Of a DNA stretch of 39,026 nt, positions 1 to 39,026 are shown in pieces. Under the pieces are notes generated by a model, which made no database searches, was not told where the DNA came from, and saw only the letters and a list, made by a program, of their open reading frames with translations. The position numbers and the translations under genes are program-made. Source of the stretch: an uncultured Pirellulaceae bacterium (lineage in GTDB: Bacteria > Planctomycetota > Planctomycetia > Pirellulales > Pirellulaceae); contig CALLUY010000042.1 in assembly GCA_938010615.1 (NCBI GenBank), positions 1-39,026 on the forward strand, written 5' to 3'. Every line of letters starts with the position of its first letter. Within the stretch, counting starts at the first letter, position 1.

Positions 1-99
1 TACGAAACTCTAAAACAGCATTTCGCAAGCATGCTTGAAGACAGAGGAAGATTGGAACTCGATTTCACTTGGGTTCAAATCGTCGCGAAGAAAGACTGA
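1..99 (+). CDS. C-terminal end of an unidentified protein (partial)
   Basis: Frame 1 is open from the first base and ends at TGA 97-99, giving 32 residues ending in VQIVAKKD. The start lies outside the window. The mix of charged and hydrophobic residues looks like a real protein end, and a final beta-strand followed by AKK is common in class I methyltransferases, but this is too short to assign. No function is claimed. The gene is followed by a 30-bp palindrome (136-207) that could act as its 3' boundary. Confidence 0.45.
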   Translation, partial: YETLKQHFASMLEDRGRLELDFTWVQIVAKKD

Positions 100-135
100 A
101 TTTGGCAAATCGGTCTAATTTTTGCGCACGTCGCC

Positions 136-207
136 CAATACAAGCCCGAAGCGCAAGCGAGTGAATAGCCGCACAAGTTCACTCGCTTGCGCTTCGGGCT
201 TGTATTG
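136..207. repeat. Family A palindromic repeat, copy 1 (perfect 30-bp arms)
   Basis: The left arm at 136-165 and right arm at 178-207 are perfect reverse complements, separated by 12 nt. The core is CAATACAAGCCCGAAGCGCA followed by AGCGAG. Related copies occur near 19029, 20429, 20554 and 38847. The element lies between the partial gene and the end of the convergent EF-hand gene. As RNA it would form a very stable hairpin, so it may stop transcription or protect mRNA ends, though it has no T tract. Confidence 0.9.
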
Positions 208-302
208 CACACTCTCAGAGGGTGATGTCCGATCTACAGATCCAAAAAAGAAGCCCGCCAAGTCAAACTGCAAGACTATCTGTTTGGCAAAAACTTCTCG
301 AA

Positions 303-1139
303 CTACCGTCCGCCTCGACCACCGCCAGGAGGGCCACCACGCCCACCGCCAGGAGGGCCGCCACGGCCGCCGCCTGGAGGACCTCCAGCACCTGGCTGAG
401 GCATACTCTTGGCGAATTCCGTTAACTCTTCGCGGCTAAGTTTTCCGTCGCCATCTTTGTCAAATTCGAACGCGTGTTCGATCATTCGATCCATGCCGCC
501 ACCTTGTTGTTCGCGGCCTCCACCACGACCACCTCGACCGCCGCGACCACCTTCAGCACCTCCTCGGCCGCCACCACGACGACCCTCACCACCGCGGTTG
601 CGACCGCCGCTTGAAGCAGCCGCTTTTGACGCAGCCTTCATTTCACCAAGTTCGGTTTTGTCCAAGACGTTGTCTTTGTTCTTGTCCAATCGATCGAGCA
701 CGCCTTGCATGCGAGACGGAAGTTCGTCTTTCTCGATCTTACCGTTTTCGTTTTTGTCGAAAGCCAAAAGTCGACTAGCGAAGTCGCTCGCCATCTCGCC
801 TTGATCAGCGTTTGAACCACCTCCACGTCCTGGACCGCCACCCGGAGGACCGCCACCGCGAGGACCACCCCCTGGGCCGCCGCCCGGAGGCCCCATTCGA
901 CCAACATCTTCTGTATCAAGTTTTCCGTCGCCGTTTTTGTCGAGCGCCTTCAACGCTTTTGTGGCGTTGTTAATTTCCTCGGCCGACAGTTCGTGATCCC
1001 CGTTGGGATCAAGCGCTTCCATAATTGGGTTGCCTCCCTGACCACCATGAGGAGGACCACCTTGCGGCGGCTGAGCCATCACGGCAGATGTCGAAACTGC
1101 ACAGGCAGCAATCGCAATCAACGCGTTTTTAATATTCAT
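303..1139 (-). CDS. Secreted EF-hand protein with Gly/Pro/Arg-rich linkers
   Basis: The product is 278 residues. It starts with a signal peptide (about 1-22, ending AVMAQ). It has several canonical EF-hand loops of the DxNxDG type: DPNGDHELSAEE, DKNGDGKLDTED, DKNENGKIEKDE, DKNKDNVLDKTE and DKDGDGKLSREE. These should bind calcium outside the cytoplasm. Between the hands are low-complexity Gly/Pro and Arg/Gly stretches, and the C-terminus is a tandem GGPPGGGR repeat ending at TAG 303-305. The ATG at 1139 is preceded by the purine-rich stretch AAAGAGAA. It lies 76 bp downstream of the selenoprotein candidate on the same strand and may share its transcript. EF-hand proteins of this build are common in planctomycetes. 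The target is unknown. Confidence 0.9.
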   Translation of the reverse strand: MNIKNALIAIAACAVSTSAVMAQPPQGGPPHGGQGGNPIMEALDPNGDHELSAEEINNATKALKALDKNGDGKLDTEDVGRMGPPGGGPGGGPRGGGPPGGGPGRGGGSNADQGEMASDFASRLLAFDKNENGKIEKDELPSRMQGVLDRLDKNKDNVLDKTELGEMKAASKAAASSGGRNRGGEGRRGGGRGGAEGGRGGRGGRGGGREQQGGGMDRMIEHAFEFDKDGDGKLSREELTEFAKSMPQPGAGGPPGGGRGGPPGGGRGGPPGGGRGGR

Positions 1140-1215
1140 AATTCTCTTTCGTAGATCCTTAAATTTTCTTTACTGTTCTGTCTGGTCCATCTATTGAGAC
1201 CGGTTCGTCTTGCAG

Positions 1216-2256
1216 TTACTTGTCACCACGCATCCGTTTCTTTGCAGCAACCGCTTCGTTATCTGTTTCGGGAATCTCGGACTCCCAATCGATGCCCAAC
1301 TGAATTCCCAACTGCACATGCCCGTTGTGATCCTTGGCCATTCGCTTGCAGTTCGCGATCGTGTCGACCAAGGCTGCTTTGAGATCTTCATGGGAAGTCT
1401 TCTCATCGAACTGAGCCAAAACTTTTCCGGACATTCCGAACTGCCCGGGCTCGACGATCAAAATCGAATTCAGCGTTTCAAGATCGCCTTCGATTCCCGT
1501 TAGCGACGAAAGCTCTTCCGCTTGGGATGCTTTCGCGTAAGTGAATTGTCCGATGATGGAATCGTCCTTCCACGCAAGCGGAATCATTTTCTGTTCGAGA
1601 ACTTTCGTTTTCTCTTCGTCGCCGGAAAAAAGTACGACCATCGGAATGATGTCCGCTGACGAAATATTCAAACCGATCTCCACGGATTCTGCATAAGGTA
1701 AATTCGTATCGCCCGTCGCTGACTCCGCGTCGACGTTGTAGGTTTTGGCAATCTTGTCCATTCCGCTGGCCATCTGCGATGCGCTGCGGTATTCGTGGAA
1801 CGGGCCTCGACCGGCTTTTGTGAGCTTCTTTTTCCCGTCGGGTGACAGAATGGCAAACGTCGTGTTTTTCATCATTCCGGTTCGGTCGAGATAAATCGAC
1901 TTCATGAAGTCTGCTTCTGCTTGGCTCTCGTAGGTCGCCAAGCGCACGCAAACGAAGTTGCGAGATGCTTCAACCACTTTTTCGTTGAACAGGAACCTCC
2001 TGTCGTTACCCTGTTTCCCCGGTCACCAAATTCCGGAGACCCCCAAACATTGCGGCGCCGCTGAGGTAAAAAGGATCGGACGGTTACTTCGCTTGGCTTC
2101 TGCAAGTCCGCCTTCAAGCGTGGCGTACCAAGCAATTCGTGGAGCATCCGCTGCCTGATTCTGGCCCGGAGCCAAGGGAGCGAAAACGAATCCCACCGCG
2201 GCGAGAATCGCACCGAACACGCCAATGCGTTTGAAACGCGTAAGTCGATTTTTCAT
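1216..2256 (-). CDS. Thioredoxin-fold selenoprotein candidate (in-frame TGA at codon 78)
   Basis: Reading from ATG 2256 to TAA 1216 gives 347 codons with one in-frame TGA at 2023-2025 (codon 78). The ATG follows AAAGGA at good spacing, and residues 1-30 form a signal peptide or anchor. Before the TGA comes a thioredoxin-like strand (RPILFTSAAPQC). The TGA context is GIW-U-PGK, with a Cys 8 residues upstream that could be a redox partner. After it the frame continues through a well-formed domain (NFVCVRLATY, then FAILSPDGKK, then GRGPFHEY) typical of thioredoxin-like proteins. The frame does not shift: all codons on both sides are in phase. A SECIS-like hairpin follows (1989-2003). Alternatives are a nonsense mutation or a base error for TGG/TGC. 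The Sec machinery genes (selA, selB, selC, selD) are not in this window. No name is assigned because I do not recognise the exact family. Confidence 0.75.
1989..2003 (-). promoter_or_regulatory. Candidate bacterial SECIS element
   Basis: On the minus strand ACAGGA-GGT-TCCTGT forms a 6-bp perfect stem (7 with a flanking G-U pair) and a GGU loop. The loop begins after 25 nt counted from the TGA at 2025-2023. Known bacterial SECIS hairpins lie just after the UGA inside the coding region and carry a G in the first two loop positions, and the E. coli fdhF loop also contains GGU. Spacing, stem and loop all agree, so this is the main support for UGA recoding. Confidence 0.7.
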
Positions 2257-2412
2257 AAAAATATCCTTTAAATACATGCTCTCCCATTTTCTGAAAATTG
2301 AACCGCACCGTCCACCAAAAAAAATTCGAATACGCAGATAACGTCCCCAGAATTCAACATTAGAAGAAAAACACTTTGTTGCCGCTAAGTCAGAATCATC
2401 TTCATTCGCGAT

Positions 2413-2436
2413 CATTCCAATGCTAGTATTGGAATG
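2413..2436. promoter_or_regulatory. Near-perfect palindrome covering the annotated sigma factor start
   Basis: CATTCCAAT at 2413-2421 pairs with ATTGGAATG at 2428-2436, and the 6-nt centre is itself mostly symmetric. The ATG used for the sigma factor (2420) lies inside the left arm. Such a dyad could be an operator in the space between the divergent selenoprotein and sigma genes, or an mRNA hairpin hiding the start. If it is an operator, translation may begin further in, for example at GTG 2444. Confidence 0.45.
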
Positions 2437-3112
2437 GGTTAGCGTGTCGCAGACAGGCCCAGATCTTCCTTTCAAACACCGCTTTGCTTTGAGCGAAACC
2501 GACGCAACTCAGCAAGAACTCGAATCGCTTCGCAGCGGCGGGCCGCAAGCGGTCGCAGATCTGTACTCGAAATACCGACCGCAGCTTGAGCGAATGGTCG
2601 ACTTTCGCATGGACCGTCGTCTGCTAGGCCGTGTGGACGCTGGCGATATTTTGCAGGACTCATATATAGAGATTGCCAGACGCGTCGATTCGTTTCTGGA
2701 AGATCCTGCCGTTTCGTTCTTTGTGTGGGCTCGCCAGATCACGTGGCAAACCTTGATGATGTCGCATCGTTCGCACCTGGGCGTACAAAAACGTGATGCC
2801 CGCCAAGAAGTACGACTACACGGCGGAGGCTACAGTCAGGGAACTTCGGTGTCGCTCGCGTCACGCCTGATGGGCGACGTCACTTCACCCAGCCAAGGAG
2901 CCATTCGAAGCGAACAGACTCAACAACTTCGCGAGGCGCTCGATTCGATGGACAGCATCGATCGAGAAGTTTTGGCGTTGCGACATTTCGAACAGCTTTC
3001 CAACAAAGAAGTTGCCGAAGTGTTGAGCCTTGGGAAAACGGCAGCCAGCAATCGATACGTTCGAGCGTTGGAAAGACTTAAAAAGATTATGGACGAGACA
3101 TTGGGGACGTAG
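2420..3112 (+). CDS. ECF-type RNA polymerase sigma factor
   Basis: The product is 230 residues if it starts at ATG 2420. The sigma-2 region is seen around residues 40-115 (LYSKYRPQLERMVDFRMD, then VDAGDILQDSYIEIARR, then FFVWARQITWQTL). The sigma-4 region is around 165-225 (LDSMDSIDREVLALRHFE, then LSNKEVAEVLSLGKTAASN, then ALERLKKIM). This pattern matches planctomycete ECF sigma factors that sit next to large Ser/Thr kinases. The kinase gene starts 94 bp downstream, and the two are likely one signalling unit in which the kinase relays a signal to the sigma factor. That link is inferred from family and gene order. No anti-sigma gene is next to it. The TAG stop at 3110-3112 joins directly onto a family B repeat. 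The start is uncertain because a palindrome covers it. Confidence 0.9.
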   Translation: MLVLEWVSVSQTGPDLPFKHRFALSETDATQQELESLRSGGPQAVADLYSKYRPQLERMVDFRMDRRLLGRVDAGDILQDSYIEIARRVDSFLEDPAVSFFVWARQITWQTLMMSHRSHLGVQKRDARQEVRLHGGGYSQGTSVSLASRLMGDVTSPSQGAIRSEQTQQLREALDSMDSIDREVLALRHFEQLSNKEVAEVLSLGKTAASNRYVRALERLKKIMDETLGT

Positions 3113-3191
3113 GTGGCATAAGCCTCTGGCTTGTGAACTGCATGTCACAGAGGATCGAAATTCAGTCCACAGGCCAGAGGCCTATGCCACC
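3111..3191. repeat. Family B inverted repeat, copy 1
   Basis: GTGGCATAAGCCTCTGGC and about six more bases at 3113-3136 are mirrored by the arm at 3165-3191, which ends in GCCTATGCCACC. The left end overlaps the last bases of the sigma factor stop codon TAG. The right end is 16 bp before the kinase ATG, so the element fills nearly the whole gap between the two genes and would form a hairpin in a joint transcript. The same arms recur at 6057-6189 and 8549-8696. Confidence 0.85.
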
Positions 3192-3206
3192 CAAAACACG
3201 AATCAA

Positions 3207-6056
3207 ATGGACAACGAAACCAAAACCAACATCGACGACACCGATCGCAACCCAATGGATGTGCTCGCTGAGCAATTCACGCGCGAGTGTCGTGACGGTT
3301 TGCAGCCGTCGGTTGAAGAGTACGCAGAAAAGAATCCGGAACTTGCCAACAAAATTCGTGATCTATTCCCGTCAATCCAAGCCATCGAACAGCTCGGCTC
3401 ACACGCCGCGTCCGAAAAGCGATTCGCCAAAGCCAACGCTGTCTTTGATCGCAACAGGATCGAGCAAATTGGCGACTATCGAATCGTTCGCGAAATGGGT
3501 CGCGGCGGAATGGGGATCGTCTACGAAGCAATCCAGCAATCGCTCGGACGGCACGTGGCGATCAAACTTTTGCTGCAAACGTCGACCGACCCAAAACATC
3601 TGCAACGATTTGAACGTGAAGCTCGCACTGCTGCGAACCTGCACCACACCAACATCGTTCCGGTGTTTGGCGTCGGAAGCCAAGATGGCTTTCACTATTA
3701 CGTGATGCAACTGATTGACGGCATGGGGCTCGATCGCATCATCGAGGACCAGCGGCAATCGAATACAAGTCCTGAACCGACGAAGGGATTCAAGACTCAT
3801 CTGTCGCTCATTTCGAATCACGAAACGGTGGCTGAGATCGGGCGCAATGTCGCCGAAGCTCTTCACTACGCTCACGAGCAGGGCACGCTTCATCGCGACA
3901 TCAAGCCGGCCAATCTTCTGCTGGATAACGAAGGCTGTGTCTGGGTCACCGACTTTGGTTTGGCCAAGGCGATGGAAGACAGTAACGTCAGCCGAACAGG
4001 CGAAGTGATCGGCACGCTGCGGTTTATGGCACCCGAGCAATTCTCTGGACATCCCGATCCGCGTAGCGATGTTTATAGCTTGGGTTTGACGATCTACGAA
4101 CTGTTGACGCTGAAGCCAGCTTACGACGAATCGAGCCGTTCGCACTTGCTGTCTGGTGCTAACGCGGCGCAAGTTGGAATCGAATTGCCGTCGAAGCTCG
4201 ACACAGACATCCCTCGCGACCTTGAGACGATCGTGATGAAGGCGTGTGCACGCGAGCCACAGGATCGCTACCAAACCGCAGGCGATTTGGCCGAGGATCT
4301 GGAGAACTTTTTGGAAGGCCGCCCCATTCGAGCACGGCCTCCGTCGGCGTTGGAAACGTTTACCAAATGGTGCCGTCGCAATCCGGCGATCGCCAGCCTG
4401 TCAGGGATCGCGGCTTTGCTGCTGACTTTGGTCGCTGTTTCCACTTCGATCGGATACGCCCGCACCAACGCAGCTTTGAAGCGAGAACACGAAGAACGAA
4501 CGCGAACGGAAATCGAAAAACGTCGCGTCGAAGTTGCGAAGCTTCAGGCAGAAGAGACGCTCGGCATTTCGCTTCAGGCACTTGATCGCGTTTACAAACG
4601 CTTTGCTCCCGAACGACTCAGCCAGAAATCAAGCATCACGATGGAAGGTATCGATGGCCAGCAGCTATCTGTTTCTTCGCAGCCGATGCTGTCCCGAGAA
4701 ACCGCGGCGCTGCTGGAGGACGTGCTCAGCTTCTACGATCAGTTCGCGCAACAGGATATCGACAGCGACTTGCTGAAGAAAGAAGCCGCCAAAGCCAATC
4801 GACGCGTGGGTGACATCCATCGCCAGTTGGGAGACTTCGAAAAATCAACAACGGCTTACCTCGTTGCGATTTCGATGTACACAGACATCGGTGACTCAGA
4901 GTTGGAGCTGGCAAGAATCGAAAATGCGCTGGGCGAAGTTCATCGCAAGAAAAAGGAACACGGAAAGGCCAGAGCATCGTTCTTCAACGCCCTCGATTTG
5001 CTCGATCCGTTGTTGGCGAAATCTGCCGATGCCAATGAAGCCAAATTTGAAACTGCCAGAACGCTCTATCTGCTGGCAAAACGTCGTCCGCACGATCCGC
5101 GACAGAGATTCCGGAAACCGCAAGGCAGACCCGAAGCTCCGGGTGGACCTCCGCATGGTGATCGACGTCCCCCACCGCCGCACAGGCCGGGCGGACCGGG
5201 TCCACCACCGAATGGTCCGCACAATGGACCTCCTCCGATACACCCGGACGACGCGAAACACCTAGGACGCGCTGTTGCGATTTTGGAAGAACTCACATCG
5301 AACGATTCGGTGCATCCAGAGCACCAGTTTTTGTTGTCTCTTTGCTATCGAGAGCAAGCGAATCAGAAACCCGGAAGCGACAAACAGCAGTCCATCGATG
5401 TCCTAGTCAAACTGTGTGAGCAATATCCGCATGTGCCCGAATACCGTTTTGAACTCGGTGTGACGTTGGCGGAAGTTCCCGTGCATGATTTTCATGGCAC
5501 CGATATTTCCGATTCGATCGACCGCCTCCGGTTGAGTTTGCAGCAACTGAATTTGTTGACGCAGAGTCACCCCAACATTCCTCGCTACATTGAATCGGCT
5601 GCTCACACGCATCACAAATTGGGAACGCTGCTTCGTCGAGTCGCCCGAGAATCCAGTTCAAATCGCAAAGCGAACATCGCCGACGCGCTCAGGCATTTGC
5701 GGATGGCCGTCAGACTGCAGAAGTCTCAAAGCGTTCAGTTTCCTGAATCTGTTGCCGAGCAAATTTGGTTGGCGAGGATGCGCGACAATCTCGCAAGCTG
5801 CCTTTGTGGAGAGAATTCGAAGGAAGCATTGGAGCTGATTGAGAACTCGATCAAAGAGTCAATTCATTTGTTGTCAGGGGCTGGCGACAACGTTCCTGCC
5901 ACGCACATTTTGATTGGCCAGTATGAAACTCAAGCAGAGATTCTCGATGATCTGAATCGCGACGAGGAGGCCGATGTCGCCAGACGCGAAGCAAATGATT
6001 TGAGGCACTTCTTGCCACGGCATCCTTCTCGTCCAGACAGTCGGCGACGACGCTAG
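3207..6056 (+). CDS. Membrane Ser/Thr protein kinase with TPR-like C-terminal region
   Basis: The frame is open from 3030, but an upstream start would overlap the sigma gene and a repeat, so ATG 3207 is chosen (949 residues). The kinase domain has the glycine loop GRGGMGIVYEA (about 98-108), VAIK lysine (about 120), HRDIKPAN (about 230), DFG (about 249) and APEQ (about 275), so it should be active. A single membrane segment follows (about 394-418, SGIAALLLTLVAVSTSIGYA), then a coiled-coil and long helical TPR-like repeats. A Pro/Gly/His-rich low-complexity stretch (about 636-680) interrupts the repeats. Kinases of this build, with a cytoplasmic kinase and a repeat sensor region, are greatly expanded in planctomycetes. 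The adjacent ECF sigma factor is the likely partner. The TAG at 6054-6056 abuts a family B repeat. Confidence 0.93.
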   Translation: MDNETKTNIDDTDRNPMDVLAEQFTRECRDGLQPSVEEYAEKNPELANKIRDLFPSIQAIEQLGSHAASEKRFAKANAVFDRNRIEQIGDYRIVREMGRGGMGIVYEAIQQSLGRHVAIKLLLQTSTDPKHLQRFEREARTAANLHHTNIVPVFGVGSQDGFHYYVMQLIDGMGLDRIIEDQRQSNTSPEPTKGFKTHLSLISNHETVAEIGRNVAEALHYAHEQGTLHRDIKPANLLLDNEGCVWVTDFGLAKAMEDSNVSRTGEVIGTLRFMAPEQFSGHPDPRSDVYSLGLTIYELLTLKPAYDESSRSHLLSGANAAQVGIELPSKLDTDIPRDLETIVMKACAREPQDRYQTAGDLAEDLENFLEGRPIRARPPSALETFTKWCRRNPAIASLSGIAALLLTLVAVSTSIGYARTNAALKREHEERTRTEIEKRRVEVAKLQAEETLGISLQALDRVYKRFAPERLSQKSSITMEGIDGQQLSVSSQPMLSRETAALLEDVLSFYDQFAQQDIDSDLLKKEAAKANRRVGDIHRQLGDFEKSTTAYLVAISMYTDIGDSELELARIENALGEVHRKKKEHGKARASFFNALDLLDPLLAKSADANEAKFETARTLYLLAKRRPHDPRQRFRKPQGRPEAPGGPPHGDRRPPPPHRPGGPGPPPNGPHNGPPPIHPDDAKHLGRAVAILEELTSNDSVHPEHQFLLSLCYREQANQKPGSDKQQSIDVLVKLCEQYPHVPEYRFELGVTLAEVPVHDFHGTDISDSIDRLRLSLQQLNLLTQSHPNIPRYIESAAHTHHKLGTLLRRVARESSSNRKANIADALRHLRMAVRLQKSQSVQFPESVAEQIWLARMRDNLASCLCGENSKEALELIENSIKESIHLLSGAGDNVPATHILIGQYETQAEILDDLNRDEEADVARREANDLRHFLPRHPSRPDSRRRR

Positions 6057-6189
6057 GTGGCATAGGCCTCTGGACTGTGAACTGCATGTCGGGCCAAATG
6101 TAAATTAAACCAGCCTCACTGCTCGCACCATCAACTCGTGACTCGGCGCTGCGGTGGACATGCAATCACAAGCCAGAGGCTTATGCCAC
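6057..6189. repeat. Family B inverted repeat, copy 2
   Basis: GTGGCATAGGCCTCTGGACT starts at 6057, immediately after the kinase TAG, and the opposite arm (ATGCAATCACAAGCCAGAGG, then CTTATGCCAC) ends at 6189. The arms enclose about 60 nt of unrelated sequence. The element separates two convergent genes. The neighbouring minus-strand gene ends at TGA 6196-6198, 6 bp away. Confidence 0.85.
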
Positions 6190-6195
6190 TTTTTT

Positions 6196-8094
6196 TCAAT
6201 GGCTATTTGTTGGCCAGAGAATCCAATCTCCATCGCCAGTCTTATCAAACCAGTGTGGTTCGGAAAGCTCCAGAGCTTTGCCACCGTCATCGTCGCCGTC
6301 CTGGCCCAGTGAATAGATCACTGGTGCGGCGTCCTTGATCGTGAAGTGCAGAGGCTTTCCATTGAGCCGGTCGATCGGTGTTTCTTTTAGCCACTTGCCC
6401 AGCAGTTGATCAAGGCTCGTCGGCCACTTATCGTTCGCTCGCTTAAAACGGTGGCAAGCAATCGCCAGAAGCACGGCATCTTTTCGCGCAATCCTTGTTT
6501 CGCGGCGCGACTTCAGGACACTGGACAGCATTGCGACCCCGCCGAGAAAACCATGAGGATCTTTCTCGTTGAGATATTCGATTGCGTCAAAATCTGTGTC
6601 CTCCCACATCTTCGTTTTCAAATTACGCACAAGTTCCTCGTGGACTTCTTCAACCAGTTCCTCCATCTCTCGACGGGATGGAGCCGAGAACAACTGGATT
6701 GGATCCGACAGCTTTCGAACGAAAGATTGCTCCTGCCAGCCTGGTGGATTGAACTCTATTCGCGGCCCCATTTGAGACACAACGTATCGAACTTCAGCTC
6801 CAACGGCAGTCAGCCGCCCGTCGCCATTGCCGTCGTCGGAGTACATCCTCTGAATGAAGTCAAAAGCAATGTCCTTTTCAAATTTTGCGTCAAACACATC
6901 TATAAACTTTGCGGTATCGACCACGGATTGAAGTTCTTTAAGTTCATCATCCGTCAGTCGATCAAGGTGTTCACAAACAAGTTCTTCAGCGACGCTTAAA
7001 CCGATCCCCTGAACTCCGATTCCAAAACGAGAACATGCAAGAACAGGAGAATTCCCGAGTTGCTTGCCGAGCTCAATCGTAGTCCGCACATTGTCGATTG
7101 CCCGATCGCGGTCGTTCTGTTGCATTGCATACCGTGTGTCCACATGCAGGATCCGCGCGGCTCGCTGAAACTGATGGACAAAAGGTAGCGACAGGTTGAA
7201 CGCCGATGCTGAAAGAAGCTTGCCTGCTTCCTCGCTCACGGGTGCGATATAGTCAAGCTCAGAGAAATCCATGCTCTGCCCGCCTTCGATCGATTCTCGC
7301 GTCAGGTCCGGAAACAACACAGCCAAGTCATCGTCAGACAACTGGTTCATATCAACGCACACCGGAGCTCCGACGTAGGGCAATTTTGAACCTTCGCGAA
7401 AGTCTGCCAACAGATCAGCAAGGGACTCAAGTTTCTCGACGGCTCTGTCCCAGCCTTGGTCGGTTGGCCGGATCAGGCGACGATGCGTTTTGTGATCCGT
7501 CCACAAGACTTCAGGAGCATCGACGCTGGACTCATTGAACCAAAGTTCCTCAAAATAGGAGCCGTCTACCAGGCCGTGTTTGAGCCACGATTTTCTGTAC
7601 AGCGGCCAAGCCTGCTGTTCGACAGGCATCGAAGTCACCGCTTCGTTTAGCTTTGCTCCGTAGTCAACCGTTGGATTCGGCTTTGCGGAATGAAAGAACA
7701 GTTGCAGCAGCAGATAGCCAATCAAGCCTCCGCCGAAGACAATCATTGAACCGCGGAACGCTTTGACTGACATGGGACGACTCCTTAGTTTGCTACTGCG
7801 AAAAAGGGAAACCGCGACGTCGGCGTGGCCAAAATCGCGAACAAGTTCGTCAAAGGTGTGGCCCAGTTCGTGGCCGTCCTGAAAGTGGTGAATCAGCTCG
7901 GTCGTGATCTCGGATTTTTCGAATCGAAGCAAACCCGTTTGCTGAACGACCTCTCGAATGGTGGTCTGTACTTCTTCTGGCAACGCTGAGTTTGCGATGG
8001 CAGCACGCCAATTGCCGGCGGCCAGAAACTGCAATCGAAGGCGATCGAAAATTCTGCCACGAAAGCTGCCTTCCGTTGGATGGGCTTGGCTCAT
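6196..8094 (-). CDS. Membrane protein partner of PadR (HAAS-like N-terminus, pilin-like C-terminus)
   Basis: The product is 632 residues. Residues 1-105 resemble the HAAS-type helical domain found in proteins encoded beside PadR regulators (ELIHHFQDGHELGHTFDELVRDFGH). One membrane segment lies near 112-134 (GSMIVFGGGLIGYLLLQLFF). The large outer part is of unknown function. Near the C-terminus (about 550-632) the pattern RFKRANDKWPTSLDQLL, then TPIDRLNGKPL, then YSLGQDGDDDGGK resembles the C-terminal part of type II secretion major pseudopilins, including the acidic calcium-type loop. The start ATG overlaps the PadR stop (ATGA), which means translational coupling. A plausible role is a membrane sensor or target controlled with PadR. 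The function is not established. Confidence 0.85.
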   Translation of the reverse strand: MSQAHPTEGSFRGRIFDRLRLQFLAAGNWRAAIANSALPEEVQTTIREVVQQTGLLRFEKSEITTELIHHFQDGHELGHTFDELVRDFGHADVAVSLFRSSKLRSRPMSVKAFRGSMIVFGGGLIGYLLLQLFFHSAKPNPTVDYGAKLNEAVTSMPVEQQAWPLYRKSWLKHGLVDGSYFEELWFNESSVDAPEVLWTDHKTHRRLIRPTDQGWDRAVEKLESLADLLADFREGSKLPYVGAPVCVDMNQLSDDDLAVLFPDLTRESIEGGQSMDFSELDYIAPVSEEAGKLLSASAFNLSLPFVHQFQRAARILHVDTRYAMQQNDRDRAIDNVRTTIELGKQLGNSPVLACSRFGIGVQGIGLSVAEELVCEHLDRLTDDELKELQSVVDTAKFIDVFDAKFEKDIAFDFIQRMYSDDGNGDGRLTAVGAEVRYVVSQMGPRIEFNPPGWQEQSFVRKLSDPIQLFSAPSRREMEELVEEVHEELVRNLKTKMWEDTDFDAIEYLNEKDPHGFLGGVAMLSSVLKSRRETRIARKDAVLLAIACHRFKRANDKWPTSLDQLLGKWLKETPIDRLNGKPLHFTIKDAAPVIYSLGQDGDDDGGKALELSEPHWFDKTGDGDWILWPTNSH

Positions 8095-8468
8095 GACGTC
8101 ACTCCCGCCGGAACCGTCGATCCTCCGCTGCCTCCATCATCGCGAGTCAGCCCCAGAGCCTTCATGCCTTGGGTGATTGCTTTCCACTGCTCGCGATCGG
8201 TCTCAAGCTTCTTTTTTCCTTTTACGGTCAGCTTGTAGTAGCGACGCTTGCGGCCGTTGTCGGCTTTCTTTTCCCGAGAACTGACCAGCCCTTTGGATTC
8301 GAGGTTGTAGAGCATCGGATAAAGCGTCGATTGCCCCAGCTCAAAAACGCCCTTGGATCGCTTTGTCAGGGATTCAACGATTTCATAACCGTACATCTCT
8401 CCAGAAGACAGCAATTGCATGACCGCCGTCGGTCCGGCTCCCCGCATCATTTCCCGTTCCAGCTTCAT
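8091..8468 (-). CDS. PadR family transcriptional regulator
   Basis: The product is 125 residues from ATG 8468; the ATG just before it at 8471 is equally in frame, but its spacing to the GAGG upstream is too short. It shows the PadR winged helix: LEREMMRGAGPTAVMQLL, then GEMYGYEIVESL, then FELGQSTLYPMLYNLESKGL (recognition helix), then RRYYKLTVKGKKKL (wing). The C-terminus is short, as in subfamily-2 PadR proteins that dimerise through one helix. It is an effector-responsive repressor by family. A palindrome overlapping its own promoter (8497-8515) argues for autoregulation of the two-gene operon with the membrane protein, whose start overlaps the stop of this gene. Confidence 0.93.
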   Translation of the reverse strand: MKLEREMMRGAGPTAVMQLLSSGEMYGYEIVESLTKRSKGVFELGQSTLYPMLYNLESKGLVSSREKKADNGRKRRYYKLTVKGKKKLETDREQWKAITQGMKALGLTRDDGGSGGSTVPAGVTS

Positions 8469-8496
8469 CATGGCCTCGTATTTACTGTGTCACACT

Positions 8497-8515
8497 TACT
8501 ATGCATAACATAGTA
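8497..8515. promoter_or_regulatory. Candidate PadR operator
   Basis: TACTATG at 8497-8503 and CATAGTA at 8509-8515 form a perfect 7-bp inverted repeat with a 5-bp spacer. It lies 26 bp upstream of the padR reading frame. AT-rich dyads with ATG/CAT half-sites are typical PadR sites. It overlaps the -10 box, so binding would block transcription. Confidence 0.7.
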
Positions 8516-8538
8516 TAGACAAAAAAACACGTTGTCAA
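8510..8538 (-). promoter_or_regulatory. Sigma-70-type promoter of the padR operon
   Basis: On the minus strand a perfect -35 TTGACA (8538-8533) is followed after 17 bp by TACTAT (8515-8510). TATACT at 8517-8512 is an alternative -10 with a 15-bp spacer. Transcription would start about 30-35 bp upstream of padR. The -10 lies inside the palindromic operator. Confidence 0.65.
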
Positions 8539-8548
8539 CAGTTTTTTC

Positions 8549-8696
8549 GGTGGCATAAGCCTCTGGCTTGTGATTGCATACTCAAAGCTTGAAGGCCGAA
8601 CTTCTGCTCCCATTATTTGGCAGCGGAGATTGGGTCGTGATAAATTTTGCGCAGCACACCCAGACATGCAATCACAAGCCAGAGGCTTATACCACC
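8549..8696. repeat. Family B inverted repeat, copy 3
   Basis: GGTGGCATAAGCCTCTGGCT at 8549-8568 and TTGTGATTGCAT after it are mirrored by ATGCAATCACAAGCCAGAGG, then CTTATACCACC, ending at 8696. The arms enclose about 80 nt. On the minus strand the right end reads TAG-GTGGTATAAGCC, and that TAG is the stop codon of the SRAP gene. The left end is next to the padR promoter. Confidence 0.85.
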
Positions 8697-9337
8697 TAAA
8701 GCGCGGCCTTTGATATTTCAAATCCGTCCCAATCTTTCGGTTCAAGCATCGCTTTCAATTGCGACTTGTCCGTGAAATCGCAGTCGAGCCAGTACGAAAC
8801 CTGATCGTCCTCCAGCTTCACCGGCATGCGATGATGCAACTCGCTCATGAAATCGTTCGCGTCCGTTGTGATGATCGTACAAGTTTCAATTGGTTCCGCG
8901 TCCTTTGGTCCCGTCGGATCGCGCCAGCTTTCCCACAAACCGGCCATCAACCAAGGAGCCCGATCTTCTTTTGCAATTAGATACGGTTGCTTTTTCTTTT
9001 GGCCTTCGACGGGTTTCCATTCGTAGAACCCGTCGCAAACAATCACGCAGCGTTTTGATTTGACTGCGTTTCGAAAAGCAGGCTTTTCAAACACGGTTTC
9101 CGATCGGGCATTGATCATACGATTGCCGATCTTCAATTCCTTCGCCCAAAACGGAACCAGTCCCCAACGCAGCATCACCGCCTCAAGGCTTTGATCAGGT
9201 TTTCGAACCGCCAAAACATCCTGAGTCGGACAGATATTGTGTCGCGACTCTTGTTCGGGAATTTCAAGATCCTGAATCTGATCGAAGAGCGTCGCGAGCT
9301 GATGCGAGGGAGTTTGAAGCGTGAATCGTCCGCACAT
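8696..9337 (-). CDS. yedK: SOS response-associated peptidase (SRAP, YedK/HMCES family)
   Basis: The product is 213 residues. ATG 9337 is chosen over an upstream in-frame start because family members begin Met-Cys and the N-terminal Cys2 is exposed by Met removal. MCGRFTL is seen exactly. Other family motifs are RWGLVPFWAKE, NARSET, CDGFYEW and LHHRMPV. The family cross-links through Cys2 to abasic sites in single-stranded DNA and shields them during replication; the His in HHRMP and the Glu in FYEW assist. The length is normal. The gene is divergent from the small membrane protein at 9410 (72-bp gap). The stop codon lies inside the end of a family B repeat. Confidence 0.95.
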   Translation of the reverse strand: MCGRFTLQTPSHQLATLFDQIQDLEIPEQESRHNICPTQDVLAVRKPDQSLEAVMLRWGLVPFWAKELKIGNRMINARSETVFEKPAFRNAVKSKRCVIVCDGFYEWKPVEGQKKKQPYLIAKEDRAPWLMAGLWESWRDPTGPKDAEPIETCTIITTDANDFMSELHHRMPVKLEDDQVSYWLDCDFTDKSQLKAMLEPKDWDGFEISKAAL

Positions 9338-9409
9338 AATTTGTCGCAGTGAAACCAATGGAAAGGCTGTTATATTGTAAACGGAATCTCAATTCATTGA
9401 AAAACGCTC

Positions 9410-9868
9410 ATGCCGCTAACCGACGAACAGCTCATTCCATTGAGCAAACCAATGCGAAACCTGAAAATCATCTGCGGAGCGCTGCTCGCTGGGATTTGCA
9501 TGATGGGACTTTTTCTCAGCACACAACTCGATTTCGCAAACCTCAGTTCGAGTTTATCGATGTTGGTGGCGTTGGCGGCCGCGTCTGGTGCAGTGATGTA
9601 TTCGACATCGTTTGTCGCGTTCAAAGTTCTGTCGGCTCAAACGGACGCTCGTTCGGACAGCCCTGAGTCACACTTTCAAGTGCTTCAATCTGCCTGGATT
9701 GTGCGGTTCGCAATCATTGAAGGAGCCTGCTTCATGAACCTGATCGTGACACTGCTGGAAAACAGCTTGATCACGCTGTTCGTTGCCCTAGTCGGCGTCC
9801 TGATCATGGTGATTGGATTTCCCAGATCGATCAAAGTCGAAGAGTTGCTTGAAGATCGCATGCCGTAG
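9410..9868 (+). CDS. Small four-helix membrane protein of unknown function
   Basis: The product is 152 residues. Four hydrophobic segments can be seen at roughly 18-40, 48-70, 92-112 and 117-137, the last two being close together (CFMNLIVTLLENSLITLFVA, then LVGVLIMVIGF). The termini look cytoplasmic. I do not recognise a specific family; it resembles short conserved planctomycete membrane proteins. It stands alone between the divergent SRAP gene and a hairpin that separates it from the convergent feo operon. Confidence 0.8.
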   Translation: MPLTDEQLIPLSKPMRNLKIICGALLAGICMMGLFLSTQLDFANLSSSLSMLVALAAASGAVMYSTSFVAFKVLSAQTDARSDSPESHFQVLQSAWIVRFAIIEGACFMNLIVTLLENSLITLFVALVGVLIMVIGFPRSIKVEELLEDRMP

Positions 9869-9872
9869 TCCT

Positions 9873-9937
9873 GACGTGGTTGCGGCTTCCAGCCGCAGCA
9901 TGCTTGATCGTTTGCGGCTAGAAGCCACAACCACGTC
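9873..9937. terminator. Hairpin repeat between convergent genes (family C)
   Basis: GACGTGGTTGCGGCTTCCAG with CCGCA (9873-9897) pairs with the arm at 9913-9937 over 25 bp with two mismatches, around a 15-nt loop. It has no T tract but sits exactly between convergent genes, so it may end both transcripts. The text 'agaagccacaaccacgtc' is a recurring type of planctomycete intergenic repeat, so it could be a repeat element as well. Confidence 0.6.
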
Positions 9938-9938
9938 G

Positions 9939-10121
9939 TCACTCTTCCTCAATCTGAACCAGCGAAACCTGACGCAAGTTTTGCTCTGAATGACTCGCCG
10001 GACAGGTTGAACAGCTACTCCCGCAACCGCTGGATGAATTCGCCGAGCGAAAGAGTTTTCCGATCAGGAAAATCATCGCTGCAAAAACAACGCACACTGA
10101 AACAACCGTTTGCCAGTCCAT
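9939..10121 (-). CDS. FeoB-associated Cys-rich membrane protein
   Basis: The product is 60 residues, with one membrane helix at about 5-24 (TVVSVCVVFAAMIFLIGKLF) followed by a Cys cluster, CGSSCSTCPA (three Cys, plus one in the helix). This is the layout of the small FeoB-associated Cys-rich proteins that replace FeoC in many bacteria. It begins 15 bp after the end of feoB and is surely cotranscribed. It probably binds iron or a cluster, or stabilises FeoB. The ending EEE is acidic. Confidence 0.9.
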   Translation of the reverse strand: MDWQTVVSVCVVFAAMIFLIGKLFRSANSSSGCGSSCSTCPASHSEQNLRQVSLVQIEEE

Positions 10122-10136
10122 TTCCTGATCCTGCGC

Positions 10137-12338
10137 TTAGGTAAAGAATCGGCTTAAAACTTGGTAGGTGACCAGTGATCCAATATACGCAAAGACTGTC
10201 ATGTAGACGAACGAAAAGATTGGCCAGAACCACGAATTCGTTTCCCGTTTGATCACCGCCAAAGTAGACACACACTGCGCACACAACGCGAAAAACACCA
10301 TCAACGACAAGGCTACCGGCAACGTAAACAACGGACGGTCGGTACCTTCCCACGTCGCGGACGACAATTGTCCCCGCAGCGTGTCGGATTCTTCGTCGAC
10401 TTCGGAACCCAATCCGAAGATCACTCCCATTGTGGAAACGACGACTTCTCGAGCAGGAAAAGAAGCGATCGCAGCACTGCCGATGCGCCAATCCCAACCG
10501 AGCGGCTTCACGACCGGCTCGATTAGCTTTCCACTTCGTCCAAGATAACTCTGCCGCAAATGGAAAGCAGCGATGTTGTTCTTGGCCAGCTCCAACTCAT
10601 CGGACGATTCGCCATCTGCTTCCAATCGAGCCACAGTCGCGAAATCGTTCGCCAGTTCCGCGGGTGGATTGTCCGCATTGATTCGTGGGAAGTACGCCGC
10701 GGCCCAAACAAGAATCGTAACGGCAACGATAATCGTTCCAGCGTCTCGAATGAATGACCAACCACCATCAAACATCCGCTGCCATATGTTTCGTAGGCTT
10801 GGCACTTTATAAGACGGCAGTTCCAAAACGAAAGAAGTCGGCGGAGACTTGATGAAAGTTCGCCGCAGCACCCACGCGACCACAATCGCAACCACGATCC
10901 CAATCGAGTACATCGCCAACATCGTCAGTCCACGAAGCCCAAGCAATCCACCAAGGTAGCTCTTCTCTGGAACAAACGTCGCGATCAACAGCACGTAAAC
11001 CGGCAGCCGCGCACTGCAGCTCATTAGTGGCGCAATCAAAATCGTCACCAGCCGCTCTCGATCGTTCTTGATCACACGTGTCGCCATAATTCCAGGTATG
11101 GCACACGCGAACGATGAAAGCAGCGGGAACAGCGTCACGCCGCTAAGCCCGATCTTGGAAAGGAATCGATCCATCAAAAACGCGGCTCGCGCCAGATAGC
11201 CCGTATCTTCCAGCAGAGCCAAAATGAAAAATAGCAGTAGGATCTGCGGCAGGAAGATCAACACGCTTCCAACGCCATTGATCAAACCGTCGACCAACAG
11301 GCTGTTCAACGTTCCAGCGGGAACAACAGAATTCACGACTGCAGCCAATGTGCCATTGAACCAATCGATCATCGTCGACGCAGGGTCAGCAATCCAGAAG
11401 ACCAGTTGGAATAGCAGAACCACAACGACCAAAGCAACGCACAATCCCCAAATGGGATGCGTTAGCCAGCCATCAAGTCGACTGGTGATGCTGGAACTTC
11501 GCACCGGACCCGTCTGTTTGACGAAATCGTCCCGATGACGTGTGATCCACGCATATCTGGCATTTGATTCACTCTCGAAAACAGCGCCTTCACTGTTTTC
11601 CATTTCCAATTTCTCTGTCGCGACGCGCTTGAGCGTGTCCGGTCCAACTTCTGCTTTAAGTTGATCTGACATGAAGCCATCGGTGTCGAACAACATTCGC
11701 GTGACGGCGAATCGTTTCAGCTCGCAATCGTTGGGACAAGTGGCCTCAAGGTGTTCGATCCGATCCTTCATGCTCGCTTCGAAAGGATCGTGAACAAACT
11801 CCGGCGAACGGTTTCTCGATTTGGCAATGGCCTGCTTGAGCTCTTCAAAACCTTCACGTCGTTTGGCTTGAACTGGCACGACAGGAACGCCCAACAATTG
11901 TTGCAACTTTCCACAATCGATTTCGATGCCATCACGCTTCGCGACGTCGATCATGTTGACAGCGACGACGGTTGGCTGATGCAGCTCCAGCACTTGGCTA
12001 ACGAGGAACAAGTTCCGTTGGATGTTGCTGGCGTCGATCACGCATAGGATCACGTCGGGCTTTTTCTCAGCCGGTGGCTTGCCCAGCAAAATCTTCACCG
12101 CCAACATTTCTTCCGGCGAGTTCGGTGCGAGGCTATAAGTTCCGGGAAGGTCGACCAGTTCGTACTGTTCGTCGTTGATCGAAATCAGGCCATTGCGTTT
12201 TTCGACCGTCACGCCCGGATAGTTGCCGACGTGTTGCTTGACGCCGGTGAGTCCATTAAACAGCGTGGACTTTCCTGCGTTCGGATTGCCCAAAACCACA
12301 ACGGTGGATTGAGAAGAAACTTCAACCTGGTTGGCCAT
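10137..12338 (-). CDS. feoB: Ferrous iron transporter FeoB
   Basis: The product is 733 residues from ATG 12338; a TTG one codon earlier is possible. The N-terminal G domain has G1 GNPNAGKST (17-25), a switch region GNYPGVTVE, G3 DLPGTYSL and G4 NMID. A helical GDI region follows (about 170-270), then the membrane part with the Gate motifs, including LLSSFACAIPGIMATR and SCSARLPVYVLL, and a second half with FPAREVVVSTMG. The full family length is present. The protein imports Fe2+ across the inner membrane, driven or gated by GTP hydrolysis. feoA ends 9 bp upstream of the start, and the Cys-rich partner lies 15 bp downstream, giving a complete feo operon. No clear Fur box was found upstream of feoA. 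Confidence 0.97.
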   Translation of the reverse strand: MANQVEVSSQSTVVVLGNPNAGKSTLFNGLTGVKQHVGNYPGVTVEKRNGLISINDEQYELVDLPGTYSLAPNSPEEMLAVKILLGKPPAEKKPDVILCVIDASNIQRNLFLVSQVLELHQPTVVAVNMIDVAKRDGIEIDCGKLQQLLGVPVVPVQAKRREGFEELKQAIAKSRNRSPEFVHDPFEASMKDRIEHLEATCPNDCELKRFAVTRMLFDTDGFMSDQLKAEVGPDTLKRVATEKLEMENSEGAVFESESNARYAWITRHRDDFVKQTGPVRSSSITSRLDGWLTHPIWGLCVALVVVVLLFQLVFWIADPASTMIDWFNGTLAAVVNSVVPAGTLNSLLVDGLINGVGSVLIFLPQILLLFFILALLEDTGYLARAAFLMDRFLSKIGLSGVTLFPLLSSFACAIPGIMATRVIKNDRERLVTILIAPLMSCSARLPVYVLLIATFVPEKSYLGGLLGLRGLTMLAMYSIGIVVAIVVAWVLRRTFIKSPPTSFVLELPSYKVPSLRNIWQRMFDGGWSFIRDAGTIIVAVTILVWAAAYFPRINADNPPAELANDFATVARLEADGESSDELELAKNNIAAFHLRQSYLGRSGKLIEPVVKPLGWDWRIGSAAIASFPAREVVVSTMGVIFGLGSEVDEESDTLRGQLSSATWEGTDRPLFTLPVALSLMVFFALCAQCVSTLAVIKRETNSWFWPIFSFVYMTVFAYIGSLVTYQVLSRFFT

Positions 12339-12347
12339 CAATTAGGC

Positions 12348-12587
12348 TCAGAGGACTTCGACAAGAATTTCGAGGCTGCTCGACATTCGCAAACAGAAAC
12401 GGGTTCCGTTGCAGAACTGGATAATGCACGTGATGCCGCCACGCGTAATCGAGATGACTTCCCCAGTTCGCAGTCCCAAGGATGCAATGCGGGCGATCTC
12501 GCGCGGGTCTCCGGAGATGGAAATGACCTTCGCAATTTGGCCGGACTGAAGGTCGCGTAGATGAATGTGTTTTTGAGCTACATTCAT
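12348..12587 (-). CDS. feoA: Ferrous iron transport protein FeoA
   Basis: The product is 79 residues from ATG 12587. The frame is open further upstream, but a longer protein would not resemble the family. It shows the SH3-like FeoA fold: LRDLQSGQIAKVISI, then ARIASLGLRTGEVISITR, then RFCLRMSSSLEILVE. FeoA acts in the cytoplasm with FeoB and helps regulate its GTPase. It is the first gene of the operon. The 248 bp between it and the divergent secreted protein at 12836 hold no recognised promoter motif and only a weak half copy of the family B repeat (12741-12755). Confidence 0.93.
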   Translation of the reverse strand: MNVAQKHIHLRDLQSGQIAKVISISGDPREIARIASLGLRTGEVISITRGGITCIIQFCNGTRFCLRMSSSLEILVEVL

Positions 12588-12835
12588 GGATAAATTCACT
12601 ATCGTTGGCAAGGTTTCTAAGGCATTAAGTCTAGTCGACAGATTGTCGTTTCGCCAAGTCACTTTCTGGGTGGATTGCGACGCAGTGACGCAGCTTAGGT
12701 GCCCTATTCGGCTGATTGGGGAGTTTATCCTTGAGAGCCTATGCCACGTAAACCGGGTTCTCGCTAGCGAAAACGTGCTTGGTCGCCCTGACGACAGCTT
12801 GGTAGACTCCGCGGTCCATAAAAACGAGGATCGCC

Positions 12836-15800
12836 ATGCTGACAACGGATTCTTACATTCGCCTTACCCCATTATTACTTCTGATGCTGCTGATGCTGTC
12901 ATTGGCTGAGCCCGCAACGGCTGCAGTACCTCTAGATGGGCTTGCTCAGGAACCGCGGCCAAGTACTTGGAAGCAAGATGCGGCGCTGACCGACGTGTAC
13001 TTTGTCGATCACCAGCGCGGATGGGCGGTCGGGTCGCAAGGTGTGCTGCTTCGCACCGAAGACGGTGGCAAGACTTGGGGCGAAGGAAGCCTCACTTCGA
13101 CCAATCGCAAAGTCGCCGAATCGACGCTGACGGAAAAGTTCCGGGGCATTCGTGCGAAACAGCAGATCGGTGCCGCGAGCGCTGGCAACGATTCTGCACC
13201 ATTCTCATGTCGCTTCGAATCGGTCTGTTTCACTGACGCCAAAAACGGATGGGCAGCTGGCGGCTACGACGTGCCGTACTTGAACTACTCGCGCGCCGTC
13301 ATTGCGCGAACCAACGACGGAGGCAAGTCTTGGCAATCGCTTCCGCAGTTGATGATTCCGCGAATTCACAAAATCGAATTCCGCGGCATGGAACGACTCT
13401 CCGGTTGGGCGATCGGAGCCAGTGACCCTGCAACCGATTCAGGGCTGTTCTTTACTTCCGATGCGGGAAACATTTGGAGCAGCCAAAAATCAAAACGAAT
13501 GCCCGATCTTATCGATGCCGAATCAACCGGTAATCGATTCGTCGGCATCGACCAATCTGGAAAGCTGGCGACATTCGACACCGCCAAATTTGAGTACTCC
13601 GTTGTCGCGACAGATGCGACGCCAGTTCTGGCCGACGTCGCCATGGAGCAGAAAACGGGTTGGGCCGTCGGCAGTGATGGAACCGTTTTGACGACCAACA
13701 ACAGCGGATTGAGTTGGTCACCAGCCCCGATCGATCAAGCGTTGTTGGCGACGTTTGATTTTCGCTGCGTTCATTTGGGCAAAGACAAAGTTTGGTTCGC
13801 AGGCGATCCAGGGCACGTGTTGTTTTCGCTGAATCGCAACAGCAACGAACTTCAGGCCCATCCGCTGCCGCGTGGAATCGCAATCAACAAGATCACTTTC
13901 ATCGACGAAACTTTCGGCTGGGCCGTTGGCGACTTCGGTAAGATCTACGCGACGCAAGATGGCGGCAAGAATTGGACAATGCAACGTGGCGGATCTGCTC
14001 ACGGGATGTCGCAAACAGGCATCCTTGCTTTCTGCAAAGACGTCAGTGAGTTACCGCTGGAGCTGATCGCAAGACACGCCGGCGAAGACGGAAAACTGTT
14101 CAGCGTTGCGATGCTTCGATCAGAGAGCTTCGATTCGGTACGATTGGCAGCCGAACGCGTCGGCGCTGCCGTTGTGACTCCGATCCAAACTGGCGAAGAT
14201 GCCAGTGAAGAAACTCTGCTTCGAAAAACCGTGAGGACGATCCGACTGCAGAAGCCAACGATCGTCATCGGCGCCGAAACGCGATTCATCGAACGGGCGG
14301 TGCGGATGGCCTCTGACGAAAACGCATTTCCGCAACAATTGGCGTCAGGGCTCAATGTGTGGCAGTCCAAATTCATGATCGTCACCGATCCAAACGGGTC
14401 GATCGAATTCGACAACGATGTGTATCTGGCTCGATTGGGAACGCTCCTCGAAGACGTCGTCATGCCCAGTCGAATGATCTGCGGATTGCCGATGTACTCG
14501 CAGGAGAACGGGGCATTTTTTGCGTGGAAATTTATCGGTGACGGTGCGGGGGCTCGTCGCTCCGAGGTCGAAAAGAATCCGCTTCTGCAATCCGGCCTCG
14601 TCAAACGAAAACAGCAGTCCATTCCGCTAGGAAGTCTCTCAGCCGTTCGCAAGATTGGTCAGAAACGACAACGCATGAAGGCGTTAGTGCAGATGCCGAT
14701 CAACAGCGTGTTGGATGTCGAACAGTGCAAGCGAGCGATCGCGGAATTCACTTTTGGGCTCAACACCGAACGCACTGGCAGCAGTTTGGCTGGCGTTTGG
14801 TTGATGCAACTGGCAGATCGTTTCGTTGAAGAGGGTCGACCACAACAAGCCGCTTGGGCATTGGAACAATTGGCAGTCAGCTTGCCGGAACACTGCTTCA
14901 CCCCTTTGGCATCGGCGACGTTGGCCAAGTACTACTCAAGTGCAGAACAGAATTATCTTGCGGTCGATCGTTGGCAGCAGCTTCGATCCAACATTGGACA
15001 AGCCAGTCGAATTCCAAAAGGGCTCACCGGCGGCCAACCGCAAGTCGCAATTCAACGAGGTCGATTGAAGGACGGCAGCACAGAATATCGTTGGGACAAA
15101 GTTGATCTTGCCGCTGCGCTTGAAGAGGCGGCAGCGATGCCACTGGACATCGACGTCGAAGAAGAGTTGCAGGACTTCGATCCTGAAACCGTTGATCTAA
15201 CATTGGATGCCGAAGAACCAGAAGTCGATCTTTCAACGCAAGCCGCCAATCTGGCTCCGATGAATTCGATCGAAATCGAAACCTTTCTCAAGCAACGCAA
15301 CCGTTCTGCGGCGAGTCACTTTTCACGGCTGGGACAACGCGATCCGAGCCTGCTGAAACGCGCTGACTTTCAGTATCTGCATGCCCACATCGTGAAACAG
15401 CTAAGCGGTAAGGACGATGCGGAACCGTATTATCGAAATGTGCTCAAGGCAAAACCGCACGCGATCTTCTCACCGGCAGCCAGCGACGAAACGCGAGCCA
15501 ACAACCAATCGCTGACCACCGAAGTGATTGCGACCGCGGAACGCCCTCATTTGGATGGGCTTCCTGATGATGCGGTTTGGCAGAAAGTGATCAAGGATCG
15601 GCAGACCATCGAACTTGAAAAATTCATCGGGAATTTCCACGGCGACGACATCGCGATGGTGGCTTACGATCGCGAGTACGTTTACGTCTATGCGAGATGC
15701 TTCAAAGCGGAACAATTTTCTTACATGGCAAAGGATGTGTCTCAGCGAGAACGTGACGCGGATTTGACGAATCAGGATCGCATCGAGATCAGCTTTGACA

Positions 15801-16096
15801 TTGATCGAGACTTGCTCAGTTCCTGGAAAGTTTCCATTGATTGGCGAGGCCGGGTTCACGAATCGTGCGGCAACGCCAAATCGTGGAACCCAAAAATGTT
15901 TGTTGCCAAACATCAGGACGACCGAGTCTGGTCGATCGAGTGTGCGATTCCGCTGAAGGATTTAGCAGCCAGCGTGAAGGCTGAAGATACTTGGCGAATT
16001 GACGTTCGCCGATTGCAAAACGAGATGCCTTGGACTGACGGCGTGTTTTGGGGCGTCGATGTTCCCGCCTCCGGATCGCTGATGACGTTTCGATAG
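12836..16096 (+). CDS. Large secreted protein with YCF48/BNR repeats and CBM9-like C-terminal domain
   Basis: The product is 1086 residues, with a signal peptide at about 1-30 (LLLLMLLMLSLAEPATAA). Residues 40-390 contain at least five YCF48/BNR-type repeats, each GWAVG or GWAIG followed by T-DGG-x-W: GWAVGSQGVLLRTEDGGKTW is one, others end DGGKSW, DAGNIW, NNSGLSW and DGGKNW. These form a beta-propeller. A middle region (about 395-600) of mixed alpha/beta type has a weak resemblance to PIG-L-like folds without the metal motif. A TPR-like helical part follows. The last 190 residues resemble CBM9-type domains (LDGLPDDAVWQ, then DDIAMVAYDREYVYVYARC, then IEISFDIDRD, then VWSIECAIPLKDL). It is probably cell-surface and polysaccharide-binding; no enzyme is proven. 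Confidence 0.85.
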   Translation: MLTTDSYIRLTPLLLLMLLMLSLAEPATAAVPLDGLAQEPRPSTWKQDAALTDVYFVDHQRGWAVGSQGVLLRTEDGGKTWGEGSLTSTNRKVAESTLTEKFRGIRAKQQIGAASAGNDSAPFSCRFESVCFTDAKNGWAAGGYDVPYLNYSRAVIARTNDGGKSWQSLPQLMIPRIHKIEFRGMERLSGWAIGASDPATDSGLFFTSDAGNIWSSQKSKRMPDLIDAESTGNRFVGIDQSGKLATFDTAKFEYSVVATDATPVLADVAMEQKTGWAVGSDGTVLTTNNSGLSWSPAPIDQALLATFDFRCVHLGKDKVWFAGDPGHVLFSLNRNSNELQAHPLPRGIAINKITFIDETFGWAVGDFGKIYATQDGGKNWTMQRGGSAHGMSQTGILAFCKDVSELPLELIARHAGEDGKLFSVAMLRSESFDSVRLAAERVGAAVVTPIQTGEDASEETLLRKTVRTIRLQKPTIVIGAETRFIERAVRMASDENAFPQQLASGLNVWQSKFMIVTDPNGSIEFDNDVYLARLGTLLEDVVMPSRMICGLPMYSQENGAFFAWKFIGDGAGARRSEVEKNPLLQSGLVKRKQQSIPLGSLSAVRKIGQKRQRMKALVQMPINSVLDVEQCKRAIAEFTFGLNTERTGSSLAGVWLMQLADRFVEEGRPQQAAWALEQLAVSLPEHCFTPLASATLAKYYSSAEQNYLAVDRWQQLRSNIGQASRIPKGLTGGQPQVAIQRGRLKDGSTEYRWDKVDLAAALEEAAAMPLDIDVEEELQDFDPETVDLTLDAEEPEVDLSTQAANLAPMNSIEIETFLKQRNRSAASHFSRLGQRDPSLLKRADFQYLHAHIVKQLSGKDDAEPYYRNVLKAKPHAIFSPAASDETRANNQSLTTEVIATAERPHLDGLPDDAVWQKVIKDRQTIELEKFIGNFHGDDIAMVAYDREYVYVYARCFKAEQFSYMAKDVSQRERDADLTNQDRIEISFDIDRDLLSSWKVSIDWRGRVHESCGNAKSWNPKMFVAKHQDDRVWSIECAIPLKDLAASVKAEDTWRIDVRRLQNEMPWTDGVFWGVDVPASGSLMTFR

Positions 16097-16150
16097 TTGG
16101 TAAAGCTAAATGCGCTTCGACTGCCCGTAAACTCTGCGGGATCTGCCGAT

Positions 16151-16176
16151 TGAAGCAGCGCATTGAAGCAGCGCAT
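16151..16176. repeat. Short tandem repeat, 13 bp x 2
   Basis: TGAAGCAGCGCAT occurs twice head to tail at 16151-16163 and 16164-16176, in the 181-bp gap between the YCF48 protein and the toroid protein. It is short enough to be a chance slippage product. Confidence 0.8.
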
Positions 16177-16277
16177 AGTCGTCGAAATTTGACGAACGGT
16201 TCAGAGTCATCGAGTGACTGGTCGAACTACAATGGGGATAGGCCAATGCCGGCGAATCGTATCCGCAGGGTAACTTC

Positions 16278-17960
16278 ATGAATCATCCATCTGACTCCAG
16301 CTCACAAAGCGCGGATTCGGATTCCGGATTCGATTTCATTCCGCCAACAAAACCGAAGAAGGCCCGCAACCTTCCAACGCCTGCTCCCTCCAAGCCCGCT
16401 TTGAGAACGCCGGCACCGAAACCGATTCAACAACCTTCTCAATCGTTGACCGTTGAAATCGAAACGGAGCGCGAGATCGAACTGAGCGTTACCGATCGAC
16501 TGCACCAAAATCGTTCGCAGCTTTCTTCGATCGTGACCAGCACCATCCTGCACACGATCATTTTCCTCATATTGGCACTGTGGGCATTTGATCGAACGCC
16601 AAAACCTGAGATCGGACTCACCGCGACGCTCGATATGACAGAAGTCGAAGAATCGATCGAGCCTTCGGAGATCAAATTCGAGATGCCTGAAGTTGCCGAA
16701 TCGCCCGTTGAGAACAAGGCTGACGCCACAAGTACTGACGTAGAAGAAATGGCAGCTTCAGAAGTACCAACCATCGTCGACGCCGTTCCGGAAAAAGAAG
16801 CCGTCGCTGACGCTGTCGAACCCGTCGCCGTTGCGCCAATGAAAACTCTCCCAACAGGAGGCGGGCTTGAAGGACGTGACGCAGAATCTCGCGCGAAACT
16901 TGCTGCCAAACACGGCGGCAGCGCAGGAAGCGAAGCAGCCGTTGAACTTGGACTTCGATGGATCGTCAACCATCAGATGTCGGATGGAAGCTGGCGATTT
17001 CGACACCACCGCTCCGAATGCGACGGACGGTGCGGTGACGAAGGAGGCATCGACGCTCCTACGGCAGCGACGGGCCTCGCATTGATGTCTTTGCTTGGCA
17101 GGGGTTACACGCACAAAGCTGGACCGTACCAAGCCCAAGTCGAAATGGGATTGGATTATCTTGCGAGACAAATTGTGTACCGCGACTACGGTGGCTCACT
17201 TCGCGGTGGCGGATCTTCGACAATGTACTGTCACGCGATTGCCACGATCGCGTTGGCCGAGGCGTACGCCATGACCGGCGACGAAAAATATCGCAAGCCC
17301 GTCACAGAAGCTTACCGCTACATCGTGACGGCTCAGCATCGACGCGGTGGTTGGAAGTATACTCCGCAAAAGCCTGGAGACATGTCGGTAACCGGTTGGA
17401 TCGTGATGGCGATCAAGGCTTGTGAGAATGCCGACATTGCAACACTACCAGAATGCAAAAAAATGGCTCGGGAGTTTGTCGATTCCCTCGCCTATCCGGA
17501 CGGCGTTCGATACGGATATGAAATGATCGGCGACGGCGACATCAAGCCACCGGAGAAGAATCGCAAACCGTCCTGCACTGCTATCGGAAACCTTTTACAG
17601 ATGTACTTTGGCCGCGAGCAAGAACATCCGGACCTCAGCAATGCGTGTCAGTTTCTGGCCGATGCTGGCAGTTCTGATTCGGATATTTACTACAACTATT
17701 ACGCCACATTGGTGCTCCATCATGCCGGTGCTCCGCAGTGGAAGCAGTGGAACCAAACTGTCCGCGACAACTTAATTCGAACGCAACAGAAGAATGGACA
17801 CGAGGCCGGAAGCTGGTTTTTTACGGACCTCCACGGCAATGTCGGCGGTAGACTATATACGACAGCTATGGCCGTAATGACTCTTGAAGTCTACTATCGC
17901 TTCATGCCGCTCTACGAGGTAGATGAGGGCGTGAAAGTTCGGGCCATGGATGCCGAATGA
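16278..17960 (+). CDS. Membrane-anchored protein with alpha/alpha toroid (prenyltransferase/squalene cyclase-like) domain
   Basis: The product is 560 residues. A polar Pro/Ser-rich N-terminus (1-80) is followed by one membrane helix (about 86-108, TSTILHTIIFLILALWAF), then an acidic Glu/Val/Pro linker (about 115-195) and the folded domain (about 215-545). The domain contains repeated QW-like and toroid features: ALRWIVNHQ-like start (LRWIVNHQMSDGSWRF), TAATGLALMSLLGRGYTH, YCHAIATIALAEAYAMTGD, RRGGWKYTP and TTAMAVMTLEVYYRFMPLY. It lacks a visible DxDD acid motif, so squalene cyclase activity is not expected. Planctomycetes have many such secreted toroids with unknown ligands. The N-terminal layout recalls TonB-type energy transducers, but no TonB C-terminal domain is present. 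Confidence 0.87.
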   Translation: MNHPSDSSSQSADSDSGFDFIPPTKPKKARNLPTPAPSKPALRTPAPKPIQQPSQSLTVEIETEREIELSVTDRLHQNRSQLSSIVTSTILHTIIFLILALWAFDRTPKPEIGLTATLDMTEVEESIEPSEIKFEMPEVAESPVENKADATSTDVEEMAASEVPTIVDAVPEKEAVADAVEPVAVAPMKTLPTGGGLEGRDAESRAKLAAKHGGSAGSEAAVELGLRWIVNHQMSDGSWRFRHHRSECDGRCGDEGGIDAPTAATGLALMSLLGRGYTHKAGPYQAQVEMGLDYLARQIVYRDYGGSLRGGGSSTMYCHAIATIALAEAYAMTGDEKYRKPVTEAYRYIVTAQHRRGGWKYTPQKPGDMSVTGWIVMAIKACENADIATLPECKKMAREFVDSLAYPDGVRYGYEMIGDGDIKPPEKNRKPSCTAIGNLLQMYFGREQEHPDLSNACQFLADAGSSDSDIYYNYYATLVLHHAGAPQWKQWNQTVRDNLIRTQQKNGHEAGSWFFTDLHGNVGGRLYTTAMAVMTLEVYYRFMPLYEVDEGVKVRAMDAE

Positions 17961-18099
17961 GCGGATTTTCGAGAAGATTCTCATCATCTAGATTTTTCCC
18001 GAGCCAACCCAAAAAAGAGCTGCCAATTCCCTCCTGGCAGATTCCTGTTTGCACTCACCCACCAAAGCGCCATTCATCACTTTCATATAGTTGCCATCC

Positions 18100-18972
18100 A
18101 TGATCGCTGCGCCAACGAACTACGAGGACCAAATGAACCGCTACGTCAGCACTGTTGTCCCGGTACTCGATTTGATGATTGGACAGGTCGTTTGGGCCAA
18201 AGGCGGGAATCGAGGCAGCTACGCTCCGGTTTGCTGTCCATTGACCAATAGTGCTCAGCCGTTGGACGTTGCACTTGCTGTCTACAACCAGACGGGCTGC
18301 GATTGCCTTTACTTGGCCAACATCGACAGCTTTGCCGGCGCAACGCCGATCTCTACCGTGTACGACCAGTTGATTGAGGCTGGATTCTCACTGTGGATCG
18401 ATGCCGATTGGATGGGTTCCCTACACTGCGACAAACGAACTGATGAAATCCTGTCGCTCGCTCAAAAGCCCAACGTTAAACTAATTTTTTCCAGCGAAGC
18501 GTTGTCCTCGTGGGATGAATTTTCGATCATTGCCGGGTTGGCTCAAAGCGGCGCCAATCCAATCTTCAGCCTCGATTTGCGGGGCGGTAAAGTCATCACA
18601 AAGTCCGATGCGCTTTCGTCGACGCCTCCGTTGGAAATGATCACCAAAGCGTGGCAATCCGGCGTGAAAGAAATGATCGTTTTGGACTTGGAGTCCGTCG
18701 GAACTTACCACGGTGTTTCTACGGAAAAGCTGATTGGCGAAGTTGCCGAAAAACTTCCCGGCATTCGGCTGACCTCTGGAGGTGGTATTCGCAACCAAGA
18801 GGATGCTCAGCGGCTCCTGTCTGCAGGCTGCCAGCACGTTTTGGTCGCGTCTGCAATTTTCGATTGCAAATTTACGCCTGATGATGTGGCAAATTTGACT
18901 CCGTTCAAACCGTGTTCGCTGACGACTCTGGCGATGATGCCGAAATCAAAGAACAGTGTTGCGACCAGTTAG
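18100..18972 (+). CDS. HisA/HisF-related TIM-barrel protein, probably of methanopterin-linked C1 metabolism
   Basis: The product is 290 residues from ATG 18100; ATG 18133 (MNRYVSTVVPVLDL) is an alternative start, and the barrel begins there. HisA/HisF signatures are VPVLDLMIGQVVWAKGG, IDADWMG, FSLDLRGGKV, VLDLESVGT and SGGGIRNQEDAQRLLSAGC. The normal HisA sequence differs enough that it fits the hisA/hisF-related subfamily found with tetrahydromethanopterin genes in methanogens, methylotrophs and planctomycetes. I infer a role in C1 cofactor synthesis or use, not histidine synthesis. It has no his neighbours. metF, also C1-related, is about 3 kb downstream. Confidence 0.8.
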   Translation: MIAAPTNYEDQMNRYVSTVVPVLDLMIGQVVWAKGGNRGSYAPVCCPLTNSAQPLDVALAVYNQTGCDCLYLANIDSFAGATPISTVYDQLIEAGFSLWIDADWMGSLHCDKRTDEILSLAQKPNVKLIFSSEALSSWDEFSIIAGLAQSGANPIFSLDLRGGKVITKSDALSSTPPLEMITKAWQSGVKEMIVLDLESVGTYHGVSTEKLIGEVAEKLPGIRLTSGGGIRNQEDAQRLLSAGCQHVLVASAIFDCKFTPDDVANLTPFKPCSLTTLAMMPKSKNSVATS

Positions 18973-19028
18973 AATCGATCGGTGTGACATAGGGCATTGC
19001 ATGGTTTTGGTTCGTGCGTGCATATCTT

Positions 19029-19071
19029 AACCCGAAGCGTAAGCGAGTTACCAGCTGCACCTCGCTCACGC
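19029..19071. repeat. Family A repeat, copy 2 (diverged hairpin)
   Basis: AACCCGAAGCGTAAGCGAG at 19029-19047 pairs loosely with CTCGCTCACGCGTT (19061-19074). The middle contains CCAGCTGCACC. Its reverse complement matches the copy at 20429-20474 almost fully, so the two copies flank the OmpH gene in opposite orientation. Confidence 0.7.
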
Positions 19072-19316
19072 GTTTTGAAGTTGCTTACTTTCAGTCACGA
19101 AGTGACGGCATGTATTAGCCATGGACGCAAGTCCGTGGTTACGGTTAATGAACCGCCGCAGAGTGCCGAAGGCACGGCAGGAGCCAAGCTTTGCTCTACC
19201 GCAATTTTCCTATCGTCCTTTCAGGACTACCAGTTAATGCATCAACCTTTCCATGGACTTGCGTCCATGGCTAATACATGCCGTGCTTTCAGCACTAAAC
19301 ACTGCAACTTCAAAAC
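19072..19316. repeat. Composite inverted-repeat element (245 bp)
   Basis: Outer arms GTTTTGAAGTTGC (19072-19084) and GCAACTTCAAAAC (19304-19316) are perfect. Inner arms of 30 bp are also perfect: 19105-19134 (ACGGCATGTATTAGCCATGG, then ACGCAAGTCC) and 19255-19284. The centre holds small hairpins such as GTGCCGAAGGCAC. No protein is encoded. It looks like a non-autonomous repeat element, and the outer arm motif also follows other family A copies. Confidence 0.8.
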
Positions 19317-19559
19317 TCATGCAGTTATCAATGGCGGAACCTTAGCGCAACACAATCCACAGGGCGACGCGTCCGTCTTCTGATAGCACTTTCTTCGATA
19401 GCAACTCAATCTGCATTGCACCATTGAGCGGTAATCTTTACAAACCCGTTGCAAAATTTGCGTGGTCGAATTTGACCTCCTGCTTTCACCGCAAAGCGAG
19501 AGTTGCTTTGGTCTTCGAAAAACCGGCTTCACACAAATGATTGGCAATATTCATGGAAT

Positions 19560-19575
19560 TGGCACACCCCATGCG
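19560..19575 (+). promoter_or_regulatory. Candidate sigma-54 promoter before the OmpH-like gene
   Basis: TGGCACACCCCATGCG matches the sigma-54 form TGGCAC-N5-TTGC, with GG and GC exactly 10 nt apart and one mismatch in the -12 element. It lies about 85 bp upstream of the GTG start. No activator site was identified. The rest of 19317-19659 holds nothing I recognise. Confidence 0.4.
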
Positions 19576-19659
19576 GTGCCCCATCCAGATCAATACAGCG
19601 CCGAACACGGAACGTTTGGCAACACAAAACAACGATTCGTTCAGTCAGGGAGTAAGACA

Positions 19660-20253
19660 GTGAAATCGCTCATCTCAACCATCGTGTTGGCAATGCTTGC
19701 CATCAGTTCATTCGCACCAACCGCTGTCGCCCAAGAAGGCGGAATCGTCGCCGTGTTGGATGTCGCCAGGGTCTTCAAAGTCAATCAAGGCTTTGATTCC
19801 GCGATGAAGCAAATCAAAAAGGATGCTGAATCCCTCAAATCACAAATCCAACAGAAGCAAGAAGCCATCAAGGCAGAAGCCATGCAGATCAGCCAATATG
19901 AAGCTGGCACGCCTGAGCGAAACGAAATGGAAGCCAAAGTTGAGCAGAAGCAAGCTGCTCTTCGCACCTCAGCACGTCAGGCCGAAGCCGACTTGCTCAA
20001 CAGCGAAGCAAAAGTCTACTACGACACGTACTCGAAACTTCAGACCGTTGTCGGTGAACTTGCCGCTAAGCACGGCATCGCACTGGTTGTTCGTTACGAC
20101 GGCGCGGCTGTCGATCCTTCTGTTCGTCCAGACGTCATCAAAGCGGTTAATCGATCAGTTGTCTACCACCGCGATATCGATCTGACTAACATGGTTATCA
20201 ACGGCATGGGGCCACGCGTCGCCGAAGCGGCTCGTCAAACTCAGACAAAGTAG
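19660..20253 (+). CDS. OmpH/Skp family periplasmic chaperone
   Basis: The product is 197 residues starting at GTG 19660, preceded by AGGGAG eight bases upstream. The frame is open further upstream, but only this start gives a signal peptide (VKSLISTIVLAMLAISSFAP, then TAVAQ). The mature part begins GGIVAVLDVARVFKVNQGF, the usual strand and helix of OmpH. A long coiled-coil follows, rich in Lys, Glu and Gln (about 50-130). The C-terminal strand carries VVRYDGAAVDPS, RPDVIKAVN and VYHRDIDLT, as in planctomycete OmpH proteins. By family it holds outer-membrane proteins in solution in the periplasm. It stands alone here, not in the bamA-lpxD order usual in proteobacteria. A clear terminator follows. 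Confidence 0.9.
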   Translation: MKSLISTIVLAMLAISSFAPTAVAQEGGIVAVLDVARVFKVNQGFDSAMKQIKKDAESLKSQIQQKQEAIKAEAMQISQYEAGTPERNEMEAKVEQKQAALRTSARQAEADLLNSEAKVYYDTYSKLQTVVGELAAKHGIALVVRYDGAAVDPSVRPDVIKAVNRSVVYHRDIDLTNMVINGMGPRVAEAARQTQTK

Positions 20254-20281
20254 CCTCGGTTGGCTGCAATACGAAACGAAG

Positions 20282-20311
20282 AGCCGACGCAGTCATGTGT
20301 CGGCTTTTTTT
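20282..20311 (+). terminator. Rho-independent terminator of the OmpH gene
   Basis: AGCCGAC (20282-20288) pairs with GTCGGCT (20299-20305) around a 10-nt loop, and the stem runs straight into seven Ts (20305-20311). It lies 28 bp after the stop codon. Confidence 0.9.
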
Positions 20312-20428
20312 CGGTACGATCCATCCATCTTCCCCCTCCTACTTTGAGGGTCGGAGCCTAACAGGAAATTGCATGGACTGCCGTAAGGCTCTGTCATTCG
20401 GAGAATTACGAAAGTTCATACTGGCAAT

Positions 20429-20490
20429 CACAACCCGACGCGTGAGCGAGGTGCAGCTGGTACCTCGCTTACGCGCTTTGAAGTTGCACA
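20429..20490. repeat. Family A repeat, copy 3 (inverted relative to copy 2)
   Basis: AACCCGACGCGTGAGCGAGG, then TGCAGCTGGTA, then CCTCGCTTACGCG is followed by CTTTGAAGTTGCACA. The reverse complement of its core matches the copy at 19029-19071. The two form a distant inverted pair about 1.4 kb apart around the OmpH gene. Confidence 0.7.
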
Positions 20491-20553
20491 TTTGAGACAA
20501 GATTTCGCATTCTACTTGATAAACACCTGAAAATTAAAAAAAGCGAAGCGTTC

Positions 20554-20660
20554 CAATACAAGCCCGACGCGCAAGCGAGGGATCGGGAAATCCCCGGAAA
20601 TATCCGCTCGCTTGCGCTTCGGGCTTGTATTCGTGCAACTTCAAAACTTACGCTTCGGGT
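20554..20660. repeat. Family A repeat, copy 4 (long hairpin with tail)
   Basis: The left arm 20554-20579 (CAATACAAGCCCGACGCGCA, then AGCGAG) pairs with 20607-20631, with one mismatch, around a 27-nt loop. It is followed by GTGCAACTTCAAAAC and a further half copy CTTACGCTTCGGGTT. Together with copy 3 it fills most of the 481 bp between the OmpH and GlmU-like genes, which hold no gene. Confidence 0.85.
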
Positions 20661-20734
20661 TAGGATTTGCACGGACAAAACATAAGCAGCTGCACCCTCC
20701 CCAGCCAACCATTAATCGCATGATCTAGTTTCCC

Positions 20735-22027
20735 ATGAACATCATCCTTTTCGAAGACTCTGCGGCCAAACAGTTGGCCCCGATCACGCTCACTCGACCA
20801 GCTTGGGCGATCACCTGCGCAAGCTTTCGACTGGTCGACTGGATCACCAACATTGGCGGATCGATTACTTCCATCGTTCGACCACACTTGCAAACACTGC
20901 AACTCAATGATTGGCCTGAATTCAAGCAATCACCTGAGGCTTCTGACGACTCTGTTGTGATGATCAATGCGAGAATGGCTCCCACGATCTCAAATATCGA
21001 ATTGCTAAGAACTTTCATTGGTCGACACGACTCGAAAGAAAACAAACGGATCATACTGATTCGTGACGGCTGGGCTTTGGCAGCTGCAATCGTGCCCGGA
21101 AGCTTAGTCGGAAAAGTCAGCACGGACACCGACACGGACCGAATTTCAGAACTGGAAACGTTAGCCAAAGATGGCTCACATGAGTTGGTTGCCGAAGAGC
21201 TGGCTTTTGATTTGTTTAGCTATCCACACGATGTCATCGCTCAGCACATGGAACACTGCGGTGTTGCGGTGGAACAGCGAATCAAAAACGGCGACTACCG
21301 CGAAGTCAACGACAACGTGTTCGTCGCCAACGATGACCAACCTGCGACGGAGATTCCCCCCAGCTCGGTTTTCGACACCTCCGAAGGGCCCGTTGTATTT
21401 AGAGGCAATACTCATGTCGGACCGTTCAGCTTTTTTCGTGGCCCAATCCACATTGGTGCCAATTGCAAAATTAGCGAACACAGCTCAATCAAGGACTCCG
21501 TGGCCATTTCGCACAACTGCAAATTTGGTGGCGAAGCCGAAGGTATTCAGGTCGAACCTTGGTCCAACAAACAACACCATGGATTCCTAGGCCACAGCTA
21601 CGTCGGCAGCTGGATCAATCTTGGCGCGGGAACCTGCAACAGCGACCTCAAGAACACCTACGGTACCGTGAACATGATTTATGGTGATCGGAAAGTCTCC
21701 ACAGGAATGCAGTTTGTTGGTTGCGTGATGGGCGATTACTCTCGCACAGCGATCAACACCAGCATCTATACGGGAAAGATCATCGGGGTCGGCAGCACTG
21801 TCTACGGCATGACACCCCACAATGTGCCCAGCTTTGTCAACTGTGCTCAACCTCTAAATCAGATTGGAATCCTGCCACCTGAAGTGTTGGCTTCGATCCA
21901 ATTGCGAATGTTCGAGCGACGAAACGTCGCACAGCGCCCTTGTGACATTCAACTGATCCACGATGTATTCACGATGACACAGGCTGAACGTGAAGACTCC
22001 TGGACGAACGATCCGCTTGCATTTTAA
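20735..22027 (+). CDS. GlmU-like sugar nucleotidyltransferase with left-handed beta-helix
   Basis: The product is 430 residues. The N-terminal domain starts MNIILFEDSAAKQLAPITLT, the form of the putative nucleotidyltransferase family related to GlmU (NTP_transf_4). It differs from classic GlmU, which begins LAAGxGxRM. The C-terminal half (about 215-400) has hexapeptide repeats: GNTHVGPFSFFRGPIHIGAN, SSIKDSVAISHNCKFGGEAE, then GHSYVGSWINLGAGTCNSDL. By family it is thought to make a nucleotide sugar for cell-surface polymers, perhaps with N-acetylation. The substrate cannot be read from the sequence. metF follows 94 bp later; cotranscription is possible. Confidence 0.85.
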   Translation: MNIILFEDSAAKQLAPITLTRPAWAITCASFRLVDWITNIGGSITSIVRPHLQTLQLNDWPEFKQSPEASDDSVVMINARMAPTISNIELLRTFIGRHDSKENKRIILIRDGWALAAAIVPGSLVGKVSTDTDTDRISELETLAKDGSHELVAEELAFDLFSYPHDVIAQHMEHCGVAVEQRIKNGDYREVNDNVFVANDDQPATEIPPSSVFDTSEGPVVFRGNTHVGPFSFFRGPIHIGANCKISEHSSIKDSVAISHNCKFGGEAEGIQVEPWSNKQHHGFLGHSYVGSWINLGAGTCNSDLKNTYGTVNMIYGDRKVSTGMQFVGCVMGDYSRTAINTSIYTGKIIGVGSTVYGMTPHNVPSFVNCAQPLNQIGILPPEVLASIQLRMFERRNVAQRPCDIQLIHDVFTMTQAEREDSWTNDPLAF

Positions 22028-22121
22028 ATCCGTGTCCAGCCATCAACAAAACACTTGAACTTTCGTGTTCCCGGTGCGATGATTGAACGGTTATTGACCC
22101 ATGAAACGACATTGAAAACTG

Positions 22122-22988
22122 ATGATCCCGAACAACCTCTACCAGCCCGGCAAGCTCACACTTTCCTTTGAACTCTTTCCTCCAAAAACGGAAAAGGGCG
22201 AAGCGAATCTCTATCGCCACGTCGAGACGTTGATGGAGTACTCGCCCGACTTCATCACTTGCACCTATGGAGCCGGTGGATCAACACAAACCAAAACACT
22301 GGACATCATTCGCACTGTCAAGGAGCGTTTCAACATTCCCGTGGCATCGCATCTGACCCTCGTCGGCAGTACCGCCGATCAGCTTCGCGACTACATCAAA
22401 GAAGCCAAAGCGCAAGGCGTGGATCACATCGTGGCGCTTCGTGGCGATCCTCCCGAAGGAGAAACTGAATTCCAGCAAACCGATGGCGGCTATCGGTATG
22501 CCAACGAATTGGTCGAGCTCCTCAACAGCGAGTTCAAAAGCTTCGGAGTGTTCGTCGCGGGATATCCGGAGAAGCATCGGGAAGCTGCCAGCATGGAAGC
22601 AGACCTGGACAACCTGAAGCGAAAAGTCGATGCCGGTGCGGATGCAGTGATCACGCAACTGTTCTATTGCAATGAAGACTTCTTTCGATTCCGTGACCAA
22701 TGCGATGCTCGCGGAATCAACGTTCCCATCGTTCCGGGCTTGTTGCCGGTGACAGATCTAAAGCAGATTCAACGAATCAGTTCGCTCTGCGGAGCCAAAC
22801 TGCCGCAGGACTTTGTCGATGCTCTTGGCAGCACTGAAGATCAATTTCAGGTTGGAGTCGAGCAAGCCGTCGCTCAAATCGAAGAGTTAAAATCTGGCGG
22901 AATCAATGGTTTGCATCTTTACGTGCTGAATCGTTCCAAAGCGATCGTGGAGATCATGAAGCGGCTGGACACCATTCCAACGGCGTAA
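22122..22988 (+). CDS. metF: 5,10-Methylenetetrahydrofolate reductase MetF
   Basis: The product is 288 residues, the usual bacterial MetF length. It has the (beta/alpha)8 signatures SFELFPPKT, TCTYGAGGST, VASHLTLVGST, VALRGDPPEGE, GADAVITQLFYC and VPIVPGLLPVTD. FAD and folate residues lie in these loops. The enzyme reduces methylene-THF to methyl-THF for methionine synthesis, with NADH or a similar donor, in the cytoplasm. It sits between the GlmU-like gene (94-bp gap) and the TPR protein (48-bp gap), so it may be part of a transcript, but the three have no obvious common job. Confidence 0.95.
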   Translation: MIPNNLYQPGKLTLSFELFPPKTEKGEANLYRHVETLMEYSPDFITCTYGAGGSTQTKTLDIIRTVKERFNIPVASHLTLVGSTADQLRDYIKEAKAQGVDHIVALRGDPPEGETEFQQTDGGYRYANELVELLNSEFKSFGVFVAGYPEKHREAASMEADLDNLKRKVDAGADAVITQLFYCNEDFFRFRDQCDARGINVPIVPGLLPVTDLKQIQRISSLCGAKLPQDFVDALGSTEDQFQVGVEQAVAQIEELKSGGINGLHLYVLNRSKAIVEIMKRLDTIPTA

Positions 22989-23036
22989 CCGAATCGCGGA
23001 ACCAGTTACCAACTTTACCACTACAAGAAGCCACTC

Positions 23037-24470
23037 ATGAAATTCGCCACGATTTTTTGTTCGCTCGTATTCATGGTCGCTTCCGGCGCAGTGTCATCCG
23101 CTCAAATTGGCGATCAAGCGGCGGCTCAGAAAGACAGTCAACCCACCGCAGATGCAGCGCTTTCCAACAAAGCGCGAACTCAAAAGGCGATGGCAAACAT
23201 CGAGAAGGCAATCTCGGTCATGATTCCTGGCGGGATCGCGAAGGGTACTCCACGTCAGAAAAATTTTTCCGCCGTGATCGACATGTTTGGTCGCGGCCAA
23301 GCTCGAGACGCAATGGATGCGTTGAAGAAGATGGCCGCAGAAGATCCCCAACTGCCTCCCGCAGATATCCTTATGGCTGGGCTCACATTTGCCGTGGGCG
23401 ACAATAAGTCCGGCAATGTCTTGCTTGAAAGCAGTGCCGTAAAGCACCCCAACTATCCCGGCGTCTACTTGAGCTTCGCCCAAATCGCACTCAACACGGG
23501 CCGGGTTACCGACGCATCGCTTCACGCCGACAAAGCCGCGACGCTCATTGAATCCGGAGGTCTCTCACCGGAAAAGAAAGATCACTTTCTGAAACAGTAT
23601 TACGAAATTGCAACGGGTATCTATCTGCGTCGAAAGCAAAACCAACAGGCGAACGACGCATTGGAAAAGCTTCAAACCGTTTCGCCCAACCTGCCTTTTT
23701 ACTTTTTCAGCAAAGCCGAACTTGCGTTTCGAGCTCAGCAGTACGAGCCAGCGCTACAGTTTCTCAGACAGCATGCGAGCTCAATCGAAAGCAAGCGTTT
23801 GCCCGAACTGACATTGGTTGACTGGCTCAAGAGCACGGGCAAGCAAGATGAATCGGACAAACTACTGATCGAAACGCTCGAAAAGAATCCGGGCGACAAG
23901 CTCGGGCAAATGATGGCTGCTCAAATGTATATGTCCCGCGAAGAGTTCCCCAACGCCTTGGTATCGCTCAAGCGATTTATTGAGATCAATGGATCAGAAT
24001 CTGACCAAACGATCGACATGCAAGGCCGCATCGCGTTCGCTGGTGGATCGTATGAATATGCTGCCGATCATTTTCGCAACTTGAATAAACGAACGCCAAA
24101 CGATCCCAGCAGTGCGAACATCTATGCACTCTGTTTGATCGAAAGTGAAGATCCTGAGAAACGGAAACAGGCACAGCAAATCTCTGAACAGGTCGCTAGG
24201 CGACTTTCCAACAACCCCTTGGCCTTGGCATCACTCGCCTACATCTATCAGAAAAACGGAGAAAAAGAACGAGCCCAGCGATTGATGGCCAATGTCGCGA
24301 TGACACGACAATCGACTCCCGAGATTTCTTTTTTCCTGTCGCATTGGCTCAATGAAAACGGTCAATCGGATAAAGCCGCAGAGATACTGCAGCAGGCCGT
24401 TGATTCAAAAGGGCTGTTTCTCTATCGATCCGCCGCTAGAAAACTTCTGGCAAGCATTCAAAACAAGTAA
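23037..24470 (+). CDS. Secreted TPR-repeat protein
   Basis: The product is 477 residues with a signal peptide at 1-23 (FCSLVFMVASGAVSSAQ). The rest is almost wholly helical, with tetratricopeptide-like pairs at regular spacing: GQARDAMDALKKMAAEDPQL, PGVYLSFAQIALNTGRVTDA, QQYEPALQFLRQHA, PNALVSLKRFIEINGS, GSYEYAADHFRNLNKRTPND and GQSDKAAEILQQAVDSKG. It is probably a periplasmic scaffold for protein interactions. It is not assignable to a named system. It converges with the TIGR03790-type gene, only 15 bp from its end. Confidence 0.85.
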   Translation: MKFATIFCSLVFMVASGAVSSAQIGDQAAAQKDSQPTADAALSNKARTQKAMANIEKAISVMIPGGIAKGTPRQKNFSAVIDMFGRGQARDAMDALKKMAAEDPQLPPADILMAGLTFAVGDNKSGNVLLESSAVKHPNYPGVYLSFAQIALNTGRVTDASLHADKAATLIESGGLSPEKKDHFLKQYYEIATGIYLRRKQNQQANDALEKLQTVSPNLPFYFFSKAELAFRAQQYEPALQFLRQHASSIESKRLPELTLVDWLKSTGKQDESDKLLIETLEKNPGDKLGQMMAAQMYMSREEFPNALVSLKRFIEINGSESDQTIDMQGRIAFAGGSYEYAADHFRNLNKRTPNDPSSANIYALCLIESEDPEKRKQAQQISEQVARRLSNNPLALASLAYIYQKNGEKERAQRLMANVAMTRQSTPEISFFLSHWLNENGQSDKAAEILQQAVDSKGLFLYRSAARKLLASIQNK

Positions 24471-24485
24471 CAGAAGCTTGCGACA

Positions 24486-26639
24486 CTAATTCTTTGCTTT
24501 GGCTTTCGCTTTCGCTTTTTTCTTCGACGAAGTTCGAACACGTGTTTCCGACAGCGGGCCATTGATCCGAATATCAATTGGCCTGCTGGAAACTTCTTTC
24601 TCGTCGATCGTCGCGATCGCTCGTAGAGCCGTAGGCCCGCGGCCAAGCTCTTTTGCAGTGACTGTAAAAACGCCACCTTCTCCATCGACCGAGTGCAGCA
24701 CTTTTTCATGTTGGCAAAGACGAATCTTGCTCGCACCCTCAGCCGTAAACGTCAGCGTCATCAAATCGTCAATTCCACAAACGGTTTTTGAAGTCGTCAG
24801 AGCACAATTTTGATTTTTGTTGTCGATCACCACCGGGAGAACGACACGACTTGTGGTGCTAATTTGATTGGCCGCAATAAAGACAATTCGTATTTCGTGG
24901 TAGCCGTCGGACAACAGCGAAGTATCAAATTCGATTGGCTCCATCGATCGGTCTCGTCGACGAAGCGTTCCATCGATGAACATCTCCATTCCGGCGACGC
25001 GAACTGGGGAATTTTCTTTGTCAAAGCGAATACGTTTGATGCCCGAAACCGTATCCATTGGAGCGATTCCATCGACCTTTACTTGCGGTGCAATGGCGAA
25101 CGGCTGGCATAATGCATCACCAACGATCAGCGTTTGAAAAGGACCATTAATCGACTGGTAGAACGACTCTGCCAACGAACAACCCCTTGCGTAGTGCACA
25201 TGGATCATTGGGCTCGGGAACTTTTGCGGAATCGTATAGGGCTCAGTGACCGTGCCGCTGGATCCAGCTGCTCCGTAACGCAGAAACTCGCTCAGCTTGG
25301 TCTGCCCACCAACGTTGCCAAGCCTGCCGCCGAAGCTGGTCAGGTTTTCACAAATAGCTCCGGGGAGAATCGAACTACCAGATTTTCCAAAATCGAACTT
25401 TGCAGTACCTGACGTCAATCCAAGCACGTCGTTCTTGTTTTTCGGCATCGCCGTCTTGATGATTTCTGCGCGGTATCCCATATCCTGCAACATGTTGGCT
25501 GCTTGTTGAAACTTTGGCTTCCGTGTTTTGGTGCGGACATCGGATGTTGTCGTAAAATAGAACGTTCCTGTCGGACGCGTGAAGTCAGCCTTGACGGTGC
25601 GTTGGAGCTGTCGAACTGCTTCGGCTTCGCTGTTTCCATCGTTTCGAGTCACCGCCAGCACGGTTGAAAGAAAGTACCGATCGCCCTGCCCCACCGACAT
25701 ATTGAGCATGCCGTTGGGTGCCCATTGATAAAGTTGCCGGAAGCCACGCGATGCGGTGTCTGGTCGACCGTCGTTGGACATCCGACTTACCAAGCCCTGG
25801 AACGTTTTGTCGCGAATGCGTGAAAAATCGGGATCGGTCACGGCGCCGTTTCGGTCGCTCCAACCCATTCCAATCGCTCGCGTCATCCAACGGGTCGCCG
25901 CGACATGATCATTCTGTTTCGCAGCAAACTTCGCCAACCAATACAGCACCGCCGTCTGTCCAGGATTCTCTTTTGCCATCCGTTGTAGCGATTCAATCGC
26001 TTTCTCAAAGAGAGGGTCGTTGCTCCGTTTAGTGATTGCGGCGATCGAACGCTCAAACTCTTTCTGTTTGGGGCCACTGAACGGAAATTGCAACATCCGG
26101 GCGGTTGGAATTCGGTAATACCGATTGACTCGCAGATCCATCGCTTGGTACGGCAAGTGGATGCAGTGTCCGGCAAGATACGTCAACGATGAAATCGAAG
26201 CTTCTGGTTTGAACAATCGCTTGTCAACTTTCACCCCATTCTCTGCAGCCTTTGCAATGAAATCCGTGAGAATGTCTCCAATTCGAACCGTCGTGGGGAA
26301 GTCCGACGAATAGACGATGTAGTCAATGCTGCCATTGATATTGCGATCTTCAATCGTTGCCAAGATCGGTCGCAGAATCTTTGCCTCAAAATCATCGAAG
26401 CCAATCGCTTCCTTAAACGGAATGTCACTCAAGTAAACAACGTTCTGGTTCGGTATCCCTCTCAACGAGATGTAATGATTGGCGATCAGCTTGGAGGAAT
26501 CTGAATCATTGTTGACGACCACCAAAACGTTTTCTGGCCCTCCACCGGCGACGGCGGATCTCGTGCTCCAAAAAAAAGCGATAGCGCAAAGGGCGAAGGC
26601 AGCGAACCGGAATCGGTGCCGTGTCATAAAGTGAATCAT
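24486..26639 (-). CDS. Secreted TIGR03790-family protein with TPR-like insertion
   Basis: ATG 26639 is chosen because it gives a signal peptide (MTRHRFRFAAFALCAIAFFW, then STRSAVA); the frame is open further upstream. The product is 717 residues. The opening ENVLVVVNNDSDSSKLIANH, then YISLRGIPNQNVVYL, and the later IDYIVYSSDFPT are typical of the TIGR03790 family of unknown function. Residues about 230-330 look like inserted TPR helices. The end has an Ig-like beta domain (VDGIAPMDTVSGIKRIRFDK, then GMEMFIDGT). The extreme C-terminus is Lys/Ala-rich (KKKAKAKAKAKN). The protein is presumably envelope-located; its role is unknown. Confidence 0.82.
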   Translation of the reverse strand: MIHFMTRHRFRFAAFALCAIAFFWSTRSAVAGGGPENVLVVVNNDSDSSKLIANHYISLRGIPNQNVVYLSDIPFKEAIGFDDFEAKILRPILATIEDRNINGSIDYIVYSSDFPTTVRIGDILTDFIAKAAENGVKVDKRLFKPEASISSLTYLAGHCIHLPYQAMDLRVNRYYRIPTARMLQFPFSGPKQKEFERSIAAITKRSNDPLFEKAIESLQRMAKENPGQTAVLYWLAKFAAKQNDHVAATRWMTRAIGMGWSDRNGAVTDPDFSRIRDKTFQGLVSRMSNDGRPDTASRGFRQLYQWAPNGMLNMSVGQGDRYFLSTVLAVTRNDGNSEAEAVRQLQRTVKADFTRPTGTFYFTTTSDVRTKTRKPKFQQAANMLQDMGYRAEIIKTAMPKNKNDVLGLTSGTAKFDFGKSGSSILPGAICENLTSFGGRLGNVGGQTKLSEFLRYGAAGSSGTVTEPYTIPQKFPSPMIHVHYARGCSLAESFYQSINGPFQTLIVGDALCQPFAIAPQVKVDGIAPMDTVSGIKRIRFDKENSPVRVAGMEMFIDGTLRRRDRSMEPIEFDTSLLSDGYHEIRIVFIAANQISTTSRVVLPVVIDNKNQNCALTTSKTVCGIDDLMTLTFTAEGASKIRLCQHEKVLHSVDGEGGVFTVTAKELGRGPTALRAIATIDEKEVSSRPIDIRINGPLSETRVRTSSKKKAKAKAKAKN

Positions 26640-26837
26640 GGATCGTCTCGATTTTTGAAATTCGAACACTGCAAAGTTAACCGACCAACCCGAGCATTTG
26701 CGAACGATTTTTGCACAGCCAAGAAAGAGCCCAAGTTCCATTGCTGAATAAACGGAAGAGTAAAACCTTGACGATCAAGGCCGCAAAATGCGTCACAAAC
26801 GGGGGTTTTGCAGGCCCTGATTAGCTACTCCACGATT

Positions 26838-26868
26838 TTAAGGTTTCTTAACGTTTCCTTAATATTCC
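26838..26868 (+). promoter_or_regulatory. Candidate Pho box upstream of pstS
   Basis: Three near-direct repeats are seen: TTAAGGTTTC (26838-26847), TTAACGTTTC (26848-26857) and TTAATATTCC (26859-26868). Ten- to eleven-base spacing, one helix turn, is typical for PhoB/PhoP dimers, and TTAA-type half-sites are known from cyanobacterial and Gram-positive Pho boxes. A weak -10 (TACTCT, 26874-26879) follows. The site lies in the 343-bp space between the divergent genes at 26639 and 26983. The rest of that space shows nothing else. Confidence 0.6.
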
Positions 26869-26982
26869 TAGGTTACTCTTTCGTCGACTGGAAGGATGTA
26901 GGCGGCTCAAAGAGCCACCAATTTCCAGCAGAATTGCTACCAATTTACCGTCATTGTTACACGATTTTCGCCAAGGATTTCA

Positions 26983-27990
26983 ATGAAAACCGTTTTTACT
27001 GCCATTCTCGTTCTTGCTCTGCTCTCTTTGACGGGGACAGCTCAGGATCTTTCTGGAAACATCAACATTCAGGGTTCGAGCACGGTTCAACCCATCTCCA
27101 ACAAAGCCAAAGAACTGTTCAACGCCGTGCATGGCAAAGTGAACATTAGTGTTGGTGGTGAGGGAACTGGAAACGGTTTCAAAGCGCTTGCTTCTGGCGA
27201 GTGCGACATCTCGGGCGCGTCACGACCGATCAAGAAAAAAGAGCTCGATAAAGTAAACGCCGCGGGCATCAAATTTGTCGAAGTTCCAGTCGCCTACGAT
27301 GGTTTGACGATCGTTGTGAATCCGGAGAACGACTTCATCAAGTCACTCACTGTGAAGCAGTTGCAATTGATCTTCCGCGAAGATTACGCCGCCAAGACTT
27401 GGAAAGACGTCGACGCATCATGGCCAGCTGAGAAAATTTCACTTTACATTCCGGGCTCAGCTTCAGGAACGTTCGATTACTTCAAGGAAGTCATCGGAAA
27501 GAAAGACGGCAAAACACTTCGGACTGACGAACAAGTTCAGGACAGTGAAGACGACAAGATGCTGGTCACGGGAGTCAAAGGCGAAAAGTACGCTATTGGA
27601 TTCTTTGGCTACTCTTACTACGACGCTAACCGTGATGGTCTGCGTGCGATTCCGATCGTAAATCCGAAGACTGAAAAAGCTGTCACGCCGTCGATCGAAA
27701 CGATCAAGTCGGGTGAGTACGCTCCGTTTAGTCGTCCTCTGTTTGTCTACGTCAACACAAAGTCGTACGAGAAATTGGAAGTCGAAGAGTACGTTGTTTT
27801 CATGTTCGACAACCTTTCGAAAATCGTCGAAGCCGCTGGCTACGTTCCATTGCCTGAAGCAGTCGTAACCGCGGCTCAGGACAATGTTGACGCCGGCAAC
27901 ACGGGAACTCACTTCGTCGACAAAGAAGGCGAAAAGCGTTCTGGTGCTCTAGAGTCTGTATTCGTTCCAGAAAACCGGGCTGGTCAATAG
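26983..27990 (+). CDS. pstS: Phosphate-binding periplasmic protein PstS
   Basis: The product is 335 residues, with a signal peptide ending near residue 20 (LALLSLTGTAQ). PstS/SphX signatures are INIQGSSTVQPISNKAKELF, GEGTGNGFKALASGECDISG, ASRPIKKKE, VPVAYDGLTIVVN and PGSASGTFDYFKEV, which form the phosphate pocket with Ser, Thr, Asp and Arg residues. It captures phosphate in the periplasm for PstCAB. It is the first gene of the pst-pho operon and follows a Pho box. A stable hairpin lies between it and pstC. The C-terminal tail (TGTHFVDKEGEKRSGALESV) is slightly longer than usual. Confidence 0.96.
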   Translation: MKTVFTAILVLALLSLTGTAQDLSGNINIQGSSTVQPISNKAKELFNAVHGKVNISVGGEGTGNGFKALASGECDISGASRPIKKKELDKVNAAGIKFVEVPVAYDGLTIVVNPENDFIKSLTVKQLQLIFREDYAAKTWKDVDASWPAEKISLYIPGSASGTFDYFKEVIGKKDGKTLRTDEQVQDSEDDKMLVTGVKGEKYAIGFFGYSYYDANRDGLRAIPIVNPKTEKAVTPSIETIKSGEYAPFSRPLFVYVNTKSYEKLEVEEYVVFMFDNLSKIVEAAGYVPLPEAVVTAAQDNVDAGNTGTHFVDKEGEKRSGALESVFVPENRAGQ

Positions 27991-28021
27991 CCCGAGCCAC
28001 GCCAACCGAATTTGGTCACCG

Positions 28022-28042
28022 CTCGAGGGAGTTTCCCTCGAG
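28022..28042 (+). promoter_or_regulatory. Intercistronic hairpin between pstS and pstC
   Basis: CTCGAGGGA-GTT-TCCCTCGAG is a perfect 9-bp stem with a 3-nt loop and a possible extension by two pairs. There is no T tract, so it is not a classic terminator. A hairpin at this place would leave more pstS mRNA than transporter mRNA, as is common in binding-protein operons. Confidence 0.65.
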
Positions 28043-28084
28043 TGATGGCTTTCGGACCCGACCACACCACCCCACCCAAAATGC

Positions 28085-29053
28085 ATGAGTTCATCATCCG
28101 TGTCTGAGACTGGCGGCCCGAACTTCGTTCGACCGAACTTCCCAGTCAAATCATCGGCTCGCAGCCATCGAAATCAAGCGATCATGGTATCGCTGCTGAT
28201 CGGTTGTGCCTTGGTGACACTTGGAACGACCGTGGGCATCATCTACATGCTGATCAAAGAGTCGATGGGATTCTTTGCTGGGGACGACATCAACTTGTGG
28301 GAATTCCTGACCGGGACGAAATGGTCGGTCGGACGCACCCAAGGCAAATTTGACTACGGCATCTGGCCGCTGCTTTCAGGAACACTTCGAATCACAGCCA
28401 TCGCAATGATCCTTGCGTTGCCGCTGGGATTGGTGACCGCGATTTACCTTTCGGAGTATGCACCCAAAAGTGTGCGTGCCATCCTGAAACCGACACTTGA
28501 AATCCTTGCCGGCATTCCAACCGTCGTGCTGGGTTTCTTTGCCGTGAAATTTATCACGCCAAACCTGCTCGCACCGCTTGGCGAATTCAAAACTTTCAAC
28601 GCGACCGCTGCCGGAATCGCCGTCGGAATCCTGTGCATTCCTCTAGTTGCTTCATTGGCCGAAGACGCACTTCGCGCGGTGCCACGAACGCTCCGCGAAG
28701 GCGCTTACGGACTTGGTAGCACGAAACTGGAAACGACCCTTAAAGTCATCGTTCCGGCAGCGCTTTCGGGAATCATTTCTGCATTCCTGTTGGCCGTCGC
28801 ACGTGCCATTGGAGAAACGATGGTGGTCGCATTGGCGGCTGGCTCATCGCCGACCTTCACGATGGACCCGCGTGGTCCGTCTCAGACGATGACCGGCTTC
28901 ATCGTGCACACTTTCCAAAGCGAATCAGTTGTTCCCGGAACGCCCGGCTACTACTCGATTTACGCCGTCGCCGCGTTGCTGTTCCTGATCACTTTCGGCA
29001 TCACCTTGATCGGTCAGATCGTGCGGATGCGGTATCGGGAGGAGTACAACTAA
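28085..29053 (+). CDS. pstC: Phosphate ABC transporter permease PstC
   Basis: The product is 322 residues with about six membrane helices. A cytoplasmic N-terminus of about 35 residues leads into the first helix (MVSLLIGCALVTLGTTVGII). The usual permease features are LRITAIAMILALPLGLVTAI, YLSEYAPKSVRAILKPTLEI, LAGIPTVVLGFFAV and the ABC-contact loop EDALRAVPRTLREGAYGLGS. It forms the phosphate channel in the inner membrane together with PstA. Its stop TAA overlaps the ATG of pstA by one base (TAATG), showing translational coupling. Confidence 0.95.
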   Translation: MSSSSVSETGGPNFVRPNFPVKSSARSHRNQAIMVSLLIGCALVTLGTTVGIIYMLIKESMGFFAGDDINLWEFLTGTKWSVGRTQGKFDYGIWPLLSGTLRITAIAMILALPLGLVTAIYLSEYAPKSVRAILKPTLEILAGIPTVVLGFFAVKFITPNLLAPLGEFKTFNATAAGIAVGILCIPLVASLAEDALRAVPRTLREGAYGLGSTKLETTLKVIVPAALSGIISAFLLAVARAIGETMVVALAAGSSPTFTMDPRGPSQTMTGFIVHTFQSESVVPGTPGYYSIYAVAALLFLITFGITLIGQIVRMRYREEYN

Positions 29054-30252
29054 TGGCGAACGACTATTACTCCAATCCGAAAAAAGAGTCCGGACGAAAA
29101 CTCAAGTCCAACGTGTTTGCGATGGTTTGTCTGGTAATCTCCAGCCTCGCCGTTGTGATTCTGATAACGCTGCTGGCGACCATATTCATCAGCGGAGGGA
29201 GCTGGCTGAATTGGGAATTCCTCAGCGGAGTCCACAAGGAAGACAACCCGGAAGGTTCTGGTATCGGCCAAGCCGTTCTGGGTTCAGCTCTGATCTGTTT
29301 GCTCTGTGCATCGGTCGCGATTCCAATCGGCATTGGCACGGCAATCTTCCTAGAAGAATTCCAACCTCGAAACAAAATCCTTCGCTCTCTACACGGCCTC
29401 GTACAGCTCAACATTAGCAACCTCGCTGGTGTTCCGTCGATTGTTTACGGCATCCTTGGACTGACAACTTTCGTCTATCTGTTTAACTTGGTCCCAAGCA
29501 TCCAAGTCAACAAACCGATTCCATGGGAAGTGGGTGCGACTCACTTTTACCAAACCAAAACGCTCGGCAGAACGTTCGTCAAATTTCCAGCCGGTGATCG
29601 GGAGGAAACTTCGATCAAGCTGACGCAAAACGAAATGTGCGTCGACGCCGATGGCAACACGTTCGAACTCAAGCTCGTCGACAAGCGTTCCGAAGCTCCG
29701 AAAGATCCTGAGCTGAAAAAAGGTTACGCCCTCCGCGGTCGTAGCGCTTCGCGACTGACGGAACGATCACCTTGGTACTTTCATCTACCGCTCGGCAAGA
29801 GTCTCCTTTCGGCGGCACTGACGTTGGCGTTGGTAATTTTGCCGATCGTGATCATTTCATCTCAGGAAGCAATCCGCGCTGTGCCACGTTCGATCCGAGA
29901 GGCTGCGTTCGGAATGGGCGCGACGCGTTGGCAAGTCGTTCGCAAGACGGTTCTTCCCGCTGCAACGCCAGGGATCATGACAGGAGCGATTCTCTCGATG
30001 AGCCGCGCCATCGGAGAGGCTGCTCCCGTGCTCGCCGTCATGGGCGGCGTCCTTGGAACGACTTCCGGAATTAAATCACTTATGGATCAAACTCCAGTCC
30101 TGCCAGTCACGATCTATCGCTGGGCCGGAGACGAAAATGCTGGATTCGAAAATGCTTCGTCGGCAGCAATCATTGTGTTGCTTGGCGTTTTGCTAATCAT
30201 GAATTCGATCGCCATTTTGTTACGAAACCGCTACGAGAAGAAACTTTCCTAA
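29053..30252 (+). CDS. pstA: Phosphate ABC transporter permease PstA with periplasmic insertion
   Basis: The product is 399 residues, about 100 longer than usual PstA. The membrane core is normal: MVCLVISSLAVVILITLLAT, IGTAIFLEEFQPRNKILRS, NLAGVPSIVYGILGLTTFVY, and the ABC-contact loop QEAIRAVPRSIREAAFGMGA. Between the central helices, at about residues 145-255, is an extra hydrophilic segment (from PSIQVNKPIPWEVGATHF to SRLTERSPWYFHL), placed after the helix ending YLF. Judged by topology, it lies on the periplasmic side, so it could contact PstS. The start overlaps the pstC stop. The gene ends with LRNRYEKK, typical of the family. Confidence 0.93.
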   Translation: MANDYYSNPKKESGRKLKSNVFAMVCLVISSLAVVILITLLATIFISGGSWLNWEFLSGVHKEDNPEGSGIGQAVLGSALICLLCASVAIPIGIGTAIFLEEFQPRNKILRSLHGLVQLNISNLAGVPSIVYGILGLTTFVYLFNLVPSIQVNKPIPWEVGATHFYQTKTLGRTFVKFPAGDREETSIKLTQNEMCVDADGNTFELKLVDKRSEAPKDPELKKGYALRGRSASRLTERSPWYFHLPLGKSLLSAALTLALVILPIVIISSQEAIRAVPRSIREAAFGMGATRWQVVRKTVLPAATPGIMTGAILSMSRAIGEAAPVLAVMGGVLGTTSGIKSLMDQTPVLPVTIYRWAGDENAGFENASSAAIIVLLGVLLIMNSIAILLRNRYEKKLS

Positions 30253-30270
30253 ATCTTTGAATTGACTCAA

Positions 30271-31143
30271 ATGAAAGACGAACCCAAGATGGATAACGTC
30301 GCGACACCAAAGAAAACTCACGGCATGTTGAAGCCAAAGCGTCCAACTCTTTCGCAGCGCAATGATGCGTCGCCGGAAAAGAACGAACAAAAGTTGGCCA
30401 TCCGCCTAGAAGACTTCAATGCCTACTACGGCGAATTTCAGGCAATCAAAAACATCAACCTCGACATCATGGCCCGTCAGGTGACTGCCTTCATCGGCCC
30501 CAGCGGATGCGGCAAAAGTACATTGCTGAAGTGGATCAACCGCATGAACGACATCGTGCCGTCGGCTTGGGCCAAAGGTTCGATCCGAATGGGCGATCTA
30601 GAAATCCTGAAAAAGCAAACGGATGTTGTTTCTCTTCGCCGTCGCGTCGGGATGGTTTTCCAAAAACCGAACCCGTTCCCGAAGTCGATTTTCGACAACG
30701 TGGCTTTCGGTCCAAGGCTTCACTTCAAGATCGGCAAGCAGGACTTGGCTGCGTTGGTCGAATGGTCGTTGCGAAAAGCCGCTGTTTGGGATGAGGTCAA
30801 AGATCGTTTGCACAAGTCAGCTTTGGGACTCTCCGGCGGACAACAGCAACGCTTGTGCATCGCTCGTGCGATCGCGACCGGACCCGAAGTTTTGCTAATG
30901 GATGAGCCCTGTAGTGCTCTCGATCCGGCATCGACGGCTCGTGTGGAAGACCTTGTTTACGAACTGCGTGAGCAATACACGATCGTGATGGTGACGCACA
31001 ACATGCAGCAAGCCTCTCGCTGCAGCGATCGCACTGCGTTTTTCTTCGAAGGGGAAATCGTGGAAGAGGGCGAAACCGAACAGTTGTTCACACGACCGAA
31101 GCATCAGAAAACTGAAGACTACGTTAGCGGTAAATTCGGTTAA
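30271..31143 (+). CDS. pstB: Phosphate ABC transporter ATP-binding protein PstB
   Basis: The product is 290 residues from ATG 30271; an earlier TTG is also in frame. About 45 polar residues precede the domain, longer than usual. The ATPase has Walker [11 protein letters not shown]-loop [12 protein letters not shown], signature LSGGQQQR, Walker B VLLMDEP, D-loop SALDP and switch His in VMVTHNM. It powers phosphate import in the cytoplasm. The gene follows pstA by 18 bp and precedes phoU by 43 bp, in the classic order. Confidence 0.95.
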
Positions 31144-31186
31144 CGGATTGGTTGGAATAACATCATAAAACAGCACATACGGACAC

Positions 31187-31879
31187 ATGTCAAAACACTT
31201 ACAACGTGAACTCGAACAACTCAACCGAAAGTTGATGTCGCTATTTGGTGATGTTGAACGAATGATCAACCTCGCCAAAGACGCGCTGTGCAACCAAAAA
31301 GTTGAGCTCGTGGACGGGGTCATTGCCTCTGACGTTCAGGTCGACGAACGGGAAGTCGAAATCGAAGAAGACTGCCTGAAAATCTTGGCACTTCATCAGT
31401 GCGTCGCCGCGGATCTGCGAAGGCTGACGACCGTTTTAAAAGTCAATTCCGATCTCGAGCGAATTGCGGACCTCGCGTGCAACATTGCTTCCAGAGCCAG
31501 AGACGTTCACGCCTATCCCTATTTCCCGATTCCAGATCACTTGCCGGAGATGGTCAATAAAGCTTGTCTGATGGTTAAAATGTCACTGGACTCGTTCGTT
31601 GATACGGATCTCGAATTGGCCAAAGATGTCATCAAACTCGATGCTTCGGTCGACGAGTATCATCTTTCCGTCATTTCTGAATTGAGAGATTTAATGAAGC
31701 AGGATTCCGAGATCGTCGAACCGGCGCTACATTGCTTCACCGCAGCACGACAGATCGAACGGATCGCTGACCTTGCAGAGAACATTGCTGAAGACATGAT
31801 CTACTACATTGATGGAGAGATCGTTCGCCACCACCATGAAAGAATCGAACACATCTCTGACCCGAACGAGAACCGCTAA
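31187..31879 (+). CDS. phoU: PhoU phosphate signalling protein
   Basis: The product is 230 residues with two three-helix PhoU repeats: LERIADLACNIASRA (first repeat, E/DxxxD metal-binding form) and IERIADLAENIAEDMIYY (second). The family damps phosphate uptake and Pho signalling by contacting PstB and, in many bacteria, the PhoR kinase. The position after pstB is standard. It ends three bases before phoB. Confidence 0.95.
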   Translation: MSKHLQRELEQLNRKLMSLFGDVERMINLAKDALCNQKVELVDGVIASDVQVDEREVEIEEDCLKILALHQCVAADLRRLTTVLKVNSDLERIADLACNIASRARDVHAYPYFPIPDHLPEMVNKACLMVKMSLDSFVDTDLELAKDVIKLDASVDEYHLSVISELRDLMKQDSEIVEPALHCFTAARQIERIADLAENIAEDMIYYIDGEIVRHHHERIEHISDPNENR

Positions 31880-31882
31880 ACG

Positions 31883-32569
31883 ATGCCTGCCAAAAACATT
31901 TTGGTTGTCGAAGATGACAGAGCACTTGCTGGTGTGTTGGAGTACAACCTCAACAGCGAGGGATTTAACGTATCCTGCGCGATGGATGGACAAGACGCGC
32001 TGAACCAAGCGCGAAGTAAAGCGCCTGATTTAGTTTTGCTCGACGTGATGATTCCTGTGATTGATGGAGTCGAGGTTTGCCGACAGCTTCGTAGCGATCC
32101 CGCAACGAGGAACACTCCGATCATTATGCTCACCGCCAAGGGCGAAGAAACGGATCAGGTTGTCGGATTCTCCGTTGGAGCCGACGATTACGTTACCAAA
32201 CCGTTTAGCGTCAGAGTTCTTTTGGAGCGGGTCAAGGCGTTGCTTCGGCGCAACGAACGCATGGGCGAAGGCAACGACACGATCTCCGTCGGTGGTATCG
32301 TAATCGATCGCGTCAAACATCGCGCTCTTCTTGATGGACGAGTCCTCGATTTGACGCCCAGCGAATTTCGATTGCTCGACACACTGATCCGTCAGCCCGG
32401 CCGAGCGTTTGACCGATCAGAACTTATCGACTCCGCGTTGGGCACCGACGCGATTGTTCTCGAACGCACCATCGATGTTCATATCCGTTCGCTCCGCAAG
32501 AAGCTGGACGATTCAGCCGACCGAATCGAAACCGTTCGCGGCATCGGCTACCGCTTCTGCGAAAACTAG
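31883..32569 (+). CDS. phoB: PhoB-type response regulator
   Basis: The product is 228 residues. The receiver domain has the acidic pair DD at 11-12, phosphoacceptor Asp54 (LVLLDVMIP), T/S in IIMLTAKGE and Lys in YVTKPF. The C-terminal winged-helix domain (about 130-228) has LTPSEFRLLDTLIRQPGRAF, then DVHIRSLRKKLDDSADRIET, then VRGIGYRFCEN, which is the OmpR/PhoB type. It should bind the Pho box before pstS and activate the operon. No phoR histidine kinase gene is next to it, so its kinase is elsewhere or different. A second, degenerate copy of the last 40 codons lies at 34064-34185. Confidence 0.93.
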   Translation: MPAKNILVVEDDRALAGVLEYNLNSEGFNVSCAMDGQDALNQARSKAPDLVLLDVMIPVIDGVEVCRQLRSDPATRNTPIIMLTAKGEETDQVVGFSVGADDYVTKPFSVRVLLERVKALLRRNERMGEGNDTISVGGIVIDRVKHRALLDGRVLDLTPSEFRLLDTLIRQPGRAFDRSELIDSALGTDAIVLERTIDVHIRSLRKKLDDSADRIETVRGIGYRFCEN

Positions 32570-32603
32570 CCCGAGTCACAAGCTGTTCCGCGTTTCCCCA
32601 AGG

Positions 32604-33383
32604 TCATTTTCTTTTGAATTCGGTATCTGCATCCATGTCAAAAACGGACATAGATTCAACAAGCGATTTAACTTCTTCCTCTAGTCCAATTTGCTTCTGC
32701 TGATCCTTCGTAAGCGACATAAAGTAAATATCCAATAGTCGATTTTGAAGTTCTAGTTTCCTTTCCTTCACCTCTTCGACGAGTTCCTTTACCGATATGT
32801 TTAGTTCTGCACATTTTGTCACGATCGACTCTTCTTGCTCTCTCGTCAGTTTGATTTTTTGAGAAAGTTTTGCTGTTAGAATTCGTGAAAACAACCGCTT
32901 GCCATGTACTTTACGAACAACTGCGTTCATCTGTTCCGGCAAGAGGACTTTTTCCAGTTTCTTCAAATGAGCGACACGAACGCTTACCGCTTGACGACGC
33001 GTTGCATTCTTCATGCTGTCTGCGTAACTTTTTCCAATTTCATTTAGGTCACTCTTTTGGCTTTGCAACAGCTCCAAATCAGAGAAAAGACCTACGTCCT
33101 CCGCTGACAGCAACTCAAGGACGCTTAATTTCCCTTCTTCCGTGCTTTCCTGTAGATAGATCCTATCGTCAACCGCTAAAGACACAGCTTCCGCCGTTGA
33201 GCCTGGATGAGGTACAAATTCACGGACTTTTTCGCCATTTTCCAAAGTAATTGTGCGATGTGTGCCCGGTGGATTTTCATCTGGCTCAAATTTGAAGATT
33301 CGAGATTTTGAGTCTTGAGCTTGGCACACGCCAACGAGGTTTAAAAAGATCAAGGTCACGAAGATCAATAGATTGTTATACAT
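32604..33383 (-). CDS. Secreted helical protein of unknown function
   Basis: The product is 259 residues, with a clear signal peptide (LLIFVTLIFLNLVGVCQAQ). The rest is largely helical and rich in Lys, Glu, Leu and Gln. The segments LSVLELLSAEDVGLFSDLEL, KLEKVLLPEQMNAVVRKVHG and LTREQEESIVTKCAELN resemble the secreted helical proteins often found beside planctomycete regulators. The base composition is visibly more AT-rich than the flanking pho and kinase genes, which suggests later arrival. It is read against phoB and lies 35 bp beyond its end. The next gene upstream on the same strand is the out-of-frame one at 33425-33933. Confidence 0.78.
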   Translation of the reverse strand: MYNNLLIFVTLIFLNLVGVCQAQDSKSRIFKFEPDENPPGTHRTITLENGEKVREFVPHPGSTAEAVSLAVDDRIYLQESTEEGKLSVLELLSAEDVGLFSDLELLQSQKSDLNEIGKSYADSMKNATRRQAVSVRVAHLKKLEKVLLPEQMNAVVRKVHGKRLFSRILTAKLSQKIKLTREQEESIVTKCAELNISVKELVEEVKERKLELQNRLLDIYFMSLTKDQQKQIGLEEEVKSLVESMSVFDMDADTEFKRK

Positions 33384-33424
33384 TATCTTTCCTTCAGGTT
33401 TTACTGAGTTCGAAATTGAATTGT

Positions 33425-33933
33425 CTAGTCTTCAATCGTGAAAGAAGCCGTCTTTAGATCGAGCTTTCTCGTGACACCACCTCCCGAAGGCTTGAAATTG
33501 AGAGAGGCGTATATTGTGTACTTTCCCGGCAGCAAGTTCGGCGCCATCGGCGCATTGTATCCGTAGTAGTCTTCGTACGGTTTGCTCGTTCCACTTGCTT
33601 GGTCATCCCAAAACACCTTTGCGTCTCCGCTTGGTGTATCGAAGAAGACTGTTTGCTCAAACCCAATTAACTCATGAGGATCACTCTTGGTTACTGTTAT
33701 GGTTCTGAAGACCCTGCCTCCAGAGCATGCGGACGGGATTGTTACCGAAGAATCTTGGTAAATGTCGAAGAAAAGTCCCGTCGATGTTTGCCAAGCTACA
33801 GCATCGATTGATGTTGTCCCTGTGGCCTGTGGGACGTTCGGAGGCGGAGGCGGGCTATCGTTGAGTAACTGAGCACTTAGCTCAACTACACAGAAAGCAG
33901 AAAGCAGAAAGCAGAAAGCAGAAAAATTCTCAT
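33425..33933 (-). pseudogene. Secreted protein gene, currently out of frame at a 7-bp repeat (possible phase-variable gene)
   Basis: ATG 33933 has a good AAGGA ribosome site, but its frame meets TAG at 33888-33886 after 15 codons (MRIFLLSAFCFLLSV). Just there another frame is open all the way to TAG 33425 and encodes ELSAQLLNDSPPPPPNVPQA, then a beta-rich domain (SIDAVAWQTSTGLFFDI, then SGGRVFRTITVTKSDPH, then VFFDTPSGDAKVFWDDQ, then LPGKYTIYASL). That frame has TAA 13 codons before it and no normal start. Adding one 7-bp unit (or removing two) to the repeat at 33891-33925 joins start and body into a 171-residue protein with a perfect signal peptide ending LSA-Q. It could thus be phase-variable, or a decayed gene. 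It lies 41 bp upstream of the neighbour at 33383. Confidence 0.65.
33891..33925. repeat. 7-bp simple sequence repeat in the signal-peptide codons
   Basis: CAGAAAG occurs four times head to tail (33891-33918) and a fifth copy with one changed base follows (CAGAAAA, 33919-33925). Read on the minus strand it encodes repeating Phe-Cys-Leu-Ser-Ala-type hydrophobic residues. Seven is not a multiple of three, so each gain or loss of a unit changes the reading frame of the gene at 33425-33933. Confidence 0.9.
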
Positions 33934-34063
33934 TGCTAATTCCTTTTGAAAATTAATAGCCCTGTAATGTCTTCGGGAGATTATATAGATTTTCCAAGCT
34001 CTGTCAAAAACGTGGTTTTGGTAAAAGAATCTGGAATTGGCTGCCGCTGTTTCAACAATTTTG

Positions 34064-34185
34064 GATACGGTTGTGCTCGAACGGGAGATCGACGTTCACA
34101 TCCGGTCGCTGAGAAAAAACTGGAAGAGTCCGCCGACCGTATCGAAACGGTTCGCGGCATTGGCTACCGGTTTTGCGAAAATTAG
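34064..34185 (+). pseudogene. Degenerate second copy of the phoB 3' end
   Basis: This stretch matches phoB 32448-32569 almost codon for codon (VLEREIDVHIRSLRK, then, after a one-base loss in the A run near 34115, KLEESADRIETVRGIGYRFC, then EN and TAG 34183-34185). Most differences are at third codon positions. It therefore came from a once-functional PhoB-like gene or an old duplication, and is now broken. It has no start. It lies 1.5 kb after the phoB stop, directly beyond the two AT-rich inserted genes. Confidence 0.85.
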
Positions 34186-34329
34186 GCGCTCAATAGTAGC
34201 TCGGCCTCTCCGAGAGCGAGAATTTCCAAAAACATCATCCTCCCAGCGAGAGGGTGATCAGCATTTGAAATCTGCTCTAATGATCTTGCGACGAAACATC
34301 CCATTTGTCCAACCGAACCGACCTTGCCA

Positions 34330-34683
34330 ATGCCCTCGAAACATTCTCACGCTGCATTGATTCGAATGGTTGAAGCCGGTATTCGCGAAGTCGGTGACCT
34401 TCCGTCCAATCGTTTCTACATTCTTGTCCGCGATGTGAAGGTGTCAGGATCGCCACCGACTTCAATGCAAGTATCGGTGTTGGTGCGTTTTCTACCCTCG
34501 GGATCGCCGTATTGTTGCGGGGAGCCCGGTTGCTACTCGAGCGTTTTTCGTACTGAAGGCATCGAAGAACTTGGTGACTACTTGCGCCGTAAAATGAACT
34601 TGAAGCATTCTGTTACAGTCGAACTCAAACCAAGTGTTGAGTACTACGATGATATCGCATTCACTGCTCACAGTGACAGCTAG
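34330..34683 (+). CDS. Small soluble protein of unknown function
   Basis: The product is 117 residues from ATG 34330; an in-frame TTG six bases earlier is possible. It has no signal peptide or membrane segment. Visible features are an N-terminal helix (HAALIRMVEAGIREVGDL), a beta-rich middle (RFYILVRDVKV, then MQVSVLVRFLPSGSPYCCGEPGC) with three close Cys residues, and an ending typical of an alpha/beta domain (HSVTVELKPSVEYYDDI). The Cys group (CC and C) could bind a metal, but this is speculative. I do not recognise the family. The sequence has the codon character of a real gene. It follows the phoB remnant. Confidence 0.65.
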   Translation: MPSKHSHAALIRMVEAGIREVGDLPSNRFYILVRDVKVSGSPPTSMQVSVLVRFLPSGSPYCCGEPGCYSSVFRTEGIEELGDYLRRKMNLKHSVTVELKPSVEYYDDIAFTAHSDS

Positions 34684-34704
34684 AAGATCTGGCTAAGAGA
34701 TCTT

Positions 34705-34968
34705 CTATTCCATTTCTTTGCCAAGTCGCTCCGCAAGTTTCGCGACCAGTTGCGGATCGTCTTTTTTTCGCAGGCTATCGATCGTTGCTTGTTTGACTTC
34801 CAGTTTGAGCAAATGCTTCTCTAGCCGATCCCACTGCGTCTCCCGTTTCTTTCCCTCAGCAAGGAACAATTCGGTCACCAGTTCCTGAACTCGCTGAAGC
34901 GCGATGTTCTCGCGATTCTCGTAGTAGTTCTTGATGATGTTCTGCTGGTATTTGGATCGCTCGGCCAC
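34705..34968 (-). CDS. Small charged helical protein
   Basis: The product is 87 residues, all predicted helical and highly charged: KYQQNIIKNYYENRENIALQ, then RVQELVTELFLAEGKKRETQW, then LEKHLLKLEVKQATIDSLRKK. It looks like a short coiled-coil protein of the type conserved in planctomycetes without a known role. It has no signal peptide. It converges with the gene at 34330 (21-bp gap) and is divergent from the kinase at 35184. The 215 bp between 34969 and 35183 hold no further recognised feature. Confidence 0.75.
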   Translation of the reverse strand: MAERSKYQQNIIKNYYENRENIALQRVQELVTELFLAEGKKRETQWDRLEKHLLKLEVKQATIDSLRKKDDPQLVAKLAERLGKEME

Positions 34969-35183
34969 GATAGTGTCTCTTGAAGTGAAAGTTGCGCAGT
35001 GCCAATTCTGTGGTTTTCGGTTGTCCGCAAGTCAAATTTGAAACTTACGTGGAAATGCCGGATATCCGGATTTTTAATTCGATCAAGATGACGATACGGC
35101 GAACACAACATTAGATTAGAATTAACAGCTGTCACCTTACCTTGAATCGTTTTGCGGTCAACGCAAACGACCGACTTCGATCA

Positions 35184-37961
35184 ATGTCGAAACACAACTC
35201 CATCAACTGTGCTCAGTGTGGCAACGCGACGCCCACCGCTGAGGCGACTCCGAAATTTTGTAGCCATTGCGGCTCGAAATTCGATTCGATTGCCGAGGGA
35301 GTTGGCACGCCAGATTCGACGAAGCATCAGGTGCCAACCAAGACGGTTGCTACGGATTCTGATCGCTTGGCGTTGGACGAAACACACGACTCTTCGTTCG
35401 TGATCCAACCCTCTAAATCGGCCGGGAAACTGCAACCAGGAGACAACGTCGGCCCGTTCAAGCTGGGCTGCGTTTTGGGGTCCGGGGGAATGGGAACGGT
35501 CTATGAAGCTCACGACACCGAAAGCGATTGTCCAGTCGCGTTGAAGATTCTTTCTAGGCAAGTTCACGCGACGTCCGAAGGTGTCGAGCGGTTTCGCCGC
35601 GAGAGTCAGGTAGCCGCATCGATCAATCATCCCGGCAGCACCTTTGTCTATCGCTCGGGGCAATACGGAGAACAATTCTTCATCGCGATGGAGTTGATGA
35701 ATGGCGGCACGCTGAAAGATGTCGTCGAAGAAGATGGCCCGCTTGAAGTTGCCCGAGCAGTGGACTTCATGATTGAGGCAATCGATGGCCTGGCCGTAGC
35801 ACACCGGGTTGGGATCGTACATCGTGACTTCAAGCCATCGAATTGCTTCGTCGACGACGACGGTCGTGCAAAAGTCGGCGACTTTGGTTTGGCGAAGAAC
35901 TTTTTTGGCGACGTAGCACTGACTCAAACAGGAACCTTCGTTGGTACGCCTCAGTTTGCAGCCCCTGAACAACTGCGTGCCGGACACGTCGACGCCAGGA
36001 CGGACATCTATGCCGTAGGCGGGACACTGTTTTATCTTTTGACAGCTCGAGCACCTTTTGTTGGCGACGCGGCGCAAGTGATTTCTGGAATCGCGGCCGA
36101 GCAGGCTCCTAACATCAAGTCGATCTCTGAACACATTCCGGAAAAGCTTGCCTCACTGATTGCGGCGATGCTGGAGAAAGATCCGGCTCGTCGTCCAAGT
36201 AGTCTCGAAGAGATCCGCGTTGCCCTGCTGCCGTTTTCGTCATTGGGAGCCGTTGCTCCCGACAACGGGCAACGAATGGCGGCCTTCTTCATCGATGTGT
36301 TCCTATTTGGATTCGTTGGATTTGGAATCTCAATGGTCGTTAGCCCTATGGCGGTCGTCATTGATCCAGATCGTGTCAATCAGATCTTGTTTATCACCAA
36401 CTTCATCGCGTTAGTCGGTTGGTTTGCAATTCAAGAATACGTTAGCGGGACGACCATCGGTAAATGGTTGTTCAAAATGCGAATCACGAATGAACAAAAT
36501 GATTCGCCCGGACTTTGGCAAGCCATCGTCAGGCCGCTTTTGATTCCCGGTACACGGTCGCTCGTGTTGACAGTTTCGATGATTTGGATCAGTGCACCGA
36601 ACAGCGGGGCAATGAATGACCAACACCTTCTCACTATCGGATTGGCCCAATTGTTTTCGATGCTTGCGTGGATTCCTTGTCTGCTACTTATGCTGACAGC
36701 GCGGGCCGCCAACGGTTACCGTGGCGTTCACGACTTGTTGACCGGAACGCGCGTTGTGCGACTTTCCAGTTCGCTGGATTCCGATATTCCAAAAGACGTC
36801 GCCGTGACGACGCCGCTGACAGTCGATGATGCGGATTCGATTTCCAAAAAGATCGAACCTTTTCGCACCTTGGGACAGTTTGGAAGCAACGCAAATTCCA
36901 GTGAACGAATCCTAGTCGGTGAAGATCCGGAGTTGGATCGGAAAGTCTGGATTTACGAATCGAAAGATCCAGCACCGCCACTTTCCCGCGCCACGATTCG
37001 TCCGACGCGACAGCGAATCATTGCTTCACGAAAAGATGACTCTTGCGATCCACCGCTGAACTATTTTATCGCAGAATGCACCGAAGGCATGCCGCTTGCT
37101 CGATATGTTGAATCCGCGGATCCAGTTCCGTGGACGGTTTTTCGCCCTCTGCTTCGTGAGCTTGCTGCGGAACTGGATCGATCGATTGATGAAGATTCAT
37201 TGCCAACAAATTTCTCAGAAGACAATGTTTGGCTTGACCGAAGTGGCCGCTTGAAGCTGGTTGAAATATCGGTTGAAAACAACAGCCAAACAAACAAACC
37301 AGCGCGTGAAGTTTTTACGGGAATTGTCTGGAAGCTAATCGAAAACCATCCCGTACCCGAGAGCATCATTGAACTGTACGAGCAATGGAAAGTTCCAGAC
37401 GAAATTTCGATGGATCAGATCGCTGACACATTGGATGACATGGTGGATCATCCGTCGAGCTGGACTTGGATCGATCGCGTTGGTGTCATTTGCGCTTCGC
37501 TGACCGTTGAGTTGTCGATACTGTTTTTGTTGGGACAGGCGTGGCTTTGGCTTTGCATTACTCAGTTCAGCGCGGGCGCCACTGCGATCTGCGGGACGTT
37601 TGTTCTTGCTGCCTTATTGGTCGCGTTTGTGACAGGATTCTTTTTTGAGAGTCCAACGTTTTGGTTCCTTGGAATCACCGCGCGAAAACGCGACAAAGTT
37701 CAGAACGCATCGGGTTTTCGATTGGGCATGCGGTGTTTGGTAAGCTGGATTCTTCCAGTCCTGTTCGTGGCTTCGCTGCTCGGAATTATGGCTGCGTCAG
37801 TCAATATGCCGCCTGGCGAATTTCCGACGGAAGTTCTGGTCATGTCATCCGTTTGGATGCTGGTCGCGTTAGTGATGTTGGTGGTGACGCTGTTGAATCT
37901 TGCGAAGCCAGACCGTGGCATCGCTGATTTGCTTTGTGGTACTTCATTGATGAGAAAATAA
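35184..37961 (+). CDS. Membrane Ser/Thr kinase fused to RDD module and a degenerate second kinase-like half
   Basis: ATG 35184 is chosen because it places a zinc ribbon (Cys 9, 12, 26, 29) at the N-terminus; the frame is open 42 bases upstream. The product is 925 residues. The kinase (about 90-350) has GSGGMGTVYEA, VALKIL, HRDFKPSN, GDFGLAKN and APEQ, so it looks active. An RDD-type membrane domain follows (about 363-527: RMAAFFIDVFLFGFVGFG, then TIGKWLFKMRI, then GYRGVHDLLTGTRVV). Then comes a second kinase-like region (about 555-755) lacking HRD and DFG motifs, probably a pseudokinase. The last part (about 763-925) is a second membrane module ending GIADLLCGTSLM, again RDD-like. It looks like an internal duplication with loss of activity in the second half. 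Its TAA overlaps the next ATG. Confidence 0.88.
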   Translation: MSKHNSINCAQCGNATPTAEATPKFCSHCGSKFDSIAEGVGTPDSTKHQVPTKTVATDSDRLALDETHDSSFVIQPSKSAGKLQPGDNVGPFKLGCVLGSGGMGTVYEAHDTESDCPVALKILSRQVHATSEGVERFRRESQVAASINHPGSTFVYRSGQYGEQFFIAMELMNGGTLKDVVEEDGPLEVARAVDFMIEAIDGLAVAHRVGIVHRDFKPSNCFVDDDGRAKVGDFGLAKNFFGDVALTQTGTFVGTPQFAAPEQLRAGHVDARTDIYAVGGTLFYLLTARAPFVGDAAQVISGIAAEQAPNIKSISEHIPEKLASLIAAMLEKDPARRPSSLEEIRVALLPFSSLGAVAPDNGQRMAAFFIDVFLFGFVGFGISMVVSPMAVVIDPDRVNQILFITNFIALVGWFAIQEYVSGTTIGKWLFKMRITNEQNDSPGLWQAIVRPLLIPGTRSLVLTVSMIWISAPNSGAMNDQHLLTIGLAQLFSMLAWIPCLLLMLTARAANGYRGVHDLLTGTRVVRLSSSLDSDIPKDVAVTTPLTVDDADSISKKIEPFRTLGQFGSNANSSERILVGEDPELDRKVWIYESKDPAPPLSRATIRPTRQRIIASRKDDSCDPPLNYFIAECTEGMPLARYVESADPVPWTVFRPLLRELAAELDRSIDEDSLPTNFSEDNVWLDRSGRLKLVEISVENNSQTNKPAREVFTGIVWKLIENHPVPESIIELYEQWKVPDEISMDQIADTLDDMVDHPSSWTWIDRVGVICASLTVELSILFLLGQAWLWLCITQFSAGATAICGTFVLAALLVAFVTGFFFESPTFWFLGITARKRDKVQNASGFRLGMRCLVSWILPVLFVASLLGIMAASVNMPPGEFPTEVLVMSSVWMLVALVMLVVTLLNLAKPDRGIADLLCGTSLMRK

Positions 37962-38821
37962 TGAACTGCTCAAATTGTGAATCCATCTTGCTAACGGACG
38001 TCTTCAAGACTCCCAATCCGATTCGCTGTACGGCGTGCGGCCACATTTCGATTCCTCAAACGAAATCGTCCAATCAGGCAAACCGATTTGCATGGAGAAG
38101 TTTCTGGCTAGGCTTAACGTCGATCGTTCTGTTGTGCTTGACCGGCATCCCCGCGATTTGGTACGGCGTTCGAAGCTTGCTGCAGATGCGTTTTGTTCGC
38201 AGCCAGAAGAATGATCGGAAAGCTGCGATTGCTGGCATCTGCCTTGGCTTGCTATTTGGATTTGTCGGCTCGGGTATCGTCGCGATGATCGGTGCATTTT
38301 CACTCATCTTTATGTTTCTGGTTGAAGAAACGAAAGAGCCCGAACGCATTCAGGAAATTCTTGCCAACATTGGAACGATCGACATCCCCGAAGACTTTCA
38401 TGCGGTGGAGGCCAACCGCGTGGCGAATCAAGTTGAGCAAGTCGATTGGCGAGACAGTTCAAAACTCGAATCAGCCAATGGCCGAGTCCTATTGGTCAAA
38501 GGTGTCACGGAAACCCAGTTTGCCGAAATTCAACGTGGAAAACTGATGAGCATGGATTTGCATCGCGATATTGAAGTTGATGAGTCTTCGCGACGGAGCG
38601 ACAAACGGTTGTGGAGTTTCGCAGGACAAGAACGAGAAGTCACGCGAACGACGTTGCACGCCAAACAGGGAGACTTCGAGGTCATACGGTATGCCGTGAC
38701 AACCATTGCGGATAATGAAAAGGAGTTTTCTGCGTTGGCTGTCAGTATTCGAAAGCCCGGAGATTTTACCGAAGCCGACGTGCGGAAAATTTTCGAATCT
38801 TATGAACGTAAGTCCGACTAA
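37961..38821 (+). CDS. Zinc-ribbon membrane protein, partner of the kinase
   Basis: The product is 286 residues, beginning one base inside the kinase stop (TAATG), so it is translationally coupled. Cys 3, 6, 23 and 26 (NCSNC and CTACGH) form a zinc ribbon like that of the kinase. Two membrane helices follow (about 50-72, FWLGLTSIVLLCLTGIPAIW; about 90-118, IAGICLGLLFGFVGSGIVAM), arranged as in DUF4190-type domains. The outer C-terminal domain (about 125-286) is mixed alpha/beta and unknown. It is likely a signalling or assembly partner of the kinase. An earlier in-frame start would fall inside the kinase gene and is less likely. Confidence 0.8.
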   Translation: MNCSNCESILLTDVFKTPNPIRCTACGHISIPQTKSSNQANRFAWRSFWLGLTSIVLLCLTGIPAIWYGVRSLLQMRFVRSQKNDRKAAIAGICLGLLFGFVGSGIVAMIGAFSLIFMFLVEETKEPERIQEILANIGTIDIPEDFHAVEANRVANQVEQVDWRDSSKLESANGRVLLVKGVTETQFAEIQRGKLMSMDLHRDIEVDESSRRSDKRLWSFAGQEREVTRTTLHAKQGDFEVIRYAVTTIADNEKEFSALAVSIRKPGDFTEADVRKIFESYERKSD

Positions 38822-38840
38822 TGGAGAGCCCATTTTGTAA

Positions 38841-39026
38841 CTCGCGTGCAATACAAGCCCGAAGCGCAAGTTTTGAAGTTGCACACATTTTTATTCCGAA
38901 GGAATTTCAGCCATTAGCCGGAGGTCGAGCGTAGCGACCACCTCCGGAACCCTAGGAATGCACGATTCGATCCTGAAGGGATCGCAGCAAACGCCCGCTG
39001 TGATCCCTTCGGGATCATGTTTGCTT
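38841..39026. repeat. Mixed repeat zone at the window end
   Basis: A half copy of family A (CAATACAAGCCCGAAGCGCA, 38849-38868) is followed by TTTTGAAGTTGCACAC. Then come three short hairpins: CCGGAGGT with ACCTCCGG (38918-38947), CGATCCTGAAGGGATCG (38969-38985) and GATCCCTTCGGGATC (39002-39016). The CTTCGGG-type hairpins are of the kind seen at many places in planctomycete genomes. No gene is seen here; the element may continue beyond the window. Confidence 0.8.

Follow-up and report, generated by a model that had tools for sequence, protein, structure and literature searches.

Very probably, the minus-strand gene at positions 1216-2256 of the 39,026-nucleotide stretch of DNA analysed here (the window) encodes an exported selenoprotein with two thioredoxin-like domains; judging from sequence comparison, the UGA at codon 78 would specify selenocysteine (Sec78), to be resolved by Cys70. 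The features to which the text refers are the following.

1216..2256, minus strand: candidate selenoprotein gene, 346 aa, Sec at codon 78 (one frame with a single TGA; homologues)
2161..2256, minus strand: signal-peptide-like N-terminus, about residues 1-32 (judged by eye from the sequence)
2047..2049, minus strand: codon of Cys70, which precedes Sec by 8 residues and is proposed to resolve it (invariant in two alignments; Cys in 113/113 sites, by construction, as the site pattern demands it)
2023..2025, minus strand: UGA codon, putatively read as selenocysteine 78 (of 113 homologous sites, 110 read TGA and 3 TGT)
1988..2004, minus strand: SECIS-like hairpin, stem 2004-1998 with 1994-1988, loop GGU at 1997-1995 (folding, synonymous controls, covariation)
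1948..1950, minus strand: codon of the invariant Cys103 (Cys in 113/113 sites, not demanded by the pattern)
1732..2136, minus strand: predicted first thioredoxin-like domain, about residues 41-175 (AlphaFold secondary structure; Thioredoxin_7, 26.1 bits)
1297..1689, minus strand: predicted second domain of thioredoxin-like type, roughly residues 190-320, unmatched in Pfam (AlphaFold secondary structure; two-domain Foldseek hits)
303..1139, minus strand: EF-hand protein, 278 aa, 76 nt downstream (Pfam EF-hand_6, 63.6 bits; similar to the EF-hand stretch of homologues L038 and L146)

The reading frame and its homologues

Translated with TGA as a residue, the frame runs from the ATG at 2256 to a TAA ending at 1216, and its sole TGA is codon 78, in the context GIW-U-PGK. 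The preliminary description of this DNA had reported one frame, continuous but for the TGA at 2023-2025, with a Cys 8 residues before it, and both points hold; its gene coordinates also stand, to which we add the strand that it had left unstated. Given that the longest ordinary frame at the locus is the 253-aa part downstream of the TGA, the UGA would be expected to truncate the ordinary annotation of such genes.

The preliminary description had proposed an alignment of homologues, to see whether they carry Cys or TGA at this position. Homologous sites were found by the flanking motif C-x4-G-x-[WF]-x-P, with the codon at the Sec position left free; the constancy of the motif residues over the sites is therefore by construction. 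At the 113 distinct sites, the codon is TGA in 110 and TGT (Cys) in 3, and Cys is thus the only replacement of Sec seen. One of the two retrieval patterns has Cys at the site, so that Cys forms should have been favoured in retrieval. A motif site was held by 155 of the 162 family loci (overlapping ones counted), the other seven being a partial gene in genome G243 (2 loci) and five weak matches. Of eight pattern matches with a codon other than TGA, the Cys forms account for three; the other five were discarded as chance frames.

Within the order, 29 of 396 genomes gave a match: 22 have one in-frame TGA, G152 has a Cys codon, G243 has the later part of the gene only, with an in-frame TAG, and the remaining five, weak matches at E 1e-4 or worse, were taken as other thioredoxins. 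Across the phylum, 58 of 392 genomes matched, from which 30 fetched loci were read. Among named genome contigs, a single-sequence search found no relative, while an alignment-based search found 153, of which 80 were kept. By their MAG labels, most of these are Planctomycetota; beside them stand a group labelled Verrucomicrobiota and a few under the labels Melainabacteria, cyanobacterium, Proteobacteria or Actinomycetota.

The protein is conserved on both sides of the TGA. Two alignments, of 20 and of 44 rows, show no variation at Cys70, Gly75, residue 78, Pro79, Gly80, Cys103 and Arg105; among the 113 sites, Gly80 is replaced once, by Ala, and Cys103 is without exception. Some loci show further peculiarities. 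One Verrucomicrobiota record (L116) holds two TGA-bearing copies about 1.1 kb apart, and L031/L061 form a similar tandem pair. Eight homologues (L084, L106, L107, L125, L127, L136, L139 and L151) carry about 100 additional N-terminal residues with L[TS]xxQ-like motifs; Pfam gave no named domain on these extensions in four such homologues, and that of L151 matches NCBIfam Spy at 15.7 bits (cut-off 174).

Predicted structure and the proposed role of Cys70

The AlphaFold model, built with 44 aligned sequences, has a pLDDT of 91.3 and a pTM of 0.88. Both the model and Foldseek predict a thioredoxin fold, and the product would fold as two such domains. The Pfam model Thioredoxin_7 (PF13899) scores the window protein at 26.1 bits, against a gathering cut-off of 27, and homologue L151 at 28.0; 41 of 44 members match it at E<=0.01. 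Of the extracytoplasmic thioredoxin-fold protein put forward in the preliminary description, the fold stands by prediction, now with two domains, and export is suggested by the N-terminus.

In the model, strand 61-66 is followed by the stretch with Cys70, by Sec78 and by helix 79-89, which starts right after Sec78; Cys103 lies on strand 102-107. As modelled, Sec78 is in the place of thioredoxin's first Cys, where the first active-site helix starts, and W-U-P-G would stand where thioredoxin has W-C-G-P. The usual second Cys is absent, Lys81 being at +3 of Sec. The window protein has no CxxC, UxxC or CxxU active site; it has C-x7-U instead, with Gly at -3 and Lys at +3.

On this basis, the following course of events may be proposed. 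The ribosome would decode UGA 78 as selenocysteine with the aid of SelB, of tRNA-Sec and of the hairpin that follows after 25 nt, and the product would be exported. Sec78 would then attack a disulfide or peroxide; Cys70, to judge from its invariance and its place, would resolve the product as a Sec78-Cys70 selenenylsulfide, which a thiol donor outside the cytoplasm could recycle. The second domain probably binds substrate or partner, by analogy with the inactive domains of PDI-type proteins. The protein would accordingly be named a putative exported selenol oxidoreductase or peroxidase.

The role of Cys70 is the part of this scheme with a strong competitor. It is quite possible, if not the reading that we favour, that the protein is a selenoprotein in which Sec acts without Cys70: its partner might, for instance, be Cys103 or an external thiol, or it might form a site that binds metal or selenium. 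The full conservation of Cys103 suits this idea; that Cys70 is invariant and shortly precedes Sec in the sequence, and that Cys103 is placed on a strand in the model, tell against it, neither point being decisive.

It is far less likely that the UGA is a purposeful stop, the function lying in a product of 77 residues or in a regulated balance between short and long products, with Sec insertion as a switch. Sec insertion does compete with termination, as this idea supposes. Nevertheless, the part downstream of the UGA is no less conserved than the rest and contains the greater part of both domains, and the Cys forms have no stop there.

A SECIS-like hairpin follows the TGA

The preliminary description had placed a stem with a GGU loop 25 nt after the TGA, and this is what we see. 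The stem of 7 bp (ACAGGA/UCCUGU plus an outer G-U pair) closes the GGU loop, which starts at the 26th nucleotide after the TGA, with 25 nt between. The two strands of the window contain 1419 TGA triplets, and this is the only one of them with 7/7 pairs in that register and such a loop. Relaxed criteria (a stem of at least 6 bp with 3 G-C, and a loop that contains GG or GT and starts at about +17 to +37) let 55 of the 1419 pass. Hence, the hairpin alone is weak evidence, and we reject it as a proof of Sec by itself. Under synonymous codon choice for the same peptide, 7/7 pairs arise with P = 0.008.

Pairing is above the synonymous mean in 109 of the 110 TGA sequences; folding energy has a mean z of -3.19 against the synonymous control, with P<0.05 in 93 of the 110. 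Folding of single sites covered 28 of 29, that is, all but the first copy of L061/L031. The loop triplets are GTT in 88 sequences, GTC in 11, GGT in 7, GTG in 2, and GCT and AGT in 1 each (n=110). In a gap-free alignment of the 110 TGA sequences over 48 columns, a 9-pair stem round the three-base loop has 87.7% of its cells paired. Its covariation score is 0.361 as against 0.190 in shuffles, none of 500 of which reached it, and slid controls gave at most 0.130. Double-change cells number 75, against 15.2 in shuffles, and again 0/500 reached that value. Changes on both sides occur in seven pairs, a number that is not unusual, as 94 of the 500 shuffles also reach it. Mispairs beside the loop are found in copies of the g24 type (L033, L035, L037 and the first copy of L031) and in L103; in the three of these mispaired copies that were folded, the best-scoring hairpin lies further on.

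In the three Cys forms the hairpin has decayed: 2-3 of the 7 pairs are left. Their folding P values are 0.013 (L038), 1.0 (L146) and 0.11 (L150), so L038 folds better than its control nonetheless.

Selenocysteine machinery and the Cys-form clade

The genome to which the window belongs (4.70 Mb in 221 contigs, 84% complete) was searched for selA, selB, selC and selD, as the preliminary description had proposed, and all were found: selA at 552 bits (cut-off 267.9), selB at 349.8 (242.25), selD at 262.6 (125) and a tRNA-Sec with anticodon TCA at 65.9 (47). The selD match (L020, contig C68:22772-23689) lies within a 741-aa open frame, over twice as long as the selD profile, which suggests a fused domain.

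The same genome holds a TGA-bearing paralogue on contig C94 (L055, 2573-3490), with the TGA at the same place and Phe before Sec (VSGVF-U-PGY); in the tree it sits in a clade of 9 rows with Phe before Sec. It also holds a member of a known selenoprotein family, VPGUxxT type 2 (L188, contig C175:12827-13681, minus strand; 356.8 bits, cut-off 275), with two in-frame TGA; the second half of this protein resembles MsrA by its motif.

Among the genomes of the order, selA is over its cut-off in 19 of the 22 with the TGA gene and in 96 of the 374 others (Fisher P 1.3e-8). Within the same family, selA at E<1e-100 is present in 19 of 22 TGA genomes and in 26 of the 91 listed others (P 8.8e-7); both P values are too small, since related genomes are not independent. 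Several draft genomes have incomplete sets. In G337 (TGA), selA is not over cut-off while tRNA-Sec and selB are present; G234 (TGA) has tRNA-Sec alone, with selA and selB not over cut-off; G282 has selA and selB and no tRNA-Sec over cut-off. In the draft genome G288, which has the TGA gene, none of selA, selB and tRNA-Sec is over cut-off. In G240 and G343, both of the genus of G288, a span of about 12 kb takes in selA as well as tRNA-Sec, so that one missing contig could explain this case.

In G152, the Cys-form genome tested, no selA, selB or tRNA-Sec is over cut-off. A quick tree (LG+G4, 113 rows) places all three Cys forms on one side of one branch (SH-aLRT 99), nested in the Sec forms. The sampled tree reads as that of a Sec-containing family with one apparent switch from Sec to Cys; the machinery would have been lost in G152.

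These results also bear on the idea that the UGA is read as another amino acid, by a near-cognate or suppressor tRNA or a changed code, the hairpin serving something else. We find this still harder to credit than a purposeful stop. The presence of selenium is deduced from sequence, and G288 has the gene without detected machinery, which leaves such decoding some room; against it stand Cys as the only replacement found, the co-occurrence of the TGA gene with selA, and a hairpin with a G-bearing loop that is weakened in the Cys forms. As to a changed code, 24 long ORFs of the window, picked by length and hence putative genes, end in TAA (11), TAG (10) or TGA (3). Thus TGA also serves as a stop here, as the preliminary description had remarked, and we reject a changed code.

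Least credible of all is a decaying remnant downstream of a TGA that is either a true stop or an error of sequencing: the assembly is a metagenome-type draft in 221 contigs and broken copies exist, such as that of G243, but neither a nonsense mutation nor an error would recur at one codon in 110 distinct sequences (of 113 sites) from many families with the protein conserved on both sides, so that we reject both, in agreement with the earlier remark that a decaying gene hardly explains the intact downstream frame. Taken together, the TGA/Cys pattern, the machinery and the covarying hairpin support the selenoprotein interpretation of the preliminary description, and none of the contrary outcomes that it had named appeared.

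Genomic neighbourhood

The EF-hand protein said to stand in tandem with the gene is present as described. No universal gene partner was found among neighbours within 1200 nt: by single-linkage BLAST clusters, a sulfatase cluster occurs at 16 loci and an EF-hand cluster at 9 loci only. Pfam confirmed sulfatases at L117 and L130 and EF-hands at L056 and L113; GDPD, a response regulator, DUF3500 and a PQQ-type protein are single cases. Sulfatases are very common in these phyla, and we therefore give the sulfatase neighbours no weight.

Among the three Cys forms, L038 and L146 have an EF-hand-like N-terminus fused to them. The fused stretch resembles the EF-hand neighbour in the window (38% over 106 positions, E 2e-14; 37% over 82, E 5e-13), although the EF-hand Pfam scores of both are below cut-off. 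Gly/Pro-rich sequence makes up part of this similarity, and planctomycetes commonly have EF-hand proteins; the fusion is therefore at most a pointer towards a calcium-linked role.

The window also contains a palindromic, REP/BIME-like repeat at 136-207 (30-nt arms, 12-nt loop) and at 20554-20632. Its 28-base core has 190 copies in the genome (88 forward, 102 reverse, at most 2 mismatches), as against 0 for a reversed-pattern control; on contig C34 the copies are spaced every 36 nt. Imperfect palindromes of another set, whose arms are of the GGTGGCATAAGCCTCTGGCTTGTG type, lie at 3112-3191 and 8545-8700.

Comparison with known families

The window protein has no match among NCBIfam models at E<=1. 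When 30 members of the family were scanned singly, 21 matched NF041199 at 13.0-23.5 bits (cut-off 300), 7 matched NF041383 at 14.1-17.4 bits (cut-off 275) and 2 matched NF041382 at 13.4-14.7 bits (cut-off 350). Per NCBIfam and the literature compared, this appears to be an uncatalogued selenoprotein family. Many selenoprotein families have abundant Cys homologues, whereas the present one is nearly always Sec (110/113 sites). Discovery through Sec/Cys pairs needs Cys homologues, which here occur in one small clade only, and the family may have been missed for this reason. On balance, we lean towards an undescribed family, ancestrally and almost exclusively Sec, that is spread over Planctomycetota, occurs in Verrucomicrobiota-labelled records and combines a new C-x7-U selenenylsulfide centre with an exported protein of two thioredoxin domains. 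The route of Sec insertion would be the classical one; the protein family and the spacing of its active site are the apparent novelty. The natural switch from Sec to Cys offers a means to ask what selenium gives to an exported redox protein.

In a review of 119 families (PMC13188914), the motifs entered in Table 1 include none that matches, rows without a motif staying possible. NF041199, the Trx7/PDZ domain-containing (seleno)protein, resembles the present family in its Thioredoxin_7-type domain and in having Sec in some members, and 16 of 44 members match its profile weakly (E<=0.01); however, only about the first 65 positions are matched, with scores far under cut-off, and its motif is given as CxxU (PMC13188914), versus C-x7-U here. 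NF041383, the VPGUxxT thioredoxin-like (seleno)protein type 2, likewise has a thioredoxin-like domain with Sec and is the family with a member in the same genome; the best of 44 members reaches E 5.2e-6. Its second half, which we take to resemble MsrA, sets it apart from the present family.

Foldseek hits include PDI, ERp44, AGR2, ERp18 and DsbD-gamma. TXNDC12/ERp18, AGR2, AGR3 and DsbD-gamma are alike in the fold predicted for the first domain. In a profile search of solved structures, the WC of the TXNDC12 CxxC aligns weakly (E 0.37-0.4) with W77-Sec78; sequence E-values for AGR3 and TXNDC12 are merely 0.067-0.4. Unlike these four, the present family lacks CxxC and has the extra Cys70 and the second domain. 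PDI and ERp44 are absent among the sequence hits and have several thioredoxin domains per chain, as here (best Foldseek E 2.5e-5), but whole-chain TM-scores of about 0.2-0.3 indicate that their domains are arranged otherwise.
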